Positions 1-64,000 of a DNA stretch of 64,000 nucleotides are shown one piece after another. The DNA comes from Bradyrhizobium semiaridum (GTDB lineage: Bacteria > Pseudomonadota > Alphaproteobacteria > Rhizobiales > Xanthobacteraceae), in the NCBI RefSeq assembly GCF_020329505.1, contig NZ_JAGKJJ010000008.1, positions 1-64,000 of the forward strand, in the 5' to 3' direction. Numbering within the stretch: position 1 is the stretch's first letter; each line of letters starts with the position of its first letter. Below the pieces are notes generated by a model. The model saw nothing but the letters and a program-made list of their open reading frames with translations. It made no database searches and was not told the DNA's origin. The translations under genes and the position numbers were made by a program.

Positions 1-609
1 GAGACGGACGTGATCCTGAATTCGCTCGCCACCTACGACCTCGTCTACCTCTCGGCGATCACGCTCTCGATCCTGCACGAGGAGGGACGGGAGCGGCTGA
101 TAGCGGCGCTGAAGCGTGCGCGGCTGCTCGGGACCCGGTTTGCCTTCGACACCAACTTCCGCGCCCGCGGCTGGCCCGATCTCGGTGTGGCACGAAAGGT
201 CTTCTCCGCCGCGTTCGAGACCGCAGACATCGTGCTCGCCTCGACCGATGATCTGGCGCCGCTCTACCCCGGCGAGAGCAACACTGCGCTGCTCGCCGGC
301 ATCTCCAGCCCCGAAGTGGTGCTGAAACTCGGCGAGCCCGCCTGCATCCTGCGCCATGCCGGCGGCTCAAGCGAGGTGAGGGCGGAGCCGCTGACGAAAC
401 CGGTGGTCGATACCACGGCCGCCGGCGACAGCTTTGCCGCGGCCTATCTCGCCGCGCGCGTCGGCGGCGCCGGGCCGGAGGAGGCGGCGCGCGCGGGCCA
501 TCGGCTTGCCGGCGTCGTCGTGTGCTATCCCGGCGCGATCATTCCGCGCTATGCCATGCCGCCGAAGAAGGCGCTGCGGCCGGCAAATTCCCGCAAGGCT
601 TCCCAATAA
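1..609 (+). CDS. kdgK: 2-keto-3-deoxygluconate kinase, PfkB family (5' end cut by window)
   Basis: C-terminal two thirds of a ribokinase/PfkB sugar kinase. The frame is open to base 1, so the true start lies outside; about 200 residues remain of a usual 300. The PfkB signature DTTAAGDSF, with the catalytic Asp and anion-hole Gly-Asp, sits near residue 140. It would phosphorylate 2-keto-3-deoxygluconate to KDPG with ATP in the cytosol. The sugar assignment rests mainly on the neighbour: KDPG aldolase begins 9 bp after the stop, so the two probably form one transcript for sugar-acid catabolism. Another PfkB sugar kinase is possible. Confidence 0.8.
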   Translation, partial: ETDVILNSLATYDLVYLSAITLSILHEEGRERLIAALKRARLLGTRFAFDTNFRARGWPDLGVARKVFSAAFETADIVLASTDDLAPLYPGESNTALLAGISSPEVVLKLGEPACILRHAGGSSEVRAEPLTKPVVDTTAAGDSFAAAYLAARVGGAGPEEAARAGHRLAGVVVCYPGAIIPRYAMPPKKALRPANSRKASQ

Positions 610-618
610 GGCTTCCCA

Positions 619-1269
619 ATGACCGAGACTGCGAAACAGCACCAGATTGCCGAACTGATCCGACAGGCCATCGTGATCCCGGTGCTCACCATCGAGCGGC
701 TGGAGGACGCCGTGCCGCTCGCGAAGGCGCTGGTGGCTGGCGGCGTGCGGACGCTGGAGGTGACATTGCGCACCGCGGTCGCGGTCGATGCGGCCAAGGC
801 CATGATCGCCGAGGTGCCGGAGGCCATCGTTGGCATCGGCACCATCCTCAACGGCGACGATCTGGCGCGCGCCGAGGCGCTCGGCGCCAGGTTCGGCATC
901 AGCCCCGGCGCGACGCCCGAGCTCCTGAAGGCCGCCGCAGCGAGCCGGCTGCCGTTCGCGCCGGGGATCGCCACGGCCTCCGAGCTGATGCAGGCGCTCG
1001 CGCACGGCTTCGATGTGGTCAAATTCTTCCCGGCCGAGCAGGCCGGCGGTATCAAGGCACTGCGGGCGCTGGCCGGCCCGTTCCGGAACGTCAGGGTGTG
1101 CCCGACCGGCGGCATTGGCGAGGCCAATGCCGCGACCTGGCTGGCCGAGCCGAATGTGCTGGCGGTCGGCGGCTCCTGGCTGTGCCCGGCTGCCGATATC
1201 CGCGCCGGCAATTGGGCGGGCATAACCGCCATGTGCGCGCGGGCGATGAAATCGCTGAAATCGGGCTGA
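619..1269 (+). CDS. eda: KDPG aldolase / 4-hydroxy-2-oxoglutarate aldolase
   Basis: 216-residue class I aldolase of the KDPG/KHG family, normal length. It cleaves 2-keto-3-deoxy-6-phosphogluconate to pyruvate and glyceraldehyde-3-phosphate, the last step of the Entner-Doudoroff route. Visible family motifs are the VRTLEVTLRT segment with the catalytic Glu, GIGTILN, FGISPGATPELL, and DVVKFFPAEQAGG, where the Lys of VKFFPA forms the Schiff base. PTGGI near residue 160 is the phosphate-binding loop. It lies 9 bp after the kinase gene and is probably cotranscribed. Confidence 0.92.
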   Translation: MTETAKQHQIAELIRQAIVIPVLTIERLEDAVPLAKALVAGGVRTLEVTLRTAVAVDAAKAMIAEVPEAIVGIGTILNGDDLARAEALGARFGISPGATPELLKAAAASRLPFAPGIATASELMQALAHGFDVVKFFPAEQAGGIKALRALAGPFRNVRVCPTGGIGEANAATWLAEPNVLAVGGSWLCPAADIRAGNWAGITAMCARAMKSLKSG

Positions 1270-1314
1270 AGGTGGGTTACATAACCTCCCGAACAGGAAC
1301 AGGGAGATACGGCC

Positions 1315-2484
1315 ATGACAGCCAGCATCGTGGGTTGGGCGCACACGCCTTTCGGTAAGTTCGACGCGGAAACCGTCGAGGGTCTCGTCGTCAAGGTCGC
1401 TAATGAGGCGCTGGCCGACGCCGGGATCGCGGCGTCCGACGTCGACGAGATCATGCTCGGCCATTTCAACGCCGGCTTCTCGCCGCAGGATTTCACCGCC
1501 TCGCTGGTGCTGCAGGCCAATCCGGCGCTGCGCTTCAAGCCGACGACGCGCGTCGAGAACGCCTGCGCCACCGGTTCGGCTGCCGTGCACCAGGGTATCC
1601 GCGCCATCGAGGCCGGTGCCGCCAAGATCGTGCTGGTGGTCGGCGTCGAGCAGATGACGCGGACGCCGGGCCCGGAGATCGGCAAGAACCTGCTGAAGGC
1701 GTCCTATCTGCCTGAAGACGGCGACACTGTCGGCGGCTTCGCCGGCGTGTTTGGCAAGATCGCGCAGGCCTATTTCCAGAAGTACGGCGACCAGTCGGAC
1801 GCGCTGGCGATGATCGCCGCCAAGAACCACAAGAACGGCGTCGCCAATCCCTATGCGCAGATGCGCAAGGATTTCGGCTTCGAGTTTTGCCGCGCGGAGA
1901 GCGAGAAGAACCCGTTCGTCGCCGGGCCCCTGAAGCGCACCGACTGCTCGCTGGTGTCCGACGGCGCCGCCGCACTGGTGCTGACCGATGCCGAGACCGC
2001 GAAGACCATGGGCAAGGCGGTGAACATCCGCGCCACCGCGCATGCGCAGGATTTCCTGCCGATGTCCAAGCGCGACATCCTGCAGTTCGAAGGCTGCACC
2101 ACCGCCTGGCAGCGCGCGCTGCAGAAGGCCGGGCTGCAGCTCTCCGACCTTTCCTTCGTCGAGACCCACGACTGCTTCACCGTCGCCGAGCTGATCGAAT
2201 ATGAAGCGATGGGCCTGACGCCGAAGGGGCAGGGCGCCCGCGCGATCATGGAGGGCTGGACGCAGAAGGACGGCAAGCTGCCGGTCAATCCGTCCGGCGG
2301 CCTCAAGGCCAAGGGCCATCCGATCGGCGCCACCGGCGTCTCGATGCACGTCATGAGCGCGATGCAGCTCACCGGGCAGGCGCCCGAAGGCATGCAGCTC
2401 AAGGACGCGCAGATCGGCGGTATCTTCAACATGGGCGGTGCGGCAGTCGCCAATTACGTCTCGATCCTCGAGCCGGCGAAGTAG
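1315..2484 (+). CDS. Thiolase (acetyl-CoA acetyltransferase family)
   Basis: 389-residue thiolase of normal length. Cys84 in ENACATGS is the acyl-accepting nucleophile. The distal motif NPSGGLKAKGHPIGATG carries the active-site His, and THDCFT is the middle family motif. It should catalyse CoA-dependent cleavage (or the reverse condensation) of a 3-ketoacyl-CoA in the cytosol. An acyl-CoA synthetase starts one base after its stop, so the two are translationally close and belong to the acyl-CoA gene block that continues to about 9.5 kb. The chain length or the nature of the substrate cannot be read from the sequence. Confidence 0.9.
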   Translation: MTASIVGWAHTPFGKFDAETVEGLVVKVANEALADAGIAASDVDEIMLGHFNAGFSPQDFTASLVLQANPALRFKPTTRVENACATGSAAVHQGIRAIEAGAAKIVLVVGVEQMTRTPGPEIGKNLLKASYLPEDGDTVGGFAGVFGKIAQAYFQKYGDQSDALAMIAAKNHKNGVANPYAQMRKDFGFEFCRAESEKNPFVAGPLKRTDCSLVSDGAAALVLTDAETAKTMGKAVNIRATAHAQDFLPMSKRDILQFEGCTTAWQRALQKAGLQLSDLSFVETHDCFTVAELIEYEAMGLTPKGQGARAIMEGWTQKDGKLPVNPSGGLKAKGHPIGATGVSMHVMSAMQLTGQAPEGMQLKDAQIGGIFNMGGAAVANYVSILEPAK

Positions 2485-2485
2485 C

Positions 2486-4018
2486 TTGAATATCGCCGAA
2501 TGGCTGGCGGCGACGGCGCGGGCGCGTCCCGACGCGCCGGCGCTGCTCACCGGCTTCGACCTCGATGCCGACTACGCGACCTTCGCCCGCCGCGCCGCCT
2601 CGATCGGGGCGGCGCTGGCGCGCGATCACGGCATTGCCGCCGGGGATCGCGTCGCGCTGTTCGCGTCGAATTGCACGCAATATCTCGAATGCCTCTACGG
2701 CATCTGGTGGATCGGCGCCGCCGCGATCCCGATCAATGCCAAGCTGCACGGCCGCGAGGCGGCGTGGATCTGCGGCAATGGCGGCGCCAAGCTCGCCTTC
2801 GTGTCCGATGACACGATCGCGGCGCTGACGGAGGCGAAGGCTGACTGCCCGGCCGACATGACCATGCTGTCGATCGACAGCGACGCCTACAATGCGATGC
2901 GAAGCGGCGAGGGTGCGCCGGCGCCGCTGCCGCGCGAGACCGATGATCTCGCCTGGCTGTTCTACACATCGGGCACCACGGGCCGGCCCAAGGGCGTGAT
3001 GCTCAGCCACGGCAATCTGCTTGCGATGTCGCTGTGTTATCTCGCCGACGTCGATCCGGCGACGCCGAACGACGCCTCGCTCTATGCCGCGCCGATCTCG
3101 CACGGCGCCGGGCTCTACAATTTCCCGCATGTCCGGATGGGCGGCCGCCACGTGGTGCCGGAATCCGGCGGATTCGATCCGGACGAGGTGCTCAATCTCG
3201 GCCGCCAGCTCGACAATGTCGTGATGTTCGCCGCGCCCACCATGGTGCGCCGGCTGGTCGATGCCGCCAGGAAGCGCGGCGAGAACGGCGAGGGGCTGCG
3301 CACCATCATCTATGGCGGCGGGCCGATGTACACGGCCGACATCAAGGACGCGATCGCTACCATGGGCCAGCGCTTCGTGCAGATCTACGGCCAGGGCGAG
3401 TCGCCGATGACCATCACCGCCCTATCGCGCGAGTGGCACCGCCGCAGCGATCACCCGCGCTATCTCGAGCGGCTGGCCTCCGTCGGCACGGCGCAGAGCG
3501 TCATCACCGTGCGGATCACGGACAAGGACGGCAAGGTCTTGCCCGCCGGCTCGACCGGCGAGATCGAGGTCAAGGGCGCCACCGTGATGCTCGGCTACTG
3601 GAATAATCCGAAGGCCAATGCCGAGACGCTGAAGGACGGCTGGCTGCGCACCGGCGATGTCGGCCGGCTCGATGCGGACGGTTTCCTGACGCTGTCGGAC
3701 CGCTCCAAGGACGTGATCATCTCCGGCGGCACCAACATCTATCCGCGCGAGGTCGAGGAAGCCCTGTTGACCCATCCCGACGTCCGCGAGGTCTCGGCCA
3801 TCGGCGTGCCGGATCCGGAATGGGGCGAGATCGTCGTCGCCTGCGTCGTTTTGGAGCAGGGCGCCGGCGCCGATGACGGCAAGCTCGACGCGCACTGCCT
3901 GGCCTCGATCGCGCGGTTCAAGCGGCCGAAGCGGTACGTCTATCTCGATGCGCTGCCGAAGAACAATTACGGCAAGGTGTTGAAGACCGCGCTGCGCGAG
4001 ATGATGGCGAAGGGATAG
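2486..4018 (+). CDS. AMP-dependent acyl-CoA synthetase/ligase (ANL family)
   Basis: About 510 residues. The frame extends upstream into the thiolase gene, but homology begins at LNIAEWLAA, so I chose TTG at 2486, one base after the thiolase stop; this implies translational coupling. ANL motifs are clear: the P-loop-like YTSGTTGRPKGVM near residue 165, the YGQGESP core, the WLRTGDVGRLD hinge region, and a C-terminal catalytic Lys in the NNYGKVLK segment. The enzyme activates a carboxylic acid to acyl-AMP and then acyl-CoA, feeding the neighbouring thiolase, acyl-CoA dehydrogenase and CoA-transferase. Confidence 0.87.
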   Translation: MNIAEWLAATARARPDAPALLTGFDLDADYATFARRAASIGAALARDHGIAAGDRVALFASNCTQYLECLYGIWWIGAAAIPINAKLHGREAAWICGNGGAKLAFVSDDTIAALTEAKADCPADMTMLSIDSDAYNAMRSGEGAPAPLPRETDDLAWLFYTSGTTGRPKGVMLSHGNLLAMSLCYLADVDPATPNDASLYAAPISHGAGLYNFPHVRMGGRHVVPESGGFDPDEVLNLGRQLDNVVMFAAPTMVRRLVDAARKRGENGEGLRTIIYGGGPMYTADIKDAIATMGQRFVQIYGQGESPMTITALSREWHRRSDHPRYLERLASVGTAQSVITVRITDKDGKVLPAGSTGEIEVKGATVMLGYWNNPKANAETLKDGWLRTGDVGRLDADGFLTLSDRSKDVIISGGTNIYPREVEEALLTHPDVREVSAIGVPDPEWGEIVVACVVLEQGAGADDGKLDAHCLASIARFKRPKRYVYLDALPKNNYGKVLKTALREMMAKG

Positions 4019-4075
4019 GCGGCGGCCCGCGGCCGCGCTAATCTGGGCAGTGCCTGCCACGCGGAGAACGGGACC

Positions 4076-4279
4076 ATGGGTATCGAGACCTCGCTGTCGC
4101 TGTCCGAGCTGAACGATCGCATCGCGATCCTGCGGGACAATATCAGGCAGTTGATCGAGCAGGCCGCGGGGGCCTCCGGTGCCGAGGTCGAGGAACGTAT
4201 CTCCGAGCGCCTCGAGCAGCAGAACGCGGAACTGGAAAAGCTCGTGGCGGCGCGCGAGGCGATGACCGGCGGCGGATAG
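4076..4279 (+). CDS. Small coiled-coil protein of unknown function
   Basis: 67 residues, ATG start. The sequence is almost all predicted helix, with heptad-like Leu/Ile spacing and many charged residues (segments ELNDRIAILRDNIRQL and ERISERLEQQNAELEKL). There is no signal peptide or Cys. It lies between the acyl-CoA synthetase and the CaiB gene on the same strand and is followed by a palindromic repeat, so it may be the last gene of its transcript. I do not recognise a family. Coding is supported by the coiled-coil pattern and a plausible GGAGAACGGGACC leader. Confidence 0.6.
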   Translation: MGIETSLSLSELNDRIAILRDNIRQLIEQAAGASGAEVEERISERLEQQNAELEKLVAAREAMTGGG

Positions 4280-4387
4280 CGGCGCCTTTGCCCAGCCTGC
4301 GATCCCGCCGGCATGCCATCGCCGCCGCGGCGCATACGGCCATACGCCCTGCGCAGGTTGATCTTGCCAGAAACCTCCCGTTACTAA

Positions 4388-4487
4388 AGCATCATCCGGA
4401 AAAGTGCGAAGCGGTTTTCCGAAAGATCATGCTCGAACAAAGAGCTAAAGCGCGATGACGATTCAACCAAATCTCATCGCACTTTAG
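4388..4487. repeat. Palindromic intergenic repeat, family A (two hairpins)
   Basis: Two consecutive hairpins fill the gap before the CaiB gene. The first (about 4388-4433) pairs agcat..ggaaaa with ttttcc..atgct. The second pairs ctaaagcgcgatga (4445-4458) with tcatcgcactttag (4474-4487), 14-base arms with one mismatch. From memory this is a dispersed intergenic element of Bradyrhizobium-type genomes; only one copy lies in this window. Confidence 0.6.
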
Positions 4488-4522
4488 GTCGGTAAACATA
4501 CCAGCCGGGAGCGAACAGCGCG

Positions 4523-5725
4523 ATGGGACCACTGCAGGGCATCAAGGTCGTGGACATGACGACCGTGCTGATGGGACCCTATGCGACCCAGATGCTCGGC
4601 GACTACGGCGCCGACGTCATCAAGGTGGAATCGCCCGACGGCGACGTGACGCGGCAGATCGGGCCGACGCGCCATCCCGGCATGGGGCCGGTGTTCCTCA
4701 ATACCAACCGCAGCAAGCGCTCGGTCTGTCTCGACCTGAAGAAGCCCGCGGGCCGCGAGGCCGTGCTGCGGCTGATCGCGAAGGCCGACGTGCTGGTCTA
4801 CAATGTGCGTCCGCAGGCGATGGCGCGGCTGCAGCTCGGCTATGACGTGGTCGCCAAGGTCAATCCGCGGCTGATCTATGCCGGCGTGTTCGGCTTCGGT
4901 CAGGAGGGACCGTATGCCGCCAAGCCGGCCTATGACGATCTGATCCAGGGCGCAACTGCGCTGCCGGCCCTGATGGCGCAGACCGCGGACGGCGTGCCGC
5001 GCTACGTGCCGAACGCGCTGGTCGATCGCATCGTCGGCCTCACCGCGGTCGGCGCGATCTGCGCCAGCCTCGTGCATCGCGACCGCACCGGGCAGGGCCA
5101 GCGCGTCGACATTCCGATGTTCGAGACCATGGCCGGCTTCGTCATGGGCGACCACATGGGCGGGCTGACCTACGATCCGCCGCTCGACAGGGGCGGCTAC
5201 GCGCGGCATCTGTCGCCGGACCGGCGGCCGTACAAGACGCTCGACGGCTATATCTGCGTGATCGTCTACAACGACAAGCAATGGGAGAATTTCTTCACGG
5301 CCACCGGTCGCGACGATCTGCGCAGCGATCCGAAATTCGCGACGTTTGCCGGCCGCGCCGGCAATATCGATGTCGTCTACGCCGAACTCGCGCGCATCCT
5401 GCAGACCAAGACCACGGCCGAGTGGAACGCGATCCTCGAGCAGGCCGACGTGCCTGTGATGCCGATGCATGATCTCGGAAGCCTGCTGCAGGACCCGCAC
5501 ATGGTCGCGACCGGCATGTTTCCCGTCGTCGAGCATCCCACCGAGGGCCGCATCCGCAGCATGAAGGCATCGGCGCGGTGGTCGGAGACCAGGGCGGAGC
5601 CGAGCCGGCTGGCGCCGCGGCTCGGCGAGCACAGCGCGGAGGTCCTGCGGGAGGCAGGTTTCTCCGACGAGGAGATCGCGGCGATGGTCCGCGACGGCGT
5701 CGCCAAGTCCGTTGCAGAATCATAG
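4523..5725 (+). CDS. CaiB/BaiF family III CoA-transferase
   Basis: 400 residues, the standard length of class III CoA-transferases. The N-terminal motif GIKVVDMTTVLMGPYATQ, the DYGADVIKVE stretch and the YDDLIQGATAL segment with the probable catalytic Asp are all present. These enzymes move CoA from a donor thioester to an acid through an Asp-CoA intermediate. A gene for an acyl-CoA dehydrogenase starts 11 bp downstream, so the pair probably activates and then oxidises the same acid. ATG at 4523 follows GGGAGCGAACAGCG. The substrate cannot be deduced. Confidence 0.9.
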   Translation: MGPLQGIKVVDMTTVLMGPYATQMLGDYGADVIKVESPDGDVTRQIGPTRHPGMGPVFLNTNRSKRSVCLDLKKPAGREAVLRLIAKADVLVYNVRPQAMARLQLGYDVVAKVNPRLIYAGVFGFGQEGPYAAKPAYDDLIQGATALPALMAQTADGVPRYVPNALVDRIVGLTAVGAICASLVHRDRTGQGQRVDIPMFETMAGFVMGDHMGGLTYDPPLDRGGYARHLSPDRRPYKTLDGYICVIVYNDKQWENFFTATGRDDLRSDPKFATFAGRAGNIDVVYAELARILQTKTTAEWNAILEQADVPVMPMHDLGSLLQDPHMVATGMFPVVEHPTEGRIRSMKASARWSETRAEPSRLAPRLGEHSAEVLREAGFSDEEIAAMVRDGVAKSVAES

Positions 5726-5736
5726 GAGCACGACGG

Positions 5737-6903
5737 ATGGATTTTGCACTCTCGGCCAACCAGGAATCGATCCGCGATGCGATCGCCAAAATCTGCACGC
5801 GCTTCGACGATGCGTACTGGCTGAAGAAGGACAAGGAGGGCGGCTACCCCGCCGACTTCCACCGTGCGCTGGCTGATGCCGGCTGGCTTGGCATCTGCAT
5901 CCCCGAGGAATATGGCGGCTCCGGGCTCGGCATCACCGATGCCGCGATCATGATGCGGACGATCGCCGAATCGGGTGCCGGGATGTCGGGCGCCTCCGCC
6001 GTGCACATGAACGTGTTCGGGCTCAATCCGGTCGTCGTGTTCGGCACCAAAGAACAGTGCCAGCGCATGCTGCCGCCGATCATCGACGGCCGCGACAAGT
6101 CCTGCTTCGCGGTGACCGAACCGAACACCGGCCTCAACACCACCCAGCTCAAGACCCGCGCGGTGCGCCAGGGTGACAAATACATCGTCAACGGCCAGAA
6201 GGTGTGGATCTCGACCGCGCAGGTCGCGAACAAGATCCTGCTGCTGGCACGCACCACGCCGCTGGAGGAGGTGAGGAGCCCGACGCACGGCCTCAGCCTG
6301 TTCTACACCGATTTCGACCGCAAGCGCGTCACCGTGCACGAGATCGAGAAGATGGGTCGCAAGCCCGTCGACTCCAACGAGCTGTTCTTCGAGAACTTTG
6401 AAATCCCCATCGAGGACCGCATCGGCGAGGAGGGCCGCGGCTTCGAATACATCCTGCATGGCATGAATCCCGAGCGCATCCTGATCGCCGCCGAAGCGGT
6501 CGGCCTCGGCCAGGTCGCGCTGAAGAAGGCATCGGACTACGCCAAGGGCCGCATCGTGTTCAACCGGCCGATCGGCATGAACCAGGGAATCCAGCATCCG
6601 CTGGCGAAGTGCTGGATGGAGCTCGAGGCCGCTTGGCTGATGGTGCTGCGCGCGGGCTGGCAATACGACCAGAACCTGCCGTGCGGCCCGGCCGCCAACG
6701 CGGCAAAATATCTCGCCGCGGAGGCGGGCTTCCACGCCTGCGAGCAGGCGGTGATGACCCATGGCGGCTTCGGCTACGCCAAGGAGTACCATGTCGAGCG
6801 CTACTTGCGGGAATCCCTGATCCCGCGCATCGCGCCGATCAGCCCGCAATTGATCCTCAGCTTCATCGGCGAGAAGGTGCTCGGCCTTCCGAAGTCGTAT
6901 TGA
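5737..6903 (+). CDS. Acyl-CoA dehydrogenase
   Basis: 388 residues from the ATG at 5737, preceded by TAGGAGCACGACGG; the longer open frame upstream overlaps the CaiB gene and has no homology. Family landmarks are FAVTEPNTG (FAD/substrate loop), KVWISTAQVANKILLLART, and the C-terminal HGGFGYAKEYHVERYLRE. It is a flavin enzyme that makes a 2-enoyl-CoA and passes electrons to ETF. It sits directly behind the CoA-transferase, with the thiolase-like/DUF35 pair after a repeat. Confidence 0.92.
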   Translation: MDFALSANQESIRDAIAKICTRFDDAYWLKKDKEGGYPADFHRALADAGWLGICIPEEYGGSGLGITDAAIMMRTIAESGAGMSGASAVHMNVFGLNPVVVFGTKEQCQRMLPPIIDGRDKSCFAVTEPNTGLNTTQLKTRAVRQGDKYIVNGQKVWISTAQVANKILLLARTTPLEEVRSPTHGLSLFYTDFDRKRVTVHEIEKMGRKPVDSNELFFENFEIPIEDRIGEEGRGFEYILHGMNPERILIAAEAVGLGQVALKKASDYAKGRIVFNRPIGMNQGIQHPLAKCWMELEAAWLMVLRAGWQYDQNLPCGPAANAAKYLAAEAGFHACEQAVMTHGGFGYAKEYHVERYLRESLIPRIAPISPQLILSFIGEKVLGLPKSY

Positions 6904-6928
6904 TGATGGGTCGCAGGATATCTCAGCT

Positions 6929-7035
6929 CGTCATTCCGGGATGCGCCGCCAGGCGCAGGCCCGGAATCCATCGGGCCACATGTTGTGCAGGTGAATGGAT
7001 TCCGGGCTCGTGCTGCGCGGGCCCCGGAACGACGG
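6929..7035. repeat. Palindromic intergenic repeat, family B
   Basis: A 107-bp element between the acyl-CoA dehydrogenase and the next gene. It starts with cgtcattccggg and ends with the near-complement ccccggaacgacgg; inside, ccggaatccat pairs with atggattccggg. This nested structure would fold into one long hairpin. It may reduce readthrough or stabilise the upstream mRNA. Confidence 0.6.
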
Positions 7036-7045
7036 AGATAGCGCC

Positions 7046-8182
7046 ATGAGCTTCGTCACCGGCGTCGGCCTCACCTCCTACGGAAAGCATGAGGGTCTTT
7101 CCTCGCTCGACCTGATGAGCAAGGCGGCCGAGCTTGCGATCGCCGATGCCGGACTGAAGCGCGCCGACATCGACGGCGTCCTCTGCGGCTATTCCACGGT
7201 CTCGCCGCACATCATGCTGGCGACCGTGTTCGCCGAGCACTTTGGTATTCGCCCGGCCTATGCCCACGCCGTGCAGGTCGGTGGCGCCACTGGGCTCGCG
7301 ATGACCATGCTGGCGCATCACCTGGTCGATGCCGGAGTCGCAAAGCACGTGCTGGTGGTCGGCGGCGAGAACCGGCTCACCGGGCAGAGCCGCGATGCCT
7401 CGATCCAGGCGCTGGCCCAGGTCGGCCATCCCGATTACGAGGTGACGCTAGGGCCGACCATCCCGGCCTATTACGGCCTGGTCGCGACGCGCTACATGCA
7501 TGAGTACGGCCTCACGCAGCAAGACCTTGCCGAGTTCGCCGTGCTGATGCGCAAGCACGCGCTGACGCATCCCGGTGCGCAATTTCACGATCCGATCACG
7601 GTGGCCGACGTGATGGCCTCCAAGCCGGTGGCGATGCCGCTCAAGCTGCTCGATTGCTGTCCGGTGTCCGACGGCGGCGCGGCCTGCGTGATCAGCCGCG
7701 AGCCGACCGGCGAGAGGCAAGTCCGCGTGCGCGGCTGCGCCCAGGCGCACACGCATCAGCACATCACGGCGGCGCCGGCGTTGAGCAAGCTTGGCGCCGA
7801 GATCTCGATCGCCAAGGCGAAGCAGGCGTCAGGCATCGCGATCTCGGACGTGCGTTATGCCGCGGTCTATGACAGCTTTACGATCACGCTCGCAATGCTG
7901 CTGGAGGATCTCGGCCTCGCCGGGCGCGGCGAGGCCGCCGCGCGGGTGCGCGCCGGCTATTTCAATCAGGACGGTGAGATGCCGCTCAACACCCATGGCG
8001 GGCTGCTCAGCTACGGCCATTGCGGCGTCGGCGGCGCGATGGCGCATCTGGTCGAGGCTCATCTGCAGATGACCGGCCGCGCGGAGAACCGTCAGGTCCG
8101 CGATGCCTCGGTCGCTCTGCTGCACGGCGACGGCGGCGTGCTGTCGTCGCATGTCAGCATGTTCCTGGAGCGCGTGCGATGA
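7046..8182 (+). CDS. Thiolase-like protein without the nucleophilic Cys (lipid-transfer/retro-aldolase type)
   Basis: 378 residues from the ATG at 7046; the longer frame runs back into repeat B. The fold is thiolase-like (VYDSFTITLAMLLEDLGL, GGLLSYGHCGVGGAMAHLVEAH), but the usual Cys motif is replaced by HAVQVGGATGLAM around residues 74-86, so the classical acyl-enzyme cannot form. The gene overlaps the following DUF35 gene by ATGA. Thiolase-like proteins of this type paired with a DUF35 partner are known to form complexes, as in Ltp2-type retro-aldolases of steroid side-chain breakdown. I infer C-C bond cleavage of a hydroxyacyl-CoA; other CoA chemistry is possible. Confidence 0.85.
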   Translation: MSFVTGVGLTSYGKHEGLSSLDLMSKAAELAIADAGLKRADIDGVLCGYSTVSPHIMLATVFAEHFGIRPAYAHAVQVGGATGLAMTMLAHHLVDAGVAKHVLVVGGENRLTGQSRDASIQALAQVGHPDYEVTLGPTIPAYYGLVATRYMHEYGLTQQDLAEFAVLMRKHALTHPGAQFHDPITVADVMASKPVAMPLKLLDCCPVSDGGAACVISREPTGERQVRVRGCAQAHTHQHITAAPALSKLGAEISIAKAKQASGIAISDVRYAAVYDSFTITLAMLLEDLGLAGRGEAAARVRAGYFNQDGEMPLNTHGGLLSYGHCGVGGAMAHLVEAHLQMTGRAENRQVRDASVALLHGDGGVLSSHVSMFLERVR

Positions 8183-8538
8183 GCGGAGTGATCGCGGACT
8201 GGACCAACGGTGCAGAAGCCATCGTCTACCAGACTTGCAGTGCCTGCGGCGCGCAGCAATATTTCCGCCGCAGCTTCTGCGCCGCCTGCGGCTCGTCCGA
8301 GCTCGCCGAGCACCGAGCCAGCGGGGCAGGGACGGTCTATGCGACCTCGCTGGTGTGTCGCGCCGCGACGCCGCAGACGCGGGCGCATGTGCCCTACAAC
8401 ATCGTGCTGGTCGATGCCGATGAAGGCTTTCGCATGATGGCCCACGGCGACAATGACCTCGTCATCGGCGACAAGGTGGCAGCGCGCTTTACGCAATTTG
8501 CCGGTCGCCTGATTCCGTATTTCGCAAAGACGACATAG
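8179..8538 (+). CDS. DUF35 OB-fold / zinc-ribbon protein, partner of the thiolase-like protein
   Basis: 119 residues starting at the ATG that overlaps the upstream stop (ATGA). A rubredoxin-like zinc ribbon with two Cys pairs, CSACG and CAACGS, lies at about residues 20-40; an OB-fold follows (VYATSLVCRAATPQTR..PYNIVLVDADEGFRMMAHG). DUF35 proteins bind thiolase-fold partners and are needed for their activity or substrate handling. The stop-start overlap implies equal synthesis and direct complex formation with the preceding protein. Confidence 0.9.
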   Translation: MSGVIADWTNGAEAIVYQTCSACGAQQYFRRSFCAACGSSELAEHRASGAGTVYATSLVCRAATPQTRAHVPYNIVLVDADEGFRMMAHGDNDLVIGDKVAARFTQFAGRLIPYFAKTT

Positions 8539-8678
8539 CAACAGCCTGCCATGCGGTCGGCGCCAGGCGCCGCCGGATGGCAGGCTGCGCGAAACAATCC
8601 ATGCCGGAACGGGGATGCATGGATTGCTTTGTCGCGGCACCTCGCCAATGACGGAACTTACGCGTGACCGGATGGCCG

Positions 8679-8780
8679 TCACCGCCAATAGAGCACGACG
8701 CTGGCGATGACGAGCATTGCCGTTACCGCCAGCACTTGCGCAAGCGCCTCCGAGGCCGCCCTCTTGGTGGCTTCCTTCAT
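8679..8780 (-). CDS. Putative 33-residue single-pass membrane protein
   Basis: Short frame reading MKEATKRAASEALAQ then a hydrophobic segment VLAVTAMLVIASVVLYW and a final Arg before TGA. The ATG at 8780 is preceded by AGGGGAAACGC, a strong Shine-Dalgarno sequence with good spacing. A basic amphipathic N-terminus followed by one membrane span is typical of small regulatory membrane proteins. No family is recognised. It lies alone on the - strand between two + strand genes. Confidence 0.5.
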   Translation of the reverse strand: MKEATKRAASEALAQVLAVTAMLVIASVVLYWR

Positions 8781-9026
8781 GCGTTTCCCCTAGACTCGGG
8801 CGTCGCTCATCGTTGCGCGTGACGACGCGCAAGACGGCCAGATTTTTGTACTCGGAACACCCCGCGACGAGTATCCGCTTTGATGAGTCCCCACTCAGCG
8901 AATATCGACGGTAGCAGGGTCGTCCGCGATTGCGGCGGCAATTTGACTCGGGCGTGTTGCTCCCGCGACAGCCGGCCGATACTGTCCTGGACCGAACAGA
9001 AACGGCAGCAAGATCAAGGTTAGGAA

Positions 9027-9554
9027 ATGGCCCGCATCGACTACTCCGATCCCGCAAAAGCAAGCCCGCGCACCCGCGAGATCCTCGACAAGAACCGCAA
9101 CGCCAACATCTTCCGCATGATGGCGCATTCGCCGAGCTATTTTGAGCAGTACTGCCGGCTCGGCGGCGCGATCCGCCACAAGGGCGAGCTCGATCCGATC
9201 GTGCGCGAGCTTGCGATCACGCGCACCGGCATCCTCTGCGAAGCGCCGTACGAGATCGTCGCGCACAAGCGGATCGGCAAGAATGTCGGCGTCACCGACG
9301 AGCAGAACGAAGCGCTGGAGAACTGGCAGCAGGCAAGCTGCTTCGACGAGGTGCAGCGCGCCGCGCTCGCCTTCACCGACGAGATCGTCAAGCTGAAGAA
9401 GCCGACGGACGCGACATTCAGGGCGATCGCTGCAAGACTGACGCCGGCGGCGCTGATCGAGCTGCAGCTCTCGGTCGGTTTCTACATCATGACCTCGAAG
9501 TTCCTGGAGACCTTCGAGATCGATCTGCAGCCGGTGACGGAAGTGGTGAGCTAG
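9027..9554 (+). CDS. Carboxymuconolactone decarboxylase / AhpD-like protein
   Basis: 175 residues, all-helical CMD family. The core IVRELAITRTGILCEAPYEIVAHKR resembles the AhpD-like helix, but only a single Cys (ILCEAPYE) is present instead of the CxxC of true AhpD, so peroxidase activity is doubtful. RAALAFTDEIVK and ALIELQLSVGFYIMTSKFLETF follow as in many CMD proteins of aromatic and acyl-CoA gene clusters. It may be a lactone decarboxylase-like or accessory enzyme of the upstream catabolic block. ATG at 9027 follows AAGGTTAGGAA. Confidence 0.85.
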   Translation: MARIDYSDPAKASPRTREILDKNRNANIFRMMAHSPSYFEQYCRLGGAIRHKGELDPIVRELAITRTGILCEAPYEIVAHKRIGKNVGVTDEQNEALENWQQASCFDEVQRAALAFTDEIVKLKKPTDATFRAIAARLTPAALIELQLSVGFYIMTSKFLETFEIDLQPVTEVVS

Positions 9555-9585
9555 TCCGTTTCATTCACAAACCAGGATCGTCCCG

Positions 9586-10299
9586 ATGGACAATGGGTGG
9601 GACGCTTCGGCGCAGGCCTGGATCGAGTCGCAGGGCGAGCGCGGCGATTGGGGCCGTGAGCATGTACTCGATCCGGTCATGCTCGATCGGATCGGACGCG
9701 GCCGGTTCGGCAACGCGCTCGACGTCGGCTGCGGCGAGGGGCGCTTCTGCCGGGTTCTGAAGGCAGCCGGCGTCAATCCGATCGGCATCGAACCGACGAC
9801 CGCCTTGCTCGAAGCGGCAAGGCTGCGCGATCCGTCCGGCGACTATCGGTGCGGCCGGGCCGAGCAGCTCGAGTTTGCCGATGCGAGTTTCGATCTCGTG
9901 GTCAGCTACATCACGCTGGTCGACATTCCCGACTTCAGGGCGGCGATCCGCGAGATGGCGCGGGTGCTGCGGCCGGGCGGCTCGCTGTTGATCGCAAATC
10001 TCACCGGCTTCACGTCGGCCGGCGCCGAACAGGGCTGGGTCAAGGACGAGGCGGGGCGCCGTCTGCATTTCCCCGTCGACCGCTACCTTGACGAATTCCC
10101 GATGTCGTTCGCGTGGGCCGGCATCCGCATCGAGAACTGGCATCGGCCGCTGTCGGCCTACATGACGGCGCTGCTGGAGCAGGGCCTGCGACTGACGTTC
10201 TTTGCCGAGCCGGCGCCGGTGTCCGGCGAAGCAACCCGGCAGGCCGACTTTCGCCGCGTGCCGTGGTTCGTCGTCATGGAATGGCAGCGCCCGGGATAA
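9586..10299 (+). CDS. Class I SAM-dependent methyltransferase
   Basis: 237 residues. Motif I DVGCGEGRFCRVL (about residues 46-58), the acidic end of strand 2 (PIGIEPT), YRCGRAEQLEFADASFDLVVSY (motifs II/III) and REMARVLRPGGSLLIAN mark a UbiE/Methyltransf_11-type enzyme. It transfers methyl from S-adenosylmethionine to an unknown acceptor in the cytosol. It lies 31 bp after the CMD gene on the same strand and is followed by a repeat, so it may end that transcript. Substrate unknown. Confidence 0.87.
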   Translation: MDNGWDASAQAWIESQGERGDWGREHVLDPVMLDRIGRGRFGNALDVGCGEGRFCRVLKAAGVNPIGIEPTTALLEAARLRDPSGDYRCGRAEQLEFADASFDLVVSYITLVDIPDFRAAIREMARVLRPGGSLLIANLTGFTSAGAEQGWVKDEAGRRLHFPVDRYLDEFPMSFAWAGIRIENWHRPLSAYMTALLEQGLRLTFFAEPAPVSGEATRQADFRRVPWFVVMEWQRPG

Positions 10300-10315
10300 G
10301 GTTCTGGGTGGCTTT

Positions 10316-10443
10316 CCTTCGCATCGCCCCGCTTGCGGGGAGAGGCCGGAGCGCATGCAGCGAAGCGGAACGCGGTCCGGATGAGGGGGTCTCCGCGGGT
10401 CCAACAACGACCCTCTACGCGCGAAGAGCGGGGAGAGGGAGAG
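10316..10443. repeat. Probable dispersed intergenic element, family F
   Basis: The convergent gap between the methyltransferase and the glutaminase holds a GC-rich element with gccccgcttgcggggaga near one end and gcgaagagcggggagaggga near the other. Only one copy is visible here; from memory the pattern recurs between convergent genes of Bradyrhizobium. It may fold into a hairpin serving both genes. Confidence 0.4.
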
Positions 10444-10450
10444 GGAACAG

Positions 10451-12310
10451 CTAACCGGACGTCAGCAGGTCGACCTTGGCGTTCGCCACGATCAGGCGCT
10501 CGGCGAGAAGCTGCGCGAGGTTGCGCATGATCCGCTCGCAGGCAGGCGCGTGCCGGGTGCGGAAACGGTCGAAATCCGCAATCGTCACCTCATACGCGGT
10601 TGCCGACATGTCGGCGATCACGTCCGCAGTGCGCGTCGGCTCCAGCAGCGCCATCTCGCCGAACGCCATGCCGGCGGTCAGCGTCGCAAGACGGATGCCG
10701 TCGGGCAGGGTGACGTGGACCACGCCGCTGCGCAGGAAGAACAGCGAGGTCGCCGCACTGCCGGTGGCGATGATCGTCTCGTGCGGCTGGTAGGTCCTGA
10801 CCGTGCAGAGCGCGGCAAGAGCGGCGAGCTCCGTCTCACTCAGGCCGGCGAGCAGCGGCTGCTCGCGGAGCTCGGTGGTCTCGAGGAAGTCGATCGAACC
10901 GCCATAGCGGTAGACGATCTGGTCCTCGGCCCATTCGATCGCGGTGTCGAGCAGGTAGAAATCCCTGATATTGCCGAGCTGGCTGGTCCACTCGCTGATC
11001 GTGGTCCACTCCCGCGATGCCCGCTTGATGCCCGACAGGATCACGGTGACGCCGAGCTCGGCGAGCTCCTTGAATGCTTCCGCGACCAGCCGCGCGCCGG
11101 CCCGCGTCGTCGCGGTGACGCGGCGCAGATCGAAGATCACGAATTCCGGCCGCGGTCCGCCGCCGAGGCGGCGCGAGACGTAGTCGACGTTGGAGAGCGA
11201 CAGCGTGCCGACCAGCTCGATCACGCGCACCTCCTGGAAGTGCCTCGCCAGGATTTCCTGCTCCTGCGGCCGCCGCACCCGGCGCGACGGGTTCTTGCCG
11301 ATATTGTAGTCGGCGATGATGCTGTGGCGGGCGTCGTCGCTGCGGTTCAGCATGTGCAGGTCGTAATGCGCCGACAGCGCCTCGCACACCTTGATGCCGC
11401 GCACGCTGTTGCCGTGCTTGTCGAGCTTCGGCGAGTAGCTTCCGAGCCCGAGCCGCGCCGGCAGCGCCGCCAGGATGCCACCTCCGACACCGCTCTTGGC
11501 AGGGATGCCGACGCGGTAGATCCATTCGCCGGCGTAATCATACATCCCCGACGAGGTCATCACCGAGAGCGTGCGCGCGATCGCGTAGGGCGTCATCACC
11601 TGCTCGCCGGTCAAGGGATTGATACCGCGGTTGGCGAGCGTCGCCGCCATCACCGCGATGTCGCGCGCGGTGACGAGGATGGCGCATTGCCGGAAATAGA
11701 CGTCGAGCACGTCAGGCACGTTCTCGGCGATCACGCCATTGGTGCGCAAGAGATAACCGATCGCCCGGTTGCGGTCGCCGGTGGCGCTTTCGGACGCATG
11801 GACCGCCTCGTCGACGCCGAGCTCGCGGCCGGCGAAGCGGCTGAGCGCCTGGCGGATGAAGTCGAACGCATCGTCGCCCTTGGCGGCATGGATCAGGCCG
11901 GTGCAGGCGATCGCGCCGGCATTGACCATCGGGTTGAAGGGGTGGTTCTCGGCGTTGAGCCGGATCGAGTTGAAGGGATCGCCGGAGGGTTCGACGCCGA
12001 TCACGCTCTCGACCCGATCCGCGCCCAGCGTGTCCAGTGCCAGCGCGAACGTGAACGGCTTCGACATCGACTGGATTGTAAAGGGCACCCTGGTGTCGCC
12101 GACCTCATAGACGTGACCGTCGAGGGTCGCGAGGCTGATGCCAAAATGGGCAGGGTCGGCCTTGCCCAGCTCGGGGATATAGTCGGCGACGGCGCCGCCG
12201 ACCTCAGGCAGGAAATCTGCGTAACAGCTGTGCAGAAACCGCAGCAGCGGCGGCTGCGAGCTGGTCCAGTTGACGGTGCTGGCGGTGACGGGCGGAGGCG
12301 ATTGCTTCAT
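10451..12310 (-). CDS. glsA: Glutaminase A fused to STAS and cyclic-nucleotide-binding domains
   Basis: 619 residues, twice the length of E. coli glutaminase. Residues about 20-305 form the serine-dependent beta-lactamase-like glutaminase (S81-x-x-K84 in TIQSMSKPF; NPMVNAGAIA; AKSGVGGGILA), which hydrolyses glutamine to glutamate and ammonia. Residues about 350-450 are a STAS domain (VRVIELVGTLSLSNVDYV, EFVIFDLRRVTATTRAGARL). Residues about 470-605 are a cNMP-binding fold (PHETIIATGSAATSLFFL, GMAFGEMALLEPTRTADV). Activity is therefore probably gated by a nucleotide or a STAS partner. The cNMP phosphate-binding cassette has GEMALLEPTRTA, close to canonical. The beta-helix gene upstream ends 73 bp before its start. 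Confidence 0.92.
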   Translation of the reverse strand: MKQSPPPVTASTVNWTSSQPPLLRFLHSCYADFLPEVGGAVADYIPELGKADPAHFGISLATLDGHVYEVGDTRVPFTIQSMSKPFTFALALDTLGADRVESVIGVEPSGDPFNSIRLNAENHPFNPMVNAGAIACTGLIHAAKGDDAFDFIRQALSRFAGRELGVDEAVHASESATGDRNRAIGYLLRTNGVIAENVPDVLDVYFRQCAILVTARDIAVMAATLANRGINPLTGEQVMTPYAIARTLSVMTSSGMYDYAGEWIYRVGIPAKSGVGGGILAALPARLGLGSYSPKLDKHGNSVRGIKVCEALSAHYDLHMLNRSDDARHSIIADYNIGKNPSRRVRRPQEQEILARHFQEVRVIELVGTLSLSNVDYVSRRLGGGPRPEFVIFDLRRVTATTRAGARLVAEAFKELAELGVTVILSGIKRASREWTTISEWTSQLGNIRDFYLLDTAIEWAEDQIVYRYGGSIDFLETTELREQPLLAGLSETELAALAALCTVRTYQPHETIIATGSAATSLFFLRSGVVHVTLPDGIRLATLTAGMAFGEMALLEPTRTADVIADMSATAYEVTIADFDRFRTRHAPACERIMRNLAQLLAERLIVANAKVDLLTSG

Positions 12311-12383
12311 CGTCTCCTGTTGTGCAACGCAATCCGGCCGCGCGCAACCGGTTCTGGGCCGACGCCCCGTGCGGGCCAGGCGG

Positions 12384-13253
12384 TCACCGGGCGCTGACGA
12401 TCGTCGGGGTGGTGCCTTCGGCCGGATTGGCGAAGATGAGATTGTTGCCCAGACTTCGCGTCGGACCGCTGATCGCCGTGCTGTTGGAGTTGATGCTGGA
12501 GTTCGACAGCGTCACCGTCCCGGACGCAACGATGCCGATCCCGTTGAATGAGAGCTCTGTCGCCGTGACACCGACAATTGCCGTTGCATCCGTGGTGATA
12601 CCAGCCGCGCTGTTGCCGGTGAATGTCGAGTTCTTGATCATCACGCGTCCGCCATTACCGACGGCAAGCCCGTATTTGTTGTAGGCAGAGTTGACGTTGT
12701 CGAGCTCGACGCCGATGATCCCGCTGGATGGTGCAATGACGATGCCGGCGCCCGAATTGCGCACGATGCTGCTGTTGCGAACCACGAGCTTGGCCGGCCC
12801 GGCTCGATGATCGTCGATTCCGGCATTGTAGCTTTCGGCAATGATTGCATTCTCGATGTACACTTCGGCGGCGGCTTGAATAATGATCGGGATGTAGAAG
12901 CTGCCGGCGTTTATCCCGATATTCCGAAGGATGATCTTCTTCGCGGGCGCATTGATGAGGATCCGACCGGTCTCCTGCCCTCGGCCCATGCAATCGATCG
13001 TGATCGAGCGGTCGATGGTAAATGGGTAAAAATAGGCAGCATCAATACATGTAACAACCCCGCCGTCGGCCGTGGCCGCCACCGCTCGCTGAAATGACCG
13101 GCAGGTCAGGCTGGCGTTTTCGCAGCTGTTTGCATCATTTCCTTGGGCAGAGACGTAGGAGTTGAAGTTTTGTGCTTTCGCTTCCGGGATCCCCCGGACC
13201 GTCAACACTGCTGCCGTCAGCAGGATCGCAATCGACGTTGGTAGACATTTCAT
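12384..13253 (-). CDS. Exported right-handed parallel beta-helix protein (copy D)
   Basis: 289 residues from the ATG at 13253, preceded by GGAGCAATAGCC; the open frame upstream is not homologous. Signal peptide MKCLPTSIAILLTAAVLTV.. ends near EAKAQ. The mature part is a PbH1-type beta helix rich in Asn/Ser ladders (RNSSIVRNSGAGIVIAP, MIKNSTFTGNSAAGI). Cys pairs (NSCENASLTC, VTCID, TIDC) suggest disulfides in the periplasm or outside. The last 90 residues are almost identical to copies B and C, while the N-terminal half differs clearly. Binding or carbohydrate-lyase functions occur in the fold; no catalytic motif is recognised. Confidence 0.85.
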   Translation of the reverse strand: MKCLPTSIAILLTAAVLTVRGIPEAKAQNFNSYVSAQGNDANSCENASLTCRSFQRAVAATADGGVVTCIDAAYFYPFTIDRSITIDCMGRGQETGRILINAPAKKIILRNIGINAGSFYIPIIIQAAAEVYIENAIIAESYNAGIDDHRAGPAKLVVRNSSIVRNSGAGIVIAPSSGIIGVELDNVNSAYNKYGLAVGNGGRVMIKNSTFTGNSAAGITTDATAIVGVTATELSFNGIGIVASGTVTLSNSSINSNSTAISGPTRSLGNNLIFANPAEGTTPTIVSAR

Positions 13254-13305
13254 GGCTATTGCTCCGTGGCCAAGCATACAAAGGGATGATGTGGCTGACA
13301 GGCGG

Positions 13306-14187
13306 TCATCGGGCGCTGACGATCGTCGGGGCGGTGCCTTCGACCGGATTGGCGAAGATGACATTGTTGCCCAGGCTTCGCGTCGGACCGCTGATCGCCG
13401 TGCTGTTGGAGTTGATGCTCGAGTTCGACAGCGTCACCGTCCCCGACGCGACGACGCCGGTGCCGTTGAAAGAGATCTCTGTCGCCGTGACGCCGACGAT
13501 TGCTCCCGGATCCGCCGTGATCCCGGCGCCGCTGTTGCCGGTGAATGTCGAGTTCTTGATCATCACCCGTCCGCCACTGCCGACGGCAAGCCCGAATTTG
13601 TTGTAGGCGGCGTTGACGTTGTCGAGCTCGACGCCGACGACCCCGCCCGACGGCGCGATCTGGAGGCCGACGCCGGTATTGCTGACGACGCTGCTGTTGC
13701 GGATCACCAGCATGCCCGGCCCGCCCCTGCGATCGGAGAGCCCTGTGGCGGCTCCGCCGATCAGGGCGTTCTCGATGAACACGTTGGCTGCGGACTGGAT
13801 GGCGATCGACGTGCCGCCGGTATGCAACCCGTCGACGGCGATGTTTCGCAGCACCACGGTCTTGCCGGGTGCGCCGATGTAGATGTAGCCGGAATTGGGC
13901 GATCCGCCGCCTGCGAGACAGTCGATCGTGACCGAAATGGCAATGTTGACGAATCCAAAATCGCCCGGGGAAGCGCATCGAATGCTGCCGCCGTCTTTCG
14001 TCTTGCTGATGGCCGCGGAGAACGACTGGCACGCGCTGGTGGGATACAGGCAGTTGTTTGAGTCGCTTCCGCCGTTCCCTCCGCCAGCGACGAAGGTTTC
14101 GTAGACCTGCGCTCTTGCTTCCGAGGTCCATTGGGCGATCAACATCGCTGTCATAAGGGCCGTAACCGACGTCAGTAGGCGTTTCAT
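13306..14187 (-). CDS. Exported parallel beta-helix protein (copy C)
   Basis: 293 residues from the ATG at 14187, with GGAGCAATTGCC upstream. The frame is open for a further 317 codons upstream, but that stretch holds a decayed GspN-like gene, so the 610-codon frame is not one protein. Signal peptide MKRLLTSVTALMTAML.. to SEARAQ. The beta-helix part starts VYETFVAGGGNGGSD and has Cys pairs NNCLYPTSAC, IRC and TIDC. The mature protein differs from copy B at only about 8 of 267 positions, while the signal peptides differ strongly. Function unknown; secretion is expected. Confidence 0.87.
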   Translation of the reverse strand: MKRLLTSVTALMTAMLIAQWTSEARAQVYETFVAGGGNGGSDSNNCLYPTSACQSFSAAISKTKDGGSIRCASPGDFGFVNIAISVTIDCLAGGGSPNSGYIYIGAPGKTVVLRNIAVDGLHTGGTSIAIQSAANVFIENALIGGAATGLSDRRGGPGMLVIRNSSVVSNTGVGLQIAPSGGVVGVELDNVNAAYNKFGLAVGSGGRVMIKNSTFTGNSGAGITADPGAIVGVTATEISFNGTGVVASGTVTLSNSSINSNSTAISGPTRSLGNNVIFANPVEGTAPTIVSAR

Positions 14188-14251
14188 GGCAATTGCTCCG
14201 TGATCGGGAGGTGGGATGAAAGGACGATGATTGCAGTTGGTCAGGTCTCGC

Positions 14252-14831
14252 TCAGTTGTCGAACCATTCGCGGCGGCGCGGGGCGTCGGCGGCCGGGGCG
14301 TGACCCTGTCTTGCGGCATTGCATATGCCGGAGGGCGCAGCGGCAGCACCACCATCCGCTCGGCCATCTCGAAGCGGGCTCCGCTTCGGCTGATGGATCG
14401 CAATGTCCATCCCTCGCGATCGCCACCGGCGGAGAGTTTCAATATCTTGTCGGAGCTCTCGTCGCGAAACACGCCGGTCTGCAAGGATGGACCGATGATC
14501 GTGCCGATCATTACGAGCGAGGGGCGCTCCGACAGCGACACGACTGGCGCGGTAGGCGGAGGTGGCGCAGGTGCGGCGGCAAGCGCGAGCGGAGCCGGCG
14601 GGCGGCGGGATGCGGAGAACATTGGCCGCTCCCGCGTCATCGAGAGATTACCGAACGCAATAGCCCACAAGGGGTTGCCCGACTTGACGGAATCGATCGG
14701 CGCAGGATCGGGCGAAGGCGCGGACGATCTGTGCGGAGTGCCGGCAGCTCGGCAGCGGCCGCGTGCAACGGAGCGATGGCGGCTGCCACCATCAGCAAAC
14801 CAAACCCGATCCGCGAACCGCGCTGATGCAT
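14252..14831 (-). pseudogene. Broken GspN-like gene, paralog of 16978-17550
   Basis: Three frames together reproduce the intact paralog. The start and signal peptide (MHQRGSRIGFGLLMVAAAIAP, ATG at 14831) lie in one frame. The conserved body (SGNPLWAIAF, SMTRERPMFSASRRPP, LVMIGTIIGPSLQTGVF, EGWTLRSISRSGARFEMAERM) lies in a second, so a shift occurred at about 14700-14755. The C-terminal RRREWFDN with its TGA at 14252-14254 lies in a third, so a second shift occurred at about 14260-14330. Two independent shifts make a sequencing error unlikely. It lies between beta-helix copies B and C, where the intact copy lies before copy A. Confidence 0.75.
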
Positions 14832-15019
14832 CGGAAATCTGGATAAGAACGGATATGAGAAACTGTTGAAGTCGGTGGTGATCCTCCCGCATTACCGGGT
14901 GGATGTCGCCGGGACCAAAGGTCTCAGGCGCGGTCGGGGAATTATGCTGGAGGCGCGGGGTTGCGCCGATACGGCGTGCAACCGTGCGCACGGCGGCGGC
15001 ACGTCTCAGCGAGAACAGC

Positions 15020-15060
15020 GTCGTGAAGCTAATGCCAAAATGGACAGGGTCAACCTTGCC
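15020..15060 (-). pseudogene. Relic of the 5' part of the glutaminase gene
   Basis: 41 bp aligned to 12126-12166 inside glsA with 6 mismatches, all transitions (five G to A, one C to T on the + strand). Translated on the - strand it reads VDPVHFGISFTTL against ADPAHFGISLATL of the intact enzyme. It lies 40 bp past the stop of beta-helix copy B, just as the real glsA lies downstream of copy D. This fits a duplication that once carried a beta-helix gene together with the start of glsA and then lost most of the latter. Confidence 0.6.
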
Positions 15061-15100
15061 GCGCACAACCCGTTCGGCACCGACACCTACGGTCAGGCGG

Positions 15101-15985
15101 TCACCGGGCGCTGACGATCGTCGGGGTGGTGCCTTCAACCGGATTGGCGAAGATGAGATTGTTGCCCAGGCTTCGCGTTGGACCGCTGATCGCCGTGCTG
15201 TTGGAGTTGATGCTCGAGTTCGACAGCGTCACCGTCCCCGACGCGACGACGCCGGTGCCGTTGAAAGAGATCTCTGTCGCCGTGACGCCGACGATTGCTC
15301 CCGGATCCGCTGTGATCCCGGCGCCGCTGTTGCCGGTGAATGTCGAGTTCTTGATCATCACCCGTCCGCCACTGCCGACGGCAAGCCCGAATTTGTTGTA
15401 GGCGGCGTTGACGTTGTCGAGTTCGACGCCGAGGACCCCGCCCGACGGCGCGATCTGGAGGCCGACGCCGGTATTGCCGACGACGCTGCTGTTGCGGATC
15501 ACCAGCATGCCCGGCCCGCCCCTGCGATCGGAGAGCCCTGTGGCGGCTCCGCCGATCAGGGCGTTCTCGATGAACACGTTGGCTGCGGACTGGATGGCGA
15601 TCGACGTGCCGCCGGTATGCAACCCGTCGACCGCGATGTTTCGCAGCACCACGGTCTTGCCGGGTGCGCCGATGTAGATGTAGCCGGAATTGGGCGATCC
15701 GCCGCCTGCGAGACAGTCGATCGTGACCGAAATGGTGATGTTGATGAATCCAAAATCGCCCGGGGAAGCGCATCGAATGCTGCCGCCGTCTTTCGTCTTG
15801 CTGATGGCCGCGGAGAACGACTGGCATGCGCTGGTGGGAAACAGGCAGTTGTTTGTGTCGCTTCCGCCGTTCCCTCCGCCGGCGACGAAGGTTTCGTAGA
15901 CCTGCGCTCTTGCTTCCGAGGTCCACGGGACAGTCAGCGCCACCGCTGTCAGAAGGGCCGCAAGCAACATCAGTATGGGTCTCAT
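15101..15985 (-). CDS. Exported parallel beta-helix protein (copy B)
   Basis: 294 residues from the ATG at 15985 after GGAGCAATAGCC. Signal peptide MRPILMLLAALLTAVALTV.. to SEARAQ. The mature beta-helix protein is nearly identical to copy C (about 8 differences, including S/T, Y/F and V/L changes), with the same Cys pattern and the same C-terminal PTIVSAR. The start region is much less alike, which suggests recent gene conversion of the body rather than a fresh whole-gene duplication. It is 35 bp after copy A, so the two are probably cotranscribed. Molecular role unknown. Confidence 0.87.
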   Translation of the reverse strand: MRPILMLLAALLTAVALTVPWTSEARAQVYETFVAGGGNGGSDTNNCLFPTSACQSFSAAISKTKDGGSIRCASPGDFGFINITISVTIDCLAGGGSPNSGYIYIGAPGKTVVLRNIAVDGLHTGGTSIAIQSAANVFIENALIGGAATGLSDRRGGPGMLVIRNSSVVGNTGVGLQIAPSGGVLGVELDNVNAAYNKFGLAVGSGGRVMIKNSTFTGNSGAGITADPGAIVGVTATEISFNGTGVVASGTVTLSNSSINSNSTAISGPTRSLGNNLIFANPVEGTTPTIVSAR

Positions 15986-16020
15986 GGCTATTGCTCCAGC
16001 GTTGAGATTCATCGACGCAA

Positions 16021-16902
16021 TCATTGCGTCGGTGGTTGTCCGTTGGAGGAGTTGGCAAAGATGCGGTTGCCGCCCGCACTCTGGGTCGGCCCCTGGATCG
16101 CGACGCTGTTGGAGTCGATGGTCGAATTGTGCAGCGAAACCGTCGCTCCGGTTGACGAACTGACGCCGATCGAATTGAACGAGCTTTGCGTGGAGGTGAT
16201 GCCGATGATCGTGCCCGGATCGGCGTGGATGCCTGCCACGCCGTTGCTGGTGAACACCGAGTTCTTGATCATGACGCGCCCGCCGCTGGCAACGGCGAGG
16301 CCATAGCGATTGTAGTCGGCGTGGACGGTATCGAGCTCGACCCCGATCACTCCGCTCGTCGGTGCGACAAGGATGCCGACGCCTGCATTGCTCACGATGC
16401 TGCTGTTGCGGATCACCAGCACCGCCGGCCCGGCACGATGGTCTTTGATACCGGGGGTGCCGCTACCGCGTGCTCCGGCAACAAGGACGTTCTCAATGTA
16501 CACGCTGCCGGCCGCCTGGATGTCGATCGGAATGAAATTGGGGAGGAGCAGCGGGTTCACCGCGATATTTCGCAGTATGACCGTTTTCCCCGGGGCATTG
16601 ACAATGATCTGCTGAGTACTGACGGCTCCGCCTCCCGCAGCGCAATCGATCGTGACTGACTTGGTGATCGTTAAACCACCAAAGACTGCCAGATCGACAC
16701 ATTGAACGTTTCCGCCGTCGTCTGTCTTGGCTAGCGCACCGGCCAGTGTCCTGCACGCGCTGGCGGCAGCGAAACAGTCGTTTGCGTCGTTTCCTGAAGT
16801 CGAGACGTAGGTCGAAACTGCTGCGCTTGCTTCCGAGGTCCATTGGACGTTCAACGAAATCGTTGTCAGAAGGACTGCAATCAACGTCAGTAAACGATGC
16901 AT
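16021..16902 (-). CDS. Exported parallel beta-helix protein (copy A)
   Basis: 293 residues. The ATG at 16902 follows GGAGCAATAGTC, the same leader found before copies B, C and D. Signal peptide MHRLLTLIAVLLTTISLNV.. to SEASAA. The beta-helix ladder includes GVIGVELDTVHADYNRYGL and MIKNSVFTSNGVAGIHAD; Cys pairs NDCFAAASAC, VQC and TIDC match the paralogs. It is the most divergent copy, lacks the shared PTIVSAR ending, and follows the intact GspN-like gene by 75 bp. Exported; substrate or ligand unknown. Confidence 0.87.
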   Translation of the reverse strand: MHRLLTLIAVLLTTISLNVQWTSEASAAVSTYVSTSGNDANDCFAAASACRTLAGALAKTDDGGNVQCVDLAVFGGLTITKSVTIDCAAGGGAVSTQQIIVNAPGKTVILRNIAVNPLLLPNFIPIDIQAAGSVYIENVLVAGARGSGTPGIKDHRAGPAVLVIRNSSIVSNAGVGILVAPTSGVIGVELDTVHADYNRYGLAVASGGRVMIKNSVFTSNGVAGIHADPGTIIGITSTQSSFNSIGVSSSTGATVSLHNSTIDSNSVAIQGPTQSAGGNRIFANSSNGQPPTQ

Positions 16903-16977
16903 GACTATTGCTCCGTGGTTAAAAGCTGGAATGAACGGGATCGGTACGGCCCGATGGCTTTGGCCGGCTCTTCCTCC

Positions 16978-17550
16978 TCAGTTGTCGAACCATTCGCGGC
17001 GCCGCGGTCCGGTGGCTTGCGAAGCAGCCTTGCCTGCCAGGATCGGCTGCGTTGAAGGATGCAGTGGCAACACCACGGTCCGGTCCGCCATCTCGAAGAG
17101 CGCGTCGTTCCGGCTGACCGAACGCAAGGTCCATCCCCTGCGGTTTCCACCGGCGGCGAGCTTGATGATCGCGTCGGAATTCTCCTCGCGAAAGAGTCCT
17201 GCTTGCAACGATGGCCCGATGATCGTGCCGATCAGAACGAGCGGCGGACGCTCGGGTGCCGATACGACAGGTGCTGGGGGTGGCGAGGGCGCTGCGGGTA
17301 CGATGGCAACGACGGGCGGGGTGGGACGTCGACGGGACATGGAGAACAGCGGCCGCTCTCGCGTCATGGAGAGGCGGTCAAAGGGGACTCCCCACAAGGG
17401 GTTGCCCTGCGGTGCAACGTCGATCTGCGCCGGATTGCGCAAACGCACGCGTGGGGTCACTGCGTCCGACGACTCAACGACCGCGGCCTGCGCCGCAGCG
17501 GTGGCCGCCAGCAGAAAAACAAGACCAGACCGCAGACCGCGCTGACCCAT
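16978..17550 (-). CDS. GspN-like protein (type II secretion accessory type), intact copy
   Basis: 190 residues with a signal or anchor MGQRGLRSGLVFLLAATAAAQ. The central signature is NPLWGVPFDRLSMTRERPLF, a Pro-rich linker (PPVVAIVPAAPSPPPAPV), then LVLIGTIIGPSLQAGLF and WTLRSVSRNDALFEMADRTVVLPL, ending REWFDN. From memory this matches short proteins annotated as GspN in alphaproteobacterial type II secretion loci, which resemble the GspC homology region. No other Gsp gene is nearby. Its place before four exported beta-helix genes suggests a dedicated export or assembly role, but that is inference. Confidence 0.6.
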   Translation of the reverse strand: MGQRGLRSGLVFLLAATAAAQAAVVESSDAVTPRVRLRNPAQIDVAPQGNPLWGVPFDRLSMTRERPLFSMSRRRPTPPVVAIVPAAPSPPPAPVVSAPERPPLVLIGTIIGPSLQAGLFREENSDAIIKLAAGGNRRGWTLRSVSRNDALFEMADRTVVLPLHPSTQPILAGKAASQATGPRRREWFDN

Positions 17551-17689
17551 TGAAAGTCCGCACTAGAAACGTTCAGCAATATGGTCAGTAATCGAGCTTG
17601 ATCTGCTCAACTTGTCAACATGGATCGAGCTTATGCAGCTAAAGCGTGCGCGGAGAAACTTTCGCTCGGCAGTTGCGTGATCAGAGACG

Positions 17690-19747
17690 TCACACTTCAC
17701 GGATTCGCGGAACACCTGCCCGCCTGATCAGCACGAGCGCGATCAGCACCGTCGGCGCGAGGATCGCAAGTCCCAGCAGCGTCATTTGCAGCTGCGACAG
17801 CGGGTTGATGCCGCCGCCGGGCGTCGCGATCACGAAGCCGCCGATCACCAGCAGCACCCGGAGCGGCCATTCCAGCGGCCCGGCGCGGCTGAGGTCGCCG
17901 ACGAAGGCCTGATAGCCCTGGATGCCGCCGCAGATGAACAGCGTGCCGAACGCCGCGAGCCCCATCAGGCCGAGGCCGGCGAGATAGGGGCTCGGTCCCT
18001 GCATAACCAGCGCCGGGTTCAGCACGAAGAAGAACGGGATGAAGTAGATGATGCTGCCGACCCACATCGATTCCCATCCGGTCTTCATGGCCGGCGAACC
18101 GGCGATGCCGGCCGCGGCGAAGGAGGCGATCGCGACCGGCGGGGTGATCGACGACAGCATGCCCCAGTAGAAGATGAACATGTGTACCGCCATCCGGTTC
18201 AGCCCGAGCTTCTCCAGCGCGGGCGCCACCAGGATGGCGAGGAAGATGTAGCAGGCCGTCGTCGTCAGCCCGAGGCCGAGGATCAGGCTGGTCAGGGCGC
18301 ACATCACGAGCAGCAGGAATGCGTTGTCGCCGGCGAGCGTCAGCAGATCGTTGGCGAGGCTCGAGACCACGCCGGTCATCGAGAAGGCGCCGATCAGGAG
18401 ACCGCATCCGGCGAGGATACCGACCAGCTCGACGAAGGTGCGGCCGTTGACCTCGAGGAATTTTGCGATCGTCGCCGGCGTCCAGCGCGTGTCCTTCGAG
18501 AAGATCTGGTTCAGCACCAGCAGCAGCGCCGTGGCGTAGAACGGGGCGTGGCTCTCGCGCTTGAAGTAGAGCAGCATCACGACCAGCAGCGCGATGACGA
18601 AGACGTAGTACCAGCCGTCCTTGATCGTATCCATCACCCGCGGCAGCTCGGCGCGCGGAATGCCCTTCAGGCCGTGGCGTGCGGCGTAGGAATCGACCTG
18701 CATGAACAGGCCGATATAGTAGAGCGTGGCCGGGATGATCGCGGCGACCGCGACCTCGGCGTAGCTGACATTGAGGAATTGCGCGATCACGAAGGCGGTG
18801 GCGCCCATCACCGGCGGCGCCAGCACCGCGCCGGTGGAGGCGCAAGCCTCGATCGCGCCGGCATAGGACGCACGAAAGCCGCTCTTCTTCATCACCGGGA
18901 TCGTCATGGTGCCGGCGGTCAGCACGTTGGAGATGATCGAGCCCGACATCATGCCGAGCAGGCCGGAGGCGAAGATGCAGACCTTGGCCGCGCCGCCGCG
19001 GAAGGTGCCGCACAGCGCGAAGGCGATGTTGATGAAGAATTTTCCGGCCCCGGTCATCATCAGCGCGGTGCCGAACACGAGGAAGCCGATCACGGTGTCG
19101 GCGAAGGCCTGGATCGGAATGCCGAGCAGGCTCTCGCCCGACAGCACGTGATAGGCGGTGGCCTGGTCGAGCGTGAGCTGCGAGCCGCGGAAGGGGCCGA
19201 GCCAGCTCGCCTCGGCGAACAGCGGGTAGACCGTGAAGGGCAACACGCTGAGCAGCAGGCTCCAGCCGCCGGTCCGCCGCAGCGCCTCCATCAGCATCGC
19301 CCACATCACGAGGCCGGCGATGATGACGTTGCGCGGCGCGCCGTCGGATTCCCAGCCATATTGCGCCGCCTTGCGCACGTTCAGCATCAGCCAGATCGAC
19401 GCGGCGAAGGTCGCCGCCGCGAGCACGAGGTCGTACCAGGGAATGCGGTTCAGCGGCGCGCCCTCCGTTCCCGGGAAGATCAGGAAGGTGAAGGGCAGCA
19501 TCAGCGCGATCAGCAAGTAGAAATATTCGGTGTTGAGCTGGGTGTAGTCGACGAAGAAGCGCAGCGAGAATTGCTGGTTGATGCAGAGCAGGATGGTCGC
19601 CGCGGTCGCGACCACCAGCGCCCAGCGCCAGGCGCCGCGCAGGGTGCGCACGCGCGTGACTTCGGCCTCCTGCAAATTGCCGAGGCCGGCATGGGGATCC
19701 TCGAACTCGATCTTCTTCGCAGGCGCAGCCGTGGCGCTATCGGGCAT
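17690..19747 (-). CDS. TRAP transporter fused permease, TAXI type
   Basis: 685 residues with many hydrophobic spans, the length of the fused small (4TM) and large (DctM) TRAP permeases seen in TAXI systems. The N-terminus is cytosolic (KKIEFEDPHAGLGNLQEAEV). Landmark sequences are GAAKVCIFASGLLGMMSGS, ACASTGAVLAPPVMGATAF and WGMLSSITPPVAIASFAAAGIAGS, typical of the DctM substrate-translocating part. It drives uptake across the inner membrane with an ion gradient, fed by the periplasmic protein encoded 47 bp upstream. The substrate is unknown; TAXI systems often take up dicarboxylates or amino acids. Confidence 0.92.
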   Translation of the reverse strand: MPDSATAAPAKKIEFEDPHAGLGNLQEAEVTRVRTLRGAWRWALVVATAATILLCINQQFSLRFFVDYTQLNTEYFYLLIALMLPFTFLIFPGTEGAPLNRIPWYDLVLAAATFAASIWLMLNVRKAAQYGWESDGAPRNVIIAGLVMWAMLMEALRRTGGWSLLLSVLPFTVYPLFAEASWLGPFRGSQLTLDQATAYHVLSGESLLGIPIQAFADTVIGFLVFGTALMMTGAGKFFINIAFALCGTFRGGAAKVCIFASGLLGMMSGSIISNVLTAGTMTIPVMKKSGFRASYAGAIEACASTGAVLAPPVMGATAFVIAQFLNVSYAEVAVAAIIPATLYYIGLFMQVDSYAARHGLKGIPRAELPRVMDTIKDGWYYVFVIALLVVMLLYFKRESHAPFYATALLLVLNQIFSKDTRWTPATIAKFLEVNGRTFVELVGILAGCGLLIGAFSMTGVVSSLANDLLTLAGDNAFLLLVMCALTSLILGLGLTTTACYIFLAILVAPALEKLGLNRMAVHMFIFYWGMLSSITPPVAIASFAAAGIAGSPAMKTGWESMWVGSIIYFIPFFFVLNPALVMQGPSPYLAGLGLMGLAAFGTLFICGGIQGYQAFVGDLSRAGPLEWPLRVLLVIGGFVIATPGGGINPLSQLQMTLLGLAILAPTVLIALVLIRRAGVPRIREV

Positions 19748-19794
19748 TACGCATTCCCCAATGTTGTTCGTTTTGGCTGCAGTCTAGCAGGGTC

Positions 19795-20958
19795 TTATTC
19801 GAACCCGTCAGGCATGTTGGCCTTGGCCAGCGCCGCGGCGCGCGCCTTCATCCAGCCGTCGAGGAAGGCCTTGTCGTCCGAGGGCGGGTTCGACTTGCCG
19901 TAGTCCGCCCAGGCTGCCGCCAGCACCTCCTGGCGCTTGTACAGTCCGTTGTTGTGGGCGTCCTGCTCGGCGGTCCATTGCCCGGCCTCCTTGAGCGCCT
20001 TCACCGCGCCGGGATGTACCGGGACGACCCAGTTCTTGGTCTGGCGATCGGCGGCGAGGCCGGCGGCGCCCGGCGCGCCGTCCTTGTAGGCGTCGTAATT
20101 GACGATCATCGCCTTGGTGATCGAATAGATCTGATCGGCCGGCTGCGAGGCGTAGGCGACGAAGATCGGGTAGGGATAGTTGCCGAGCTCGATCGGCTTG
20201 TCCGGAGAAATGCCGGCACCGCAGGTCGCGGTCTGCGGGAAGAAGAACGAACCGACCTTTTGCACCCGCGCCCAGCCTTCCTTGTCCTTGGCGGGCAGCG
20301 GCGGCCACATCAGGCCGCGCGGCGAGGTCTCGGCCTCCTTGGCCGGACCGGTGATGGTGGTGCCGAAGGCGGCGTCGGTGTCGTTGTTGATCAGGCCCTT
20401 CCACATCGCGCCGTAGCTGGCGAACTCGACGACCTTGACGTCTTTCTGGGTGAGACCGCCGAAGGCCAGCATCGCCAGCGTATTCTGGTTCAGCGCCGGC
20501 GAGCCGACCACGAAGCCGACGCGCTTGCCCCTGAGGTCCTTCATCTCCTTGACGCCGGCGTCGGCGGCGACGCCGAGCGCGCCGCAATTGCAGTCGACCG
20601 ACGACAGCAGCAGTTGCAGCGGCTGCGGGCCCCATTCCCTGGCGCCGAACTCGAACACGCCTTCCTGCGCGAAGTAGGTGCCCGATCCCATCGCCGAGGA
20701 GACCGCGCGCTTGGCGCGCAGCGGCGCGAGGCGCGCGACGTCGTTGCCGGCCGGCAGCACGCGGAGGTCGGTGCCGTATTTGTCCTTCATCATCTTGCCG
20801 ACGGCGACCGCGATGTTGAAGCCGGCGGTGCCGGTGTCATAGGCGGTGACCGCCATGGTCGGCGGCAGCTTGATGTCGTCGGCCGACGCGGGCGCGGCTG
20901 CAAGCGTGGAAAGGCCGGCGAGAAGGGCAGGCGCGAGCGCCAGCAGCCGATGCATCAT
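19795..20958 (-). CDS. TAXI-family TRAP solute-binding protein
   Basis: About 387 residues. Two ATGs lie in tandem (20958 and 20955) after AAGGGAGGAATT; the second has the better spacing, but either is possible. Signal peptide HRLLALAPALLAGLSTLAAAPASA. The mature protein has the TAXI signature TAGFNIAVAVGKMMKDKYGTDLRVLP followed by APLRAKRAVSSAMGSG. It binds solute in the periplasm and hands it to the fused permease 47 bp downstream. A 17-bp palindrome just before its ribosome binding site matches one in front of the IclR gene, so it is probably regulated by that protein. Confidence 0.92.
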   Translation of the reverse strand: MMHRLLALAPALLAGLSTLAAAPASADDIKLPPTMAVTAYDTGTAGFNIAVAVGKMMKDKYGTDLRVLPAGNDVARLAPLRAKRAVSSAMGSGTYFAQEGVFEFGAREWGPQPLQLLLSSVDCNCGALGVAADAGVKEMKDLRGKRVGFVVGSPALNQNTLAMLAFGGLTQKDVKVVEFASYGAMWKGLINNDTDAAFGTTITGPAKEAETSPRGLMWPPLPAKDKEGWARVQKVGSFFFPQTATCGAGISPDKPIELGNYPYPIFVAYASQPADQIYSITKAMIVNYDAYKDGAPGAAGLAADRQTKNWVVPVHPGAVKALKEAGQWTAEQDAHNNGLYKRQEVLAAAWADYGKSNPPSDDKAFLDGWMKARAAALAKANMPDGFE

Positions 20959-20971
20959 AATTCCTCCCTTT

Positions 20972-20988
20972 GTTTCGCTGTGCGAAAC
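20972..20988. promoter_or_regulatory. Palindromic operator before the TAXI-TRAP genes
   Basis: GTTTCGCTGTGCGAAAC, a perfect palindrome with 7-base arms, ends 13 bases before the ATG at 20958. The core TTTCG-N5-CGAAA has the same design and the same distance to a start codon as the site at 21435-21451. IclR-family proteins often bind such TTYCG-N5-CGRAA-like sites. It overlaps the likely transcription start, which suits repression. Confidence 0.6.
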
Positions 20989-21112
20989 TTTTGTCGCCGG
21001 GATGATTGCATTGCGAACTGGCGATGGCAACGCTACCTCCGACGCATGCCGACGGTTTTCGCCCCGGACGTTGCGGGACAGATTGTCGCGGCGCAGCGGC
21101 GGACGGCGCGGC

Positions 21113-21334
21113 TCAGGTCTCGACGATCGCGACCGCCTGGCCTTCGGCGATCACGTCGTCGATCTTGACCAGAATCGACTTGATTTTGCCTGCTGCCGTC
21201 GATGTGACCGGTATCTCCATCTTCATCGCTTCGACGAAAGCGATCTCATCGCCGTCGCCGATGCGGCTGCCGGCTTCGACAGGAAGCGCGCAAATGCGGC
21301 CGGCAACTTCGGTCACAACCTTGATCTCTGGCAT
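21113..21334 (-). CDS. Biotinyl/lipoyl carrier protein (BCCP-like)
   Basis: 73 residues, a stand-alone biotinyl domain. The EAMKMEI motif at about residues 35-41 contains the Lys that is biotinylated, and flanking Gly residues form the hairpin turn. It would carry CO2 on biotin between a biotin carboxylase and a carboxyltransferase. A carboxyltransferase gene lies nearby on the opposite strand (22369-23928), but no biotin carboxylase is in this window. It is 154 bp upstream of the TAXI protein gene on the same strand, and divergent from the IclR gene. Confidence 0.9.
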   Translation of the reverse strand: MPEIKVVTEVAGRICALPVEAGSRIGDGDEIAFVEAMKMEIPVTSTAAGKIKSILVKIDDVIAEGQAVAIVET

Positions 21335-21434
21335 TCCACTCTCCGATACCGTCTTGCGGAAATTTCATCCGGCGAACGGCTTTTTGTTGTGGCGGCAGAT
21401 TGCCTGAGGTAGCTTCTTCTGCAAGTGGAATTTT

Positions 21435-21451
21435 ATTCCGCATGACGGAAT
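21435..21451. promoter_or_regulatory. Palindromic operator before the IclR gene
   Basis: ATTCCGCATGACGGAAT, a perfect palindrome with 6-base arms, lies 13 bases before the chosen ATG at 21465 and covers the alternative ATG at 21450. Its core TTCCG-N5-CGGAA mirrors TTTCG-N5-CGAAA at 20972-20988. A second small repeat, GGAAT-TTT-ATTCC, adjoins it at 21427-21439. It probably mediates autoregulation. Confidence 0.6.
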
Positions 21452-21464
21452 GGAGCCAAAACAA

Positions 21465-22439
21465 ATGGGACGGCGCTCGGAACGGCTTAGCAGGCAGGGA
21501 ATGCTCGCCAGCGAGACAGGCGATGGCGATGTGATCCAGGTGGTGTCGCGCGCCTTCGATGTGTTGCGGTGCTTCGAGGGGCACGAGGCGCGGCTCGGCA
21601 ATCTCGAAATCTCCAACCGCTGCGGCTTGCCGCGCTCGACGGTGTCGCGGCTGACGCACACGCTGACGCGGATGGGACAGCTCGTCTATCTGCCGCGCGA
21701 CCAGAAATATCGCATCGGCCCGAGCGCGGTGGCGATGAGCACCTCGATGATGAAGGGGCTGCAGCTGCGCAACCTGATCCGGCTGCGCCTGCAGGATGTC
21801 GCGGACCAATTGCCCGGCACGGTGGGCTTCGTCATCCCCGACCGCTTTCATCTCGTCTATCTCGAATTTGCCCGCGCTGCGAACGCGCTCGGCTTGCATG
21901 AGGCGACCGGCAGCCGCATCTCGATGGCGACCACCGCCGCGGGTCATGCCTACACCGCCGCGCTCGATCCGGTGATCGGCGATGCGCTGATCGCCGAGAT
22001 GGAAGGCGAGTTGCCCGACAGCGCAAAGCTGCTGACGCCGCGCATCGAGGCCAACCGCCGTCATCTGCAGGAGCACGGCTATGTCGTCGCCTGCGGCCTG
22101 TGGAGCCCGCACATCAATGGCGTCGCGGTGCCGGTGTGGTCGCCGCAATATCAGACCTATGTGGTCACCACCATCGGCCTGCTGTCGGCGATGTATGACG
22201 AAGCGCGGCTGCATCGCGACGTCGCGCCGCAAATGGTCGAGCTCGGCGCCGCGATCGGCAGCCTGCTCGAAGGCGCCGACGGCGACATCTTCGCCAATCG
22301 GATTGAGCGCAAACCGCTTCCGGTGACGGTCCATAACAACAACAAGATCATCAAGACGGAGGCAAGGAATGAACTGGAAGCCGGAACTCGACGACCTCGC
22401 CCGGCGCGAAGCGTTCGCGCGGGAGATGGGAGGCGTTGA
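21465..22439 (+). CDS. IclR-family transcriptional regulator
   Basis: About 324 residues from the ATG at 21465, which has GGAG nine bases upstream; the ATG at 21450 lies inside the palindrome and has no clear ribosome binding site. The winged helix-turn-helix (VSRAFDVLRCFEGHEARLGNLEISNRCGLPRSTVSRLTHTL, about residues 25-65) precedes an IclR effector domain (PGTVGFVIP, GSRISMATTAAGHAY). The 3' end overlaps the next gene by 71 bp, giving a basic C-terminal tail (RRPRPARSVRAGDGRR) that is probably dispensable. It likely controls itself, the downstream carboxyltransferase and the divergent BCCP/TRAP genes. Confidence 0.88.
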   Translation: MGRRSERLSRQGMLASETGDGDVIQVVSRAFDVLRCFEGHEARLGNLEISNRCGLPRSTVSRLTHTLTRMGQLVYLPRDQKYRIGPSAVAMSTSMMKGLQLRNLIRLRLQDVADQLPGTVGFVIPDRFHLVYLEFARAANALGLHEATGSRISMATTAAGHAYTAALDPVIGDALIAEMEGELPDSAKLLTPRIEANRRHLQEHGYVVACGLWSPHINGVAVPVWSPQYQTYVVTTIGLLSAMYDEARLHRDVAPQMVELGAAIGSLLEGADGDIFANRIERKPLPVTVHNNNKIIKTEARNELEAGTRRPRPARSVRAGDGRR

Positions 22440-23928
22440 CAAGGTCAAGCGGCAGCGTGACCAGGGCCGGCTCACGGTTCGCGAGCGCATCGACGGGCTC
22501 GTCGACCAGAACAGCTTTCACGAGATCGGCGCCATCTCCGGCATCGCCGAATACGACGAGAACAACGAACTCAAGCATCTGACGCCGGCGAACTGCGTGT
22601 TCGGCCGCGCCAGGATCGACGGCCGCACCGTGGTTGTCGTCGGCGACGACTTTACGGTGCGCGGCGGCTCCGCCGATGCGTCGATCTCCGCCAAGCCGCT
22701 GATGGCGGAGGAGATGGCGCATGACTTCCGCCTGCCGATCATCCGCGTCATCGAAGGCTCCGGCGGCGGCGGCTCGGTGAAGACGATCGAGACCAGGGGC
22801 GCGGCCAATCTGCCCGGCGGCGTCGGTGGCACGCGCTGGTACTGGTACACGACCGCCAATCTCGCGCGTGTGCCTGTCGTTGGCCTCGGCCTGGGCTCGG
22901 TCGCCGGCTTAGGTGCCGCGAGGCTGGCAGCGACGCATTATTCCGTGATGACCAAGAGCTCGGCGATGTTCGTCGCCGGCCCGCCGGTGGTGAAGCGCCT
23001 TGGGCAGGACCTGACCAAGCAGGAGCTCGGCGGCGCCGACATCCAGACCCGCGCCGGCGCGATCGACCAGGCTGTCGAGACGGAGGAGGAGGCGTTCGCC
23101 TACGCAAAGCGCTTCCTGTCCTATCTGCCGTCGTCGGTCTACGAGCTGCCGCCGACCATTGCCTGCACCGACGACCCCGAGCGCGCCGACGAATCGTTGC
23201 TGAAGGCGGTGCCGCGCAATCGCCGGCAGGTCTACAAGATGCGCCCCATCATCGAGGCCGTCGTCGACAAGGGCTCGTTCTTCGAAGTGGCGACGAATTT
23301 CGGCCGTCCGATCATCACTGGCCTCGCGCGGATCGAGGGCAGGGCGGTGCTGCTGCTCGCCAGCGATCCATTCCACTACGGCGGCTCGTGGACCGCGGAT
23401 GCCTGCGCCAAAGTGGTGCGCTGGGTCGACTTCGCCGAGACCTTCCATCTTCCGGTGGTCTATCTGATGGACTGCCCCGGCTTCATGATCGGGCTCGAGG
23501 CCGAGAAGTCCGCCACCATCCGTCACGGCGTGCGGGCGATGGCGGCGGTGAACCAGAGCACGGTGCCGTGGTGCACCATCATCATCCGCAACGCGTTCGG
23601 CGTCGCCGGCGTGGTGCACCAGCCGGCCAACCGCTTCTCGATGCGCTACGCCTGGCCGTCGGCCTATTGGGGCTCGCTGCCGCTCGAAGGCGGCATCGAG
23701 GCGGCCTACCGCGCCGAGATCGAGGCAGCCGCCGATCCCGCGGCGAAGCTGCAGGAGATCGAGGATCGCCTCAACAAGCTGCGCTCGCCGTTCCGCTCGG
23801 CCGAGAAGTTCTGGGTCGAGGAGGTGATCGATCCGCGCAAGACGCGCTCGCTGCTCTGCGAGTTCGCGCGGCTGGCCGAGCCGATCCGCACACCGGGCCC
23901 GCCGCGCAACATGTCGACGCGGCCGTAA
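22369..23928 (+). CDS. Acyl-CoA carboxylase carboxyltransferase subunit
   Basis: 519 residues with the two crotonase-like halves of a biotin-dependent carboxyltransferase. Oxyanion-hole Gly pairs are seen (EGSGGGGSVKTIETRG and the GGSWTADACAKV region), plus FGVAGVVHQPANRFSMRYAWPSAYWGSLPLEGG near the C-terminus. It transfers CO2 from biotin to an acyl-CoA, as in propionyl-, methylcrotonyl- or geranyl-CoA carboxylases. The ATG follows GGAGGCAAGG, inside the end of the IclR gene. The carrier protein is probably the one encoded at 21113-21334; the biotin carboxylase must come from elsewhere. Confidence 0.9.
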   Translation: MNWKPELDDLARREAFAREMGGVDKVKRQRDQGRLTVRERIDGLVDQNSFHEIGAISGIAEYDENNELKHLTPANCVFGRARIDGRTVVVVGDDFTVRGGSADASISAKPLMAEEMAHDFRLPIIRVIEGSGGGGSVKTIETRGAANLPGGVGGTRWYWYTTANLARVPVVGLGLGSVAGLGAARLAATHYSVMTKSSAMFVAGPPVVKRLGQDLTKQELGGADIQTRAGAIDQAVETEEEAFAYAKRFLSYLPSSVYELPPTIACTDDPERADESLLKAVPRNRRQVYKMRPIIEAVVDKGSFFEVATNFGRPIITGLARIEGRAVLLLASDPFHYGGSWTADACAKVVRWVDFAETFHLPVVYLMDCPGFMIGLEAEKSATIRHGVRAMAAVNQSTVPWCTIIIRNAFGVAGVVHQPANRFSMRYAWPSAYWGSLPLEGGIEAAYRAEIEAAADPAAKLQEIEDRLNKLRSPFRSAEKFWVEEVIDPRKTRSLLCEFARLAEPIRTPGPPRNMSTRP

Positions 23929-23949
23929 CGATCGCGACAAACACCGCTT

Positions 23950-24045
23950 GTCATGCGCGGGCTTGACCCGCGCATCCATCGTCCGCGTCGCGGACAAATG
24001 ATTCAAGCGAAGCGGATGGATTGCCAGGTCAAGCCCGGCAATGAC
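23950..24045. repeat. Palindromic intergenic repeat, family G
   Basis: Between two convergent genes. gtcatgcgcgggcttgaccc with catccatc at one end pairs with gatggattgc and aggtcaagcccggcaatgac at the other, so the whole 96 bp can fold into a long imperfect hairpin. It may serve as a shared transcription stop. From memory this is a common dispersed element of Bradyrhizobium. Confidence 0.6.
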
Positions 24046-24054
24046 GACCGCCTT

Positions 24055-25221
24055 CTACTCGCTCTCCCGATGCACGTCGTGGATCACGATGCCCATGCCG
24101 TTCTCCGGCATCTTGATCCAGTCGCGCCGCTTCAGCGAGCGCTTGGTGTCCTCGTGTCCGCTGGCCCAATGTTCGCGCATCGAGGTGCCGGAGAATTCGT
24201 GGTCCTTGGCGTCGCCCTCATAGGCCTTCTGCTGATAGATCAGCTGCAGCAGCGTGATCCCGGGCAGCCGGCTGTTCGCCTTCTTGAGCTGGCGCTCCTC
24301 GTCCGACAGCTGATCGTCGGGGATCTTCCCCAGCGCGTTGTGCAGGGCGGTGCGCAGCGCATAGGTCTTGCGGTAGACGTCGGTGTTGTAGCGGGTGCGC
24401 GAGGAATACATGATGTCCTTGTGGCGGGCCATCACGTCCTGGATGTCGCGCGGCAGCGCGCCGCGCGCCGAGAACAGGTCGACCTGGAACACCAGCGAGT
24501 TGGCGTTGTCCTCCTGGTCGAGCAGATGCTGCAGCGGCGTGTTGGACACGATGCCGCCATCCCAGAAATGATCGGTGCCGACCTTCACCATCGGCAGCGC
24601 CGGCGGCAGCGCGCCGCTCGCCATGATGTGCTCGGGGATGATCTCGTCATGCGCGTTGTCGAAATAGATGAAGTTGCCCGACAGCACGTTCACCGCGCCG
24701 ACCGCGAAGCGGATCTTCTTGGAATTGATGCGGTCGAAATCGACCAGCTCGAGCAGCGACTCGCGCAGCGGCGTGGTGTCGTAATAGCTGGTCGCGGTGC
24801 GCGCGCCGGCCGGGCTGAACCACGGGTTGGTCGCATGCGGGGTGAAGAAGCCGGGCTGGCCCAGCGTCGTCGTCATCCATGAGCTGGTGAGATTGCGCGC
24901 CTTGCGGAAGATGTCGCCGTCGGGCGTGTAGTGCCAGATCTTGCGGCTGGTGATGCGGTCCCAGAAGATGTGCAGCCGCTCCAGCCGCTTTTCCGGCGGA
25001 TTGCCGGCGATGATCGCCGAGTTGATCGCGCCGATCGAGACGCCGCACACCCAGTCCGGCTCGATGTTGGATTCGTGCAGTGCCTGGTAGACGCCGGCCT
25101 GATAGGCGCCGAGCGCGCCGCCCCCTTGCAGCACGAGCGCCACGCGATCGCAGCCCTCGGGACGCCAGCCGGGCGTTGCGTGATCGATGTCCTGGAAATG
25201 AGGGGATCGCGCGTCCATCAT
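24055..25221 (-). CDS. Patatin-like phospholipase / acyl hydrolase
   Basis: 388 residues. I take the ATG at 25221 because GGAG lies 5 bases before it, overlapping the alternative GTG at 25227. The oxyanion loop QGGGALGAYQAG (about residue 31) is followed by the nucleophile elbow GVSIG, and the second catalytic residue lies in FWDGGIVSNTPL. Such enzymes hydrolyse lipid or thioester acyl groups with a Ser-Asp dyad. No signal peptide is seen. It is divergent from acetoacetate decarboxylase, 217 bp away; in related genomes these genes are often neighbours in PHB/ketone-body metabolism (from memory). Confidence 0.9.
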   Translation of the reverse strand: MMDARSPHFQDIDHATPGWRPEGCDRVALVLQGGGALGAYQAGVYQALHESNIEPDWVCGVSIGAINSAIIAGNPPEKRLERLHIFWDRITSRKIWHYTPDGDIFRKARNLTSSWMTTTLGQPGFFTPHATNPWFSPAGARTATSYYDTTPLRESLLELVDFDRINSKKIRFAVGAVNVLSGNFIYFDNAHDEIIPEHIMASGALPPALPMVKVGTDHFWDGGIVSNTPLQHLLDQEDNANSLVFQVDLFSARGALPRDIQDVMARHKDIMYSSRTRYNTDVYRKTYALRTALHNALGKIPDDQLSDEERQLKKANSRLPGITLLQLIYQQKAYEGDAKDHEFSGTSMREHWASGHEDTKRSLKRRDWIKMPENGMGIVIHDVHRESE

Positions 25222-25438
25222 CGGCACTCCAAAATTTTCGGCGAGAATTCAGCCCGCCGATGACGCCGTGATGACAATTCCGGCGTCTGCGCGCGCCGCG
25301 TTCGGCATGCCTGCCTGCATGGTTGGCATTGACCTCGACCTCACCCCGCCGGTCATCCGGCTGACGGAAATCCCTCATATCGCTGTCAATCTCGGCCGTT
25401 AGCCTTTCCGCAATACTTTTAAACAGGGGGTTATTGCG

Positions 25439-26221
25439 ATGCGCAGGGAAGATCTGCTCAAGCTTCCGTCGATGCCGGCCGCCGGCCCGAGCTATCCCGC
25501 CGGCCCCTATCGCTTCATCGATCGCGAATTCCTCGTCATCACCTACGAGACCGACCCCGAGCTGATCCGCGCCGGACTGCCCGAGCCGCTGGAGCCAATC
25601 GAGCAGCCGATCGTGCACTATGAATGGATCAAGATGCCCGACTCGTCCGGCTTCGGCAGCTACACCGAGTCCGGCCTCGTGATCCCGGCGCGTCTGCATG
25701 GCGAGGAGGTCAACTTCGTCTGCCAGATGTATCTCGACGATGATCCGCCGATCGCGGCCGGCCGCGAGATCTGGGGCTTTCCGAAGAAATACGCCCATCC
25801 CAAGCTCGAGATCGTCAAGGACACGCTGACCGGGACGCTGGAATATGCCGGCCAGCTCGTCGCCATGGGCACCATGGGCTACAAGCACGAGAGCATGGCG
25901 GGCAATGGCGACGTCACCCGCGCCACGCTGTCGAAGACGCAAATCAATCTGAAGATGATCCCGGGCGTCGACGGCCATCTCGAGATCTGTCAGCTCGTCG
26001 CGATCAACCTGACCGACATCGTCGTCAAGGGCTCGTGGATCGGACCGGGCCGGCTGCATCTGGTGCCGCATGTCAACGCGCCGGTTGCCGATTTCCAGGT
26101 CAAGCGCGTCGTCGGCGCGCATCATTTCCTCGCCGACCTGACGCTGCCGTTCGGCCGCGTCGTGCATGACTACAACAAGGAAGCCGCGGAGGCGACGCCG
26201 ACCGGGCTCGCGGCGGAGTAG
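25439..26221 (+). CDS. adc: Acetoacetate decarboxylase
   Basis: 260 residues, normal length. The REIWGFPKKYAHPK segment carries the two adjacent Lys residues of the family, one of which forms the Schiff base with acetoacetate. It releases CO2 and acetone, draining acetoacetate formed from PHB or fatty acids. The N-terminal and C-terminal blocks (RFIDREFLVITYETDPELIR, RLHLVPHVNAPVADFQVKRVVGAHHFLADL) also match the family. ATG at 25439 follows AGGGGGTTATTGCG. Some related proteins act on other beta-keto acids. Confidence 0.92.
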   Translation: MRREDLLKLPSMPAAGPSYPAGPYRFIDREFLVITYETDPELIRAGLPEPLEPIEQPIVHYEWIKMPDSSGFGSYTESGLVIPARLHGEEVNFVCQMYLDDDPPIAAGREIWGFPKKYAHPKLEIVKDTLTGTLEYAGQLVAMGTMGYKHESMAGNGDVTRATLSKTQINLKMIPGVDGHLEICQLVAINLTDIVVKGSWIGPGRLHLVPHVNAPVADFQVKRVVGAHHFLADLTLPFGRVVHDYNKEAAEATPTGLAAE

Positions 26222-26229
26222 GGCTGTCG

Positions 26230-26247
26230 CTGACATAAAACTGTAAC
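26230..26247 (+). promoter_or_regulatory. PHO-box-like direct repeat with downstream -10
   Basis: CTGACAT-AAAA-CTGTAAC matches the 7-4-7 layout of PhoB sites (consensus CTGTCAT-N4-CTGTCAT type). A possible -10, TATGCT, begins 13 bases later at 26261. The next gene, the CorA/ZntB-like protein at 26388, would then have a leader of about 115 bases. Binding is inferred only from the pattern. Confidence 0.35.
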
Positions 26248-26387
26248 AGGCGCGTCTTCCTATGCTGCGACAGAGGGACGCGCCTGACTGGTTTTGCGCG
26301 TGGGCGGGGTATTGAGCATGTCATTTCGCGCGACTGCCTGTGTGATCTTGTTCACGACTTCCTTGGCCCATTCTTTGGAGACCGGTC

Positions 26388-27410
26388 ATGCTGGCTGATC
26401 GGCCTCCCGCCAATGTCGTTACGTCGCTGCTGACGCCAGGGGCTGTCCCCGGCTTGGTCTGGGCGTTTCGCCTGCATCACGACGGCCGCGCCGAGGCGCT
26501 GCCGATCGATGCGCCGATCGAGCCCAGCCACGATGGACGGCTCTGGCTGCACTTCAATTTGACCGACGTCCGCACCCGGGCGTGGCTTGCCAATCTTCAC
26601 ATCCCGCAGCTGGCACGCGACCTGCTGCTCTCCAATGACAATTTCCAGCAGATCCACATCGTCGACCATTGCGTCTACGGCGTGTTCTCAGATCTGGTGC
26701 GCGACATCAACGAGGCGACGCGGGAGACCGGCTATCTCCGCTTCGCCATGACCGAGCGCCTGCTGATCAGCGGCCGCCATCAGGCGCTCTGCGCGGTCGA
26801 TGCGACGCGCCGCGTGCTCGAGAGCGGCCACCGCGTCGACAGCGTCGCTTCGCTGCTGGAGAAGATCGTCGACGAGATCGCCGATACCATGGACCGCATG
26901 GCGGACAAGATCGGCACCGATCTCGATGCGATCGAGGAGCGGGTGCTCACCAACGACACCGGATCCGAGCTGCGCAGCGGTCTCAGCAAGATGCGGCGCA
27001 CCTGCGTGCGGCTGCATCGCCAGCTCGCCGGCCTGCGCGTGCTGTTCCACCGGCTCGAGCAGAAGAACACCGACAATCTCTCGCCGGCGCTGCGCTTGCA
27101 GGCCGGCAAGCTGGCGCAGCGGCTCGACGGCCTCGACCACGACATCGTCGAGCTGCACGAGCGCAGCCGCCTGCTGGAGGAGGAGCTGCGCTTCAAGCTG
27201 GAAGAGGAAAGCAACCGGCATCTGCACGCGCTCTCGGTGGTCACCATGATGCTACTGCCGCCGACGCTGGTCACCGGCATCTTCGGCATGAACACCAAGG
27301 GACTGCCGCTGACCGACACGGACAGCGGCTTCCTGGTCGCGGCCGGATTGCTGATTGGCTCGTCGCTGCTCGCCTATCTGGTCATGCGGCGGCTCGGGAT
27401 CGTCAGATAG
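26388..27410 (+). CDS. CorA/ZntB-family divalent cation transporter
   Basis: 340 residues. A large cytosolic N-terminal domain with long helices (about 1-270) is followed by two C-terminal membrane spans; the first ends in the pore signature GIFGMNTKGLPL. The loop TDSGF replaces the MPEL-type loop of CorA, which is closer to ZntB, so zinc rather than magnesium may be moved. It probably forms a homopentamer in the inner membrane. A 26-codon upstream frame (26318-26398) overlaps its start. The porin gene follows after 24 bp. Confidence 0.88.
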   Translation: MLADRPPANVVTSLLTPGAVPGLVWAFRLHHDGRAEALPIDAPIEPSHDGRLWLHFNLTDVRTRAWLANLHIPQLARDLLLSNDNFQQIHIVDHCVYGVFSDLVRDINEATRETGYLRFAMTERLLISGRHQALCAVDATRRVLESGHRVDSVASLLEKIVDEIADTMDRMADKIGTDLDAIEERVLTNDTGSELRSGLSKMRRTCVRLHRQLAGLRVLFHRLEQKNTDNLSPALRLQAGKLAQRLDGLDHDIVELHERSRLLEEELRFKLEEESNRHLHALSVVTMMLLPPTLVTGIFGMNTKGLPLTDTDSGFLVAAGLLIGSSLLAYLVMRRLGIVR

Positions 27411-27434
27411 GGCGATTGCAGCGCGGTAGCCGCC

Positions 27435-28715
27435 ATGTGCAGAGTTCTCTTCCGCGCAGCCCTGGTGTCCGCGGCGCTCGTGCTCTGCGCGTCCATGACG
27501 CCCACGCGCGCCGAGGACAAGCCGGTCGCCGACCGGATCGCGGACGCGCGCGCCGCGCTGGAGGAGGCCGGCTACCAGTTCAGCATGACCTATATCGGGG
27601 AGGGGTTTGGCAACGCCGCGGGCGGCGTCAGCACCGGGAAGGCCTATACCGGCCGTCTCGACCTCGGCACCACGATCGACCTCGAGAAGGTGATGGGCTG
27701 GACCGGCGCGACCTTCCACGCCAACATGTTTCAGATCCACGGCGATGGGCTGTCGCGCGGCTATGTCGGCAATCTGTTTCTGGTGTCCGGGGTCGAGTCG
27801 CTGCCGGCAACGCGGCTTTACGAGCTCTGGATCGAGCAGAAGCTGCTGGAGGGCAGGCTGTCGATACGCTTCGGTCAGCAGGGCTCCGACGTCGAGTTCA
27901 TCGACAGCCAATACGATGACATCTTCATCAATTCGGCGCTGGGCTGGCCCGGCATCACCGGCGTCAATCTCCCGGCCGGTGGACCCTCGCCGGCGCTCGC
28001 CGTGCCCGGCATCCGCATCAAGGCAGGCCTGACCGACCGTCTGACGGCCTATCTGGGGCTGTTCAACGGTTCGTCCGCGCCGCCGCAGGCAACCGAGGAC
28101 CCGCAACTCGCCAACCCGCACGGGATTTTGTTTCGCGTCAATGATCCGCCCTGGTGGATCGGCCAGCTCAAGTACAAGTTCGATATCGGCGAGAGCAGGC
28201 TGCCGGCGACGATCACCGGCGGTGCCTGGTATCACATGATGTCGTTCGCCGATCAGCGCTTCGGCGCCGATGGGCTCTCGCTCGCCGATCCGAACAGCTC
28301 CGGCGAGACGCGGTGGCTGCGGCGGGACAACGGCATCTTCATGGTCTACGAACAGCTGCTGGCGCGCGCCAGGCCGGACGTGGACAAGGGCGTCGCTTTT
28401 TTCATGCGCGCGTCGATCAGCCCCTCCGACCGCAATCTGATCAGCGCCTATGTCGACGGCGGCTTCCTGTTCGCCGGCTTCAGCGAAAGTTTCCCGGACG
28501 ACCGGTTCGGCATCGCCGGGATATTCGGCAAGATTTCCAGCGCTGCCCGCGCGCTCGACCGCGAAACACAGATCTTCACCGGCACGGCGTACCCGATCCG
28601 CGACTATGAAGCGGTCCTCGAGATCACCTACCAGCACGTCGTGAATGCCAATTTCACGATGCAGCCGATGTTTCAGTACATCGCCCATCCCGGCGGCGGC
28701 AATGCCGGAAGGTAG
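27435..28715 (+). CDS. OprB-family carbohydrate-selective porin
   Basis: 426 residues with signal peptide MCRVLFRAALVSAALVLCASM.. to TRAED. The outer-membrane barrel pattern of alternating residues is clear from FSMTYIGEGFGNAAGG onwards. LYELWIEQKLLEGRLSIRFGQQGSDVEF and ANPHGILFRVNDPPWWIGQLKYKF are typical of OprB proteins, which pass sugars and other polar solutes. The last strand is IAHPGGGNAGR, slightly atypical because no terminal Phe is present. Its 3' end overlaps the convergent MFS gene by 43 bp. Confidence 0.87.
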   Translation: MCRVLFRAALVSAALVLCASMTPTRAEDKPVADRIADARAALEEAGYQFSMTYIGEGFGNAAGGVSTGKAYTGRLDLGTTIDLEKVMGWTGATFHANMFQIHGDGLSRGYVGNLFLVSGVESLPATRLYELWIEQKLLEGRLSIRFGQQGSDVEFIDSQYDDIFINSALGWPGITGVNLPAGGPSPALAVPGIRIKAGLTDRLTAYLGLFNGSSAPPQATEDPQLANPHGILFRVNDPPWWIGQLKYKFDIGESRLPATITGGAWYHMMSFADQRFGADGLSLADPNSSGETRWLRRDNGIFMVYEQLLARARPDVDKGVAFFMRASISPSDRNLISAYVDGGFLFAGFSESFPDDRFGIAGIFGKISSAARALDRETQIFTGTAYPIRDYEAVLEITYQHVVNANFTMQPMFQYIAHPGGGNAGR

Positions 28716-29902
28716 CTCTGATAGACCGTGCGCGACAGGCCGGCGCCGAATGCGGCCGCGCCGGCGCCGAGCTGGTGGCCGGCGAAGATCCAGCCGAACA
28801 CCAGATTGGCGCGCTCGGCGCCGAAGCGCTGCGCGGTCAGGCGCACCGTCGGCGGCACGGTGGCGATCCAGTCGAGCCCGTAGAACATCGCGAACAGCGA
28901 CAAGCCGTAGAACGAGAAGTCGGAGAACGGAAGGAACAGCAGCGACAGCCCGCGCAGGCCGTAATACCAGAACAGCAGCCAGCGATTGTCATAACGGTCC
29001 GACAGCCAGCCTGAGATGATGGTGCCGAAGAAGTCGAAGATGCCCATCGCGGCGAGCAGGCTCGCGGCCTGCACCTGGGGGATGCCGAAGTCGAGACACA
29101 TCGGAATCAAATGGACCTGGACCAGGCCGTTGGTCGAGGCGCCGCAGACGAAGAAGGTCGCGAACAGGATCCAGAACACCGAGGACTTCGAGGAGTCGCG
29201 CAGCGTGCCGAGCGCCGCCGCCATGATCGGCGCATTGGCCGGCGGCGGGGCAGGCAGCGGCGCAGTGCCCTCGTCGCCGAACGGGCGGAGGCCGACATCG
29301 CTGGGCCGGTCGCACATCACCATCAGCACGGCAAAGGCGGCGACGCAAAGCAAGACGCAGACCAGTCCCAGCGCGATGCGCCAGCCGTAGCGTTCGGTGA
29401 GGGTGGCGAGCAGCGGCAGGAAGGCAAGCTGGCCGGTGGCGACGCTCGCGGTCAGGATGCCGACCACCAGGCCGCGGCGCGCCACGAACCAGCGCGCGGC
29501 GATGGTCGCGCCGAGCACCAGCGCGGTCATGCCGGTGCCGATCCCGATCACCACGCCCCACAGCAGGATCAATTGCCAGACCTGCGTCATCGCCAGCGAG
29601 GCGAGCAAGCCCGTGACCACGACCAGCTGCGCGGCGAGCGTCACGTTGCGCAGGCCGTAGCGGTTGAGCAGCGCGGCAGCGAACGGCGCCATCAGCCCGA
29701 ACAGGATGAAGCGGATCGACAGCGCCGAGGAGATCTCGGCGGTGGACCAGCCGAACTCCTTTTGCAACGGCACGATGAAGACGCCGGGCGCGCCGACGGT
29801 GCCGGCCGAGATCAGCGCGGCGAAGAAGGTGACGCCGACCATCACCCAGCCATAATGGATGTTGCGGCGGGCGAGGGAGGAAGCAAGCCAGTTCGAGATC
29901 AT
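28673..29902 (-). CDS. MFS transporter (monocarboxylate/oxalate-formate type)
   Basis: 409 residues, about 12 spans. The N-terminus NIHYGWVMVGVTFFAALISAGTVGAPGVFIVPLQKEFGW is characteristic of the OFA/monocarboxylate group, and loop motifs FGLMAPFAAALLNRYGLR and GTIISGWLSDRYDNR match MFS motif A in both halves. It should exchange or import small organic anions. It overlaps the convergent OprB gene by 43 bp. The short tail PALPPPGWAMY is outside the core and may be affected by the overlap. ATG at 29902 follows GGGGCCCA. Confidence 0.9.
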   Translation of the reverse strand: MISNWLASSLARRNIHYGWVMVGVTFFAALISAGTVGAPGVFIVPLQKEFGWSTAEISSALSIRFILFGLMAPFAAALLNRYGLRNVTLAAQLVVVTGLLASLAMTQVWQLILLWGVVIGIGTGMTALVLGATIAARWFVARRGLVVGILTASVATGQLAFLPLLATLTERYGWRIALGLVCVLLCVAAFAVLMVMCDRPSDVGLRPFGDEGTAPLPAPPPANAPIMAAALGTLRDSSKSSVFWILFATFFVCGASTNGLVQVHLIPMCLDFGIPQVQAASLLAAMGIFDFFGTIISGWLSDRYDNRWLLFWYYGLRGLSLLFLPFSDFSFYGLSLFAMFYGLDWIATVPPTVRLTAQRFGAERANLVFGWIFAGHQLGAGAAAFGAGLSRTVYQSYLPALPPPGWAMY

Positions 29903-30059
29903 TGGGCCCCGGATGAATGATGCAGAGGGATTGGTTCGTGATGCCTAATATGCCACGGGGAAGCTATGTCTAAAATGACATAGTTCCCTCATTTTCGGAC
30001 TCAGTGACCCCTGAGCCTTATCTGCGGGTGGACTCGGTTGCGCGGTCTCGCCAACACCC

Positions 30060-30180
30060 GTCGTCCTGGCGAAAGCCAGGACCCATAACCACCGAATTTG
30101 GTTGAATACAGGATAGTTGCCCCGGCGTCGCGCAACGGCGAGCGACTGTGGTAATAGGTCCTGGCTTTCGCCAGGACGAC
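30060..30180. repeat. Perfect 24-bp inverted repeat, family C
   Basis: Bases 30060-30083 and 30157-30180 are exact reverse complements (core gtcctggcgaaagccagga), separated by 73 bp. Each arm is itself a near-palindrome around ctggcgaaagccag, so it can fold alone or as a long stem. It lies between the divergent-side MFS gene and the end of the thiolase gene. It resembles known alphaproteobacterial extragenic repeats; no transposase is linked. Confidence 0.75.
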
Positions 30181-30229
30181 GCTGAATGCATTCACACTCT
30201 GTCACCATGGTCGTCCCGTAGCCGCAAGG

Positions 30230-31426
30230 CTAATTCGTCACCCGCTCCACCGCGATCGCGGTGGCTTCGCCGCCGCCGATGCACAGGGCGGCGACGCCGC
30301 GCTTCAAATTCTGCGCCTCCAGCGCGTGCAGCAGGGTCACGATCAGCCGCGCGCCGGTGGCGCCGATCGGGTGGCCGAGCGCGCATGCGCCGCCGTTGAT
30401 GTTGAGCTTGTCGCGGGGAATGCCGAGGTCGCGCTGCGCCGCCATCGCGACGACGGCAAAAGCTTCGTTGATCTCGAACAGGTCGACATCGCCGACGCTC
30501 CAGCCGACCTTGTCGAGCAGCTTCCGGATCGCCGGGATCGGCGCCGTGGTGAACCATTGCGGCTCCTGGCTGTGGGTGGCGTGGCCCTTGATCTCGGCGA
30601 ACACCGGCAGCCCGTCGCGATCGGCGAGCGAGCGTCGCGCCAGCACCAGCGCCGCCGCGCCGTCGGCATTGGCCGAGGAGGCAGCCGGCGTGATGGTGCC
30701 GTTGGCGCGGAACGCCGGCTTCAGGCCGGGGATCTTGGCCGGATCGACTTTCAGCGGATGCTCATCATTGCCGATGATGCGCGGCCCGGCTTTTTCCTGC
30801 AGCGTGATCGGTGCGATCTCAGCCTTGAAGGCACCGCCCTCGACCGCCTTGCGGGCGCGGCTCAGCGTCTCCATCGCATAGGTGTCCTGGTCGGCGCGGG
30901 TGAACTGATAGGCCTCCGCGGTCGCCTCGCCGAAATCGCCCATCGAGCGGCCGGTCTCATAGGCGTCCTCCAGCCCGTCCATCATCATGTGATCGATGAT
31001 GCGGTCGTGGCCGGCGCGGTAGCCACCGCGTGCCTTCTGCAACAGATACGGCGCGTTGCTCATGCTCTCCATGCCGCCTGACACCACGATCTCCGCCGAG
31101 CCGGCCCTGATGATGTCGTGGCCGAGCATGGTGGCCTTCATGCCGGAGCCGCAGACCTTGTTGACGGTGGTGGCGCCGGTGGCATCGGGCAGTTTGGCGC
31201 CGCGCGCGGCCTGGCGGGCAGGGGCCTGGCCCTGGCCGGCCGGCAGCACGTTGCCCATGAACACCTCATCGACCCGCTCCGGCGCAAGCCTGGCCCGCTC
31301 GAGCGCCGCGCCGATCACATGGGCGCCGAGCTTGTGCGCGGCGAACGGCGTGAGTTCCCCCATGAAGCGGCCGAGCGGGGTGCGCGCGGCGGACAGGATG
31401 ACGACGGGATCGGTGCTGGTTGCCAT
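30230..31426 (-). CDS. Acetyl-CoA C-acetyltransferase (beta-ketothiolase)
   Basis: 398 residues, classical PhaA/AtoB-type length. Cys92 in NKVCGSGMKA is the acylated residue; INGGACALGHPIGATGAR carries the His, and the C-terminal CIGGGEATAIAVERV carries the second Cys (ALCIGGG). It condenses two acetyl-CoA or cleaves acetoacetyl-CoA. Nearby acetoacetate decarboxylase and patatin fit ketone-body/PHB chemistry, but there is no phaB beside it. The start is at 31426 after GGGAGTCCTGCC. A 16-bp palindrome lies 42 bases upstream. Confidence 0.92.
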   Translation of the reverse strand: MATSTDPVVILSAARTPLGRFMGELTPFAAHKLGAHVIGAALERARLAPERVDEVFMGNVLPAGQGQAPARQAARGAKLPDATGATTVNKVCGSGMKATMLGHDIIRAGSAEIVVSGGMESMSNAPYLLQKARGGYRAGHDRIIDHMMMDGLEDAYETGRSMGDFGEATAEAYQFTRADQDTYAMETLSRARKAVEGGAFKAEIAPITLQEKAGPRIIGNDEHPLKVDPAKIPGLKPAFRANGTITPAASSANADGAAALVLARRSLADRDGLPVFAEIKGHATHSQEPQWFTTAPIPAIRKLLDKVGWSVGDVDLFEINEAFAVVAMAAQRDLGIPRDKLNINGGACALGHPIGATGARLIVTLLHALEAQNLKRGVAALCIGGGEATAIAVERVTN

Positions 31427-31467
31427 GGCAGGACTCCCTTCAGTGCCGGGTATTTTATTGAATTATA

Positions 31468-31483
31468 CGCATCATATGATGCG
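31468..31483. promoter_or_regulatory. Perfect 16-bp palindrome upstream of the thiolase gene
   Basis: CGCATCATATGATGCG, self-complementary over its full length, 42 bases upstream of the thiolase start in an AT-richer stretch (ttattgaattata). It resembles operators of dimeric regulators such as MarR- or GntR-type proteins. No regulator gene adjoins it. Confidence 0.45.
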
Positions 31484-31585
31484 CCGCAAAAAATGCAATC
31501 GCGGCAGACATGAGAAATTGTCGTGATCGCATGAGACGAATCGGGAGGGGCTGGCGGTTCGTAGCCGGATGGAGCGTTCTCTACG

Positions 31586-32098
31586 ATGCCGTCGCCACAG
31601 ATTCGCTGTCGTCCCTGCGCGCTGGTTGCGGCGTGGGCGCTCGGCGCCGTCAGCGTGATCGCCATTCCCGGCCAGATCCTGCTCGGCGGATTGTCCGACC
31701 GCATCGGCCGCGAATGGATCTGGACCGCGGGCTGCCTCGGCTTTGCAGTCTCATACGCGGCGCCGTTGGCGCTGGAGGTTTGGCCGTCGAACGCACTGCT
31801 CTACGCCATGGTGTTCGCGCAGGGCTTCTTCGGTTACACGCTGACCTCGGTGATGGGACCGATCGTCGCCGAAATCTTCGAGGGAGCGCATTACGGCGCG
31901 ATATTCGGCACCATCACCATCGCGCTGATCGGCGGCGGCGCCGCGGGTCCGTGGATCGCCGGTGTCATTCATGACGTGACCGGAAGCTATCGGCTCGCGT
32001 TCCTGCTGATCATCGCCGGCTGCCTGGTGTCATCAGTACTGATCTGGATCGCGGGGCCGCGCAACGTGCGTCGCGTCCCGGGGCGCGAGCGGCGATGA
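31586..32098 (+). pseudogene. C-terminal remnant of an MFS transporter
   Basis: The frame reads about 160 residues matching the second half of an MFS protein: VAAWALGAVSVIAIPGQILLGGLSDRIGREWIW (motif A between spans 8 and 9), then TSVMGPIVAEIFEGAHYGAIFGTITIALIGGGAAGPWIAGVIHDVTGSYRLAF. The first six to seven spans are missing, and the 140 bases upstream contain no MFS sequence. The first codons (MPSPQIRCRP) are not membrane-like. It is probably a deletion relic next to the intact MFS gene at 32381, though it is not a close copy of it. Confidence 0.75.
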
Positions 32099-32245
32099 CG
32101 ATGCGCATGGCGAACGGCGCGCGCCGCCGCACGGGCGCTTCTCATGGCTACGCCGGCCGGCTTGTGCCCAAACCCTCGCCACCGGCTGATCAATAATCCA
32201 TCGACTGTAATGATAAATCTAACAATATCAATATTATAATGGAAA

Positions 32246-32262
32246 TTGTATGCAGAATACAA
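32246..32262. promoter_or_regulatory. Candidate GntR-type operator
   Basis: TTGTAT-GCAGA-ATACAA, a palindrome with perfect 6-base arms in a strongly AT-rich stretch (about 32190-32270), 118 bases before the MFS start at 32381. TTGTAT/ATACAA half sites are common for FCD-type GntR regulators, and such a regulator is encoded at 34515 in the same cluster. Confidence 0.4.
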
Positions 32263-32380
32263 AATGTGCTTGTCGCGTCGCTGTCATTCGCGCAGACTTC
32301 GCGCGGGCAGGACCGGCGGCCGACCTTCGCTGGCGAAGGTCACGGGGCAGGCGAGAACAGCTGCCGGAGAGGAGCGAACC

Positions 32381-33685
32381 ATGAGCGAACAGGTGTCCAC
32401 CATCGCGATGACGGACGCGGCAAAACCGAGCGGCGTGCGCTGGAAGATCTTTCTGCTGATGCTGTTCCTGATCTCGATCAACTATATCGACCGCGCCTCG
32501 CTGTCGGTCGCGATGCCGCTGATCGCCAAGGAGTTCGATATCGATCCGGCGATGCAGGGCCTGATCCTCAGCTCGTTCTTCTGGACCTACGCCTTCATGC
32601 AAGTGCCGGGCGGCATGCTCGCCGATCGCTACAAGCCGCGGATCGTGATCGCGGCGGCGACGTTCTTCTGGGGTGCATTCCAGGCGCTCGCCGCGCTCTC
32701 GACGAGCTGGTTCCTGCTGCTCTTGACCCGGCTCGGCCTCGGCGCATCGGAGGCGCCGATCTATCCCGCCGGCGGCAAGCTCAACGCGATCTGGATGACG
32801 CAGACCGAGCGCGGCCGCGGCGCCACCTTGCTGGACGGCGGCGCGCCGCTCGGCGCCGCGCTCGGTGCGATCGTGATCGCCTGGCTGATCGCCGCCTTCG
32901 ATTCCTGGCGCACGGCCTTTGTCATCGCCGGCGTCGGCACCATGCTGTGCGGCATCTGGGCCTGGCAGTACATCCGCAACGCGCCGCGCGAGCACCCTGG
33001 CGTCAACGAGGCGGAAGCGCGCTATCTCGAGGAAGCGCATGCGATCGAGGACGCGGCGACGCCTGCGGCTTCGGGCGCGGGCTGGATGGCCTATTTCCGC
33101 TTCCGCTCGGTGTGGTGCATGTGCCTCGGCTGGATGTTCTTCAACACCACCTTCTACGGGCTCCTGACCTGGATGCCGAACTATCTGTTCAAGGTGCACG
33201 GCTTCGACATCAAGGCGCTCGGCGGCGCGTCCTTCATCATCTTCTTCGCCGGCTTCGTTGGCGAACTGGTCGGCGGCTGGATCGGCGATCGCTGGCGCGA
33301 GAAGGGCGGCTCGCCGAACATGGTGTTCCGCACGCTGTTCGGCATCGCGGCCATCATGGCGACGGTGTCGATCTTCCTGGTCGCCTACGTCACCAATCCG
33401 GTCGCGGTCGTGGTGCTGCTGTCGACCACGCTGTTCTTCCTGCGCTGGTGCGGGATGTACTGGGCGATTCCCTCGGCGCTGGCGGGCCGCGGCAAGTCCG
33501 GCTTCCTCGGCGGCTGCATGAATCTCGGCGGCAACATCGCCGGCATCACGACGCCCTTGATCGTCGGCTTCATCGTGCAGGCCACCGGATCGTACTTCCT
33601 GGCGCTGATGTATTTCGCCGCCGCCGGCATCGCGCTGTTGATCTGCTCGACCCTGATCGACTACAGCCGCAAGCTGCCGGTGTAG
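32381..33685 (+). CDS. MFS transporter, anion:cation symporter (ACS) group
   Basis: 434 residues from the ATG at 32381, preceded by GAGAGGAGCGAACC; the frame upstream is not homologous. Twelve spans. SINYIDRASLSVAMPLIAKEFDID, the motif A loop PGGMLADRYKPRI and GASEAPIYPAGGKLNAIWMTQTERGRG place it with galactonate/phthalate/glucarate-type ACS permeases for organic anions. It heads a same-strand cluster with racemase-like proteins, a hydantoinase and a hydrolase, so it probably imports their substrate. A terminator hairpin follows its stop. Confidence 0.92.
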   Translation: MSEQVSTIAMTDAAKPSGVRWKIFLLMLFLISINYIDRASLSVAMPLIAKEFDIDPAMQGLILSSFFWTYAFMQVPGGMLADRYKPRIVIAAATFFWGAFQALAALSTSWFLLLLTRLGLGASEAPIYPAGGKLNAIWMTQTERGRGATLLDGGAPLGAALGAIVIAWLIAAFDSWRTAFVIAGVGTMLCGIWAWQYIRNAPREHPGVNEAEARYLEEAHAIEDAATPAASGAGWMAYFRFRSVWCMCLGWMFFNTTFYGLLTWMPNYLFKVHGFDIKALGGASFIIFFAGFVGELVGGWIGDRWREKGGSPNMVFRTLFGIAAIMATVSIFLVAYVTNPVAVVVLLSTTLFFLRWCGMYWAIPSALAGRGKSGFLGGCMNLGGNIAGITTPLIVGFIVQATGSYFLALMYFAAAGIALLICSTLIDYSRKLPV

Positions 33686-33693
33686 AACTATAA

Positions 33694-33721
33694 CGGCCGA
33701 GCCTCGACGGAGGCTCGGCCG
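33694..33721 (+). terminator. Hairpin after the MFS gene
   Basis: 12-bp perfect stem cggccgagcctc/gaggctcggccg with a gacg loop, 9 bases after the MFS stop, followed only by the weak tract atttgat. It may attenuate rather than fully stop transcription into the downstream catabolic genes, which start 19 bases later. Confidence 0.65.
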
Positions 33722-33739
33722 ATTTGATGAGGCTCCAAG

Positions 33740-34522
33740 ATGACACGTCCCGTCCGCCTCGGCATGCTGACGCCGTCCTCGAACACCGCGCTCGAGCCGA
33801 TCACCTGTGCGATGCTGGCCGGCGTCGGCGACATGTCGGTGCATTTCTCGCGCTTCAAGGTGACCGAGATCGCGCTGTCGGACGCGGCGCTGCGCCAGTT
33901 CGACGCCAGCGAGATCCTGCGCGCCGCAGAGTTGCTTGGTCATGCCAAGGTCGACGTCATCGCCTGGAACGGCACCTCCGCGAGCTGGCTCGGCTTCGAC
34001 CGCGACGAAAGACTCTGCGAGCAGATCACGGCATCGACCGGGATCAAGGCCCGCACCACGGTGCTGGCCTATCGCGACCTGCTGCGGCGGATCGGGGCTC
34101 GGCGTATTGGACTGGTGACGCCGTATCGCGACGACGTCCAGCAGAAGATCATCGCCAACTGGAATTCGGAAGGGCTCCATTGCTTCGCCGAACGGCATCT
34201 GGCGCTACAGGACAATTTCTCCTTTGCCGAGGTGCCGGAAGCTGAGGTCGCCGCTCTGATCGAGGGGGTCATCCGCGAAGGCTGCGATGCCGCCGTGGTG
34301 CTCTGCACCAACATGCGTGGCGCCGGCGCCGCGGAGCGGCTGGAGCGGGAGTACCGCGTCCCGGTGCTGGATTCGATTGCCGTGACGTTGTGGGCGTGTC
34401 TGCTCGCCACCGGCTGCGATCCGTCGCGCATTCGGGGGTGGGGCAGCCTGTTCACGAATCCCGATCTGCGCGCCAATGTCGCCGTCGGGGCGAACACTGA
34501 GATGAAGGCGAACCGTGACTGA
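33740..34522 (+). CDS. Asp/Glu racemase superfamily protein, arylmalonate-decarboxylase/maleate-isomerase-like
   Basis: 260 residues. The N-terminal LTPSSNTALEP is typical of maleate cis-trans isomerases and arylmalonate decarboxylases. The usual first catalytic Cys is replaced by Gly: VIAWNGTSASWLG, with Gly78-Thr79-Ser80. The second Cys is kept (VVLCTNMRG, Cys189). One Gly and one Cys at these places is the arrangement of arylmalonate decarboxylase (Gly74/Cys188), while isomerases and racemases keep two Cys. I infer a decarboxylase- or isomerase-type reaction on a small dicarboxylate. It overlaps the GntR gene by 8 bp. Confidence 0.82.
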   Translation: MTRPVRLGMLTPSSNTALEPITCAMLAGVGDMSVHFSRFKVTEIALSDAALRQFDASEILRAAELLGHAKVDVIAWNGTSASWLGFDRDERLCEQITASTGIKARTTVLAYRDLLRRIGARRIGLVTPYRDDVQQKIIANWNSEGLHCFAERHLALQDNFSFAEVPEAEVAALIEGVIREGCDAAVVLCTNMRGAGAAERLEREYRVPVLDSIAVTLWACLLATGCDPSRIRGWGSLFTNPDLRANVAVGANTEMKANRD

Positions 34523-35306
34523 CATCAAAACGATCAGGCGCAATAAGGATCCCAAGCGCCCGCGCCCGGTGACGGCGCAGCAGCGGCGGCGCCTGCGCGT
34601 GCCGCGGACCGGCCTGCACGAGCAGGCGGCGGCGCGGCTGCGCACCATGATCGTGCGCGGCGAGCTGGAGCCCGGCCAGCAACTGGGCGAGGCGGACCTG
34701 TCCGGCGCGCTCGGCATTTCGCGCACCCCGCTGCGCGAGGCGCTGAAGCAGCTCGCGAGCGAGGGCCTGGTCGAGCTGCGACTCAACCATAGCGCCGTCG
34801 TCGCGCCGTTCCGCCGCGCCGAGCTGACCGAACTGTTCGAGGCCGTCAGCGGCATCGAGCGCTGCGCCGCCGAGCTCGCCGCCGTCCGCATGGAGGCGGG
34901 CGACTTCGAACGGCTCGAAGCCTTGCAGGACAAGATCGAATGGCATCATGGCCGCGGCGAGCTGCGCGAATATTTCCAGACTAACCAGCTGATCCACTCG
35001 GCCATCGTCGGCTTCGCCCGCAACGCGGTGCTGAAGGCAACGCACGAGGCGCTGCTGGCGCGGGCGGAGCGCGCGCGCTTCTTCGCGCTGTCGGTGCTCG
35101 GGCGCTGGGATGAATCAGTGCGCGAGCACCAGGAGATCCTGGCCGCGCTGAAGGCGCGCGATGCCGCGCGGGCCGGGCAGGTGCTGGCGCATCACGTGCG
35201 CCGCACCGGCGAGATCGTGGTCGAAACGCTCGATGAGACGGCGGACACCGCCGCTGTGCCCGAGGTGCCCACAAGGCCGCGCGGCCGCAAGACAGGGAAG
35301 GCCTGA
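34515..35306 (+). CDS. GntR-family regulator, FCD domain
   Basis: 263 residues. A basic N-terminal tail (RRNKDPKRPRPVTAQQRRRLRVPR) precedes the winged helix-turn-helix (LHEQAAARLRTMIVRGELEPGQQLGEADLSGALGISRTPLREALKQLASEGLVEL), then an all-helical FCD ligand domain (ELTELFEAVSGIERCAAELAAVR, HSAIVGFARNAVLKATHEALL, HQEILAALKARDAARAGQVLAHHVRR). The His/Asp residues that bind metal in FCD proteins appear to be present. It overlaps the preceding gene and is 2 bp before the next, so it sits inside the operon it presumably controls. Confidence 0.9.
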   Translation: MTDIKTIRRNKDPKRPRPVTAQQRRRLRVPRTGLHEQAAARLRTMIVRGELEPGQQLGEADLSGALGISRTPLREALKQLASEGLVELRLNHSAVVAPFRRAELTELFEAVSGIERCAAELAAVRMEAGDFERLEALQDKIEWHHGRGELREYFQTNQLIHSAIVGFARNAVLKATHEALLARAERARFFALSVLGRWDESVREHQEILAALKARDAARAGQVLAHHVRRTGEIVVETLDETADTAAVPEVPTRPRGRKTGKA

Positions 35307-35308
35307 CG

Positions 35309-36073
35309 ATGAAGATCCTGCTGCTCAATCCGAATACGACGGCGGCGGTGACCGACCTGCTGCACGCCGCCGGCAGCAAGGTTGTCTCGGCCGGCACCGA
35401 ACTGGTGCCGCTGACGGCGTCGCGCGGCGTGCCCTATATCGCGACGCGCGCGGAAGCGCAGGTCGGCGGCGCCATCGCCCTGGAAATGCTCGCCGAGGCC
35501 GGCGACGATTGTGATGCCGCCGTGATCGCCGCGTTCGGCGACCCCGGCCTGTTCGGCGCGCGCGAGCTGTTTTCATTTCCCGTCGTCGGCCTTGCCGAGG
35601 CCGCGATGCTCACCGCCTGCATGGTCGGGCGGCGCTTTTCCATCGTGACCTTCGCCGGCGCGCTGGCGCCGTGGTACGAAGAATGCGTCGCGATGCACGG
35701 CATGGGCGCGCGCTGCGCCGGCATCCGCGCGCTCGGCGGTGCGTTTCAGTCGATCTCGGAGGTGCAGGCCGAGAAGGAAGAGCTGCTGGTTGCGCTCGCC
35801 AACCGCGCGGTCGAGGAGGACAACGCCGATGTCGTCATTCTCTCGGGTGCGCCGCTTGCCGGGCTCGCCGCCAGGGTCGGTGATCGCATCCCGGTGCCGG
35901 TGATCGATCCGGTCGGCGCCGCGGTGCGCCAGGCGGAGACGCTCGCGGTGCTCAAGCCGCGCAAGGCGATAGCGGGCACGTTCCGCCGGCCGGACGCCAA
36001 GCCGACGCGCGGGCTGGCCGAGCCGCTGGCCGCCGTCATCGAACACCGCTCACCGAAACAAGGAGGCCGCTGA
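35309..36073 (+). CDS. Hydantoin-racemase-like protein lacking both catalytic Cys
   Basis: 254 residues of the Asp/Glu/hydantoin racemase family (ILLLNPNTTAAVTD at the N-terminus, FGDPGL in the middle, PVPVIDPVGAAVRQAE near the end). Hydantoin racemases use two Cys, in ACFGDPGL and LGCAG. Here these are IAAFGDPGL (Ala75) and ILSGAPLAG (Gly180), so two-base racemisation is not possible by the usual route. A non-racemase function, such as decarboxylation, or a binding role should be considered. Its TGA overlaps the ATG of the hydantoinase gene by one base. Confidence 0.82.
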   Translation: MKILLLNPNTTAAVTDLLHAAGSKVVSAGTELVPLTASRGVPYIATRAEAQVGGAIALEMLAEAGDDCDAAVIAAFGDPGLFGARELFSFPVVGLAEAAMLTACMVGRRFSIVTFAGALAPWYEECVAMHGMGARCAGIRALGGAFQSISEVQAEKEELLVALANRAVEEDNADVVILSGAPLAGLAARVGDRIPVPVIDPVGAAVRQAETLAVLKPRKAIAGTFRRPDAKPTRGLAEPLAAVIEHRSPKQGGR

Positions 36074-37485
36074 TGGCCCTCGACACCATCATTTGCGGCG
36101 GCACGGTGGTCACCGCTTCCGACACTTTTGCCTGCGACGTCGGCATCAGCGACGGCAGGATCGCGGTGCTCGGACAGAATCTCGGTTCGGCAGCGCGGAT
36201 TATCGATGCGACCGGGCGGCTGGTGCTGCCGGGCGGCATCGACAGCCATGTCCACTTCGCCCAGCCGTCGGGCGAGGGGATCGTGATGGCCGACGGCTTT
36301 GCCACCGGCACGCGCTCGGCGGCATTCGGCGGCACCACCACGGTGCTGCCGTTCTGCCTGCAGGAGAAGGGCCAGACGCTGCGCGAGGCGCTCAAGAGCT
36401 ATCATGCGTTGGCGGAAGGCGAGTGCCATGTCGACGTTGCCTTCCATCTCATCGTCACCGATCCGACCGAGCACGTGCTGGGCCAGGAGCTGCCGGCGCT
36501 GGTCGAGGATGGCTACACCTCGCTGAAGGTGTTCATGACCTATGAGGGCCTCGCGCTCTCCGACCGCGAGCTGCTGGAGACCATGTCGGTGGCGCGCGAG
36601 ACCGGCGCGATGCTGATGGTGCATGCGGAAAACTTCGACGCCATCCGCTTCCTCACCGACCGGCTGGAGCGCGCCGGCAACACCGCGCCGCGCTTCCACG
36701 CAACATCGCGGCCGATCCCGGTCGAGCGCGAGGCGACCCATCGCGCGATCTCGCTGTCCGAGCTCGTCGATGTGCCCATCATGATCGTGCACGTCTCGAA
36801 CCGCGAGGCGATGGAGGAGATCCGCCGTGCCCAGCAGCGCGGGCTGCGCGTGATGGGCGAGACCTGCCCGCAATACCTTGTTCTGACTGAGAAGGATCTC
36901 GACCAGCTCAACATGGAGGGCGCGAAATACGTCTGCTCGCCGCCGCCGCGTGATTTTGCCAGCCAGACGGCCTGCTGGGAAGGTTTGCAGCAGAAGGTGT
37001 TTTCGGTGTTCTCGTCGGATCATTGCCCGTTCCGTTACGACGACCCTCAGGGCAAGCTGGCGCCGAAGGGCCGCACAAGTTTCCGCTGGGTGCCGAACGG
37101 CATCCCCGGCGTCGCGACGCGGTTGCCGATCCTGTTCTCCGAAGGCGTGGTGAAGGGCCGCATCGATCTCAACAGTTTCGTCGCCTTCAGCGCCACCAAC
37201 CATGCCAAGATCTATGGACTCTATCCGCGCAAGGGCACCATCGCGGTCGGCTCGGACGCCGACATCGCGCTGTGGGACCCGAAGCGCAAGGTGACGATCC
37301 GCCACGAGCTGATCCACGACGGTTCGGACTACACGCCCTATGAGGGCCTTAAGGTCACCGGCTGGCCGGTCCTGACCATGGTGCGGGGCAAGGTCGTCGT
37401 CGATGACGGCAAGCTCGTCGGTGCCAAGGGGCACGGCACCTATCTGCCGCGCAGCAAGCCGCCGGGAGCAGCAACCATCCCGTAA
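36073..37485 (+). CDS. Dihydropyrimidinase / D-hydantoinase-like amidohydrolase
   Basis: 470 residues, complete cyclic-amidohydrolase pattern: GGIDSHVHFAQP (first metal His pair), TSLKVFMTY (carboxylated Lys), MVHAEN and MIVHVSN (metal His), and FSSDHCPF (catalytic Asp). It should open a cyclic imide, dihydropyrimidine or hydantoin ring in the cytosol. The first metal motif ends in AQP rather than the more frequent MPF-type sequence, so the substrate pocket may differ. It starts at TGATG, coupled to the racemase-like gene. Substrate unknown. Confidence 0.9.
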   Translation: MALDTIICGGTVVTASDTFACDVGISDGRIAVLGQNLGSAARIIDATGRLVLPGGIDSHVHFAQPSGEGIVMADGFATGTRSAAFGGTTTVLPFCLQEKGQTLREALKSYHALAEGECHVDVAFHLIVTDPTEHVLGQELPALVEDGYTSLKVFMTYEGLALSDRELLETMSVARETGAMLMVHAENFDAIRFLTDRLERAGNTAPRFHATSRPIPVEREATHRAISLSELVDVPIMIVHVSNREAMEEIRRAQQRGLRVMGETCPQYLVLTEKDLDQLNMEGAKYVCSPPPRDFASQTACWEGLQQKVFSVFSSDHCPFRYDDPQGKLAPKGRTSFRWVPNGIPGVATRLPILFSEGVVKGRIDLNSFVAFSATNHAKIYGLYPRKGTIAVGSDADIALWDPKRKVTIRHELIHDGSDYTPYEGLKVTGWPVLTMVRGKVVVDDGKLVGAKGHGTYLPRSKPPGAATIP

Positions 37486-37514
37486 CATCCGAACCAAGAA
37501 GGCAGGAGATCAAC

Positions 37515-38399
37515 ATGCCCTTTGCGACGACAGACGATGGCGTCCGGCTGTATTTCGAGGAGACCGGATCGGGTCATCCTGTGATCCTTGTCCATGAATT
37601 CGCCGGCGACCTGCGCAGCTACGAGCCGCAGATGCGGCACTTCGGCAAGCGCTACCGCACCATCGCCTATAACGCGCGCGGCTTTCCGCCGTCGGATGTG
37701 CCGGAGCAAGTCGCGTCCTACTCGCAGGCGCGGGCGGCCGACGACATCCTGGCTGTGCTCGATCACATCGGCGCGGAGAAGGCGCACATCGTTGGCCTGT
37801 CGATGGGCGGCTTTGCCACGCTGCATTTCGGGATCCGTCACCATGCGCGCGCGCTGTCGCTGTGCATCGGCGGCTGCGGCTACGGTGCCGAGCTCGACAA
37901 GCGCGAGACGTTCCGCGCCGAGGCCGACGTGATCGCGGCCACGATCCGCAAGGAGGGCATGGCGGCGTTTGCCGAGCGCTACGCCCACGGGCCGACCCGC
38001 GTGCAGTACCAGAACAAGGATCCGCGCGGCCACGCCGAGTTCAAGGCGATGCTGGCCGAGCATTCGGCGGTGGGATCGGCCAATACCCAGCAAGGCGTGC
38101 AGAAGGAGCGGCCCTCGCTCTACACGCTCACCGATGAGATGCAGCGCATCACGGTGCCGACGCTGATCATCACCGGCGACGAGGACTGGCCGTGCCTGCT
38201 GCCTGGCATCCTGATGAAGCAGAACATCCCGTCGGCGGCGCTCGCGGTGATGCCGAACTGCGGCCACGCCATCAACATCGAGGAGCCCGACGAGTACAAC
38301 CGCATCGTCGGCGACTTCCTCGCGCAGGTCGAGAGCGGCCGCTGGCCGATGCGCGACCCGAGGACCGTCAGCACCTCCATCACCGGAATGAAGGACTAA
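37515..38399 (+). CDS. Alpha/beta-hydrolase
   Basis: 294 residues. The oxyanion region HEFAGDLRSYEPQM, the nucleophile elbow VGLSMGGFATL (Ser near residue 96), a late Asp in ITGDEDWPC and the catalytic His in NCGHAINIEEPDEY form a standard triad. No signal peptide is seen. It follows the hydantoinase by 29 bp and probably acts on a product of the same route, for example as an esterase, amidase or C-C hydrolase. A repeat of family D follows, marking the end of the cluster. Confidence 0.88.
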   Translation: MPFATTDDGVRLYFEETGSGHPVILVHEFAGDLRSYEPQMRHFGKRYRTIAYNARGFPPSDVPEQVASYSQARAADDILAVLDHIGAEKAHIVGLSMGGFATLHFGIRHHARALSLCIGGCGYGAELDKRETFRAEADVIAATIRKEGMAAFAERYAHGPTRVQYQNKDPRGHAEFKAMLAEHSAVGSANTQQGVQKERPSLYTLTDEMQRITVPTLIITGDEDWPCLLPGILMKQNIPSAALAVMPNCGHAINIEEPDEYNRIVGDFLAQVESGRWPMRDPRTVSTSITGMKD

Positions 38400-38413
38400 C
38401 TGCTCTCGGTCTC

Positions 38414-38520
38414 GTCACCCTGAGGGGGCGCGAAGCTTTGTCCTCATCCACCGCTGTCATCGCCCGGCCTGTGCGCAATTGCGCACATGGACCGGACGAT
38501 CCAGTACGCCGCGGCCTATC
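38414..38520. repeat. Dispersed palindromic repeat, family D (copy 1)
   Basis: Contains the 18-bp palindrome tgtgcgcaattgcgcaca (38470-38487) flanked by cgcccggcc and ggaccggacg, preceded by gtcaccctgaggg and gaagctttgtcctcatcc. The same modules occur at 61986-62078 and, in part, at 53902-54022. In copies 2 and 3 the flanks of the palindrome are swapped, so the central part is inverted here relative to the module before it. Confidence 0.75.
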
Positions 38521-38693
38521 GGCTCAATGACGACTGTCTCTGGGAATACTGGATCGCTCGGTCAAGCCGGGCATCTTCGAGGCTCGCAAGAGCTTGCACC
38601 TCGACGCGTCTGAACGCCATCGCGCAATCCCTTGCCGATTGCACACAACTGACACGGCGCTGTCATTCGAGGTGGCTAATGTGTCGCAGGTCG

Positions 38694-38711
38694 ACGTCAT
38701 AAATCTGTAAA
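38694..38711 (+). promoter_or_regulatory. PHO-box-like site before the phosphoesterase gene
   Basis: ACGTCAT-AAAT-CTGTAAA, close to the 7-4-7 PhoB consensus CTGTCAT-AAAT-CTGTAAC. A further half site CTGTCAT lies at 38660. The downstream gene encodes a phosphoesterase, which fits phosphate control. The box ends only 16 bases before the GTG start, leaving little room for a -10 and a leader, so its role is uncertain. Confidence 0.4.
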
Positions 38712-38727
38712 AAACAAGGGGCTCTAC

Positions 38728-40452
38728 GTGAAAGACAAACTTCTTTCGACAGTCGGAATCTGCCTGGTCGCTGCCGCGGTTGCGTGCGGCACCTGGGTCT
38801 ATGCCGCGCAGGATAGCCAGGGCAACCAGGATGATCACGGCAATCGCGGCAACGGTCATCATCCGCACGACATCCACACGGCGACGCCGATCAAGCATCT
38901 CGTCGTGATCTTCAATGAGAACCGCTCGTTCGATCATTATTTCGCGACGTATCCGAATGCGGCCAATCCGTCCGGGTCGATTCCGTTCGTTGCGAAGCCG
39001 CATACGCCGAAGGTGAACAACCTCGCCAACGCCGACCTCTTGACCAACAATCCAAACACCAACCCGGCCAATGGCACCGGCGCGGCCAATCCGTTCCGGC
39101 TCGATCGCACCCAGGCCAACACCAAATCGCAGAACCATGCCTACACGCCGGAGCAGCAGGCCTATGACAACGGCAAGGCCGACCTGTTTCCAAAATACAC
39201 CGGCCGCGGCACCGCCGGCGGCGTCGGCGCCTTCGGCACCAACGGGCAGGTGATGGGCTATTTCGACGGCAACACCGTCACGGCGTTCTGGAATTACGCG
39301 CAGAACTTCGCCATGAGCGACAACGCCTATACCGACACCTACGGGCCGTCGACGCAGGGCGCGCTCGCGGTGATCGCGGGCCAGACCAATGGCGCGCAGA
39401 ACATCGTCGGCAGCTCGTCCTCGATCTCGGACGGGCAGGGCGGCTTGACGCTGATCGGCGACACCGACCCCGCCTACGACCAGTGCTCGAGCACGACGAG
39501 CACGGTGCTGATGACCGGCAAGAACATCGGCGACCTGCTGAACGCCGAGCGCGTCAGCTGGGGCAGCTTCATGGGCGGCTTCGACCTCACGCTGAAGAAC
39601 GCCAACAACACGACGGGCTGTGCGCGCAGCACGTTCTCCAGCAACGTCAACGGGACCATCACGGACTATATCCCGCACCACGCCTGGTTCCAGTACTACA
39701 AGTCGACCGCGAACCCGACCCACGCGCGGCCGAGCTCGGTGCAGGCGGTCGGCCACACCTACGCCGCCGACGGCAAGACGGTCGATCCGGCCAATCATAG
39801 CTACGATCTCGAGGACTTCTACGCCGCGGTGAAGGCCGGCAACTTCCCGGCGGTCTCCTACATCAAGATGCCGGCCTATCAGGACGGTCACCCCGGCAAT
39901 TCCGATCCGCTCGACGAGCAGGTGGGCAATGTCGAGCTGATCAACTTCCTGCAAAAGCAGCCGGAGTGGCGCGAGACGGCCGTGATCATCACCTATGACG
40001 ACTCCGACGGCTGGTACGACCACGCCTATGCGGTGCCGACCAGTGCCTCCTATGATCCGACCGCCGACCAGGTCAACGGTCCCGGCCAGTGCGGTCGCGG
40101 CGTCGACAAGCAGAAACAGCCGAAGGGTCTCAACGGCGAGCCGGTGAACGGCCGCTGCGGACCGGGCACCCGCATTCCCTTCATCGTGGTCTCGCCCTTC
40201 GCCAAACGCAACTACGTCAGCCATACGCGGATCTCGCAAGCGTCCGTGGTGCGCTTCATCGAGGACAACTGGCTGAACGGCAAGCGCATCGGCGGCGGCT
40301 CGTTCGACGCCGACGTCGAATCGATCACCGACCTGTTCGACTTCGATCGCGGCCATGGCCAGGACCACGAGTACAAGCAGGACACGCTGTTCCTCGATCC
40401 GACCGCCGGCACGGTCATCGTCAGCCCGCCGGATGATCACCATCACCACTAA
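38728..40452 (+). CDS. Exported phosphoesterase (phospholipase C / acid phosphatase family)
   Basis: 574 residues from a GTG start with AAGGGG six bases upstream. Signal peptide or anchor KDKLLSTVGICLVAAAVACGTWVYA. The phosphoesterase (PF04185) signature HLVVIFNENRSFDHYFATYPNA begins near residue 57; metal-ligand regions are QNFAMSDNAY, ITYDDSDGWYDH and RIPFIVVSPFAKRNYVSHTRISQASVVRFIEDNW. It would hydrolyse phospholipid head groups or other phosphomonoesters in the periplasm. The N-terminal and C-terminal ends are His-rich (HGNRGNGHHPHD, DDHHHH). The di-haem peroxidase gene follows after 18 bp. Confidence 0.9.
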   Translation: MKDKLLSTVGICLVAAAVACGTWVYAAQDSQGNQDDHGNRGNGHHPHDIHTATPIKHLVVIFNENRSFDHYFATYPNAANPSGSIPFVAKPHTPKVNNLANADLLTNNPNTNPANGTGAANPFRLDRTQANTKSQNHAYTPEQQAYDNGKADLFPKYTGRGTAGGVGAFGTNGQVMGYFDGNTVTAFWNYAQNFAMSDNAYTDTYGPSTQGALAVIAGQTNGAQNIVGSSSSISDGQGGLTLIGDTDPAYDQCSSTTSTVLMTGKNIGDLLNAERVSWGSFMGGFDLTLKNANNTTGCARSTFSSNVNGTITDYIPHHAWFQYYKSTANPTHARPSSVQAVGHTYAADGKTVDPANHSYDLEDFYAAVKAGNFPAVSYIKMPAYQDGHPGNSDPLDEQVGNVELINFLQKQPEWRETAVIITYDDSDGWYDHAYAVPTSASYDPTADQVNGPGQCGRGVDKQKQPKGLNGEPVNGRCGPGTRIPFIVVSPFAKRNYVSHTRISQASVVRFIEDNWLNGKRIGGGSFDADVESITDLFDFDRGHGQDHEYKQDTLFLDPTAGTVIVSPPDDHHHH

Positions 40453-40470
40453 GCGGTATCGGCTTCTGAC

Positions 40471-41814
40471 ATGAACGGCCGCATTTCGTGGCTCCTCGGC
40501 GCCGGCCTGCTTTGCATGGCCGGCGCCGTCGCGGCAGTCGAGACGCAAGGGCTGCTGCCGGGCACGAACCCGAACCCGGTGCAGCTCAGGCGGCCGCCGG
40601 TCGCGCCGCTGTCTGCAATGGCCCAGCTCGGCCAGAAGATCTTCTACGACGCCTCGTTGTCGTCGTCGGGCGCGCTGTCCTGCGCGTCCTGCCACAGCCC
40701 AGACCACGCCTATGGCCCGCCCAATGACGGGCCGGTGATGCTCGGCGGTCCCTCGTTGTCCCGGCAGGGTACGCGCGCCGTTCCCGGACTGACCTATCTC
40801 GAGCGCGAGCCGAGCTTCAGCATCGGGCCCGAGAAGGACGATGATGACAATGTCGTGCCGCTCGCCCAGATGGCCGCGATCGGCCAGCAGGCCGCGCGCG
40901 CCAAGAAGACGGCGACCGCGACTGCCGCGTCGGCCGCCAACATCGTGCCGCAGGGCGGCCTGTTCTGGGACGGCCGCGCCGATACGCTGCAGGACCAGGC
41001 GATCTTCCCGCTGCTCGATCCCAACGAGATGGATGGCGGCAGCGTCGAGCTGGTGGCCGAGAAGCTGCGCCACGTCCCCTATGCCCAGCGCTTCGCCGAA
41101 CTGTTCGGCGCGCAGATCTTCGGCAACCCGAGCCTGCTTGTCTCGGAGGCGATGTTCGCCGTCGCGCGCTATCAGGTCGAGGAGCCGAGCTTCCATCCCT
41201 ACACCAGCAAGTTCGACTATTGGCTCGAGGGCAAGGCGCGGCTCAGCGAGGCCGAGCTGCGCGGGCTGCAATTGTTCAACGATCCCGAGAAGGCCAATTG
41301 CGGCGGCTGTCATACCTCGGCGCCGAGCCATGATGGCCTGCCGCCGCTGTTCACCGATCATCAGTACGAAGCGCTCGGCGCGCCGCGCAACCCCGCACTG
41401 GAGCGCAACCGCGATCCCGCCTATTTCGATCTCGGCGTCTGCGGCCCGCATCGCAGCGACGTTTCCGAGCAGACGCAATATTGCGGCATGTTCCTGACGC
41501 CGACGCTGCGCAACACGGCGACCCGCAGGGCGTTCTTCCACAACGGCGTCTTCCGCAGCCTCGAACAGGTGCTCGACTTCTACAATTTCCGCGACACCAA
41601 TCCGGAGAAAGTCTTTCCGCGCGACGCCGACGGCAAGCTGAAGAAGTACGACGACCTGCCGGAGAAGTATCACGCCAATATCGACGTGGCCGATCCGCCG
41701 TTCGAGCGCCACCTCGGCGACACGCCGGCGATGACGGCACAGGACGAGGCCGACATCATCGCCTTCCTGAAGACGCTGACCGACGGCTACAAGGTGGAAC
41801 CTGCCGGCGATTAG
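40471..41814 (+). CDS. Di-haem cytochrome c peroxidase / MauG-like protein
   Basis: 447 residues with signal peptide WLLGAGLLCMAGAVAAVE. Two c-type haem motifs are present: C71-A-S-C74-H75 (CASCHSPDHAYG) and CGGCHTSAP in the second domain. FYDASLSSSGALSCASC and GLFWDGRADTLQDQAIFPLLDPNEM are typical of the CcpA/MauG family, which reduces H2O2 or oxidises partner proteins in the periplasm. The insertion with an Ala/Lys-rich stretch (ARAKKTATATAASAAN) is unusual. It is 18 bp after the phosphoesterase gene, an operon-like spacing. Confidence 0.9.
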   Translation: MNGRISWLLGAGLLCMAGAVAAVETQGLLPGTNPNPVQLRRPPVAPLSAMAQLGQKIFYDASLSSSGALSCASCHSPDHAYGPPNDGPVMLGGPSLSRQGTRAVPGLTYLEREPSFSIGPEKDDDDNVVPLAQMAAIGQQAARAKKTATATAASAANIVPQGGLFWDGRADTLQDQAIFPLLDPNEMDGGSVELVAEKLRHVPYAQRFAELFGAQIFGNPSLLVSEAMFAVARYQVEEPSFHPYTSKFDYWLEGKARLSEAELRGLQLFNDPEKANCGGCHTSAPSHDGLPPLFTDHQYEALGAPRNPALERNRDPAYFDLGVCGPHRSDVSEQTQYCGMFLTPTLRNTATRRAFFHNGVFRSLEQVLDFYNFRDTNPEKVFPRDADGKLKKYDDLPEKYHANIDVADPPFERHLGDTPAMTAQDEADIIAFLKTLTDGYKVEPAGD

Positions 41815-41876
41815 CGCCGCCGAGCCCCGCGCATGCGTGAGTTGGCAGCGGGCCGCCATGCGCGCATAATGGATGC

Positions 41877-42662
41877 ATGAACGTCGTCGCAGGCAACGGC
41901 ACCGAGATCCCGGCGATCGGGCTCGGCACATGGGAATTGCGCGGGCGCACCTGCGCGCGGATCGTCGAGCAGGCGCTGCGGCTCGGCTATCGCCACATCG
42001 ACACGGCGCAGATCTACGACAATGAGCGTGAGGTCGGCGAGGGGATGCGCGCCTCCGGCGTCAGGCGCGACGACATCTTCGTCACCACCAAGGTCTGGAC
42101 CACGCATTTCCGGCCTGGTGATCTCGAGCGCTCGGCCAAGGAGAGCCTGGTGCGGCTGCGCATGACCGAGATCGACCTGCTGTTGCTGCACTGGCCCAAC
42201 CCGCAAGTGCCGCTGGCGGAGACGCTCGGCGCACTGGCCAAGGTCAAGCGGGCGGGCCTGGCGCGCTCCATCGGCGTCTCGAACTTTGGCGTGGCGCTGA
42301 TCGAGGAGGCGGTGGCGGCCTGTCCTGAGCCGCTCGCCTGCGACCAGATCGAGTACCATCCCTATCTCGACCAGGCCGACGTGATTGAGGCCTGCGCGCG
42401 CCACGGCCTCGCCTTCGTCGCCTACAGCCCGATCGCCAAGGGGCGGGTCAAGGGCGACCGCGTGCTGGCGCGGATCGGCGACCGCTACCGCAAGACGGCC
42501 GCCCAGGTCTGCTTGCGCTGGCTGGTGCAGCAGAATGTGTCCGCCATCCCGCGCACCGCGAAGCTGGAGCGGTTGCAGGAGAACATCGACATTTTCGATT
42601 TCGAGCTTTCTGGCGAGGACATGCAGGAGATCTCCGCCATCGCCGGCGCCAAGCCGCGATGA
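41877..42662 (+). CDS. Aldo/keto reductase (2,5-diketogluconate reductase type)
   Basis: 261 residues, the shorter DkgA/DkgB length. The catalytic tetrad is visible: Asp and Tyr in YRHIDTAQIYDNE, Lys in VTTKVW and His in LLLHWPNP. GVSNFG and IPRTAKLERLQENIDIFDFEL bind NADPH. It reduces a carbonyl compound with NADPH in the cytosol; the physiological substrate cannot be told. It lies 62 bp after the peroxidase gene and may be transcribed on its own. Confidence 0.92.
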   Translation: MNVVAGNGTEIPAIGLGTWELRGRTCARIVEQALRLGYRHIDTAQIYDNEREVGEGMRASGVRRDDIFVTTKVWTTHFRPGDLERSAKESLVRLRMTEIDLLLLHWPNPQVPLAETLGALAKVKRAGLARSIGVSNFGVALIEEAVAACPEPLACDQIEYHPYLDQADVIEACARHGLAFVAYSPIAKGRVKGDRVLARIGDRYRKTAAQVCLRWLVQQNVSAIPRTAKLERLQENIDIFDFELSGEDMQEISAIAGAKPR

Positions 42663-42822
42663 TGCGGCGCTTTTGTCCCGTTCGGAAGGCCGCGACACGG
42701 ATTTGTGGATCGTGCTAAGGCCGCCGGGCCGATCCGCATCTCGCGCCGAAACGGGATTGAGGCGGACTGGCCCCGACCGCTATTGTGGGAGACGGGGAGA
42801 CATCACGACGTGATCGAGTGGG

Positions 42823-43710
42823 ATGAAATTCCGGCCAAACGCGGATCTGATGGCGTCGGTGCTCGTGCACCTGCTGCTGCTCGCGCTGATTTTGCTGTTC
42901 TCCGAGGTGCATCAGTTCGATCCTGTCGCCGCTGACACGGTGCCGGTCGAGGTCGTGACGCCGCAGGAGGTCGCCGAGGTCCAGCAGGATCCTGCGCCCG
43001 CGCCGAGCCCATCGCCTAGTCCCGAGCTGCAACTGCCTTCGCTCGACAAGCCGGCCGAGACGGCCAAGCCGGAGGTGGCTGCGCCAGCACCTGCGCCCCC
43101 GCCGCAGCCTGAACAGAAGCAGGCGACCCCACCGCCGCCGAAACCAAGTCCGCCGCCGCAGCGCGCGGCCGCCGAGCCGCCGCCAGCAGTTCAAACGCCG
43201 CAGACGCCGCCGGCACCGCAGCCGACGGTGCAGCAACCGCCGCCCGCGCCATCGGCCTACAGGCCGCCGGAGCCTGACCTCACGGTCAAGTACAACGTCC
43301 TGCTCGGCTTGCCGCCCGATATCGCGGCGCCGACGTCGGCCGCCGCGCCGTCGAGCAATGAGGGCGGCAAGGACAGTTTCGACGCGCCGGCCACCGAGAA
43401 GGCCGATGTCGGCTCCGGCGTGGCCGCCGAATTCCGCCGCCATTTGCGCAGCTGCATGAAGCGTCCGGCGCAGCTGAGCACCAGCGACGAAGTCAGGGTC
43501 AAGCTGCGCGTGTTCATGACGCCGGACGGCAGGCTCGCAGCGGCCCCGCAGCTGATCGAGGCCTCCGCGTCGGCGAAGGGCCCGCTGCTGCTGCAAAGCG
43601 CCACCAGCGCGCTGCAGGCCTGTCAGCCCTATGCGATGCTGCCGCGGGATCGCTACGGCGAATGGAAAGTGCTCGACCTCGATTTCACCCCGCGCGATTT
43701 CGCGTCGTAG
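42823..43710 (+). CDS. TonB/TolA-like envelope protein
   Basis: 295 residues. One N-terminal membrane span (ADLMASVLVHLLLLALILLF) is followed by a long periplasmic Pro/Ala/Gln-rich linker (residues about 45-150, with repeated PPP and APAP stretches), and then a folded C-terminal domain (AEFRRHLRSCMKRPAQLSTSDEVRVKLRVFMTPDGRL...). This layout is that of TonB- or TolA-type energy-transducing proteins. No ExbBD or TolQR genes adjoin it, so the partner is unknown. The ATG at 42823 is preceded by GAGTGGG. Confidence 0.8.
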   Translation: MKFRPNADLMASVLVHLLLLALILLFSEVHQFDPVAADTVPVEVVTPQEVAEVQQDPAPAPSPSPSPELQLPSLDKPAETAKPEVAAPAPAPPPQPEQKQATPPPPKPSPPPQRAAAEPPPAVQTPQTPPAPQPTVQQPPPAPSAYRPPEPDLTVKYNVLLGLPPDIAAPTSAAAPSSNEGGKDSFDAPATEKADVGSGVAAEFRRHLRSCMKRPAQLSTSDEVRVKLRVFMTPDGRLAAAPQLIEASASAKGPLLLQSATSALQACQPYAMLPRDRYGEWKVLDLDFTPRDFAS

Positions 43711-44086
43711 GGCAGGGCCGTCGCCTTGGGCAGTCGGCCACGCCCCATAGCTCGCCATGCCCGGGCTTTGGGCGAGGGTCTCGGCGCGATTTCGGAATAA
43801 TGGAATAGTGCAGCTGAGTTGCCCGACATGTCAAACCGTCTTGTTGCAGTGCCAACAGCCGCCGGGCTCCTTTGCATGGGGTTGTTCTTCGATATTTGGG
43901 AACCTTACGCCCGGGACTTAGGCAACTTAGCCAAATGAGCGTTTCCGGGTACGTTCCTGCGCCCAAACAAAAGATTGTCCTCGCTTTCGGTGAAACGGGA
44001 GTGCACTTTCCATCGAGCGGCACATGGCGATCATCGGTGACAGAGAGACCAATCGCGCTCCTGCCCAATGCGACAGGGAGGACGTC
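43711..44086. other. Intergenic region without a convincing gene
   Basis: 376 bp between the TonB-like gene and the small membrane protein at 44087. Short frames exist, but none has a good start, codon use like the neighbours or a known motif. A GC-poorer stretch (tcgatatttgggaaccttacg) may hold a promoter for the downstream small ORFs; no clear -35/-10 pair was found. Confidence 0.5.
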
Positions 44087-44203
44087 ATGATTCACCGGCC
44101 CGACCTCGATTCATACTCTCTCCCGGCGCGCATCTGTCTTGGCGTGGCGATCTTCAGTGCGGCGCTGCTCGTCGCTGCGGTGAGCGCCTTCGTGCTGGCG
44201 TAG
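44087..44203 (+). CDS. Putative 38-residue membrane protein
   Basis: Short frame, with MIHRPDLDSYSLPARI followed by a membrane span CLGVAIFSAALLVAAVSAFVLA. The ATG is preceded by AGGGAGGACGTC, an excellent ribosome binding site. Charged soluble N-terminus and a C-terminal span that runs to the last residue suggest a tail-anchored small membrane protein. No family recognised. A second short hydrophobic frame begins 6 bases after its stop. Confidence 0.55.
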   Translation: MIHRPDLDSYSLPARICLGVAIFSAALLVAAVSAFVLA

Positions 44204-44208
44204 GCCGC

Positions 44209-44301
44209 GTGCGGGGCCCGGTCGTCGGAGAGCTGCTTTATCGAGCCAGCATCGTCTGTCTGTCGCCCCTCGCCATCGCGGTGATTGTTCTGTTCATGTA
44301 G
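44209..44301 (+). CDS. Possible second small membrane peptide
   Basis: 30 codons from GTG: MRGPVVGELLYRAS then a hydrophobic stretch IVCLSPLAIAVIVLFM to the stop. No ribosome binding site of its own, but it starts 6 bases after the preceding small ORF, so it could be read by reinitiation. The layout mirrors the first peptide: short polar head and a span to the last residue. Evidence is weak. Confidence 0.3.
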   Translation: MRGPVVGELLYRASIVCLSPLAIAVIVLFM

Positions 44302-44317
44302 TTTGTGGCACGGAGTG

Positions 44318-44403
44318 CGTAGCCCGGATGGAGCACAGCGCAATCCGGGGTGCCGCCGCCGAGAGATTGTCCCCCGATTGCGCTGCGCTCCATCCGGGCT
44401 ACG
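44318..44403. repeat. Palindromic intergenic repeat, family E
   Basis: Long inverted repeat: cgtagcccggatggagca with gcgcaatccggg on the left (44318-44349), and its near-complement cccgattgcgctgcg with ctccatccgggctacg on the right (44373-44403), 23-bp spacer. From memory this unit is widespread in Bradyrhizobium and related genomes. It separates the small ORFs from the convergent DUF599 gene. Confidence 0.75.
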
Positions 44404-44454
44404 GAACTGCGCGAGAGGATGGCTCTCGTAAGAACGGGACGAGCGAGACGAGAT

Positions 44455-45132
44455 TCAGCTCCCCATCGCCTGCCAGGCATTCGAGGCGAACTGGCGGCGC
44501 CAGATCACGATCACCACCGCGGCGGTGGTGACAAACAGCACCCATGGGCTGATGAACCAGCCGAGATAGGCGAGTGCGAAGAAGAACGCGCGCTGGCCGC
44601 GGTTGAAGTGCTGGCCGGCATTCTCGAACACCCGCGTGGTGCGGATCACATGCGCCTCCGCGGCCGGTGTGTCGCGCTCGTTCGCCGGCGGCATCGCGCC
44701 GAACAGGATCGCGACATAGTTGAACAGACGGTACGCCCAGGCGAACTTGAAGAAGGTGTAGATGAAGATCAGAATCAGCCCGACGCATTTCACCTCCCAC
44801 AGTGCGGGCGAAGGACTGAGATTGAACGGCAGCGCGCCGAGCACGGCGATCGCATCGCTGGTAGCGCGCAGCAAGGTCAGCCCGCCGCCAATCGCGATCA
44901 GACTGGTGGAGGCGAAGAACGCGGTGCCGTTCTGCAGTGAGGCCATGATCTGCATGTCGACCATCCGCGCGTCGCGGTTGAGCAGGTTGCGGACCCAGAT
45001 CTCGCGATAGAGATGCATGCGGGCCGACAGGCTGTCGCGGCCATAGGCGGTGCGTTCCAGCGTGAGGGCGTAGACCAGCCATTCCAGCGCGAAGAAGCCG
45101 ACCGCTGCGGCATCGACCCAATAGCCCGTCAT
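44455..45132 (-). CDS. DUF599 family membrane protein
   Basis: 225 residues from the ATG at 45132, after AAGGAAGGCAAC; the 10 extra codons upstream include that binding site. Four or five membrane spans (AAAVGFFALEWLVYAL, FASTSLIAIGGGLTLL, VGLILIFIYTFFKFAWAYRLFNYVAILFGA, FFALAYLGWFISPWVLFVTTAAVVIVIW). Family blocks LYREIWVRNLLNRDARMVDMQIMASLQNGTAFFAST and ENAGQHFNRGQRAFFFALAYL match DUF599. The role is unknown. It is divergent from the GST gene, 116 bp away. Confidence 0.85.
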   Translation of the reverse strand: MTGYWVDAAAVGFFALEWLVYALTLERTAYGRDSLSARMHLYREIWVRNLLNRDARMVDMQIMASLQNGTAFFASTSLIAIGGGLTLLRATSDAIAVLGALPFNLSPSPALWEVKCVGLILIFIYTFFKFAWAYRLFNYVAILFGAMPPANERDTPAAEAHVIRTTRVFENAGQHFNRGQRAFFFALAYLGWFISPWVLFVTTAAVVIVIWRRQFASNAWQAMGS

Positions 45133-45248
45133 GTTGCCTTCCTTCGAATGCGCCGTGGCCAAACACCCGCGTCAGTCCCGCGTGATGTACAGGTTGAACG
45201 CGTGCAATGCACTATGGCAAGGTACGGCTCCCAACAGGATTCTCCGGC

Positions 45249-45905
45249 ATGCTGCAGCTCGTGATCGGCAACAAGAACTATTCGTCCTGGTCGATGCGGC
45301 CGTGGCTCGCGCTGCGGGCCAACAACATCCCGTTCGAGGAAGTCTTCATTCCGCTCTACACGGATGACAAGGCGGACAAGGAGCGCATCCTCAGCTTGAG
45401 CAAGGCCGGCAAGGTGCCGACGCTGGTGGATGGCGATGTCACGGTCTGGGACTCGCTGGCGATCATCGAATATCTCGCCGAGAAGTTTCCGGACAAGAAG
45501 CTGTGGCCCGCCGACCGCGCCGCACGTGCCCATGCCCGCGCGATCTCGGCGGAGATGCATTCCGGCTTCGGGCCGCTGCGCAGCGAATGCGGCATGAACC
45601 TGCACCGGCCGATCCGCGCCGTGGCGCTGTCCGACGACGCCAAAGCCAATATCGCGCGCATCCAGGACATCTGGGCCGATTGCCATGCGCGCTACGGCCG
45701 GCAGGGGGCGTTCCTGTTCGGCGACTTCTCCGCGGCAGACGCCATGTACGCGCCGGTAGTGCATCGCTTCCGCACCTATGCCATTCCGGTGAAGCCGGAA
45801 GCGCAGCCCTATGTCGACGCCATGATGGCGCTGCCGGCGTTCCAGGAATGGACCCGTGACGGCCTGGCCGAGACGCTGCGGATCGGCCGCTTTGAGGACG
45901 CCTGA
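45249..45905 (+). CDS. Glutathione S-transferase
   Basis: 218 residues from ATG 45249; the 14 codons before it are not conserved in the family pattern. Thioredoxin-like N-domain with NKNYSSWSMRPWLAL, where the Ser of YSSWS is the usual activating residue. GKVPTLVDGDVTVWDSLAIIEYLAEKFPDKKLWP is the glutathione-binding region, and an all-helical C-domain follows. It conjugates or reduces electrophiles with glutathione in the cytosol. The subgroup resembles YfcF/zeta-like forms; the exact substrate is unknown. Confidence 0.92.
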   Translation: MLQLVIGNKNYSSWSMRPWLALRANNIPFEEVFIPLYTDDKADKERILSLSKAGKVPTLVDGDVTVWDSLAIIEYLAEKFPDKKLWPADRAARAHARAISAEMHSGFGPLRSECGMNLHRPIRAVALSDDAKANIARIQDIWADCHARYGRQGAFLFGDFSAADAMYAPVVHRFRTYAIPVKPEAQPYVDAMMALPAFQEWTRDGLAETLRIGRFEDA

Positions 45906-46017
45906 CGCCACGGCGCTGATTGTGACCGCGGCTGTCCGGATCGCGCCTTGACGGCGGCCGGCAATGGCGTCTCAATCCGGCGGCGATCTGGTGCAATGCG
46001 CTGCGAAAGGGCTCGCG

Positions 46018-46386
46018 ATGGGCATTCTTGATTCCTTTGAAAACTCGCCGGAGCTGAAGGGCATCCTTGGTCAGCTCGGCACTGCGGTGCTCCCGGCGGT
46101 GCTCGGCGAAGTGTTGGGCAATGGTGGCCAGGGCGGGCTGTCGGCAATCGTCGCCAGGCTCGAGCGGGCCGGCCTCGGCGAGCAGGTCAAATCGTGGATC
46201 GGCACCGGCCAGAACCTGCCGATCACGGCCGAGCAGCTCCAGCAGGTGCTCGGCAGCGATACGGTCAAGCAGCTGGCCGCCAAGTTCGGCATTCCGATCG
46301 ACCAGCTCTCCCAGGTGCTGGCCCAGCAGCTCCCGGCCGCGGTCGACCATGCGAGCCCCGACGGTAGGCTGCCGCACACCGCCTGA
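46018..46386 (+). CDS. YidB family protein (DUF937)
   Basis: 122 residues from the ATG at 46018, with AAAGGG six bases upstream; the in-frame ATG at 45964 is less likely. Typical features: N-terminal MGILDSFENSPELKGILGQLG, a Gly-rich middle (EVLGNGGQGGLSAIVARLERAGLG), SWIGTGQNLPITAEQLQQVLGSDTVKQLAAKFGI and HASPDGRLP at the end. Small helical proteins of unknown role. Monocistronic context. Confidence 0.85.
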   Translation: MGILDSFENSPELKGILGQLGTAVLPAVLGEVLGNGGQGGLSAIVARLERAGLGEQVKSWIGTGQNLPITAEQLQQVLGSDTVKQLAAKFGIPIDQLSQVLAQQLPAAVDHASPDGRLPHTA

Positions 46387-46614
46387 GCCGATGGAACCCG
46401 AGGGTTGCAGGGCGGGCGCGGCCAATTTCAGTCTGGCACGCAATTTGCTCCGTATCGCTCTGAAAAACCTGCAAAAACTGCAACTTCGCCATGTCCCGAT
46501 CCTGCTGGATTTCGGGCGCTCGGCTGTGCTAGGTTGTCACAGGGTTCTGAAATGCCGGTGCAAGCTGAGGGACAGCACGCTCACGCCGGTAATCTCGAAA
46601 AAATGGAGAGGGCG

Positions 46615-46806
46615 TTGAAGCATAAGTACTCCGTTGGAGAGACGGTCTATTTCACCGCCAGCAATGTGGCGCGTCCTGCCGCGAGCGGCACCTACCAGGT
46701 GATCCGGCTGCTGCCGATCGACGGCGACGATTGCCTGTACCGGATCAAGAGCTCGACCGAAGCTTTCGAACGCGTGGCCAAGGAGAGCCAGCTCGTGCTG
46801 TCCTGA
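46615..46806 (+). CDS. Small conserved-type protein, SH3-like
   Basis: 63 residues if TTG at 46615 is used, which has GGAG six bases upstream; ATG at 46603 (4 codons more) is the alternative, and ATG at 46552 would add an unlike Gln/His-rich tail. The sequence KHKYSVGETVYFTASNVARPAASGTYQVIRLLPIDGDDCLYRIKSSTEAFERVAKESQL looks like a compact beta-barrel, and I recall similar short proteins in Rhizobiales without known role. Confidence 0.6.
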   Translation: MKHKYSVGETVYFTASNVARPAASGTYQVIRLLPIDGDDCLYRIKSSTEAFERVAKESQLVLS

Positions 46807-46954
46807 TGGACCCGGAGCGCAAGCCGGCGGGTGGGGCGGTTCCGCCCCGGCCGCCGTCAAAAGGCCCCGTTCGCGGACCCATTCTGCTGAAGGTTGAATG
46901 CCGGATGACGGTGTTCGCCGCCGCCGTTTGTGCTTACGCTAAGGGACATTGCGC

Positions 46955-47917
46955 ATGAATTGGTCGAATTGGGCTTCCTCACTGGATCAAATCTGGCGCT
47001 CGCCGACCTTCCCGACCTGGCTGACACTCGCCGCGGCAGCTTTCTTCGGAATTGTCGTGCTGGTCACGCTGTTGCGTGCGGAGAAATCCGTCGCCAACGG
47101 CGCGCTGACCGTCATCACGCTGCTGTCGATCGCGGTGGCGGTCGCAGCGACCATTCGCGGCTTCACGCCGGGCGGGCAGGGCGCGTCCGCCGAGCTGCGC
47201 ACAGCGCAGGCGACCGGGCAGACGGTGGCGGCGCTCGCCTGCGTCGACGATCTCGCCGGGGATGCCGTCCTCAATGCCTGCGAGAAGGTGCTGTTCGGCT
47301 CGGCCGACACCGCCGCGGCCGCGGTCAGCTATGCCGCGTCCCAGATCTCGCGCCTGACCGCGTTCGGCGACCTCGCGACCGCCGAACGCAATTCGACCAC
47401 CGAGCTGCAGGCGCTGCGCCGCGCCATCGAGCATGATCGTTACGGTCTGATGGCCTACGTGCTGATGGCGCGCGACCGTTGCACGCCGACCGCGTGCCCC
47501 GCCTTCCGCTCGCTCGGCGACAACCACCAGGTGATCGCCAACATGAACGAGCGCACCTACGAGAACCTGATCACCCGCTACACGGCGTCATGGAATGCGC
47601 CGGCAACGCAGCCGTCGGCCGCCGGTCTCGTCGCAGCGCTGCCGCCGTCGATGCCGACGGGCAAGCCGACCAATGCCGAGTTTCCGAGCGCGTCGTCGAC
47701 GCCGCCGGTCAGCATCATGACGCCCGAACCGGCGAGGCCGTCGGCAGCCGCCGCGCCGGCTCCGGCCGCGCGCGCGCCGGGCCCGCCGCCGGCCGTTGCG
47801 GCGGCCAAGCGGCCGCCGGCGCCGAAGCGCCCGGTCCAGATCGCGCCGCCGCCGCCGGCTGCACCCGCCGCCGCGGTTCCCGCGGCGAGCGCACCGGCTG
47901 CCGCCAGCGAGGAATAG
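46955..47917 (+). CDS. Membrane protein with periplasmic, Pro/Ala-rich tail
   Basis: 320 residues from the ATG at 46955. Two N-terminal spans (TWLTLAAAAFFGIVVLVTLL, GALTVITLLSIAVAVAATIRGF), a folded region of about residues 75-205 with a Cys set (ACVDD, NACEK, RCTPTACPAF), then a low-complexity tail rich in Pro and Ala. The domain is not recognised. Disulfide-type Cys residues argue for a periplasmic location. It is transcribed with or just before the DUF1489 gene. Confidence 0.75.
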   Translation: MNWSNWASSLDQIWRSPTFPTWLTLAAAAFFGIVVLVTLLRAEKSVANGALTVITLLSIAVAVAATIRGFTPGGQGASAELRTAQATGQTVAALACVDDLAGDAVLNACEKVLFGSADTAAAAVSYAASQISRLTAFGDLATAERNSTTELQALRRAIEHDRYGLMAYVLMARDRCTPTACPAFRSLGDNHQVIANMNERTYENLITRYTASWNAPATQPSAAGLVAALPPSMPTGKPTNAEFPSASSTPPVSIMTPEPARPSAAAAPAPAARAPGPPPAVAAAKRPPAPKRPVQIAPPPPAAPAAAVPAASAPAAASEE

Positions 47918-48021
47918 GCGCGCCGGCGTCAACGCCACCGCGCGTTTCCGACGTCACCGATATCCACCGCTGCGTGGTGCGCTCCCTTTTCAAAGGGCGC
48001 GCCGGCCGTTACATCCGGCCC

Positions 48022-48462
48022 ATGCCGCTTCATCTCATCAAGCTTGCCGTCGGTTGCGACTCGGTCAAGGAACTCAAGGGCTGGGTCGCCGAACGGATGG
48101 CGACCGCGAAGAAAAAAGGCCTGCCGCTCCGTCACGTCCACATCACGCGGATGACGCCGAAGCGCGAGGAGGAGATTCTCGCCGGCGGCTCGCTCTACTG
48201 GGTGATCCGCGGCGAGATCGCCGCGCGCGAGAAGATCATCGCGATCGAGCCGTTCCGCGACAAGGACGGCATCGGACGCTGCCGCATCGTGATGCAGCCC
48301 AAGGTGATCGCGGTCTCGCCGCGGCCGATGCGCCCGTTCCAGGGCTGGCGCTACCTGACGGCGGACTCCGCGCCGTCAGACCTCACCAAATCCAGCGTCG
48401 CCAGCGTGGCCTCGATGCCGGAACCGATGCGCCGCGAGCTGCGCGATCTCGGGCTGCTCTAG
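48022..48462 (+). CDS. DUF1489 family protein
   Basis: 146 residues from the ATG at 48022. Family blocks LHLIKLAVGCDSVKELKGWV, HVHITRMTPKREEEILAGGSLYWVIRG, CRIVMQPKVIAVSPRPMRPFQGWRYL and MPEPMRRELRDLGLL are complete. DUF1489 proteins are small soluble alphaproteobacterial proteins of unknown function. It follows the Pro-rich membrane protein by 104 bp. The longer open frame upstream is a shadow of that gene. Confidence 0.88.
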   Translation: MPLHLIKLAVGCDSVKELKGWVAERMATAKKKGLPLRHVHITRMTPKREEEILAGGSLYWVIRGEIAAREKIIAIEPFRDKDGIGRCRIVMQPKVIAVSPRPMRPFQGWRYLTADSAPSDLTKSSVASVASMPEPMRRELRDLGLL

Positions 48463-48651
48463 ATTGTAGTCTCGCGCAGGATCCGGCTGGTAGCGTCGTT
48501 GAGGTTGGACTGGCCCTTGACGTTGATCGCGATCGGAAGTTGCTCGTCTGCCGATCAAGGATCGCAAGCAGGCGCCTGTAGATGTCCCACTGCAGTCCGA
48601 GCAGCCGGCGCCGCAGGTGGTGGGCGCGCTGCAGAATGCGATATCGCAGTC

Positions 48652-49503
48652 CTACACCGCGATATTGTCGATCAGGCGGGTGGTGCCGAGCTTCGCCGCC
48701 ACCAGCATCCGCATCGGCCCATCCTTGAGCGAGTTGATCGGCGCCAGCGTGGCGGCATGGCGAACCTCGAGATAGTCGAGCACGAAACCGGCCTGCGTGA
48801 TCGCCGCGGCGCCGGCGGCCATCGCGCTTGTCGTGTTTTCACCGGCGCGCAGGCGGGCGGCGGTGTCCTTCATCACCCGGTGCAGCGTGGGAGCGGTGCG
48901 CCGCTCCTCGGCTGACAGGTAGACGTTGCGCGAGGACATCGCGAGGCCATCGCGCTCGCGCACCGTCTTCGAGCCGATCACCTTGACGCCGAGGTCGAGG
49001 TCAGCCGCCATCTGGGTGACGACGCGGAGCTGCTGAAAGTCCTTTTCGCCGAAGATCGCGACGTCGGGCCGGACTTGCGTGAACAGCTTGCCGACCACGG
49101 TGGCGACGCCGCCGAAGAAATGCGGCCGGAAGCGATCCTCGAGCCCGGCGGTGGCCGGCCCTTCCGGCACGATCCGCGTCGCAAAGCCTTCCGGATACAT
49201 CGCCGTCACATCGGGGTGCCAGATCAGCTCGACATTCTCGGCGGCGAGCTTGGCGACGTCTTCCTTCCACGTGCGCGGATACGAACCGAAATCCTCGGTC
49301 GGAGCGAACTGCGTCGGATTGACGAAGATCGAGACCACGACGCGCTGTGCACGGCGCCTGGCTTGGCGCACCAGCGAGACATGGCCGTCATGCAGGGCGC
49401 CCATGGTTGGGACCAGCGCGACGGTTGCCTTTCTGGCGCGCAGCGCGTCGACGGCGCGGCGAAGGGCAGGGACGGTGCGGACGACGGCAGGATTTCTCGG
49501 CAT
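48652..49503 (-). CDS. panC: Pantoate--beta-alanine ligase (pantothenate synthetase)
   Basis: 283 residues, normal length. HIGH-type motif in [18 protein letters not shown] near residue 32, FVNPTQF, and the [47 protein letters not shown] block with the KMSKS-like element. It joins pantoate and beta-alanine with ATP to make pantothenate, the precursor of CoA. No panB is next to it. It is convergent with the DUF1489 gene, 189 bp apart. Confidence 0.93.
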
Positions 49504-49786
49504 CGGATCTCGGCTCGTGAGGCAAGTCAGGGGTGGGCGGGTTTGGCGTTCGGCGGGGAGCCGAGCTTACCAAGAGCGAACCGCAATCCGCAAACCGCGG
49601 TGTCGCGATCAGCTCTACCTGATGTCGCTCGCGCGCGGATCGGCCTCGCGCTGCCGCCGATCGACGCAGCCCTCGCGAGCGAGCGATTCATGATTAAGGA
49701 AGGCAGCGATTGAATTCCCGTCGCCGTGATGCATTTCACTTGACCATGTCCGCATGCGCTTTGAAGATACTGCCAAAGGTTGAGTC

Positions 49787-50710
49787 ATGTTAGTGCAGGC
49801 CAGTCAGGGACAGTCCGGCTCCGCACACGTCGTCGTGCTGGGGAACGAGAAGGGCGGTTCGGGAAAGTCGACCACCGCCCTGCATATCGCCGTCGCGCTC
49901 CTGAAGGCCGGACAGCGCGTCGCCAGCATCGATCTCGACTGCCGGCAGCAAAGCTTCACCCGCTACATCGGCAATCGCCGGGCCTGGGCGCAGCGCACCG
50001 GGCTCGATCTCGAACTGCCGGTGCACACCTGCATCAAATACGGCGAGACGATGCAGATCGCGGACAATGAGCAGGCCGAGTTCCAGCAATTCATGGAGGC
50101 GATCAGCGCGGTCGAGCGCGCCTGTGACTTCATCGTCATCGATACGCCCGGCTCGGACAGCTACCTGATGCGCCTTGCCCATTCGATGGCCGACACGCTG
50201 GTGACGCCGATCAACGACAGCTTCCTCGATTTCGACGTGCTGGGCACGCTCGATCCCGCGACCTACGCGGTGACCGGCGAGAGCCATTACGCGGAGATGG
50301 TCCGCGACACCAGGCGCAAGCGCCGCCAGCTCGACGGCGCCACCACCGACTGGATCGTGGTCCGCAACCGGTTGTCGATGCTCGGCTCGCGCAACAAGCA
50401 GCTGGTTGCCGACGGCCTCAAGCAGCTGTCGCTGCGGCTCGGCTTCCGCTCGGTCGACGGTTTTGCCGAGCGCGTGGTGTATCGCGAGTTCTTTCCGCGC
50501 GGCCTGACCGCGCTCGACGACATCGACGAGGCGACGCTCGGCACCCGCCCGAGCATGGGCCATGTCACCGCGCGGGAGGAGGTCATGGGCCTGTTGCGCC
50601 AACTCAAGCTGCCGCTCGACGAGCGCGGTCGGCGGCGGGCCGCCAACCGGGCCGAATGGTTCAGCCAGGTCGACAAGCCGCTCGAGGTTCACGATATCTT
50701 CGGCAGCTAG
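49787..50710 (+). CDS. mipZ: Division-plane positioning ATPase MipZ
   Basis: 307 residues of the ParA/MinD superfamily. Deviant Walker A GNEKGGSGKSTTALHI near residue 20, DLDCRQQSFTRYI, Walker B region FIVIDTPGSDSYLMRLAHSMADTLVTPINDSFLDFDVLG, and the MipZ-specific RNRLSMLGSRNKQ and C-terminal half. In Caulobacter and relatives it forms a gradient from ParB at the poles and keeps FtsZ at midcell. ATG at 49787 follows AAAGGTTGAGTC. Confidence 0.92.
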   Translation: MLVQASQGQSGSAHVVVLGNEKGGSGKSTTALHIAVALLKAGQRVASIDLDCRQQSFTRYIGNRRAWAQRTGLDLELPVHTCIKYGETMQIADNEQAEFQQFMEAISAVERACDFIVIDTPGSDSYLMRLAHSMADTLVTPINDSFLDFDVLGTLDPATYAVTGESHYAEMVRDTRRKRRQLDGATTDWIVVRNRLSMLGSRNKQLVADGLKQLSLRLGFRSVDGFAERVVYREFFPRGLTALDDIDEATLGTRPSMGHVTAREEVMGLLRQLKLPLDERGRRRAANRAEWFSQVDKPLEVHDIFGS

Positions 50711-50938
50711 CGGCCTGCCCGGCGTCCTGCCTCAAGGGATGACGATCGTCACTTCCGGGGGCTGGAGGCGCGCAGCTATGATCGAGCGGAACTTCCGGCT
50801 ATCTGCACGCGATGGGGCGGAACAAGGCGGCGTCCTTCCCGGTTCTTAGGCTACTGATCGAGCTGTTCCGGCTGAGTTCCAATTGAGGTGCCTTGATACC
50901 GCGGTCTCGCAGCATTGGCGGCAAATGCATAAAGGTTG

Positions 50939-51005
50939 TGTGCGACGCACAACGAACGTGCTGAAAAGTCCCAACTTTTAGACTTCCTGTCACGCCACCG
51001 TGACA
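50939..51005 (+). promoter_or_regulatory. Promoter region with two palindromes before the exported hydrolase
   Basis: TGTGC-GAC-GCACA (50939-50951) resembles the TGC-N3-GCA sites in front of the phasin gene at 56176. TGTCACG-CCAC-CGTGACA (50988-51005) is a perfect 7-base inverted repeat next to an AT-rich TATATT (51006-51011) that could be a -10. The remainder of the gap (50711-50938) shows no gene or repeat. Confidence 0.4.
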
Positions 51006-51074
51006 TATATTCTAAACAAGGAGCCCGCAGCGACTCCGGAGAATAAGCCGTTAAGGCGGGCGCTTGAGGACGTC

Positions 51075-52025
51075 ATGAAACGTGGAATTACAGTTCTGCT
51101 TTCGCTCTCCGTGGTTCTCACGGCGGCCTACTTCACCGCGAGCAAGTGGGCGATCCGTCACGAAACCATCATGTTCAAGGATCCGACGCGTGATGAGCGG
51201 CCGGTCGCGGTCGATGTCGCGGTGCGTTTCGACAAGGAGATGCAGGCGGATGCCGGCCTGATCAAGCTGCCGGTGGCGATCCTCAACCACGGCAACACTG
51301 TCAAGTTCACCGAGTACTCCTTCCTCGCGAACGTGTTTGCGGCGCGCGGCTATCTGGCGATCAGCATTCAGAACGACCTGCCGTCGGACGGGCCGATGGT
51401 GACCAAGGTCGGCGAGCTCTATGTCGGCCGGTTGCCGCAGTATCAGCGCGGCATCACCAACATCAAATTCGCCATCGAGGAGATGAAGAAGCGCCATCCG
51501 AATGCCGACTACACCAAACTCACGATGGTCGGTCACTCCAATGGCGGCGACATCGCGATGTATTTCGCCAAGCAGTATCCCGACGAGATCAAGAAGGTCG
51601 TGACGCTCGACAATCTGCGCGTGCCGTTCCTGACCGACGGCAAATTCAAGATCCTGTCGTTCCGTTCGCGTGACGCGCAGTTCAAGCCCGATCCCGGCGT
51701 CGTGCCTGACGCCGACGAGTGCGAGAAGGCCGGTATCACCGTGGTGAACACCAACTTCCAGCACAACGACATGCGCGACACCGGGCCGGCCGCCGCCAAG
51801 AACTCGATCGAGGCCATGCTCGATAAATTCCTTGCCGACACCGACAGCGATGTCGCTCCGGTCGACACCAGGAACGCGCCGCCGAAGATCCTGGAGCCGG
51901 GACCGGTATCGCTCTACGTGCCGGTCGACAAGCAGCAGAGCCTGACCGACAAGTTCAAGAAGGCGCTGAGCGTGAAGAAAACCGAGAAGGAACCGTCCCA
52001 GCCCTCCACCTCGGCCACCAACTGA
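51075..52025 (+). CDS. Exported or anchored alpha/beta-hydrolase
   Basis: 316 residues from the ATG at 51075 after TTGAGGACGTC. N-terminal span KRGITVLLSLSVVLTAAYFTAS, then a hydrolase fold: NHGNTVKFTEYSFLANVFAARGYLAISIQND, nucleophile elbow VGHSNGGDIAMYFAKQY, and a late HNDMRDTG that may supply the His. The C-terminal 60 residues are charged and poorly conserved. Similar to BAAT/dienelactone-hydrolase-type proteins; substrate unknown. A PhaR-like palindrome upstream would suit a link to PHB or lipid turnover, which is only a suggestion. Confidence 0.8.
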   Translation: MKRGITVLLSLSVVLTAAYFTASKWAIRHETIMFKDPTRDERPVAVDVAVRFDKEMQADAGLIKLPVAILNHGNTVKFTEYSFLANVFAARGYLAISIQNDLPSDGPMVTKVGELYVGRLPQYQRGITNIKFAIEEMKKRHPNADYTKLTMVGHSNGGDIAMYFAKQYPDEIKKVVTLDNLRVPFLTDGKFKILSFRSRDAQFKPDPGVVPDADECEKAGITVVNTNFQHNDMRDTGPAAAKNSIEAMLDKFLADTDSDVAPVDTRNAPPKILEPGPVSLYVPVDKQQSLTDKFKKALSVKKTEKEPSQPSTSATN

Positions 52026-52132
52026 GTTTTCATCAGCTGACTTGTTTTGGCCCGGGCCGCGTGGCAGCCCGGCTGCATTGACCAATCCGCGATCACGGCC
52101 CACATACCGTTTGCTGTACGAGGCAGGCGCTG

Positions 52133-52885
52133 ATGGCCCGCGAACCGACCAACCCGACAAGTGGACATGATCCGCGTCCGGCGGAGACGCGGACCACGGT
52201 GCCGGACGCAAGGACGTCCACCTCGGACGACATCGCCGCGTTCGTCGCCAGGGCGCGCGCGATGTCGCCGCACCGCGCCGGCGCCCGCGGCCGGCTGGTG
52301 TTCGCGCTCGACGCCACGATGAGCCGGCAGCCGACCTGGGACATGGCCTGCACGCTGCAGGCGGACATGTTCCGCGAGGCCGCAGCGCTCGGCAGCCTCG
52401 ATATCCGTCTCGTCTACTATCGCGGCCTCAACGAGTGCCGCGCCACCGGCTGGATCTCCGATAGTGCGCAGCTCGCCAGGCTGATGGGCAAGATCGACTG
52501 CCGCGGCGGCAACACCCAGATCGGCAGGGTGCTGACGGAGACGCGGCGCGAAGCGATCGCTTCCGGCGTGCGGGCGCTGGTATTCGTCGGCGATGCGATG
52601 GAGGAGCCGATCGACGAGCTGTGCGTCAAGGCCGGCGAGCTCGGCCTGCTCAAGGTACCCGTCTTCATGTTCCAGGAAGGCAGCGACGCGGTCGCCGAGC
52701 AGGCGTTTCGCGAGATCGCGCGCCTCACCGGCGGCGCCTGGTGCAGGTTCGATCCCGGCGCCGCCGCCCAGCTCCGCGAATTGCTGCGCGCCGCCGCTGC
52801 CTATGCCGCCGGCGGCCGCGAGGCGCTGCTGCAACTGGCGAAGACCGCTGACGGTGCGGCTCGGCTGATCGGCCAGATGAAGTAG
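52133..52885 (+). CDS. VWA-like domain protein
   Basis: 250 residues, cytosolic. After a polar, disordered N-terminus, RLVFALDATMSRQPTWDMA (about residue 55) carries a MIDAS-like DxTxS motif. DCRGGNTQIGRVL supplies a further MIDAS Thr, and ALVFVGDAMEE the last Asp. No membrane segment or secretion signal. It precedes a DnaJ-domain protein by 70 bp on the same strand, and both may act together, for example in protein assembly. I have no specific function for it. Confidence 0.8.
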   Translation: MAREPTNPTSGHDPRPAETRTTVPDARTSTSDDIAAFVARARAMSPHRAGARGRLVFALDATMSRQPTWDMACTLQADMFREAAALGSLDIRLVYYRGLNECRATGWISDSAQLARLMGKIDCRGGNTQIGRVLTETRREAIASGVRALVFVGDAMEEPIDELCVKAGELGLLKVPVFMFQEGSDAVAEQAFREIARLTGGAWCRFDPGAAAQLRELLRAAAAYAAGGREALLQLAKTADGAARLIGQMK

Positions 52886-52955
52886 GTAACGTTTCGCGCG
52901 CGGATGAGACGAAGCCGCGCATGCTTTTTGCTGCGCGGACGCCTATATTCCGGGC

Positions 52956-53678
52956 ATGCCAACCCTGATCGCCGGCATCGTTGCCGTTGTCGTGATTTAT
53001 TCAGCCCTGCAGATGTTCCGTGCAGCCAATCCGGCTGTGCTGGCGCGCGGCATAAGGCTTGCGGGCGGTGTCCTCGCGCTCGCCGTCGCGGCCTTCACCG
53101 GCGTCCGGGGTGAGCTGGCGGTCGCCATCCCGCTCGGCATCTTCGGCGCCGGCCTGCTCGGCTGGTCGCCGTTTGGCGCGACCGGCTTTCCCAATTTCGG
53201 CGGCATGTTCGGCGGCGCGCGCGGTGCGGCCGGACAAAGCTCTCGGGTGCGGTCGCAATATCTCGACATGAGCCTCGATCACGACAGCGGCGTCCTCAGG
53301 GGCCGGATCGTGGCCGGGCCGTATGAGGGCCGCATGCTCGACGAGTTCGACTTGTCGCAACTGCTGGCTATGGTGCCGAGCTTCGATGCCGAGAGCGTCG
53401 CGTTACTTGAAAGCTATCTGGACCGCCGGTTTCCCGCCTGGCGTCAGAACGCGCAGGGCGACCGGGCAGGGGGGCAGGGCCGCGCGGCGCCGCGGGGCAA
53501 AATGACGGACGAGGAGGCCTATCAGATCCTTGGCCTGCAGCCGGGCGCGTCGCGTGACGACATCAGCCGGGCCCACCGAGCTCTGATGAAGAAACTGCAT
53601 CCCGACCAAGGGGGGTCGACGTATCTCGCGGCCCGTGTCAACGAGGCCAAGGACACTCTGCTTCGCACGCATCACTAA
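52956..53678 (+). CDS. DnaJ-domain membrane protein
   Basis: 240 residues. The N-terminal part is hydrophobic (LIAGIVAVVVIYSALQM, GIRLAGGVLALAVAAFTGVRGELAVAIPLGIFGAGLLG), giving two or three spans. A middle part follows (VRSQYLDMSLDHDSGVLRGRIVAGPYEGRMLDEFDLSQL), and a C-terminal J domain (MTDEEAYQILGLQPGASRDDISRAHRALMKKLHPDQGG) with the HPD motif that stimulates Hsp70. The layout, with a C-terminal J domain, is like TIM14/DjlA-type proteins of the inner membrane. It follows the VWA gene. Confidence 0.87.
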   Translation: MPTLIAGIVAVVVIYSALQMFRAANPAVLARGIRLAGGVLALAVAAFTGVRGELAVAIPLGIFGAGLLGWSPFGATGFPNFGGMFGGARGAAGQSSRVRSQYLDMSLDHDSGVLRGRIVAGPYEGRMLDEFDLSQLLAMVPSFDAESVALLESYLDRRFPAWRQNAQGDRAGGQGRAAPRGKMTDEEAYQILGLQPGASRDDISRAHRALMKKLHPDQGGSTYLAARVNEAKDTLLRTHH

Positions 53679-53901
53679 CTCCGGCAACGCTACCAACGCC
53701 ACAAGCCGAGAGCCGTTTCTGCCGATCTCTGATTGATGCCCCGTGCCGCCGCCCATCGTCTGGCGCGGCCGATCGTTCTTTCGGGAAAACTTAACCGTAA
53801 ATTCTTGACGAGAAGTTTTCGCGCGGGCAGTTGCGGATCAATCTCCGCTGACGCTGCCGTCCTCCGCGAAAGCGGGGAATCCAGGACGCCGCACATTCAG
53901 T

Positions 53902-54022
53902 GTCGTCCTCCGGCTTGACCGGGGACCCAGTACGCCGCGGCTTATCGATTGATCAACTGTCTCTGCGACACCGGATCGCCCGGTCCATGTGCGCGATTGC
54001 GCACAGGCCGGGCGATGACAGC
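53902..54022. repeat. Dispersed palindromic repeat, family D (copy 2)
   Basis: Carries ccagtacgccgcggcttatcg and caactgtctctg, as in copy 1, then cgcccggtccatgtgcg and attgcgcacaggccggg as in copy 3. One base in the central palindrome differs (gcgcgattgcgc). It occupies most of the gap between the DnaJ and carboxypeptidase genes; 53679-53901 has no convincing gene. Confidence 0.7.
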
Positions 54023-54058
54023 TTGGGTGGTGCAGCAGCACGGCGCGCCGAAAAGCAA

Positions 54059-54087
54059 CAGGGCCGGCGCTTGCGGCGCCGGCCCTG
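54059..54087 (-). terminator. Hairpin terminator of the carboxypeptidase gene
   Basis: 12-bp perfect stem (cagggccggcgc/gcgccggccctg) with loop ttgcg, 24 bases past the stop of the - strand gene; on the - strand it is followed by TTGCTTTTCGG, a T-rich tract. Its other side (caaaaa) could help it work in the + direction too. Confidence 0.75.
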
Positions 54088-54110
54088 CAAAAATCAGATC
54101 TTGCCGTCGA

Positions 54111-55880
54111 TCAGTTGCGAACGGTGATGCAGGAGATGTCGGCGCGCTTCAGCGTGCGGCAGACCTGCTCGGCCTGGTCGCGCTCGAGGCCGGCGAAGCG
54201 GGCCCGGTAGAGCTTGCGGTTGTCCTTGGCGACCACCTCGGTGAACGGATCGGCCTTGCTGAGCAGGCCGCGGGCCGAGCTGCGCGCGAGGTCGATGCGC
54301 TGCTTGGCTTCGCCCTCGGTTTCCAGCGCGCCGACCTGAACGATCCAGCCGCTGTGCGCAATTGGCGCGGCCGGCTTGATGGCGGCACTGGGCTGGCTGC
54401 GGGCGGGCTCGACCGAGGCCATTGCCTGCGGCGCCGGAGGCGGCGGCGACTGCACGGCGGAGGCGGGAAGCACGCCGAGGATGCCGTTGCCGGTGCCGAA
54501 ATTGGCCGGCTGCGGCGGCATCTCGGGCCGTGAGGTTTCGGCAGCGCGCGCCATCATCGCATGGGAGGTCTCGGCGGCGACGTCCGAGCGCTGCGGGATC
54601 GTGCTGGTGATCGGGGGTGCCGACTGCGCCGGACCGGCGGCGAGCTTGATCTGGCCGGCCCTGACCTGCACGGTCTTCACCTTGACGGGCTTCATCGGTT
54701 CGGCCGAGCCGGGGATCGCGGCGATCGGCTGGGTCTGGATCACGCCTGAGGTCAGCGGCGCCGGCTCGGGCTTGGCCTGCGGCTCCGACTTGGCGGGGAG
54801 CGGCGGCAGCGCGGCGGCAGCAGCGGCCATCAGCGAGGGCTTGGCCGGACGGGCCGGCTGCATCGCGGCGGAAGCGGGCTCGGAGGCGGCCGCCGGCGAA
54901 GTATCGGCGCGCGAGGCGCTGTCGGCATCGGCGACCTCGACCCTGGCGTCGGCCGGATTGCGCTCGGTGATCGCTGCGGCGGTGCGGATGGTCGCGGCCT
55001 TGCTCAGGTTCTCAGCGAGCAGGTTGCGCATGATGGCGTCGCGGGAGCCGCCGCTGCGGCCGCCGAGCACGACGCCGACCAGGAAGCGGTTGCCGCGATG
55101 CATCGAGGTGACGAGATTGAAGCCGGAGGCGCGGGTGTAGCCGGTCTTGATGCCGTCCACGCCCTCGACCTTGCCAAGCAGACGATTGTGACCGGTGATG
55201 GTGCGGCCGCGGAAATTGAACGCCGTGGTCGAGAAGTAGCGGTAGTAGCGCGGGAAGCGATCCTGGATCGCCCGGCCGAGGATCGACTGATCGCGCGCCG
55301 TGGTGATCTGCTCGTCGTTCGGCAGGCCCGAGGCGTTGCGGTAGACGGTCCGGCTCATGCCGAGCGCGCGCGCCTTGCGCGTCATCATCCGCGCGAAGTC
55401 GTCCTCGCTGCCGCCGATCGCCTCGGCGATCACGACCGCGGCGTCGTTGGCCGAGCGGGTGACGAGGCCCTTGATGGCGTCCTCGACCCTGATGGTCGAG
55501 CCGGGCCGCAGCCCGAGCTTGGTCGGATCCTGGTCGGCCGCGTGCTCGGAGACCGGCATCTCGGTATCGAGTTTCATCTTGCCGGCGTCGAGGCGCTCGA
55601 ACAGCAGATAGAGCGTCATGATCTTGGTGAGCGAGGCGGGATGCCGCAAGCCGTCGGGACTCGTTGCGGTCAGCACCGCCCCGGAATTGCCGTCGACGAT
55701 GATCGAGGCGAAGCGTGAGCTGTTGCTTTCGCTCGATTCCTGGCTGTGGCGGACGTGATGCCGGTGCCGGTAGCGACGTGCCTCGGCACTGTCGCTGATC
55801 AGGATCGCCGTCGTGACGGTGACGAGCCCGAGAACGCCAACTCGCAACGCCCGCGAGGAAGCCAAGGTTTTACGAAGCAT
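54111..55880 (-). CDS. D-alanyl-D-alanine carboxypeptidase with SPOR domain
   Basis: 589 residues. Signal sequence LRVGVLGLVTVTTAILISDSAEA. The penicillin-binding domain has S83-L-T-K86, S143-A-N145 and KTGYT near residue 245. Family S11 enzymes trim pentapeptide stems of peptidoglycan in the periplasm. A long Ala/Pro-rich linker (about 300-500) leads to a C-terminal SPOR domain (GWIVQVGALETEGEAKQRIDLARSSARGLL...YRARFAGLERDQAEQVCRTLKRADISC) that binds denuded septal glycans, so it should act at the division site. Terminator directly downstream. Confidence 0.93.
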   Translation of the reverse strand: MLRKTLASSRALRVGVLGLVTVTTAILISDSAEARRYRHRHHVRHSQESSESNSSRFASIIVDGNSGAVLTATSPDGLRHPASLTKIMTLYLLFERLDAGKMKLDTEMPVSEHAADQDPTKLGLRPGSTIRVEDAIKGLVTRSANDAAVVIAEAIGGSEDDFARMMTRKARALGMSRTVYRNASGLPNDEQITTARDQSILGRAIQDRFPRYYRYFSTTAFNFRGRTITGHNRLLGKVEGVDGIKTGYTRASGFNLVTSMHRGNRFLVGVVLGGRSGGSRDAIMRNLLAENLSKAATIRTAAAITERNPADARVEVADADSASRADTSPAAASEPASAAMQPARPAKPSLMAAAAAALPPLPAKSEPQAKPEPAPLTSGVIQTQPIAAIPGSAEPMKPVKVKTVQVRAGQIKLAAGPAQSAPPITSTIPQRSDVAAETSHAMMARAAETSRPEMPPQPANFGTGNGILGVLPASAVQSPPPPAPQAMASVEPARSQPSAAIKPAAPIAHSGWIVQVGALETEGEAKQRIDLARSSARGLLSKADPFTEVVAKDNRKLYRARFAGLERDQAEQVCRTLKRADISCITVRN

Positions 55881-56175
55881 CTACTTCCCCGTCCCAATTT
55901 CTATCTAGATCACCGGTCCGTGGGGCGAAATTGTGCCCGGGCGGCCGCCGATCCTTGCCTGCGCAACAGTTCAGTTTCGCCCTGAACCTTGGCCCCGTGG
56001 CCGCGCTGGTTGCTCTTCTAGCTAAGGTGTTGTTCACAAACAGCTTTCGAGACTGTCTGCCGGAAGGCGAACAAAGTCCGGGAATCAGGTTAGGCGGGCC
56101 GAGTTTCCAAAAGATTAAACAACCGTTGCGTAGTCCCCCGGGGTTTATTGCAAATGCTGCAGATTCGAACCAGCA

Positions 56176-56226
56176 TTGTGCAACGCACAAATCTTGTTGA
56201 CACTTAATTGTGCATCGCACTATGTT
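56176..56226 (+). promoter_or_regulatory. Phasin promoter with two PhaR-like palindromes
   Basis: TTGTGCAACGCACAA (56176-56190) is a perfect palindrome. A second, TTGTGCATCGCACTA (56208-56222), has the same centre TGC-N3-GCA. Centres are 32 bp apart, about three turns. A -35 TTGACA (56197-56202) and -10 TATGTT (56221-56226) have 18-bp spacing, and the second palindrome lies between and over the -10. PhaR/PHB-responsive repressors bind TGC-N-GCA motifs. Confidence 0.6.
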
Positions 56227-56299
56227 GACAATGTCAGGGGGCCGGGAGCTTCCGGGCAATGGGAATGCGCTTTCAAGTCTGGGCAAGGAACCTGAGTCA

Positions 56300-56644
56300 A
56301 TGATCAAGATTGAAGACATTCAGAACTACGGCAAAGAGCATCTGGAATCGGTTGCGGCCTCCGCGACCAATGTGCAGAGCGGCGTTCAGGCGATCGCCAC
56401 CGCCTATGGCGACTACGCCAAGAAGTCCTTCGAGGACACCAAGTCGTTCGTGGAAAAGCTCTCGGGCGTGAAGTCGCTCGACAAGGCGCTTGAGGCGCAG
56501 AGCGAATTCCTGCGCACCAGCTACGAGACGTTCGTTGCTGAGTCACAGAAGATCGCCGGTCTCTACGGCGATTGCGCCAAGCAGGCGTTCAAGCCTTACG
56601 AAGGTCTGGTCGCGAAGTTCGCTCCGGCGACCGCCTCGCACTGA
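56300..56644 (+). CDS. Phasin family protein
   Basis: 114 residues from the ATG at 56300; the upstream ATG at 56210 lies within or before the promoter elements. All-helical, with IQNYGKEHLESVAASATNVQSGVQAIATAYGDYAKKSFEDTKSFVEKLSGVKSLDKALEAQSEFLRTSYETFVAESQKIAGLYGDCAKQ matching Phasin_2. It coats polyhydroxybutyrate granules and controls their size and number. Likely repressed by a PhaR-type protein through the palindromes above. A strong terminator follows, so it is a single-gene unit. Confidence 0.92.
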   Translation: MIKIEDIQNYGKEHLESVAASATNVQSGVQAIATAYGDYAKKSFEDTKSFVEKLSGVKSLDKALEAQSEFLRTSYETFVAESQKIAGLYGDCAKQAFKPYEGLVAKFAPATASH

Positions 56645-56680
56645 GCCGGGCGCCGCCAAGCGCGTCGGATCGTCAAAAAC

Positions 56681-56710
56681 AAAAGCCCGGCCAGCAATGG
56701 CCGGGCTTTT
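56681..56710 (+). terminator. Rho-independent terminator of the phasin gene
   Basis: 13-bp perfect stem aaaagcccggcca/tggccgggctttt with loop gcaa, then ttc. Because both sides are flanked by A and T tracts it can serve the convergent TadG-like gene too, which ends at 56749. Confidence 0.9.
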
Positions 56711-56748
56711 TCGTATGCGCTTGATGCGCCGCCTGCTTGATCCGCGGC

Positions 56749-58182
56749 CTACTTGGAGACGCGCAATTGTGTGAGCTGCGTGCCGATCGTGTTGAACACC
56801 GTCAGCGTCTGCGACGCTGACTTGACCAGGAAGAACTTGTCGGGGCTGCTGGCGCAATATTGCAGGACCTCCGAGGTCGGATCGCCCGGCGTACCGGTGT
56901 TCACCTGGATGGTGTAGATCGTGTAGGCCGGCGCACCGGTCTTGGGATCGGTCACGGCCTTGATGTTGTCGCACAGGGCCTTCTGCCGCGCGTCGATCTG
57001 GCCGCCGAATTGGGTCTGGCCATCGCCGTAGGACGGCCAGCGGTCCTGGGTGTTGAGACCATCCGAGAGCAGGATGATTGCGCGGGTATAGGTGTAGTTG
57101 CCGTCCTCGGCCGGTGCGTTGAGCGGCGCGCCCGTCTGCAGCGACTGCCAGGCCCAGGCGAGCCCGATCGGCTGATTGGTGCCGCCAGTGGGCTGCATGG
57201 CGTTGATCATATTCTTGATCGCGGTCCAGTCGTAGCTCAGCGCCATAACCGGCTGCAGCAGTGGGTTATTACCGGGTTTGCAGTAGTATTCGCTGTTCGA
57301 ATAGTATTCCTCGGCCGGAAATAGCGTCGCGACATTGGTTGTAGTCGGCGCTGTGCTTTGTGCGTCGTACGGCTGGGTACGGTCGGTGACGCAGCCGGTC
57401 CATTTCGAATGGTCCGGCGTCCAGGTCTTGCCGTTGTTTACGCAGCGGCTTTTTTTCGTGTAGCTGGGATCGCTACAGCTTCCATAGGTGTTGCCCGGAC
57501 TGCTGTTCTCCCAGTCGGTCCAATCGATCCAGCTCTGATTGTAGTTGCTGGCGCCGACATTGACGTCCTTGGCGAACGGAACCACCGAGATGTAGACGTC
57601 GCCGGCGTTCTTGGAGAGCCCGCTGAGTTGATCGACAAGGCTCGCAGCCGCGGTTCGCAGCGCCTCGATCTTGCCGTCGTCCTTCATCGATCCGGTGTTG
57701 TCGAGCGCCATTGCCACGCGCATCCGGTTGACGCCCCAGGTCGACGTGGAACTGGTGTTGAAATTGACGCTGGGAAAGCCGGCGAGCTTCAGGAAGTCGG
57801 TGTTCACCGCGCCGGAGCCGTTGACCTTGACCGTGGCGTTGGTCGAGCCGCTAGCCGCCGTGTAAGTTGCGTTAATGGTGACCGACTTGGCGTCCGTATT
57901 GGTATAAAGCGCGGTGAAGTAGGCCTGCGCCTTTGTGTTGATATCAGCCGCCGTTATGGTGCCGTTGGTAAGATCCTTAGCAATCATCAGCGAGGTGGAA
58001 TCCAGCGCGGCCTGCATCGAGGAGCGGGCGCTGTTGGCACGGGAATAGTCGATTGCAACGCCCACGAAGCTGAGGATCGGGACTGCCGCGAGGGCGAAGA
58101 TCACCGCGATATTTCCGTCAGTTGCCGCCGAAAACCGGCCAACCGCCGTCCGTGCGCGAGAAAAAATGGTCGAACTAAGCAT
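56749..58182 (-). CDS. TadG-like pilus-assembly protein with VWA domain
   Basis: 477 residues from the ATG at 58182; the 45 codons upstream are not homologous. TadE/G-type N-terminus with one span (FSAATDGNIAVIFALAAVPILSFVGVAIDYSRANSARSSMQAALDSTSLMIAKDL). A VWA domain follows (MRVAMALDNTGSMKDDGKI, MIDAS DxTxS type; AIILLSDGLNTQDRW), with a Cys-bearing insertion (YGSCSDPSYTKKSRCVNNGKTW). Exposed on the periplasmic side, it could assemble pili or bind surfaces. There are no tad genes around it. Confidence 0.87.
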   Translation of the reverse strand: MLSSTIFSRARTAVGRFSAATDGNIAVIFALAAVPILSFVGVAIDYSRANSARSSMQAALDSTSLMIAKDLTNGTITAADINTKAQAYFTALYTNTDAKSVTINATYTAASGSTNATVKVNGSGAVNTDFLKLAGFPSVNFNTSSTSTWGVNRMRVAMALDNTGSMKDDGKIEALRTAAASLVDQLSGLSKNAGDVYISVVPFAKDVNVGASNYNQSWIDWTDWENSSPGNTYGSCSDPSYTKKSRCVNNGKTWTPDHSKWTGCVTDRTQPYDAQSTAPTTTNVATLFPAEEYYSNSEYYCKPGNNPLLQPVMALSYDWTAIKNMINAMQPTGGTNQPIGLAWAWQSLQTGAPLNAPAEDGNYTYTRAIILLSDGLNTQDRWPSYGDGQTQFGGQIDARQKALCDNIKAVTDPKTGAPAYTIYTIQVNTGTPGDPTSEVLQYCASSPDKFFLVKSASQTLTVFNTIGTQLTQLRVSK

Positions 58183-58670
58183 GGCGCTCTCGTCAGAATG
58201 GACCAGGTGCGCCATTTCGGCGCGCGCCACTAAACAGATGATGAATCCGGCGGCGTAAACGGCGGAAGCTGCGCCGCGCCGGGTGCAAGGCCGGGCAAAA
58301 GCCGCATTTATCCTCAACGCCGGCTAAACCGGAGGCCCGACTCCTTTGTCAAATCGCGCGGAAACCATTAACCTTGCCGGGATTGCCGCCGCCGGAATCG
58401 GGCGGCTGTCAGCCGGGTGGGCGGACGCTTCCGCGCTTGCGGCAAGCTGCCGTCGGCCCCATATTCGGAAGGCCGACCCAGCCGCTGGGTCGGGACCGGG
58501 AGCGGCAGTCCGGAAGGCGTTGCTGGAAGTTTCCGTAACGCTGCGGCCAGTTGCGCCAGCGTTCCGATACGCCTCCGGTTCTCCACGGGAATTCGAACGC
58601 TTGAGCCATGTTGCGATCCACGTCCATCATCCAATCGCCGCCGGCGGCATCCACGGCGTCAGCTGCCCGA
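58183..58670. other. Divergent intergenic region without a clear gene
   Basis: 488 bp between the TadG-like gene and clpS. The only frames are overlapping and GC-driven, with no motif. An imperfect hairpin ggaaggccgacccagc/gctgggtcgggacc near 58470-58500 is visible. Promoters for both flanking genes must be here, but no clear -35/-10 pair was identified. Confidence 0.45.
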
Positions 58671-59003
58671 ATGAGCAATGACGAGCCCCGCAACGGCGGG
58701 ACCGGAGGGCCGTCGACCTCGGTCATCACCAAGGTCAAGCCGAAGACCAAACGTCCGAACCTGTATCGCGTCCTGATCCTGAACGACGACTACACGCCGA
58801 TGGAGTTCGTCGTTCACGTGCTGGAACGGTTCTTCAACAAGGACGCCGAGGCGGCAACCAAGATCATGCTCCATGTGCATCATCACGGGATCGGCGAGTG
58901 CGGGGTGTTCACCTACGAGATCGCCGAAACCAAGGTGACGCAGGTGATGGATTTCGCGCGCAAGCATCAGCATCCGCTGCAATGCGTGATGGAAAAGAAA
59001 TAG
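58671..59003 (+). CDS. clpS: ATP-dependent Clp protease adaptor ClpS
   Basis: 110 residues from the ATG at 58671; the 21 codons before it are unlike ClpS. The disordered N-terminus ([19 protein letters not shown]) leads to the core [27 protein letters not shown], with the [10 protein letters not shown]-degron pocket, and [25 protein letters not shown]. It delivers N-end-rule substrates to ClpA, whose gene follows on the same strand after 274 bp. Confidence 0.95.
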
Positions 59004-59277
59004 TTCAGCGGTAACGGCAGGCGGCAACCGGTGCCCTTGATCCGCCGCCGCGGCGGAACGGGACCTCCAGCTGTGACTGAAACGAGCGGCGTTCCCGTAC
59101 GAGTACGGATGCCAGCCGCGCGTTCGCACCGGTGCCTGAAATTTAGAGGAAAACCACCGCGGCGGGACCGGCCTTTCGCCACGATCCGTCGTAACTATAT
59201 CAGAGGGGATCACGAAGGTTGCTGTTGCCTGACCGGGTAAGGGCGATCATGATGGCCGGGGGCCATAGAGGACGCGA

Positions 59278-61686
59278 ATGCCTACTTTTTCCCAAAGCCT
59301 GGAACAATCTCTGCATCGTGCATTGGCGATCGCGAACGAGCGTCACCATCAATACGCGACGCTCGAACATCTGCTGCTGTCGCTAATCGATGACTCGGAT
59401 GCGGCGGCGGTGATGCGGGCCTGCAGCGTCGATCTCGACAAATTGAGGACGAGCCTCGTCAACTATCTCGAGACCGAATTCGAGAACCTGGTGACGGACG
59501 GCGCCGACGACGCCAAGCCGACCGCCGGGTTCCAGCGCGTGATCCAGCGCGCGGTGATCCATGTCCAGTCGTCCGGTCGCGAGGAAGTGACCGGGGCCAA
59601 CGTGCTGATCGCGATCTTCGCGGAGCGCGAGAGCCATGCCGCGTATTTCCTGCAGGAGCAGGACATGACGCGCTACGACGCCGTCAACTACATCAGCCAC
59701 GGCATCGCCAAGCGGCCCGGCGTCTCCGAGGCACGGCCGGTGCGTGGCGTCGACGAAGAGACGGAGACCAAGGGCAACGAGGACGCCAAGAAGAAGGGCG
59801 AGGCGCTCGAGACCTATTGCGTCAACCTCAACAAGAAGGCGCGCGACGGCAAGATCGATCCGGTGATCGGGCGCAACGCCGAGATCAACCGAGCGATCCA
59901 GGTGCTGTGCCGCCGCCAGAAGAACAACCCGCTGTTCGTCGGTGAAGCCGGCGTCGGCAAGACCGCGATCGCCGAAGGCCTCGCCAAGCGCATCGTTGAC
60001 AGCGACGTGCCGGAGGTGCTGGCGGCTGCGACCGTGTTCTCGCTCGACATGGGCACGCTACTGGCGGGCACCCGCTACCGCGGCGATTTCGAGGAGCGGC
60101 TCAAGCAGGTGCTGAAGGAGCTGGAGGCGCATCCGAACGCCATCCTGTTCATCGACGAGATCCACACCGTGATCGGCGCAGGGGCCACCTCCGGCGGCGC
60201 GATGGACGCATCCAACCTGCTGAAGCCGGCGCTGGCCTCGGGCACGATCCGCTGCATGGGCTCGACCACCTACAAGGAATACCGGCAGCACTTCGAGAAG
60301 GACCGCGCGCTGGTGCGGCGCTTCCAGAAGATCGACGTCAACGAGCCGACGGTGGAAGACGCCATCGCGATCCTCAAGGGCCTCAAGCCTTATTTCGAGG
60401 ACTACCACCGGCTGAAATACACCAATGAGGCGATCGAGGCGGCGGTGCAGCTCTCCTCGCGCTACATCCACGACCGCAAGCTGCCCGACAAGGCGATCGA
60501 CGTGATCGACGAGTCCGGCGCGGCGCAGATGCTGGTCACCGAGAGCAAGCGCAAGAAGACGATCGGTATCAAGGAGATCGAGACCACGATTGCGACCATG
60601 GCGCGGATCCCGCCGAAGAGCGTGTCGAAGGACGACGCCGAGGTGCTCAAGCATCTCGAGCAGACCCTGAAGCGCGTCGTGTTCGGCCAGGACAAGGCGA
60701 TCGAGTCGCTGTCGGCGTCGATCAAGCTGGCGCGTGCCGGCCTGCGCGAGCCGGAGAAGCCGATCGGCTGCTACCTGTTCTCGGGCCCGACCGGCGTCGG
60801 CAAGACCGAAGTGGCGAAGCAGCTGGCGGCGTCGCTCGGCGTCGAGCTGCTGCGCTTCGACATGTCCGAATACATGGAGCGGCATACCGTGTCGCGCCTG
60901 ATCGGCGCGCCTCCCGGCTATGTCGGCTTCGATCAGGGCGGCCTCTTGACCGACGGCGTGGACCAGCATCCGCATTGCGTGGTGCTGCTCGACGAAATCG
61001 AGAAGGCGCATCCGGATCTGTACAACGTGCTGCTGCAGATCATGGATCACGGCCGGCTCACCGACCACAACGGCAAGCAGGTCAACTTCCGTAACGTGAT
61101 CCTGATCATGACCACGAATGCGGGCGCCGCCGATCTCGCACGGCAGGCCTTCGGCTTCACCCGCAGCAAGCGGGAAGGCGACGACCATGAGGCGATCAAC
61201 CGGCAGTTCGCGCCCGAGTTCCGCAACCGGCTGGATGCGATCGTTTCCTTCGCGCACCTCAATGCCGACGTTATCGGCATGGTGGTCGAGAAGTTCGTGC
61301 TGCAGCTGGAAGCTCAGCTCGCCGATCGCGACGTCACGATCGAGCTGTCCGAGCCGGCCAAGGCCTGGCTGATCGAGCACGGCTATGACGAGCAGATGGG
61401 CGCCCGTCCGATGGCGCGCATCATCCAGGAGCACATCAAGAAGCCGCTGGCGGACGAGGTGCTGTTCGGCCAGCTCAAGGGCGGCGGCCACGTCCGCGTC
61501 GTCATGGTCAAGGACGAGGCGACCGCCAAGGACAAGATCGGCTTCGAGTTCGTCGAGGGTCCGGTCACGCCGAAGCCGGAAAACCTGCCGCCGCGCAAGC
61601 GCAAGCCGCCGAAGTCGGGGGGCCAGGGCGGCGGTGGAGGCGGCACCAAGGGACCCGCCTCGCGCGGGCCGATGGTCAAGGTCTGA
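59278..61686 (+). CDS. clpA: ATP-dependent Clp protease ATP-binding subunit ClpA
   Basis: 802 residues. N-domain ([32 protein letters not shown]), first AAA+ module with Walker [16 protein letters not shown] and Walker [15 protein letters not shown], second AAA+ module with [15 protein letters not shown] and [23 protein letters not shown]. No ClpB-type middle coiled coil. It unfolds proteins and feeds them to ClpP. A tail rich in Lys/Gly ([16 protein letters not shown]) extends the C-terminus. Terminator directly downstream. Confidence 0.96.
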
Positions 61687-61707
61687 GGCGTAACGAACGA
61701 TCAAATG

Positions 61708-61737
61708 AAAAGGCCGGCTGAACAGCCGGCCTTTTTT
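61708..61737 (+). terminator. Rho-independent terminator of clpA
   Basis: 13-bp stem aaaaggccggctg/cagccggcctttt around a short aa/gaac turn, followed by a T tract (cttttttgtt). It lies 21 bases past the clpA stop and is a textbook intrinsic terminator. Confidence 0.92.
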
Positions 61738-61985
61738 GTTGCCGCGAAGGCCTCACTCGCCCTTCAGCCGCTGGCTTTCATGGACCCGCACCTGCTCGGC
61801 GCCGCGGCCGCCGGTTGCGGCAGGCGTCGATCGGTGGCGGTGGCATGAAGGAGGGATTCGATTGGAGCGGTGATTGATCCCCGCATTAGGAAATTGCCGG
61901 ATCGGCTGCAAGCGGGTTGGGGGAGGGACGATGTCCGCGCGGGAAGCAACGTCCCGCAGGATGACGCTCAACCGTTGTGGGTCCC

Positions 61986-62078
61986 GTCACCCTGAGAGGG
62001 TGTGAAGCTTTGTCCTGATCCCCTGCTGTCGTCGCCCGGTCCATGTGCGCAATTGCGCACAGGCCGGGCGATGACAGC
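61986..62078. repeat. Dispersed palindromic repeat, family D (copy 3)
   Basis: gtcaccctgagaggg and gaagctttgtcctgatcc match copy 1, then cgcccggtccatgtgcg, the 18-bp palindrome tgtgcgcaattgcgcaca, and gccgggcgatgacagc. It separates clpA from the PilZ gene. Between 61738 and 61985 no gene is convincing, only a short basic frame on the - strand. Confidence 0.75.
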
Positions 62079-62116
62079 GGTGGGTGACGGCGACGGAGTT
62101 GATGCGGCGGCGCCGG

Positions 62117-62470
62117 TCAGCCCTGGCCGAGCAGTTCGTTGATGCGGCGCTGGAGCTGGCGCTTCTTGATCTCGCTGCGGCGCAGGCGCTCGTCGAGGTC
62201 GCTGACCGGGGTGTCGGAGGTCATGATGCGGAAGGCGAGGCCGACCTTGTTGGCCTGGCGCCAGATCAGCCGTGCGAGGTACGAGCGGCCCTTGCGGGCG
62301 ATGGTCAGCTTCATCTCGTCAGGCACGCGCGCAGCATCGCCGAACTCCACGCAGGCGCCGCCATCGCTGATGTTGCGGACCGTGCAGTCCATCGTCGAGC
62401 CGCGTTCGTTGATCTCCGCAACGCCGCCGTAAAGCACCTTGTCGCGAATGGTCCGGCGCCGGTCCAGCAT
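62117..62470 (-). CDS. PilZ domain protein
   Basis: 117 residues from the ATG at 62470, preceded by GGAGGATTTTTTGCG. The cyclic-di-GMP signature is RRRTIRDKVLYGG near the N-terminus and the second motif DCTVRNISDGGACVEF (D/NxSxxG type). The helical tail (DLDERLRRSEIKKRQLQRRINELLGQ) is a coiled coil. Likely a cyclic-di-GMP sensor for motility or polysaccharide control; its partner is unknown. Faces the clpA/terminator region and has its own leader. Confidence 0.87.
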   Translation of the reverse strand: MLDRRRTIRDKVLYGGVAEINERGSTMDCTVRNISDGGACVEFGDAARVPDEMKLTIARKGRSYLARLIWRQANKVGLAFRIMTSDTPVSDLDERLRRSEIKKRQLQRRINELLGQG

Positions 62471-62624
62471 CGCAAAAAATCCTCCAAATGAACGGCAGGA
62501 CTGTACCGCTCCGCTGCGCGAAAAGAAGGCCGGCGGCAAAACCGCTTGCAGTTAACGTAAACTGTTCGCAGCCGGCAGGGTGCGGATTCTCCGGTAGTTT
62601 TTGCGGCGCAAACGTGCCAGCGCG

Positions 62625-63581
62625 TCAGTTCGGCAGCCGGCTGTGCCGCCAGTCACGCGGCGACTGGCCGTAGTGCTCGCGGAACACCCGGCCGAAATGC
62701 GAAAGGTCGTTAAAGCCCCAGGCGAAGGCGATCTCGCCGATATGGCGATGCGCATGCGCCGGCGAGGCGAGGTCGCGCCTGCAGCGCTCCAGCCGCTGCG
62801 CCAGCAGAAAGCGCTGGAACGAGGTGCCCTCGTCGGCGAACAGGCTGCTGGCGTAGCGCGGCGAGATGCCCAGCGCCGCGGCGGTTTCAGTCAGGCCGAG
62901 ATCGGGGTTTTGCAGATGCGCCAGCACATGCGCCTTGAGCCGGTAGAGCAGCGCCGAGCGGTGGGTCGAGGCCGGCAGCGCGGCGCTGCCGAGCCGCTCG
63001 GCCATCGCCATCGCGAGCAGGTCGGCGGCCTGATCGGAGAGCCGGATCGCATTGTCGGGATCGAGCCGGTCGGCGACCTCGGCAAGGCCCGCGATGAACT
63101 GGCAGGCGAGCCGCTGCACCGGGCTGTCCGACGTGAACGTGGTCGCGGTGAGGGCCTGCGTGCCAGCGAAGCGCCGGTGCAGCATCTCGCGCGGCATCTG
63201 GAAGATGGTCTGGGTGAAGTCGTCGTTGAAGCGCAGCTCGTAGGGGCGGGTGGTGTCGTAGAACGCGAATTCGCCCGCCTGGATCACGGTCTCGCGGCCG
63301 TCCTGCAGCACGCTGCCTGTGCCGCGCCTGCCGAGCGCGATCAGGATGAAGTCCTCGCTGGCGCGCGCGATCCGCGACGGCGTGCGCAGCACCCGCTGCC
63401 GGCTCGACGACACCGTCGAGCATCGGGCCGCGCCGAGCTGCGCAGAGGTGATGGCGCCGTGGAAGGCGGTGCCGAGGTCGGACCTGCAGTCGAGCTGCAC
63501 GAAGACGTCGCAGACGATGTCCTGCCAGAGCGCGAGGCGCCGGTGCGTGGGCGCGTCTTCCGTGGTGAACAGGGCCGGCAT
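62625..63581 (-). CDS. AraC-family transcriptional regulator
   Basis: 318 residues from the ATG at 63581, after GGAAGGGAGCACATC; the 42 codons upstream lie in the divergent promoter. The AraC-binding-like N-domain (RLALWQDIVCDVFVQLDC...) is of the type found in NitR-like and XylS-like proteins. The two C-terminal HTHs are GLTETAAALGISPRYASSLFADEGTSFQRFLLAQRLERC and HIGEIAFAWGFNDLSHFGRVFREHYGQSPRDWR. It is divergent from the nitrilase gene, 209 bp apart, as known for NitR-nitrilase pairs, so it probably activates that gene. Confidence 0.9.
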   Translation of the reverse strand: MPALFTTEDAPTHRRLALWQDIVCDVFVQLDCRSDLGTAFHGAITSAQLGAARCSTVSSSRQRVLRTPSRIARASEDFILIALGRRGTGSVLQDGRETVIQAGEFAFYDTTRPYELRFNDDFTQTIFQMPREMLHRRFAGTQALTATTFTSDSPVQRLACQFIAGLAEVADRLDPDNAIRLSDQAADLLAMAMAERLGSAALPASTHRSALLYRLKAHVLAHLQNPDLGLTETAAALGISPRYASSLFADEGTSFQRFLLAQRLERCRRDLASPAHAHRHIGEIAFAWGFNDLSHFGRVFREHYGQSPRDWRHSRLPN

Positions 63582-63790
63582 GATGTGCTCCCTTCCTTCA
63601 CGAGTCCAAACGCTGGCCACTCGACACAAAGCAAGGTTCGTACCGGGCGCGGCGGGGTGCGATCTCCGCCACAGTCGAATTTTCCTTCCGTCCTGGTCGA
63701 ACGGCATTCCCGGTCCCGGGGCAGCATGATGTCAGAGGTCGCTAGGGCCGATCAAGTGCGAACCGGCTTTGCCGGTGCAGGAGGAGCATC

Positions 63791-64000
63791 ATGGGCATCG
63801 AACATCCCAAATATCGCGTTGCGGTGGTGCAGGCGGCGCCGGCCTTTCTCGACCTCGACGCGTCGATCGCCAAGTCGATCGCACTGATCGAGGAGGCGGC
63901 CGCCAAGGGCGCCAAGCTGATCGCGTTCCCGGAGGCCTTCATCCCCGGCTATCCCTGGTACATCTGGCTGGACTCGCCGGCTTGGGCGATCGGCCGCGGC
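63791..64000 (+). CDS. Nitrilase (3' end beyond window)
   Basis: First 70 residues of a carbon-nitrogen hydrolase. The catalytic Glu48 lies in [21 protein letters not shown], the pattern of aliphatic/arylacetonitrile nitrilases, rather than of amidases. The Lys and Cys of the triad lie beyond base 64000. It would hydrolyse a nitrile to a carboxylic acid and ammonia in the cytosol. ATG at 63791 follows CAGGAGGAGCATC. The AraC-type regulator is read in the opposite direction from the shared promoter region. Confidence 0.9.

Follow-up and report, generated by a model that had tools for sequence, protein, structure and literature searches.

The 64,000-nucleotide stretch of Bradyrhizobium semiaridum DNA analysed here (the window) contains an array of four genes for exported beta-helix (PbH) proteins, together with one intact and one broken copy of a small gene, all on the - strand (Table 1). 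This arrangement raises the question of what the small protein is and whether it serves the export of the proteins encoded beside it. A previous sequence-only reading had delimited the array and described its four exported PbH genes, a conserved cysteine pair, and the intact and broken small genes, all of which we confirm.

Table 1. Features of the array and its flanks, in window coordinates.
Feature	Positions	Strand	Description
Intact GspC-type HR gene	16978..17550	-	190 aa; ORF translation, profile match to PDB 2lnv, model
PbH A	16021..16902	-	293 aa; right-handed beta-helix; signal peptide by eye
PbH B	15101..15985	-	start at the leader-linked ATG; PF13229
44-base copy of glutaminase 5' coding part	15017..15060	-	matches 12123-12166, 84%; duplication scar
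Broken second GspC-type gene copy	about 14252..14831	-	pieces spread over three frames
PbH C	13306..14187	-	PF13229
PbH D	12384..13253	-	PF13229
Flanking glutaminase gene (name by eye)	10451..12310	-	619 aa; downstream of array
Flanking TRAP-type transporter gene (name by eye)	17690..19747	-	685 aa

A duplicated array of beta-helix genes

Read along the - strand, the order is intact small gene, PbH A, PbH B, broken small gene, PbH C and PbH D, with intergenic gaps of 35-75 bases inside the units; the array is presumably transcribed as one operon. A Shine-Dalgarno leader lies 8 bases upstream of the ATG of each PbH gene. The leader pattern with two free letters occurs four times in the window, always within the array, and the exact form GGAGCAATAGCC occurs twice, before PbH B and PbH D only, the leaders of PbH A and PbH C differing from it by one change each. 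PbH B and PbH C share 96% nucleotide identity over 904 bases, and the final third of PbH D has been homogenised with both, while its first two thirds are divergent. The pieces of the broken small gene lie in three frames, implying at least two frameshifts. The sequence-only reading had missed a glutaminase 5' fragment between PbH B and the broken small gene. This 44-base copy shows that a block comprising the small gene, two PbH genes and the 5' end of the glutaminase gene was duplicated in place. This visible duplication, along with the occurrence of the pair in three other genomes (see below), upholds the earlier suggestion that the original unit was a small gene plus one or more PbH genes.

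All four PbH proteins have hydrophobic N-terminal leaders, judged by eye to be signal peptides, and match PF13229 (Beta_helix) above its cut-off; Cys43 and Cys50 (PbH A numbering) are invariant in 15/15 aligned relatives. The predicted model of PbH A is a beta-helix (mean pLDDT 88.7), and fold comparison returned 8ja4 as the best chain (Z 26.1), accompanied by many polysaccharide lyases and phage tailspikes (Z 22-26). Since these matches are too general, we make no guess at a substrate from the fold. A PDB search with the PbH profile yielded no match at E <= 1, and a pattern scan from the 15-row PbH alignment gave nothing usable.

The small protein carries a GspC-type HR domain

The small protein begins with a hydrophobic N-terminus whose leader end looks Ala-x-Ala-like (both by eye), so that it may be cleaved and is perhaps not membrane-held. 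A conserved NPLW..P...LS.TRERPLFS..RR motif and a Pro-rich linker follow (residues about 50-98), then the HR domain (residues about 100-165) and a short tail ending in RRREWFDN. By itself, the window protein matched no Pfam or NCBIfam model, and an earlier PDB search with just four GspC-type rows produced nothing useful. A profile of 60 relatives, built from 55 of 74 GspC-type proteins extracted from other genomes and five of the window's genome, after removal of near copies and of a single over-long frame, matched the GspC HR domain of PDB 2lnv with an E-value of 1.3e-4. The structural model is confident over residues 101-160 (block means 94-97; under 60 for residues 1-50) and finds its best match in the GspC HR domain 3oss_C (Z 10.4, rmsd 1.9, 63 aligned). 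Foldseek gave E 9e-3 and prob 1.00 for the same chain, and no match to the model at E <= 0.001. At E up to 0.1, NCBIfam NF041515 (GspC) matched 53/60 aligned relatives, with a best value of 2.8e-12, and TIGR01713 matched 22/60; the Pfam GspC model PF11356 touched a single relative of the 60 (E 0.022), and PF23893 (Y4YQ_C) weakly touched 13/60 (best E 0.0022). We conclude that what the family conserves is the HR domain found in GspC, the clamp docking on the secretin GspD.

In other GspC proteins, a PDZ or coiled-coil C-terminal part is tied to substrate choice. The model of the small protein has no such domain, only about 25 low-confidence residues following the HR domain, and we therefore classify it as a GspC-type HR protein rather than a full GspC. 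This C-terminal domain is PDZ or coiled-coil depending on the species (PMC12802150).

The name GspN-like, given in the earlier reading, is not retained. PF01203 matched neither the small protein, nor the families of its 60 relatives, nor any protein of its own genome, so that of the proposed similarity to GspN or GspC domains, the GspC side stands by profile and fold and the GspN side falls. The label perhaps arose because the family sits after gspM, a gene slot that it shares with GspN/PulN. GspN itself is described as AsmA-like, a beta-taco protein for lipoproteins (PMC12802150), unlike the HR-domain small protein. GspB/OutB, PilP and XpsN are also short proteins, and GspB and PilP have an HR-type fold, against which the model scored Z 7.0 (GspB, 4wfw) and Z 9.0 (PilP, 2lc4). 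PF16537 (T2SSB) touched one relative of the 60 (E 0.088), and the PilP family and XpsN models reached 9/60 and 5/60 relatives, against 53/60 for GspC; the sequence models thus favour GspC.

Recurrence of the pair and proximity to T2SS clusters

The GspC-type gene is accompanied by two or more further gsp genes at 52 of 75 loci outside the window's own genome, often directly after gspM, and with gspD and a TPS-domain giant at a further 5/75. On this gene content, the family takes GspC's place in the type II secretion system (T2SS) clusters of Bradyrhizobium. Within the window's own genome, Pfam detected no PF11356 GspC, though two control genomes were positive. Two Bradyrhizobium genomes carrying T2SS genes have been called incapable of type II secretion, gspC being absent (PMC4070871); since a divergent GspC-type gene lies in Bradyrhizobium T2SS clusters, this absence may be an annotation matter.

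Orphan copies at the 75 loci adjoin a TonB-dependent receptor (8), PbH genes (2) or a tannase gene of the secreted-enzyme type (1), and 3/75 lie beside TPS-domain giants on fetched stretches that showed no gsp gene. An autotransporter with its own beta-domain is another neighbour of GspC-type genes. TonB-dependent receptors, autotransporters and TPS-domain giants use other known routes, and adjacency alone is therefore no proof of cargo.

The GspC-type gene lies first, directly before PbH, in four genomes: that of the window, G190 (locus L200), and G021 and G088 (L110 and L113). The three other Bradyrhizobium genomes use two sites besides the window's, giving three in all. G190 has an intact GspC-type gene and three tandem PbH genes beside glmS-like and recG-like genes; the window site is empty in G021 and G088, where the TRAP gene is followed by the glutaminase gene about 57 bases later. 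Between the two pairing lineages, identity is 32-34% for the GspC-type proteins and 29% for PbH. The five GspC-type pairing rows as one clade are neither shown nor rejected by the AU test (p-AU 0.22), and they may represent one clade or two origins; the tree omits loci L161, L162 and L164, and L163, which had no tblastn hit, is absent from both alignment and tree. No close orthologue of the window's GspC-type gene was found in named genomes, in a search from which its own species was possibly excluded. Chance neighbourhood was rejected: at an estimated <=10 PbH genes per 7 Mb, far fewer than one PbH within 0.5 kb would be expected among about 80 loci, as against the four genomes observed. The GspC-type/PbH unit is real, and its retention by relatives at other sites suggests that a docking clamp can move through genomes together with the genes of its cargo.

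The possibility that the two families are rarely neighbours elsewhere was thus borne out for direct adjacency, which is confined to 2/75 loci plus G190, and not at longer range. For 24 of 38 PbH matches outside the window's genome, in 18/24 genomes, a GspC-type gene lies 16-35 kb away, and in 17 of these 18 genomes it stands with 5-9 other gsp genes; the remaining locus (G010) is too short to judge. We assess this proximity by counts only, because a binomial calculation assumes independence and one mean genome. PbH stood alone in 8 of 20 fetched PbH regions, which were the top of the match list, six of them from one genome, so that their make-up is not a rate.

The window's own genome encodes three T2SS gene sets, and the sole secretin found on the same contig (C88:170277) lies about 150 kb from the array. 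No GspD was found beside the pair at L200, L110 or L113 by tblastn with two GspD proteins of the window's genome. Both T2SS GspD and GspE are present in 10/11 checked genomes with orphan GspC-type genes.

A putative cargo-linked clamp

The sequence data establish that the small protein has an HR domain, that the pairing exists and recurs at three sites in all, that T2SS sets are encoded elsewhere in the genome and that PbH genes occur near T2SS clusters. We put at roughly 0.5 the probability that the array is a movable operon encoding an orphan, cargo-linked plug-in clamp of the GspC type and its likely cargo, which would use T2SS machines encoded elsewhere. The PbH proteins would enter the periplasm via their signal peptides and fold there into beta-helices. 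The small protein would be either anchored in the inner membrane or soluble in the periplasm, and its HR domain would dock on N0 of a GspD secretin that a T2SS cluster of the same genome supplies, replacing or accompanying the GspC-type protein of that cluster. The docked clamp would bring the PbH proteins to the pore, through which they would be released or put on display at the cell surface. Several findings count against this reading: the small protein lacks the C-terminal part linked to substrate choice, by itself it matches no family model, G088 has the pair but neither T2SS GspD nor GspE, and many PbH genes stand alone.

One alternative, which we regard as unlikely, is that the pair lacks any special function and remains from a T2SS cluster that moved or decayed, its members having stayed together by chance. 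PbH and GspC-type genes do flank the same T2SS clusters, one of the two copies in the window is broken, and in G108 and G213 (L211 and L212) GspC-type fragments lie near PbH and a Sel1-repeat gene, in fetched regions where no gsp core gene was detected. However, the clusters (L094, L108) read PbH first and GspC-type last, as do the remnants in G108 and G213, whereas the pairs are reversed; a relic formed when a T2SS cluster simply lost its interior was rejected, as it would have the opposite gene order. The window and G190 GspC-type copies, moreover, are both intact, with dN 0.34 against dS 0.80.

We give similarly little credence to the view that the small protein assists the T2SS in general, as a separately regulated alternative GspC for every cargo, and adjoins PbH through shared control. 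The very diverse neighbours of orphan GspC-type genes (TonB-dependent receptor, TPS giants, PbH, tannase) are in keeping with this, as is the precedent of XphA/XqhA in Pseudomonas aeruginosa, a GspC-GspD pair that is encoded apart from the xcp locus and controlled differently (PMC6567927). Shared control alone, however, need not make the PbH pairing persist at three sites despite the low identity between lineages.

The sequence-only reading had suggested a self-contained module that exports its proteins independently of the other gsp genes, which the three T2SS sets of the genome and the 10/11 count speak against. We know of no export by an HR domain alone. G088 keeps an intact pair with no T2SS GspD (only three matches, 27-30% identity) and no GspE, its locus being that of Bradyrhizobium sp. 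BR 10289 (identical over 18,201 bases), but its near relative G021 has a T2SS and the two pairs differ by a dS of only about 0.1, so that G088 may have lost its T2SS lately. Export or display by the pair on its own, in cells that lack a T2SS, is thus improbable, the more so as the GspC HR domain is known to bind secretins (PMC3169554).

A broader picture, which we consider less likely than not, can also be sketched: GspC clamps in Bradyrhizobium would have loosened from the T2SS operon and multiplied into plug-in adaptors, each paired with one class of surface or secreted protein and docking it on secretins that all of them share. The transfer of a single small operon would then suffice to add new cargo. 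In this picture the PbH proteins form a variable set with a shared leader and a homogenised last third, the first two thirds diversifying. The choice of T2SS cargo is an open question for which GspC and GspD are known readers (PMC7949064); where the clamp gene and the presumed cargo move as a unit, that choice would be testable by deleting one small gene.

Among the mostly open-access papers listed by our literature searches, none describes such GspC-type/cargo pairs in its title or abstract opening. GspC/PulC/OutC share with the window protein the HR fold and sequence profile and an N-terminal hydrophobic segment and linker before the HR domain; in contrast to them, it has no PDZ or coiled-coil part, lies outside a gsp cluster and directly precedes exoprotein-type genes. 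XphA/XqhA (PaQa) of P. aeruginosa are likewise encoded away from the main T2SS locus, but include their own GspD-type partner, and the text available mentions no adjacent cargo gene (PMC6567927). Helper proteins encoded beside their T2SS cargo are an established class: the genes of the LipB/CpaB/Lif chaperones adjoin that of the cognate effector and are required for its T2SS export in Acinetobacter (PMC4713064). The small gene adjoins PbH, a putative T2SS effector, in four genomes; the LipB/CpaB/Lif proteins differ in being membrane-anchored chaperones, for which that part of the source mentions no HR domain (PMC4713064).

Identity of the small protein

The sequence-only reading had labelled the small gene of the array GspN-like. 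Searched alone, its 190-aa product had no Pfam or NCBIfam match, and the genome yielded no hit to PF01203 (GspN) or PF11356 (GspC), with E. coli and Caulobacter positive among 14 controls. Among 98 genomes from the genus, 53 (this one included) contain relatives. A profile of 60 relatives matched the GspC HR domain 2lnv (E 1.3e-4), and NCBIfam GspC models matched individual relatives at E up to 0.1 (NF041515, 53/60; NF041616, 41/60; TIGR01713, 22/60); Pfam performed more weakly (PF11356, 1/60; PF23893 Y4YQ_C, 13/60, best E 0.0022). The predicted structure contains a confident six-strand domain (residues 101-160, block means 94-97), and the nearest solved structure to the model is GspC-HR 3oss_C (Z 10.4, rmsd 1.9, 63 aligned), with PilP also among the nearest and GspB lower; Foldseek returned nothing at E <= 0.001. 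Profile, NCBIfam and fold results thus identify the small protein, at the level of sequence and modelled structure, as a GspC-type HR protein, and the GspN-like label is replaced accordingly.

Layout and origin of the array

Coordinates of the array and of related loci
Feature	Locus	Coordinates	Strand
Small gene (intact)	window	17550-16978	minus
Order: small gene, PbH A, PbH B, glutaminase scar, broken small-gene copy, PbH C, PbH D	window		minus
Array flanks: TRAP-type transporter gene and glutaminase gene (both named by eye)	window		
Mosaic PbH array; last third homogenised per genome (A excepted), first two thirds variable	window	12384-16902	
Mosaic PbH array, as above	L200 (G190)	5603-8477	
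Self-match, 68%	window	13349-14722 vs 16052-17449	
44-base copy of glutaminase 5' end	window	15017-15060	
Autotransporter-like gene inside T2SS cluster	L094	3264-6884	
Orphan GspC-type gene directly after tannase/feruloyl esterase gene	L152	8892-11453	
HR-like protein gene, 3' of GspM-like gene	L163	676-2735	
Third T2SS set of this genome (C1)	L025	1-12000	
Third T2SS set of this genome (C1)	L033	1-6402	

The window sits on contig C88 of a 6.7-Mb Bradyrhizobium genome. All four putatively exported right-handed beta-helix (PbH) proteins match PF13229, a near-identical Shine-Dalgarno box precedes each of their genes, and intergenic gaps within units span 35-75 bases; the array reads as one or two predicted operons. 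In genomes G088 and G021, ~57 bases separate the transporter gene from the glutaminase gene, so the array occupies a site that is empty there. The self-match and the glutaminase scar show in-place duplication of a block comprising the small gene, two PbH genes and the start of the glutaminase gene, which bears out the unit duplication proposed in the sequence-only reading. This duplication is old, judging from a dS of ~1.1 between the intact small gene and the unbroken piece of its second copy. PbH B and C are nevertheless 96% identical (dS 0.05), indicating later homogenisation. B and D share an identity of 0.47-0.65 in the first 180 columns of their alignment, rising to 0.96 in the last 43, and two of the three PbH in G190 show the same rise (0.50-0.69 to 0.91). 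In these last 43 columns, identity is only 0.63-0.79 between the window and G190, and 0.63-0.66 between PbH A and B-D. The pattern is consistent with gene conversion among members of the same array over their last third, the first two thirds diverging and A being barely involved.

Pairing at separate sites and relation to type II secretion

A PbH search of 265 genomes of the genus gave 70 positives at E <= 1e-10, this genome included. In G190, three tandem PbH genes follow an intact gene of the GspC type (61% to that of the window), near glmS-like and recG-like genes (named by eye). In G021 and G088, a single GspC-type gene is paired with a single PbH gene, and this third site has similar flanks in both; over 18,201 bases, their loci are identical to B. 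betae Opo-243 (G021, L110) and Bradyrhizobium sp. BR 10289 (G088, L113). The window gene, its broken copy and the G190 gene form a clade (100/100), G021 and G088 another, and a single origin of these five was not rejected (p-AU 0.22). If the origin was single, the sequences imply a pair kept across three sites, down to 32-34% (GspC-type) and 29% (PbH) identity.

Settings were read around 75 GspC-type loci from other genomes (L048 and L050 only in a 3.4-kb locus). At least two other gsp genes lie alongside in 52, of which 17 have an autotransporter-like gene between gspM and the GspC-type gene, while L165 holds a short piece of one; one examined carried PF03797 with PATR. In these 17, L094 and 16 others, the gene sits inside the T2SS (type II secretion) cluster, and it encodes 1,200 aa where read. 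Five loci combine the GspC-type gene with gspD and a TPS-domain giant, like contig C1 here (TPS domain checked on C1 and L106), and three adjoin a TPS-domain giant together with a phosphate-binding-like gene, the fetched stretch yielding no gsp gene. The gene immediately precedes a PbH gene in two (L110, L113) and adjoins a tannase, an enzyme of a secreted kind, in one (L152). Four loci (L050, L122, L163, L166) were assigned to no class; the L163 HR-like protein has a hydrophobic N-terminus (by eye), and a pectate-lyase-like beta-helix gene (PF12708) comes after it.

In the remaining eight (L096, L097, L100, L103, L104, L105, L109, L146), which form one clade (100/100), the orphan gene is divergent beside a TonB-dependent receptor gene and the gene for a large spermidine-synthase-like protein (one pair domain-checked). 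TonB-dependent receptors are not known to be cargo of T2SS, so that in these loci the HR protein may act with a different partner. In Caulobacter, an excerpt of PMC2996285 places a TonB-dependent receptor gene directly upstream of T2SS genes.

Among 38 PbH hits in 24 other genomes, 24 (18 genomes) have a GspC-type gene 16-35 kb away on the same contig, accompanied in 17 of the 18 by 5-9 other gsp genes. Where read (L094, L098/L099, L101/L102, L108), the interval is the T2SS cluster, with PbH ~2-10 kb past gspD; the C55 cluster of this genome follows the same plan. Twenty further PbH regions, taken from the top of the 265-genome search (six from G190), comprised 9 with T2SS genes, 2 remnants, the G190 array and 8 with PbH alone. 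Five of six further PbH genes of this genome (C46, C1, C110, C44, C54) had no GspC-type hit nearby. Owing to shared descent, these counts are not independent. In L211 (G108:C71) and L212 (G213:C105), fragments of a GspC-type gene lie close to PbH and a Sel1-repeat gene; the fetched stretch gave no gsp core gene, and both loci look like lost T2SS clusters with PbH left behind.

This genome has three GspE genes. Two T2SS clusters lie on C55 and C27; C1 carries a third set, in which contig ends interrupt the secretin (a further piece, L064, ends C44). In the third set, the GspC-type gene is followed by a ~4,400-codon open frame with a TPS domain, and periplasmic-binding-like genes lie farther on. 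Eleven genomes carrying orphan GspC-type genes (those away from a gsp cluster) were checked for T2SS GspD and GspE, and 10 have both. In G088 neither was found, secretin hits reaching only 27-30% identity. Its pair (G088:C9) is intact and close to that of G021 (dS 0.08 and 0.13), so that either G088 lately lost its T2SS or the pair does not need one.

Proposed role and known systems

We propose that the small protein would serve PbH cargo as an additional GspC-type clamp, working on a GspD encoded elsewhere. As reported in part of PMC3169554, the GspC HR domain binds the secretin GspD at its N0 domain; the small protein would dock likewise and choose its cargo, which would then be released. 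Unlike GspC, it has neither a PDZ nor a coiled-coil end, and its N-terminus may be either a membrane anchor or a leader that is cleaved off. Cargo choice is the weakest mechanistic step, because the protein lacks the usual PDZ part and the family has other neighbours with export routes of their own.

According to a passage of PMC4070871, two Bradyrhizobium strains are incapable of type II secretion, gspC being absent. A GspC-type gene like that of the clusters read here could be the "missing" gspC. The section of PMC4713064 consulted describes T2SS helper proteins encoded beside their cargo. An excerpt of PMC7949064 describes beta-helix pectate lyases as T2SS cargo that GspC and GspD recognise; the signal there lies in loops belonging to an additional Fn3 domain, whereas the window PbH proteins have no Fn3 domain by Pfam.
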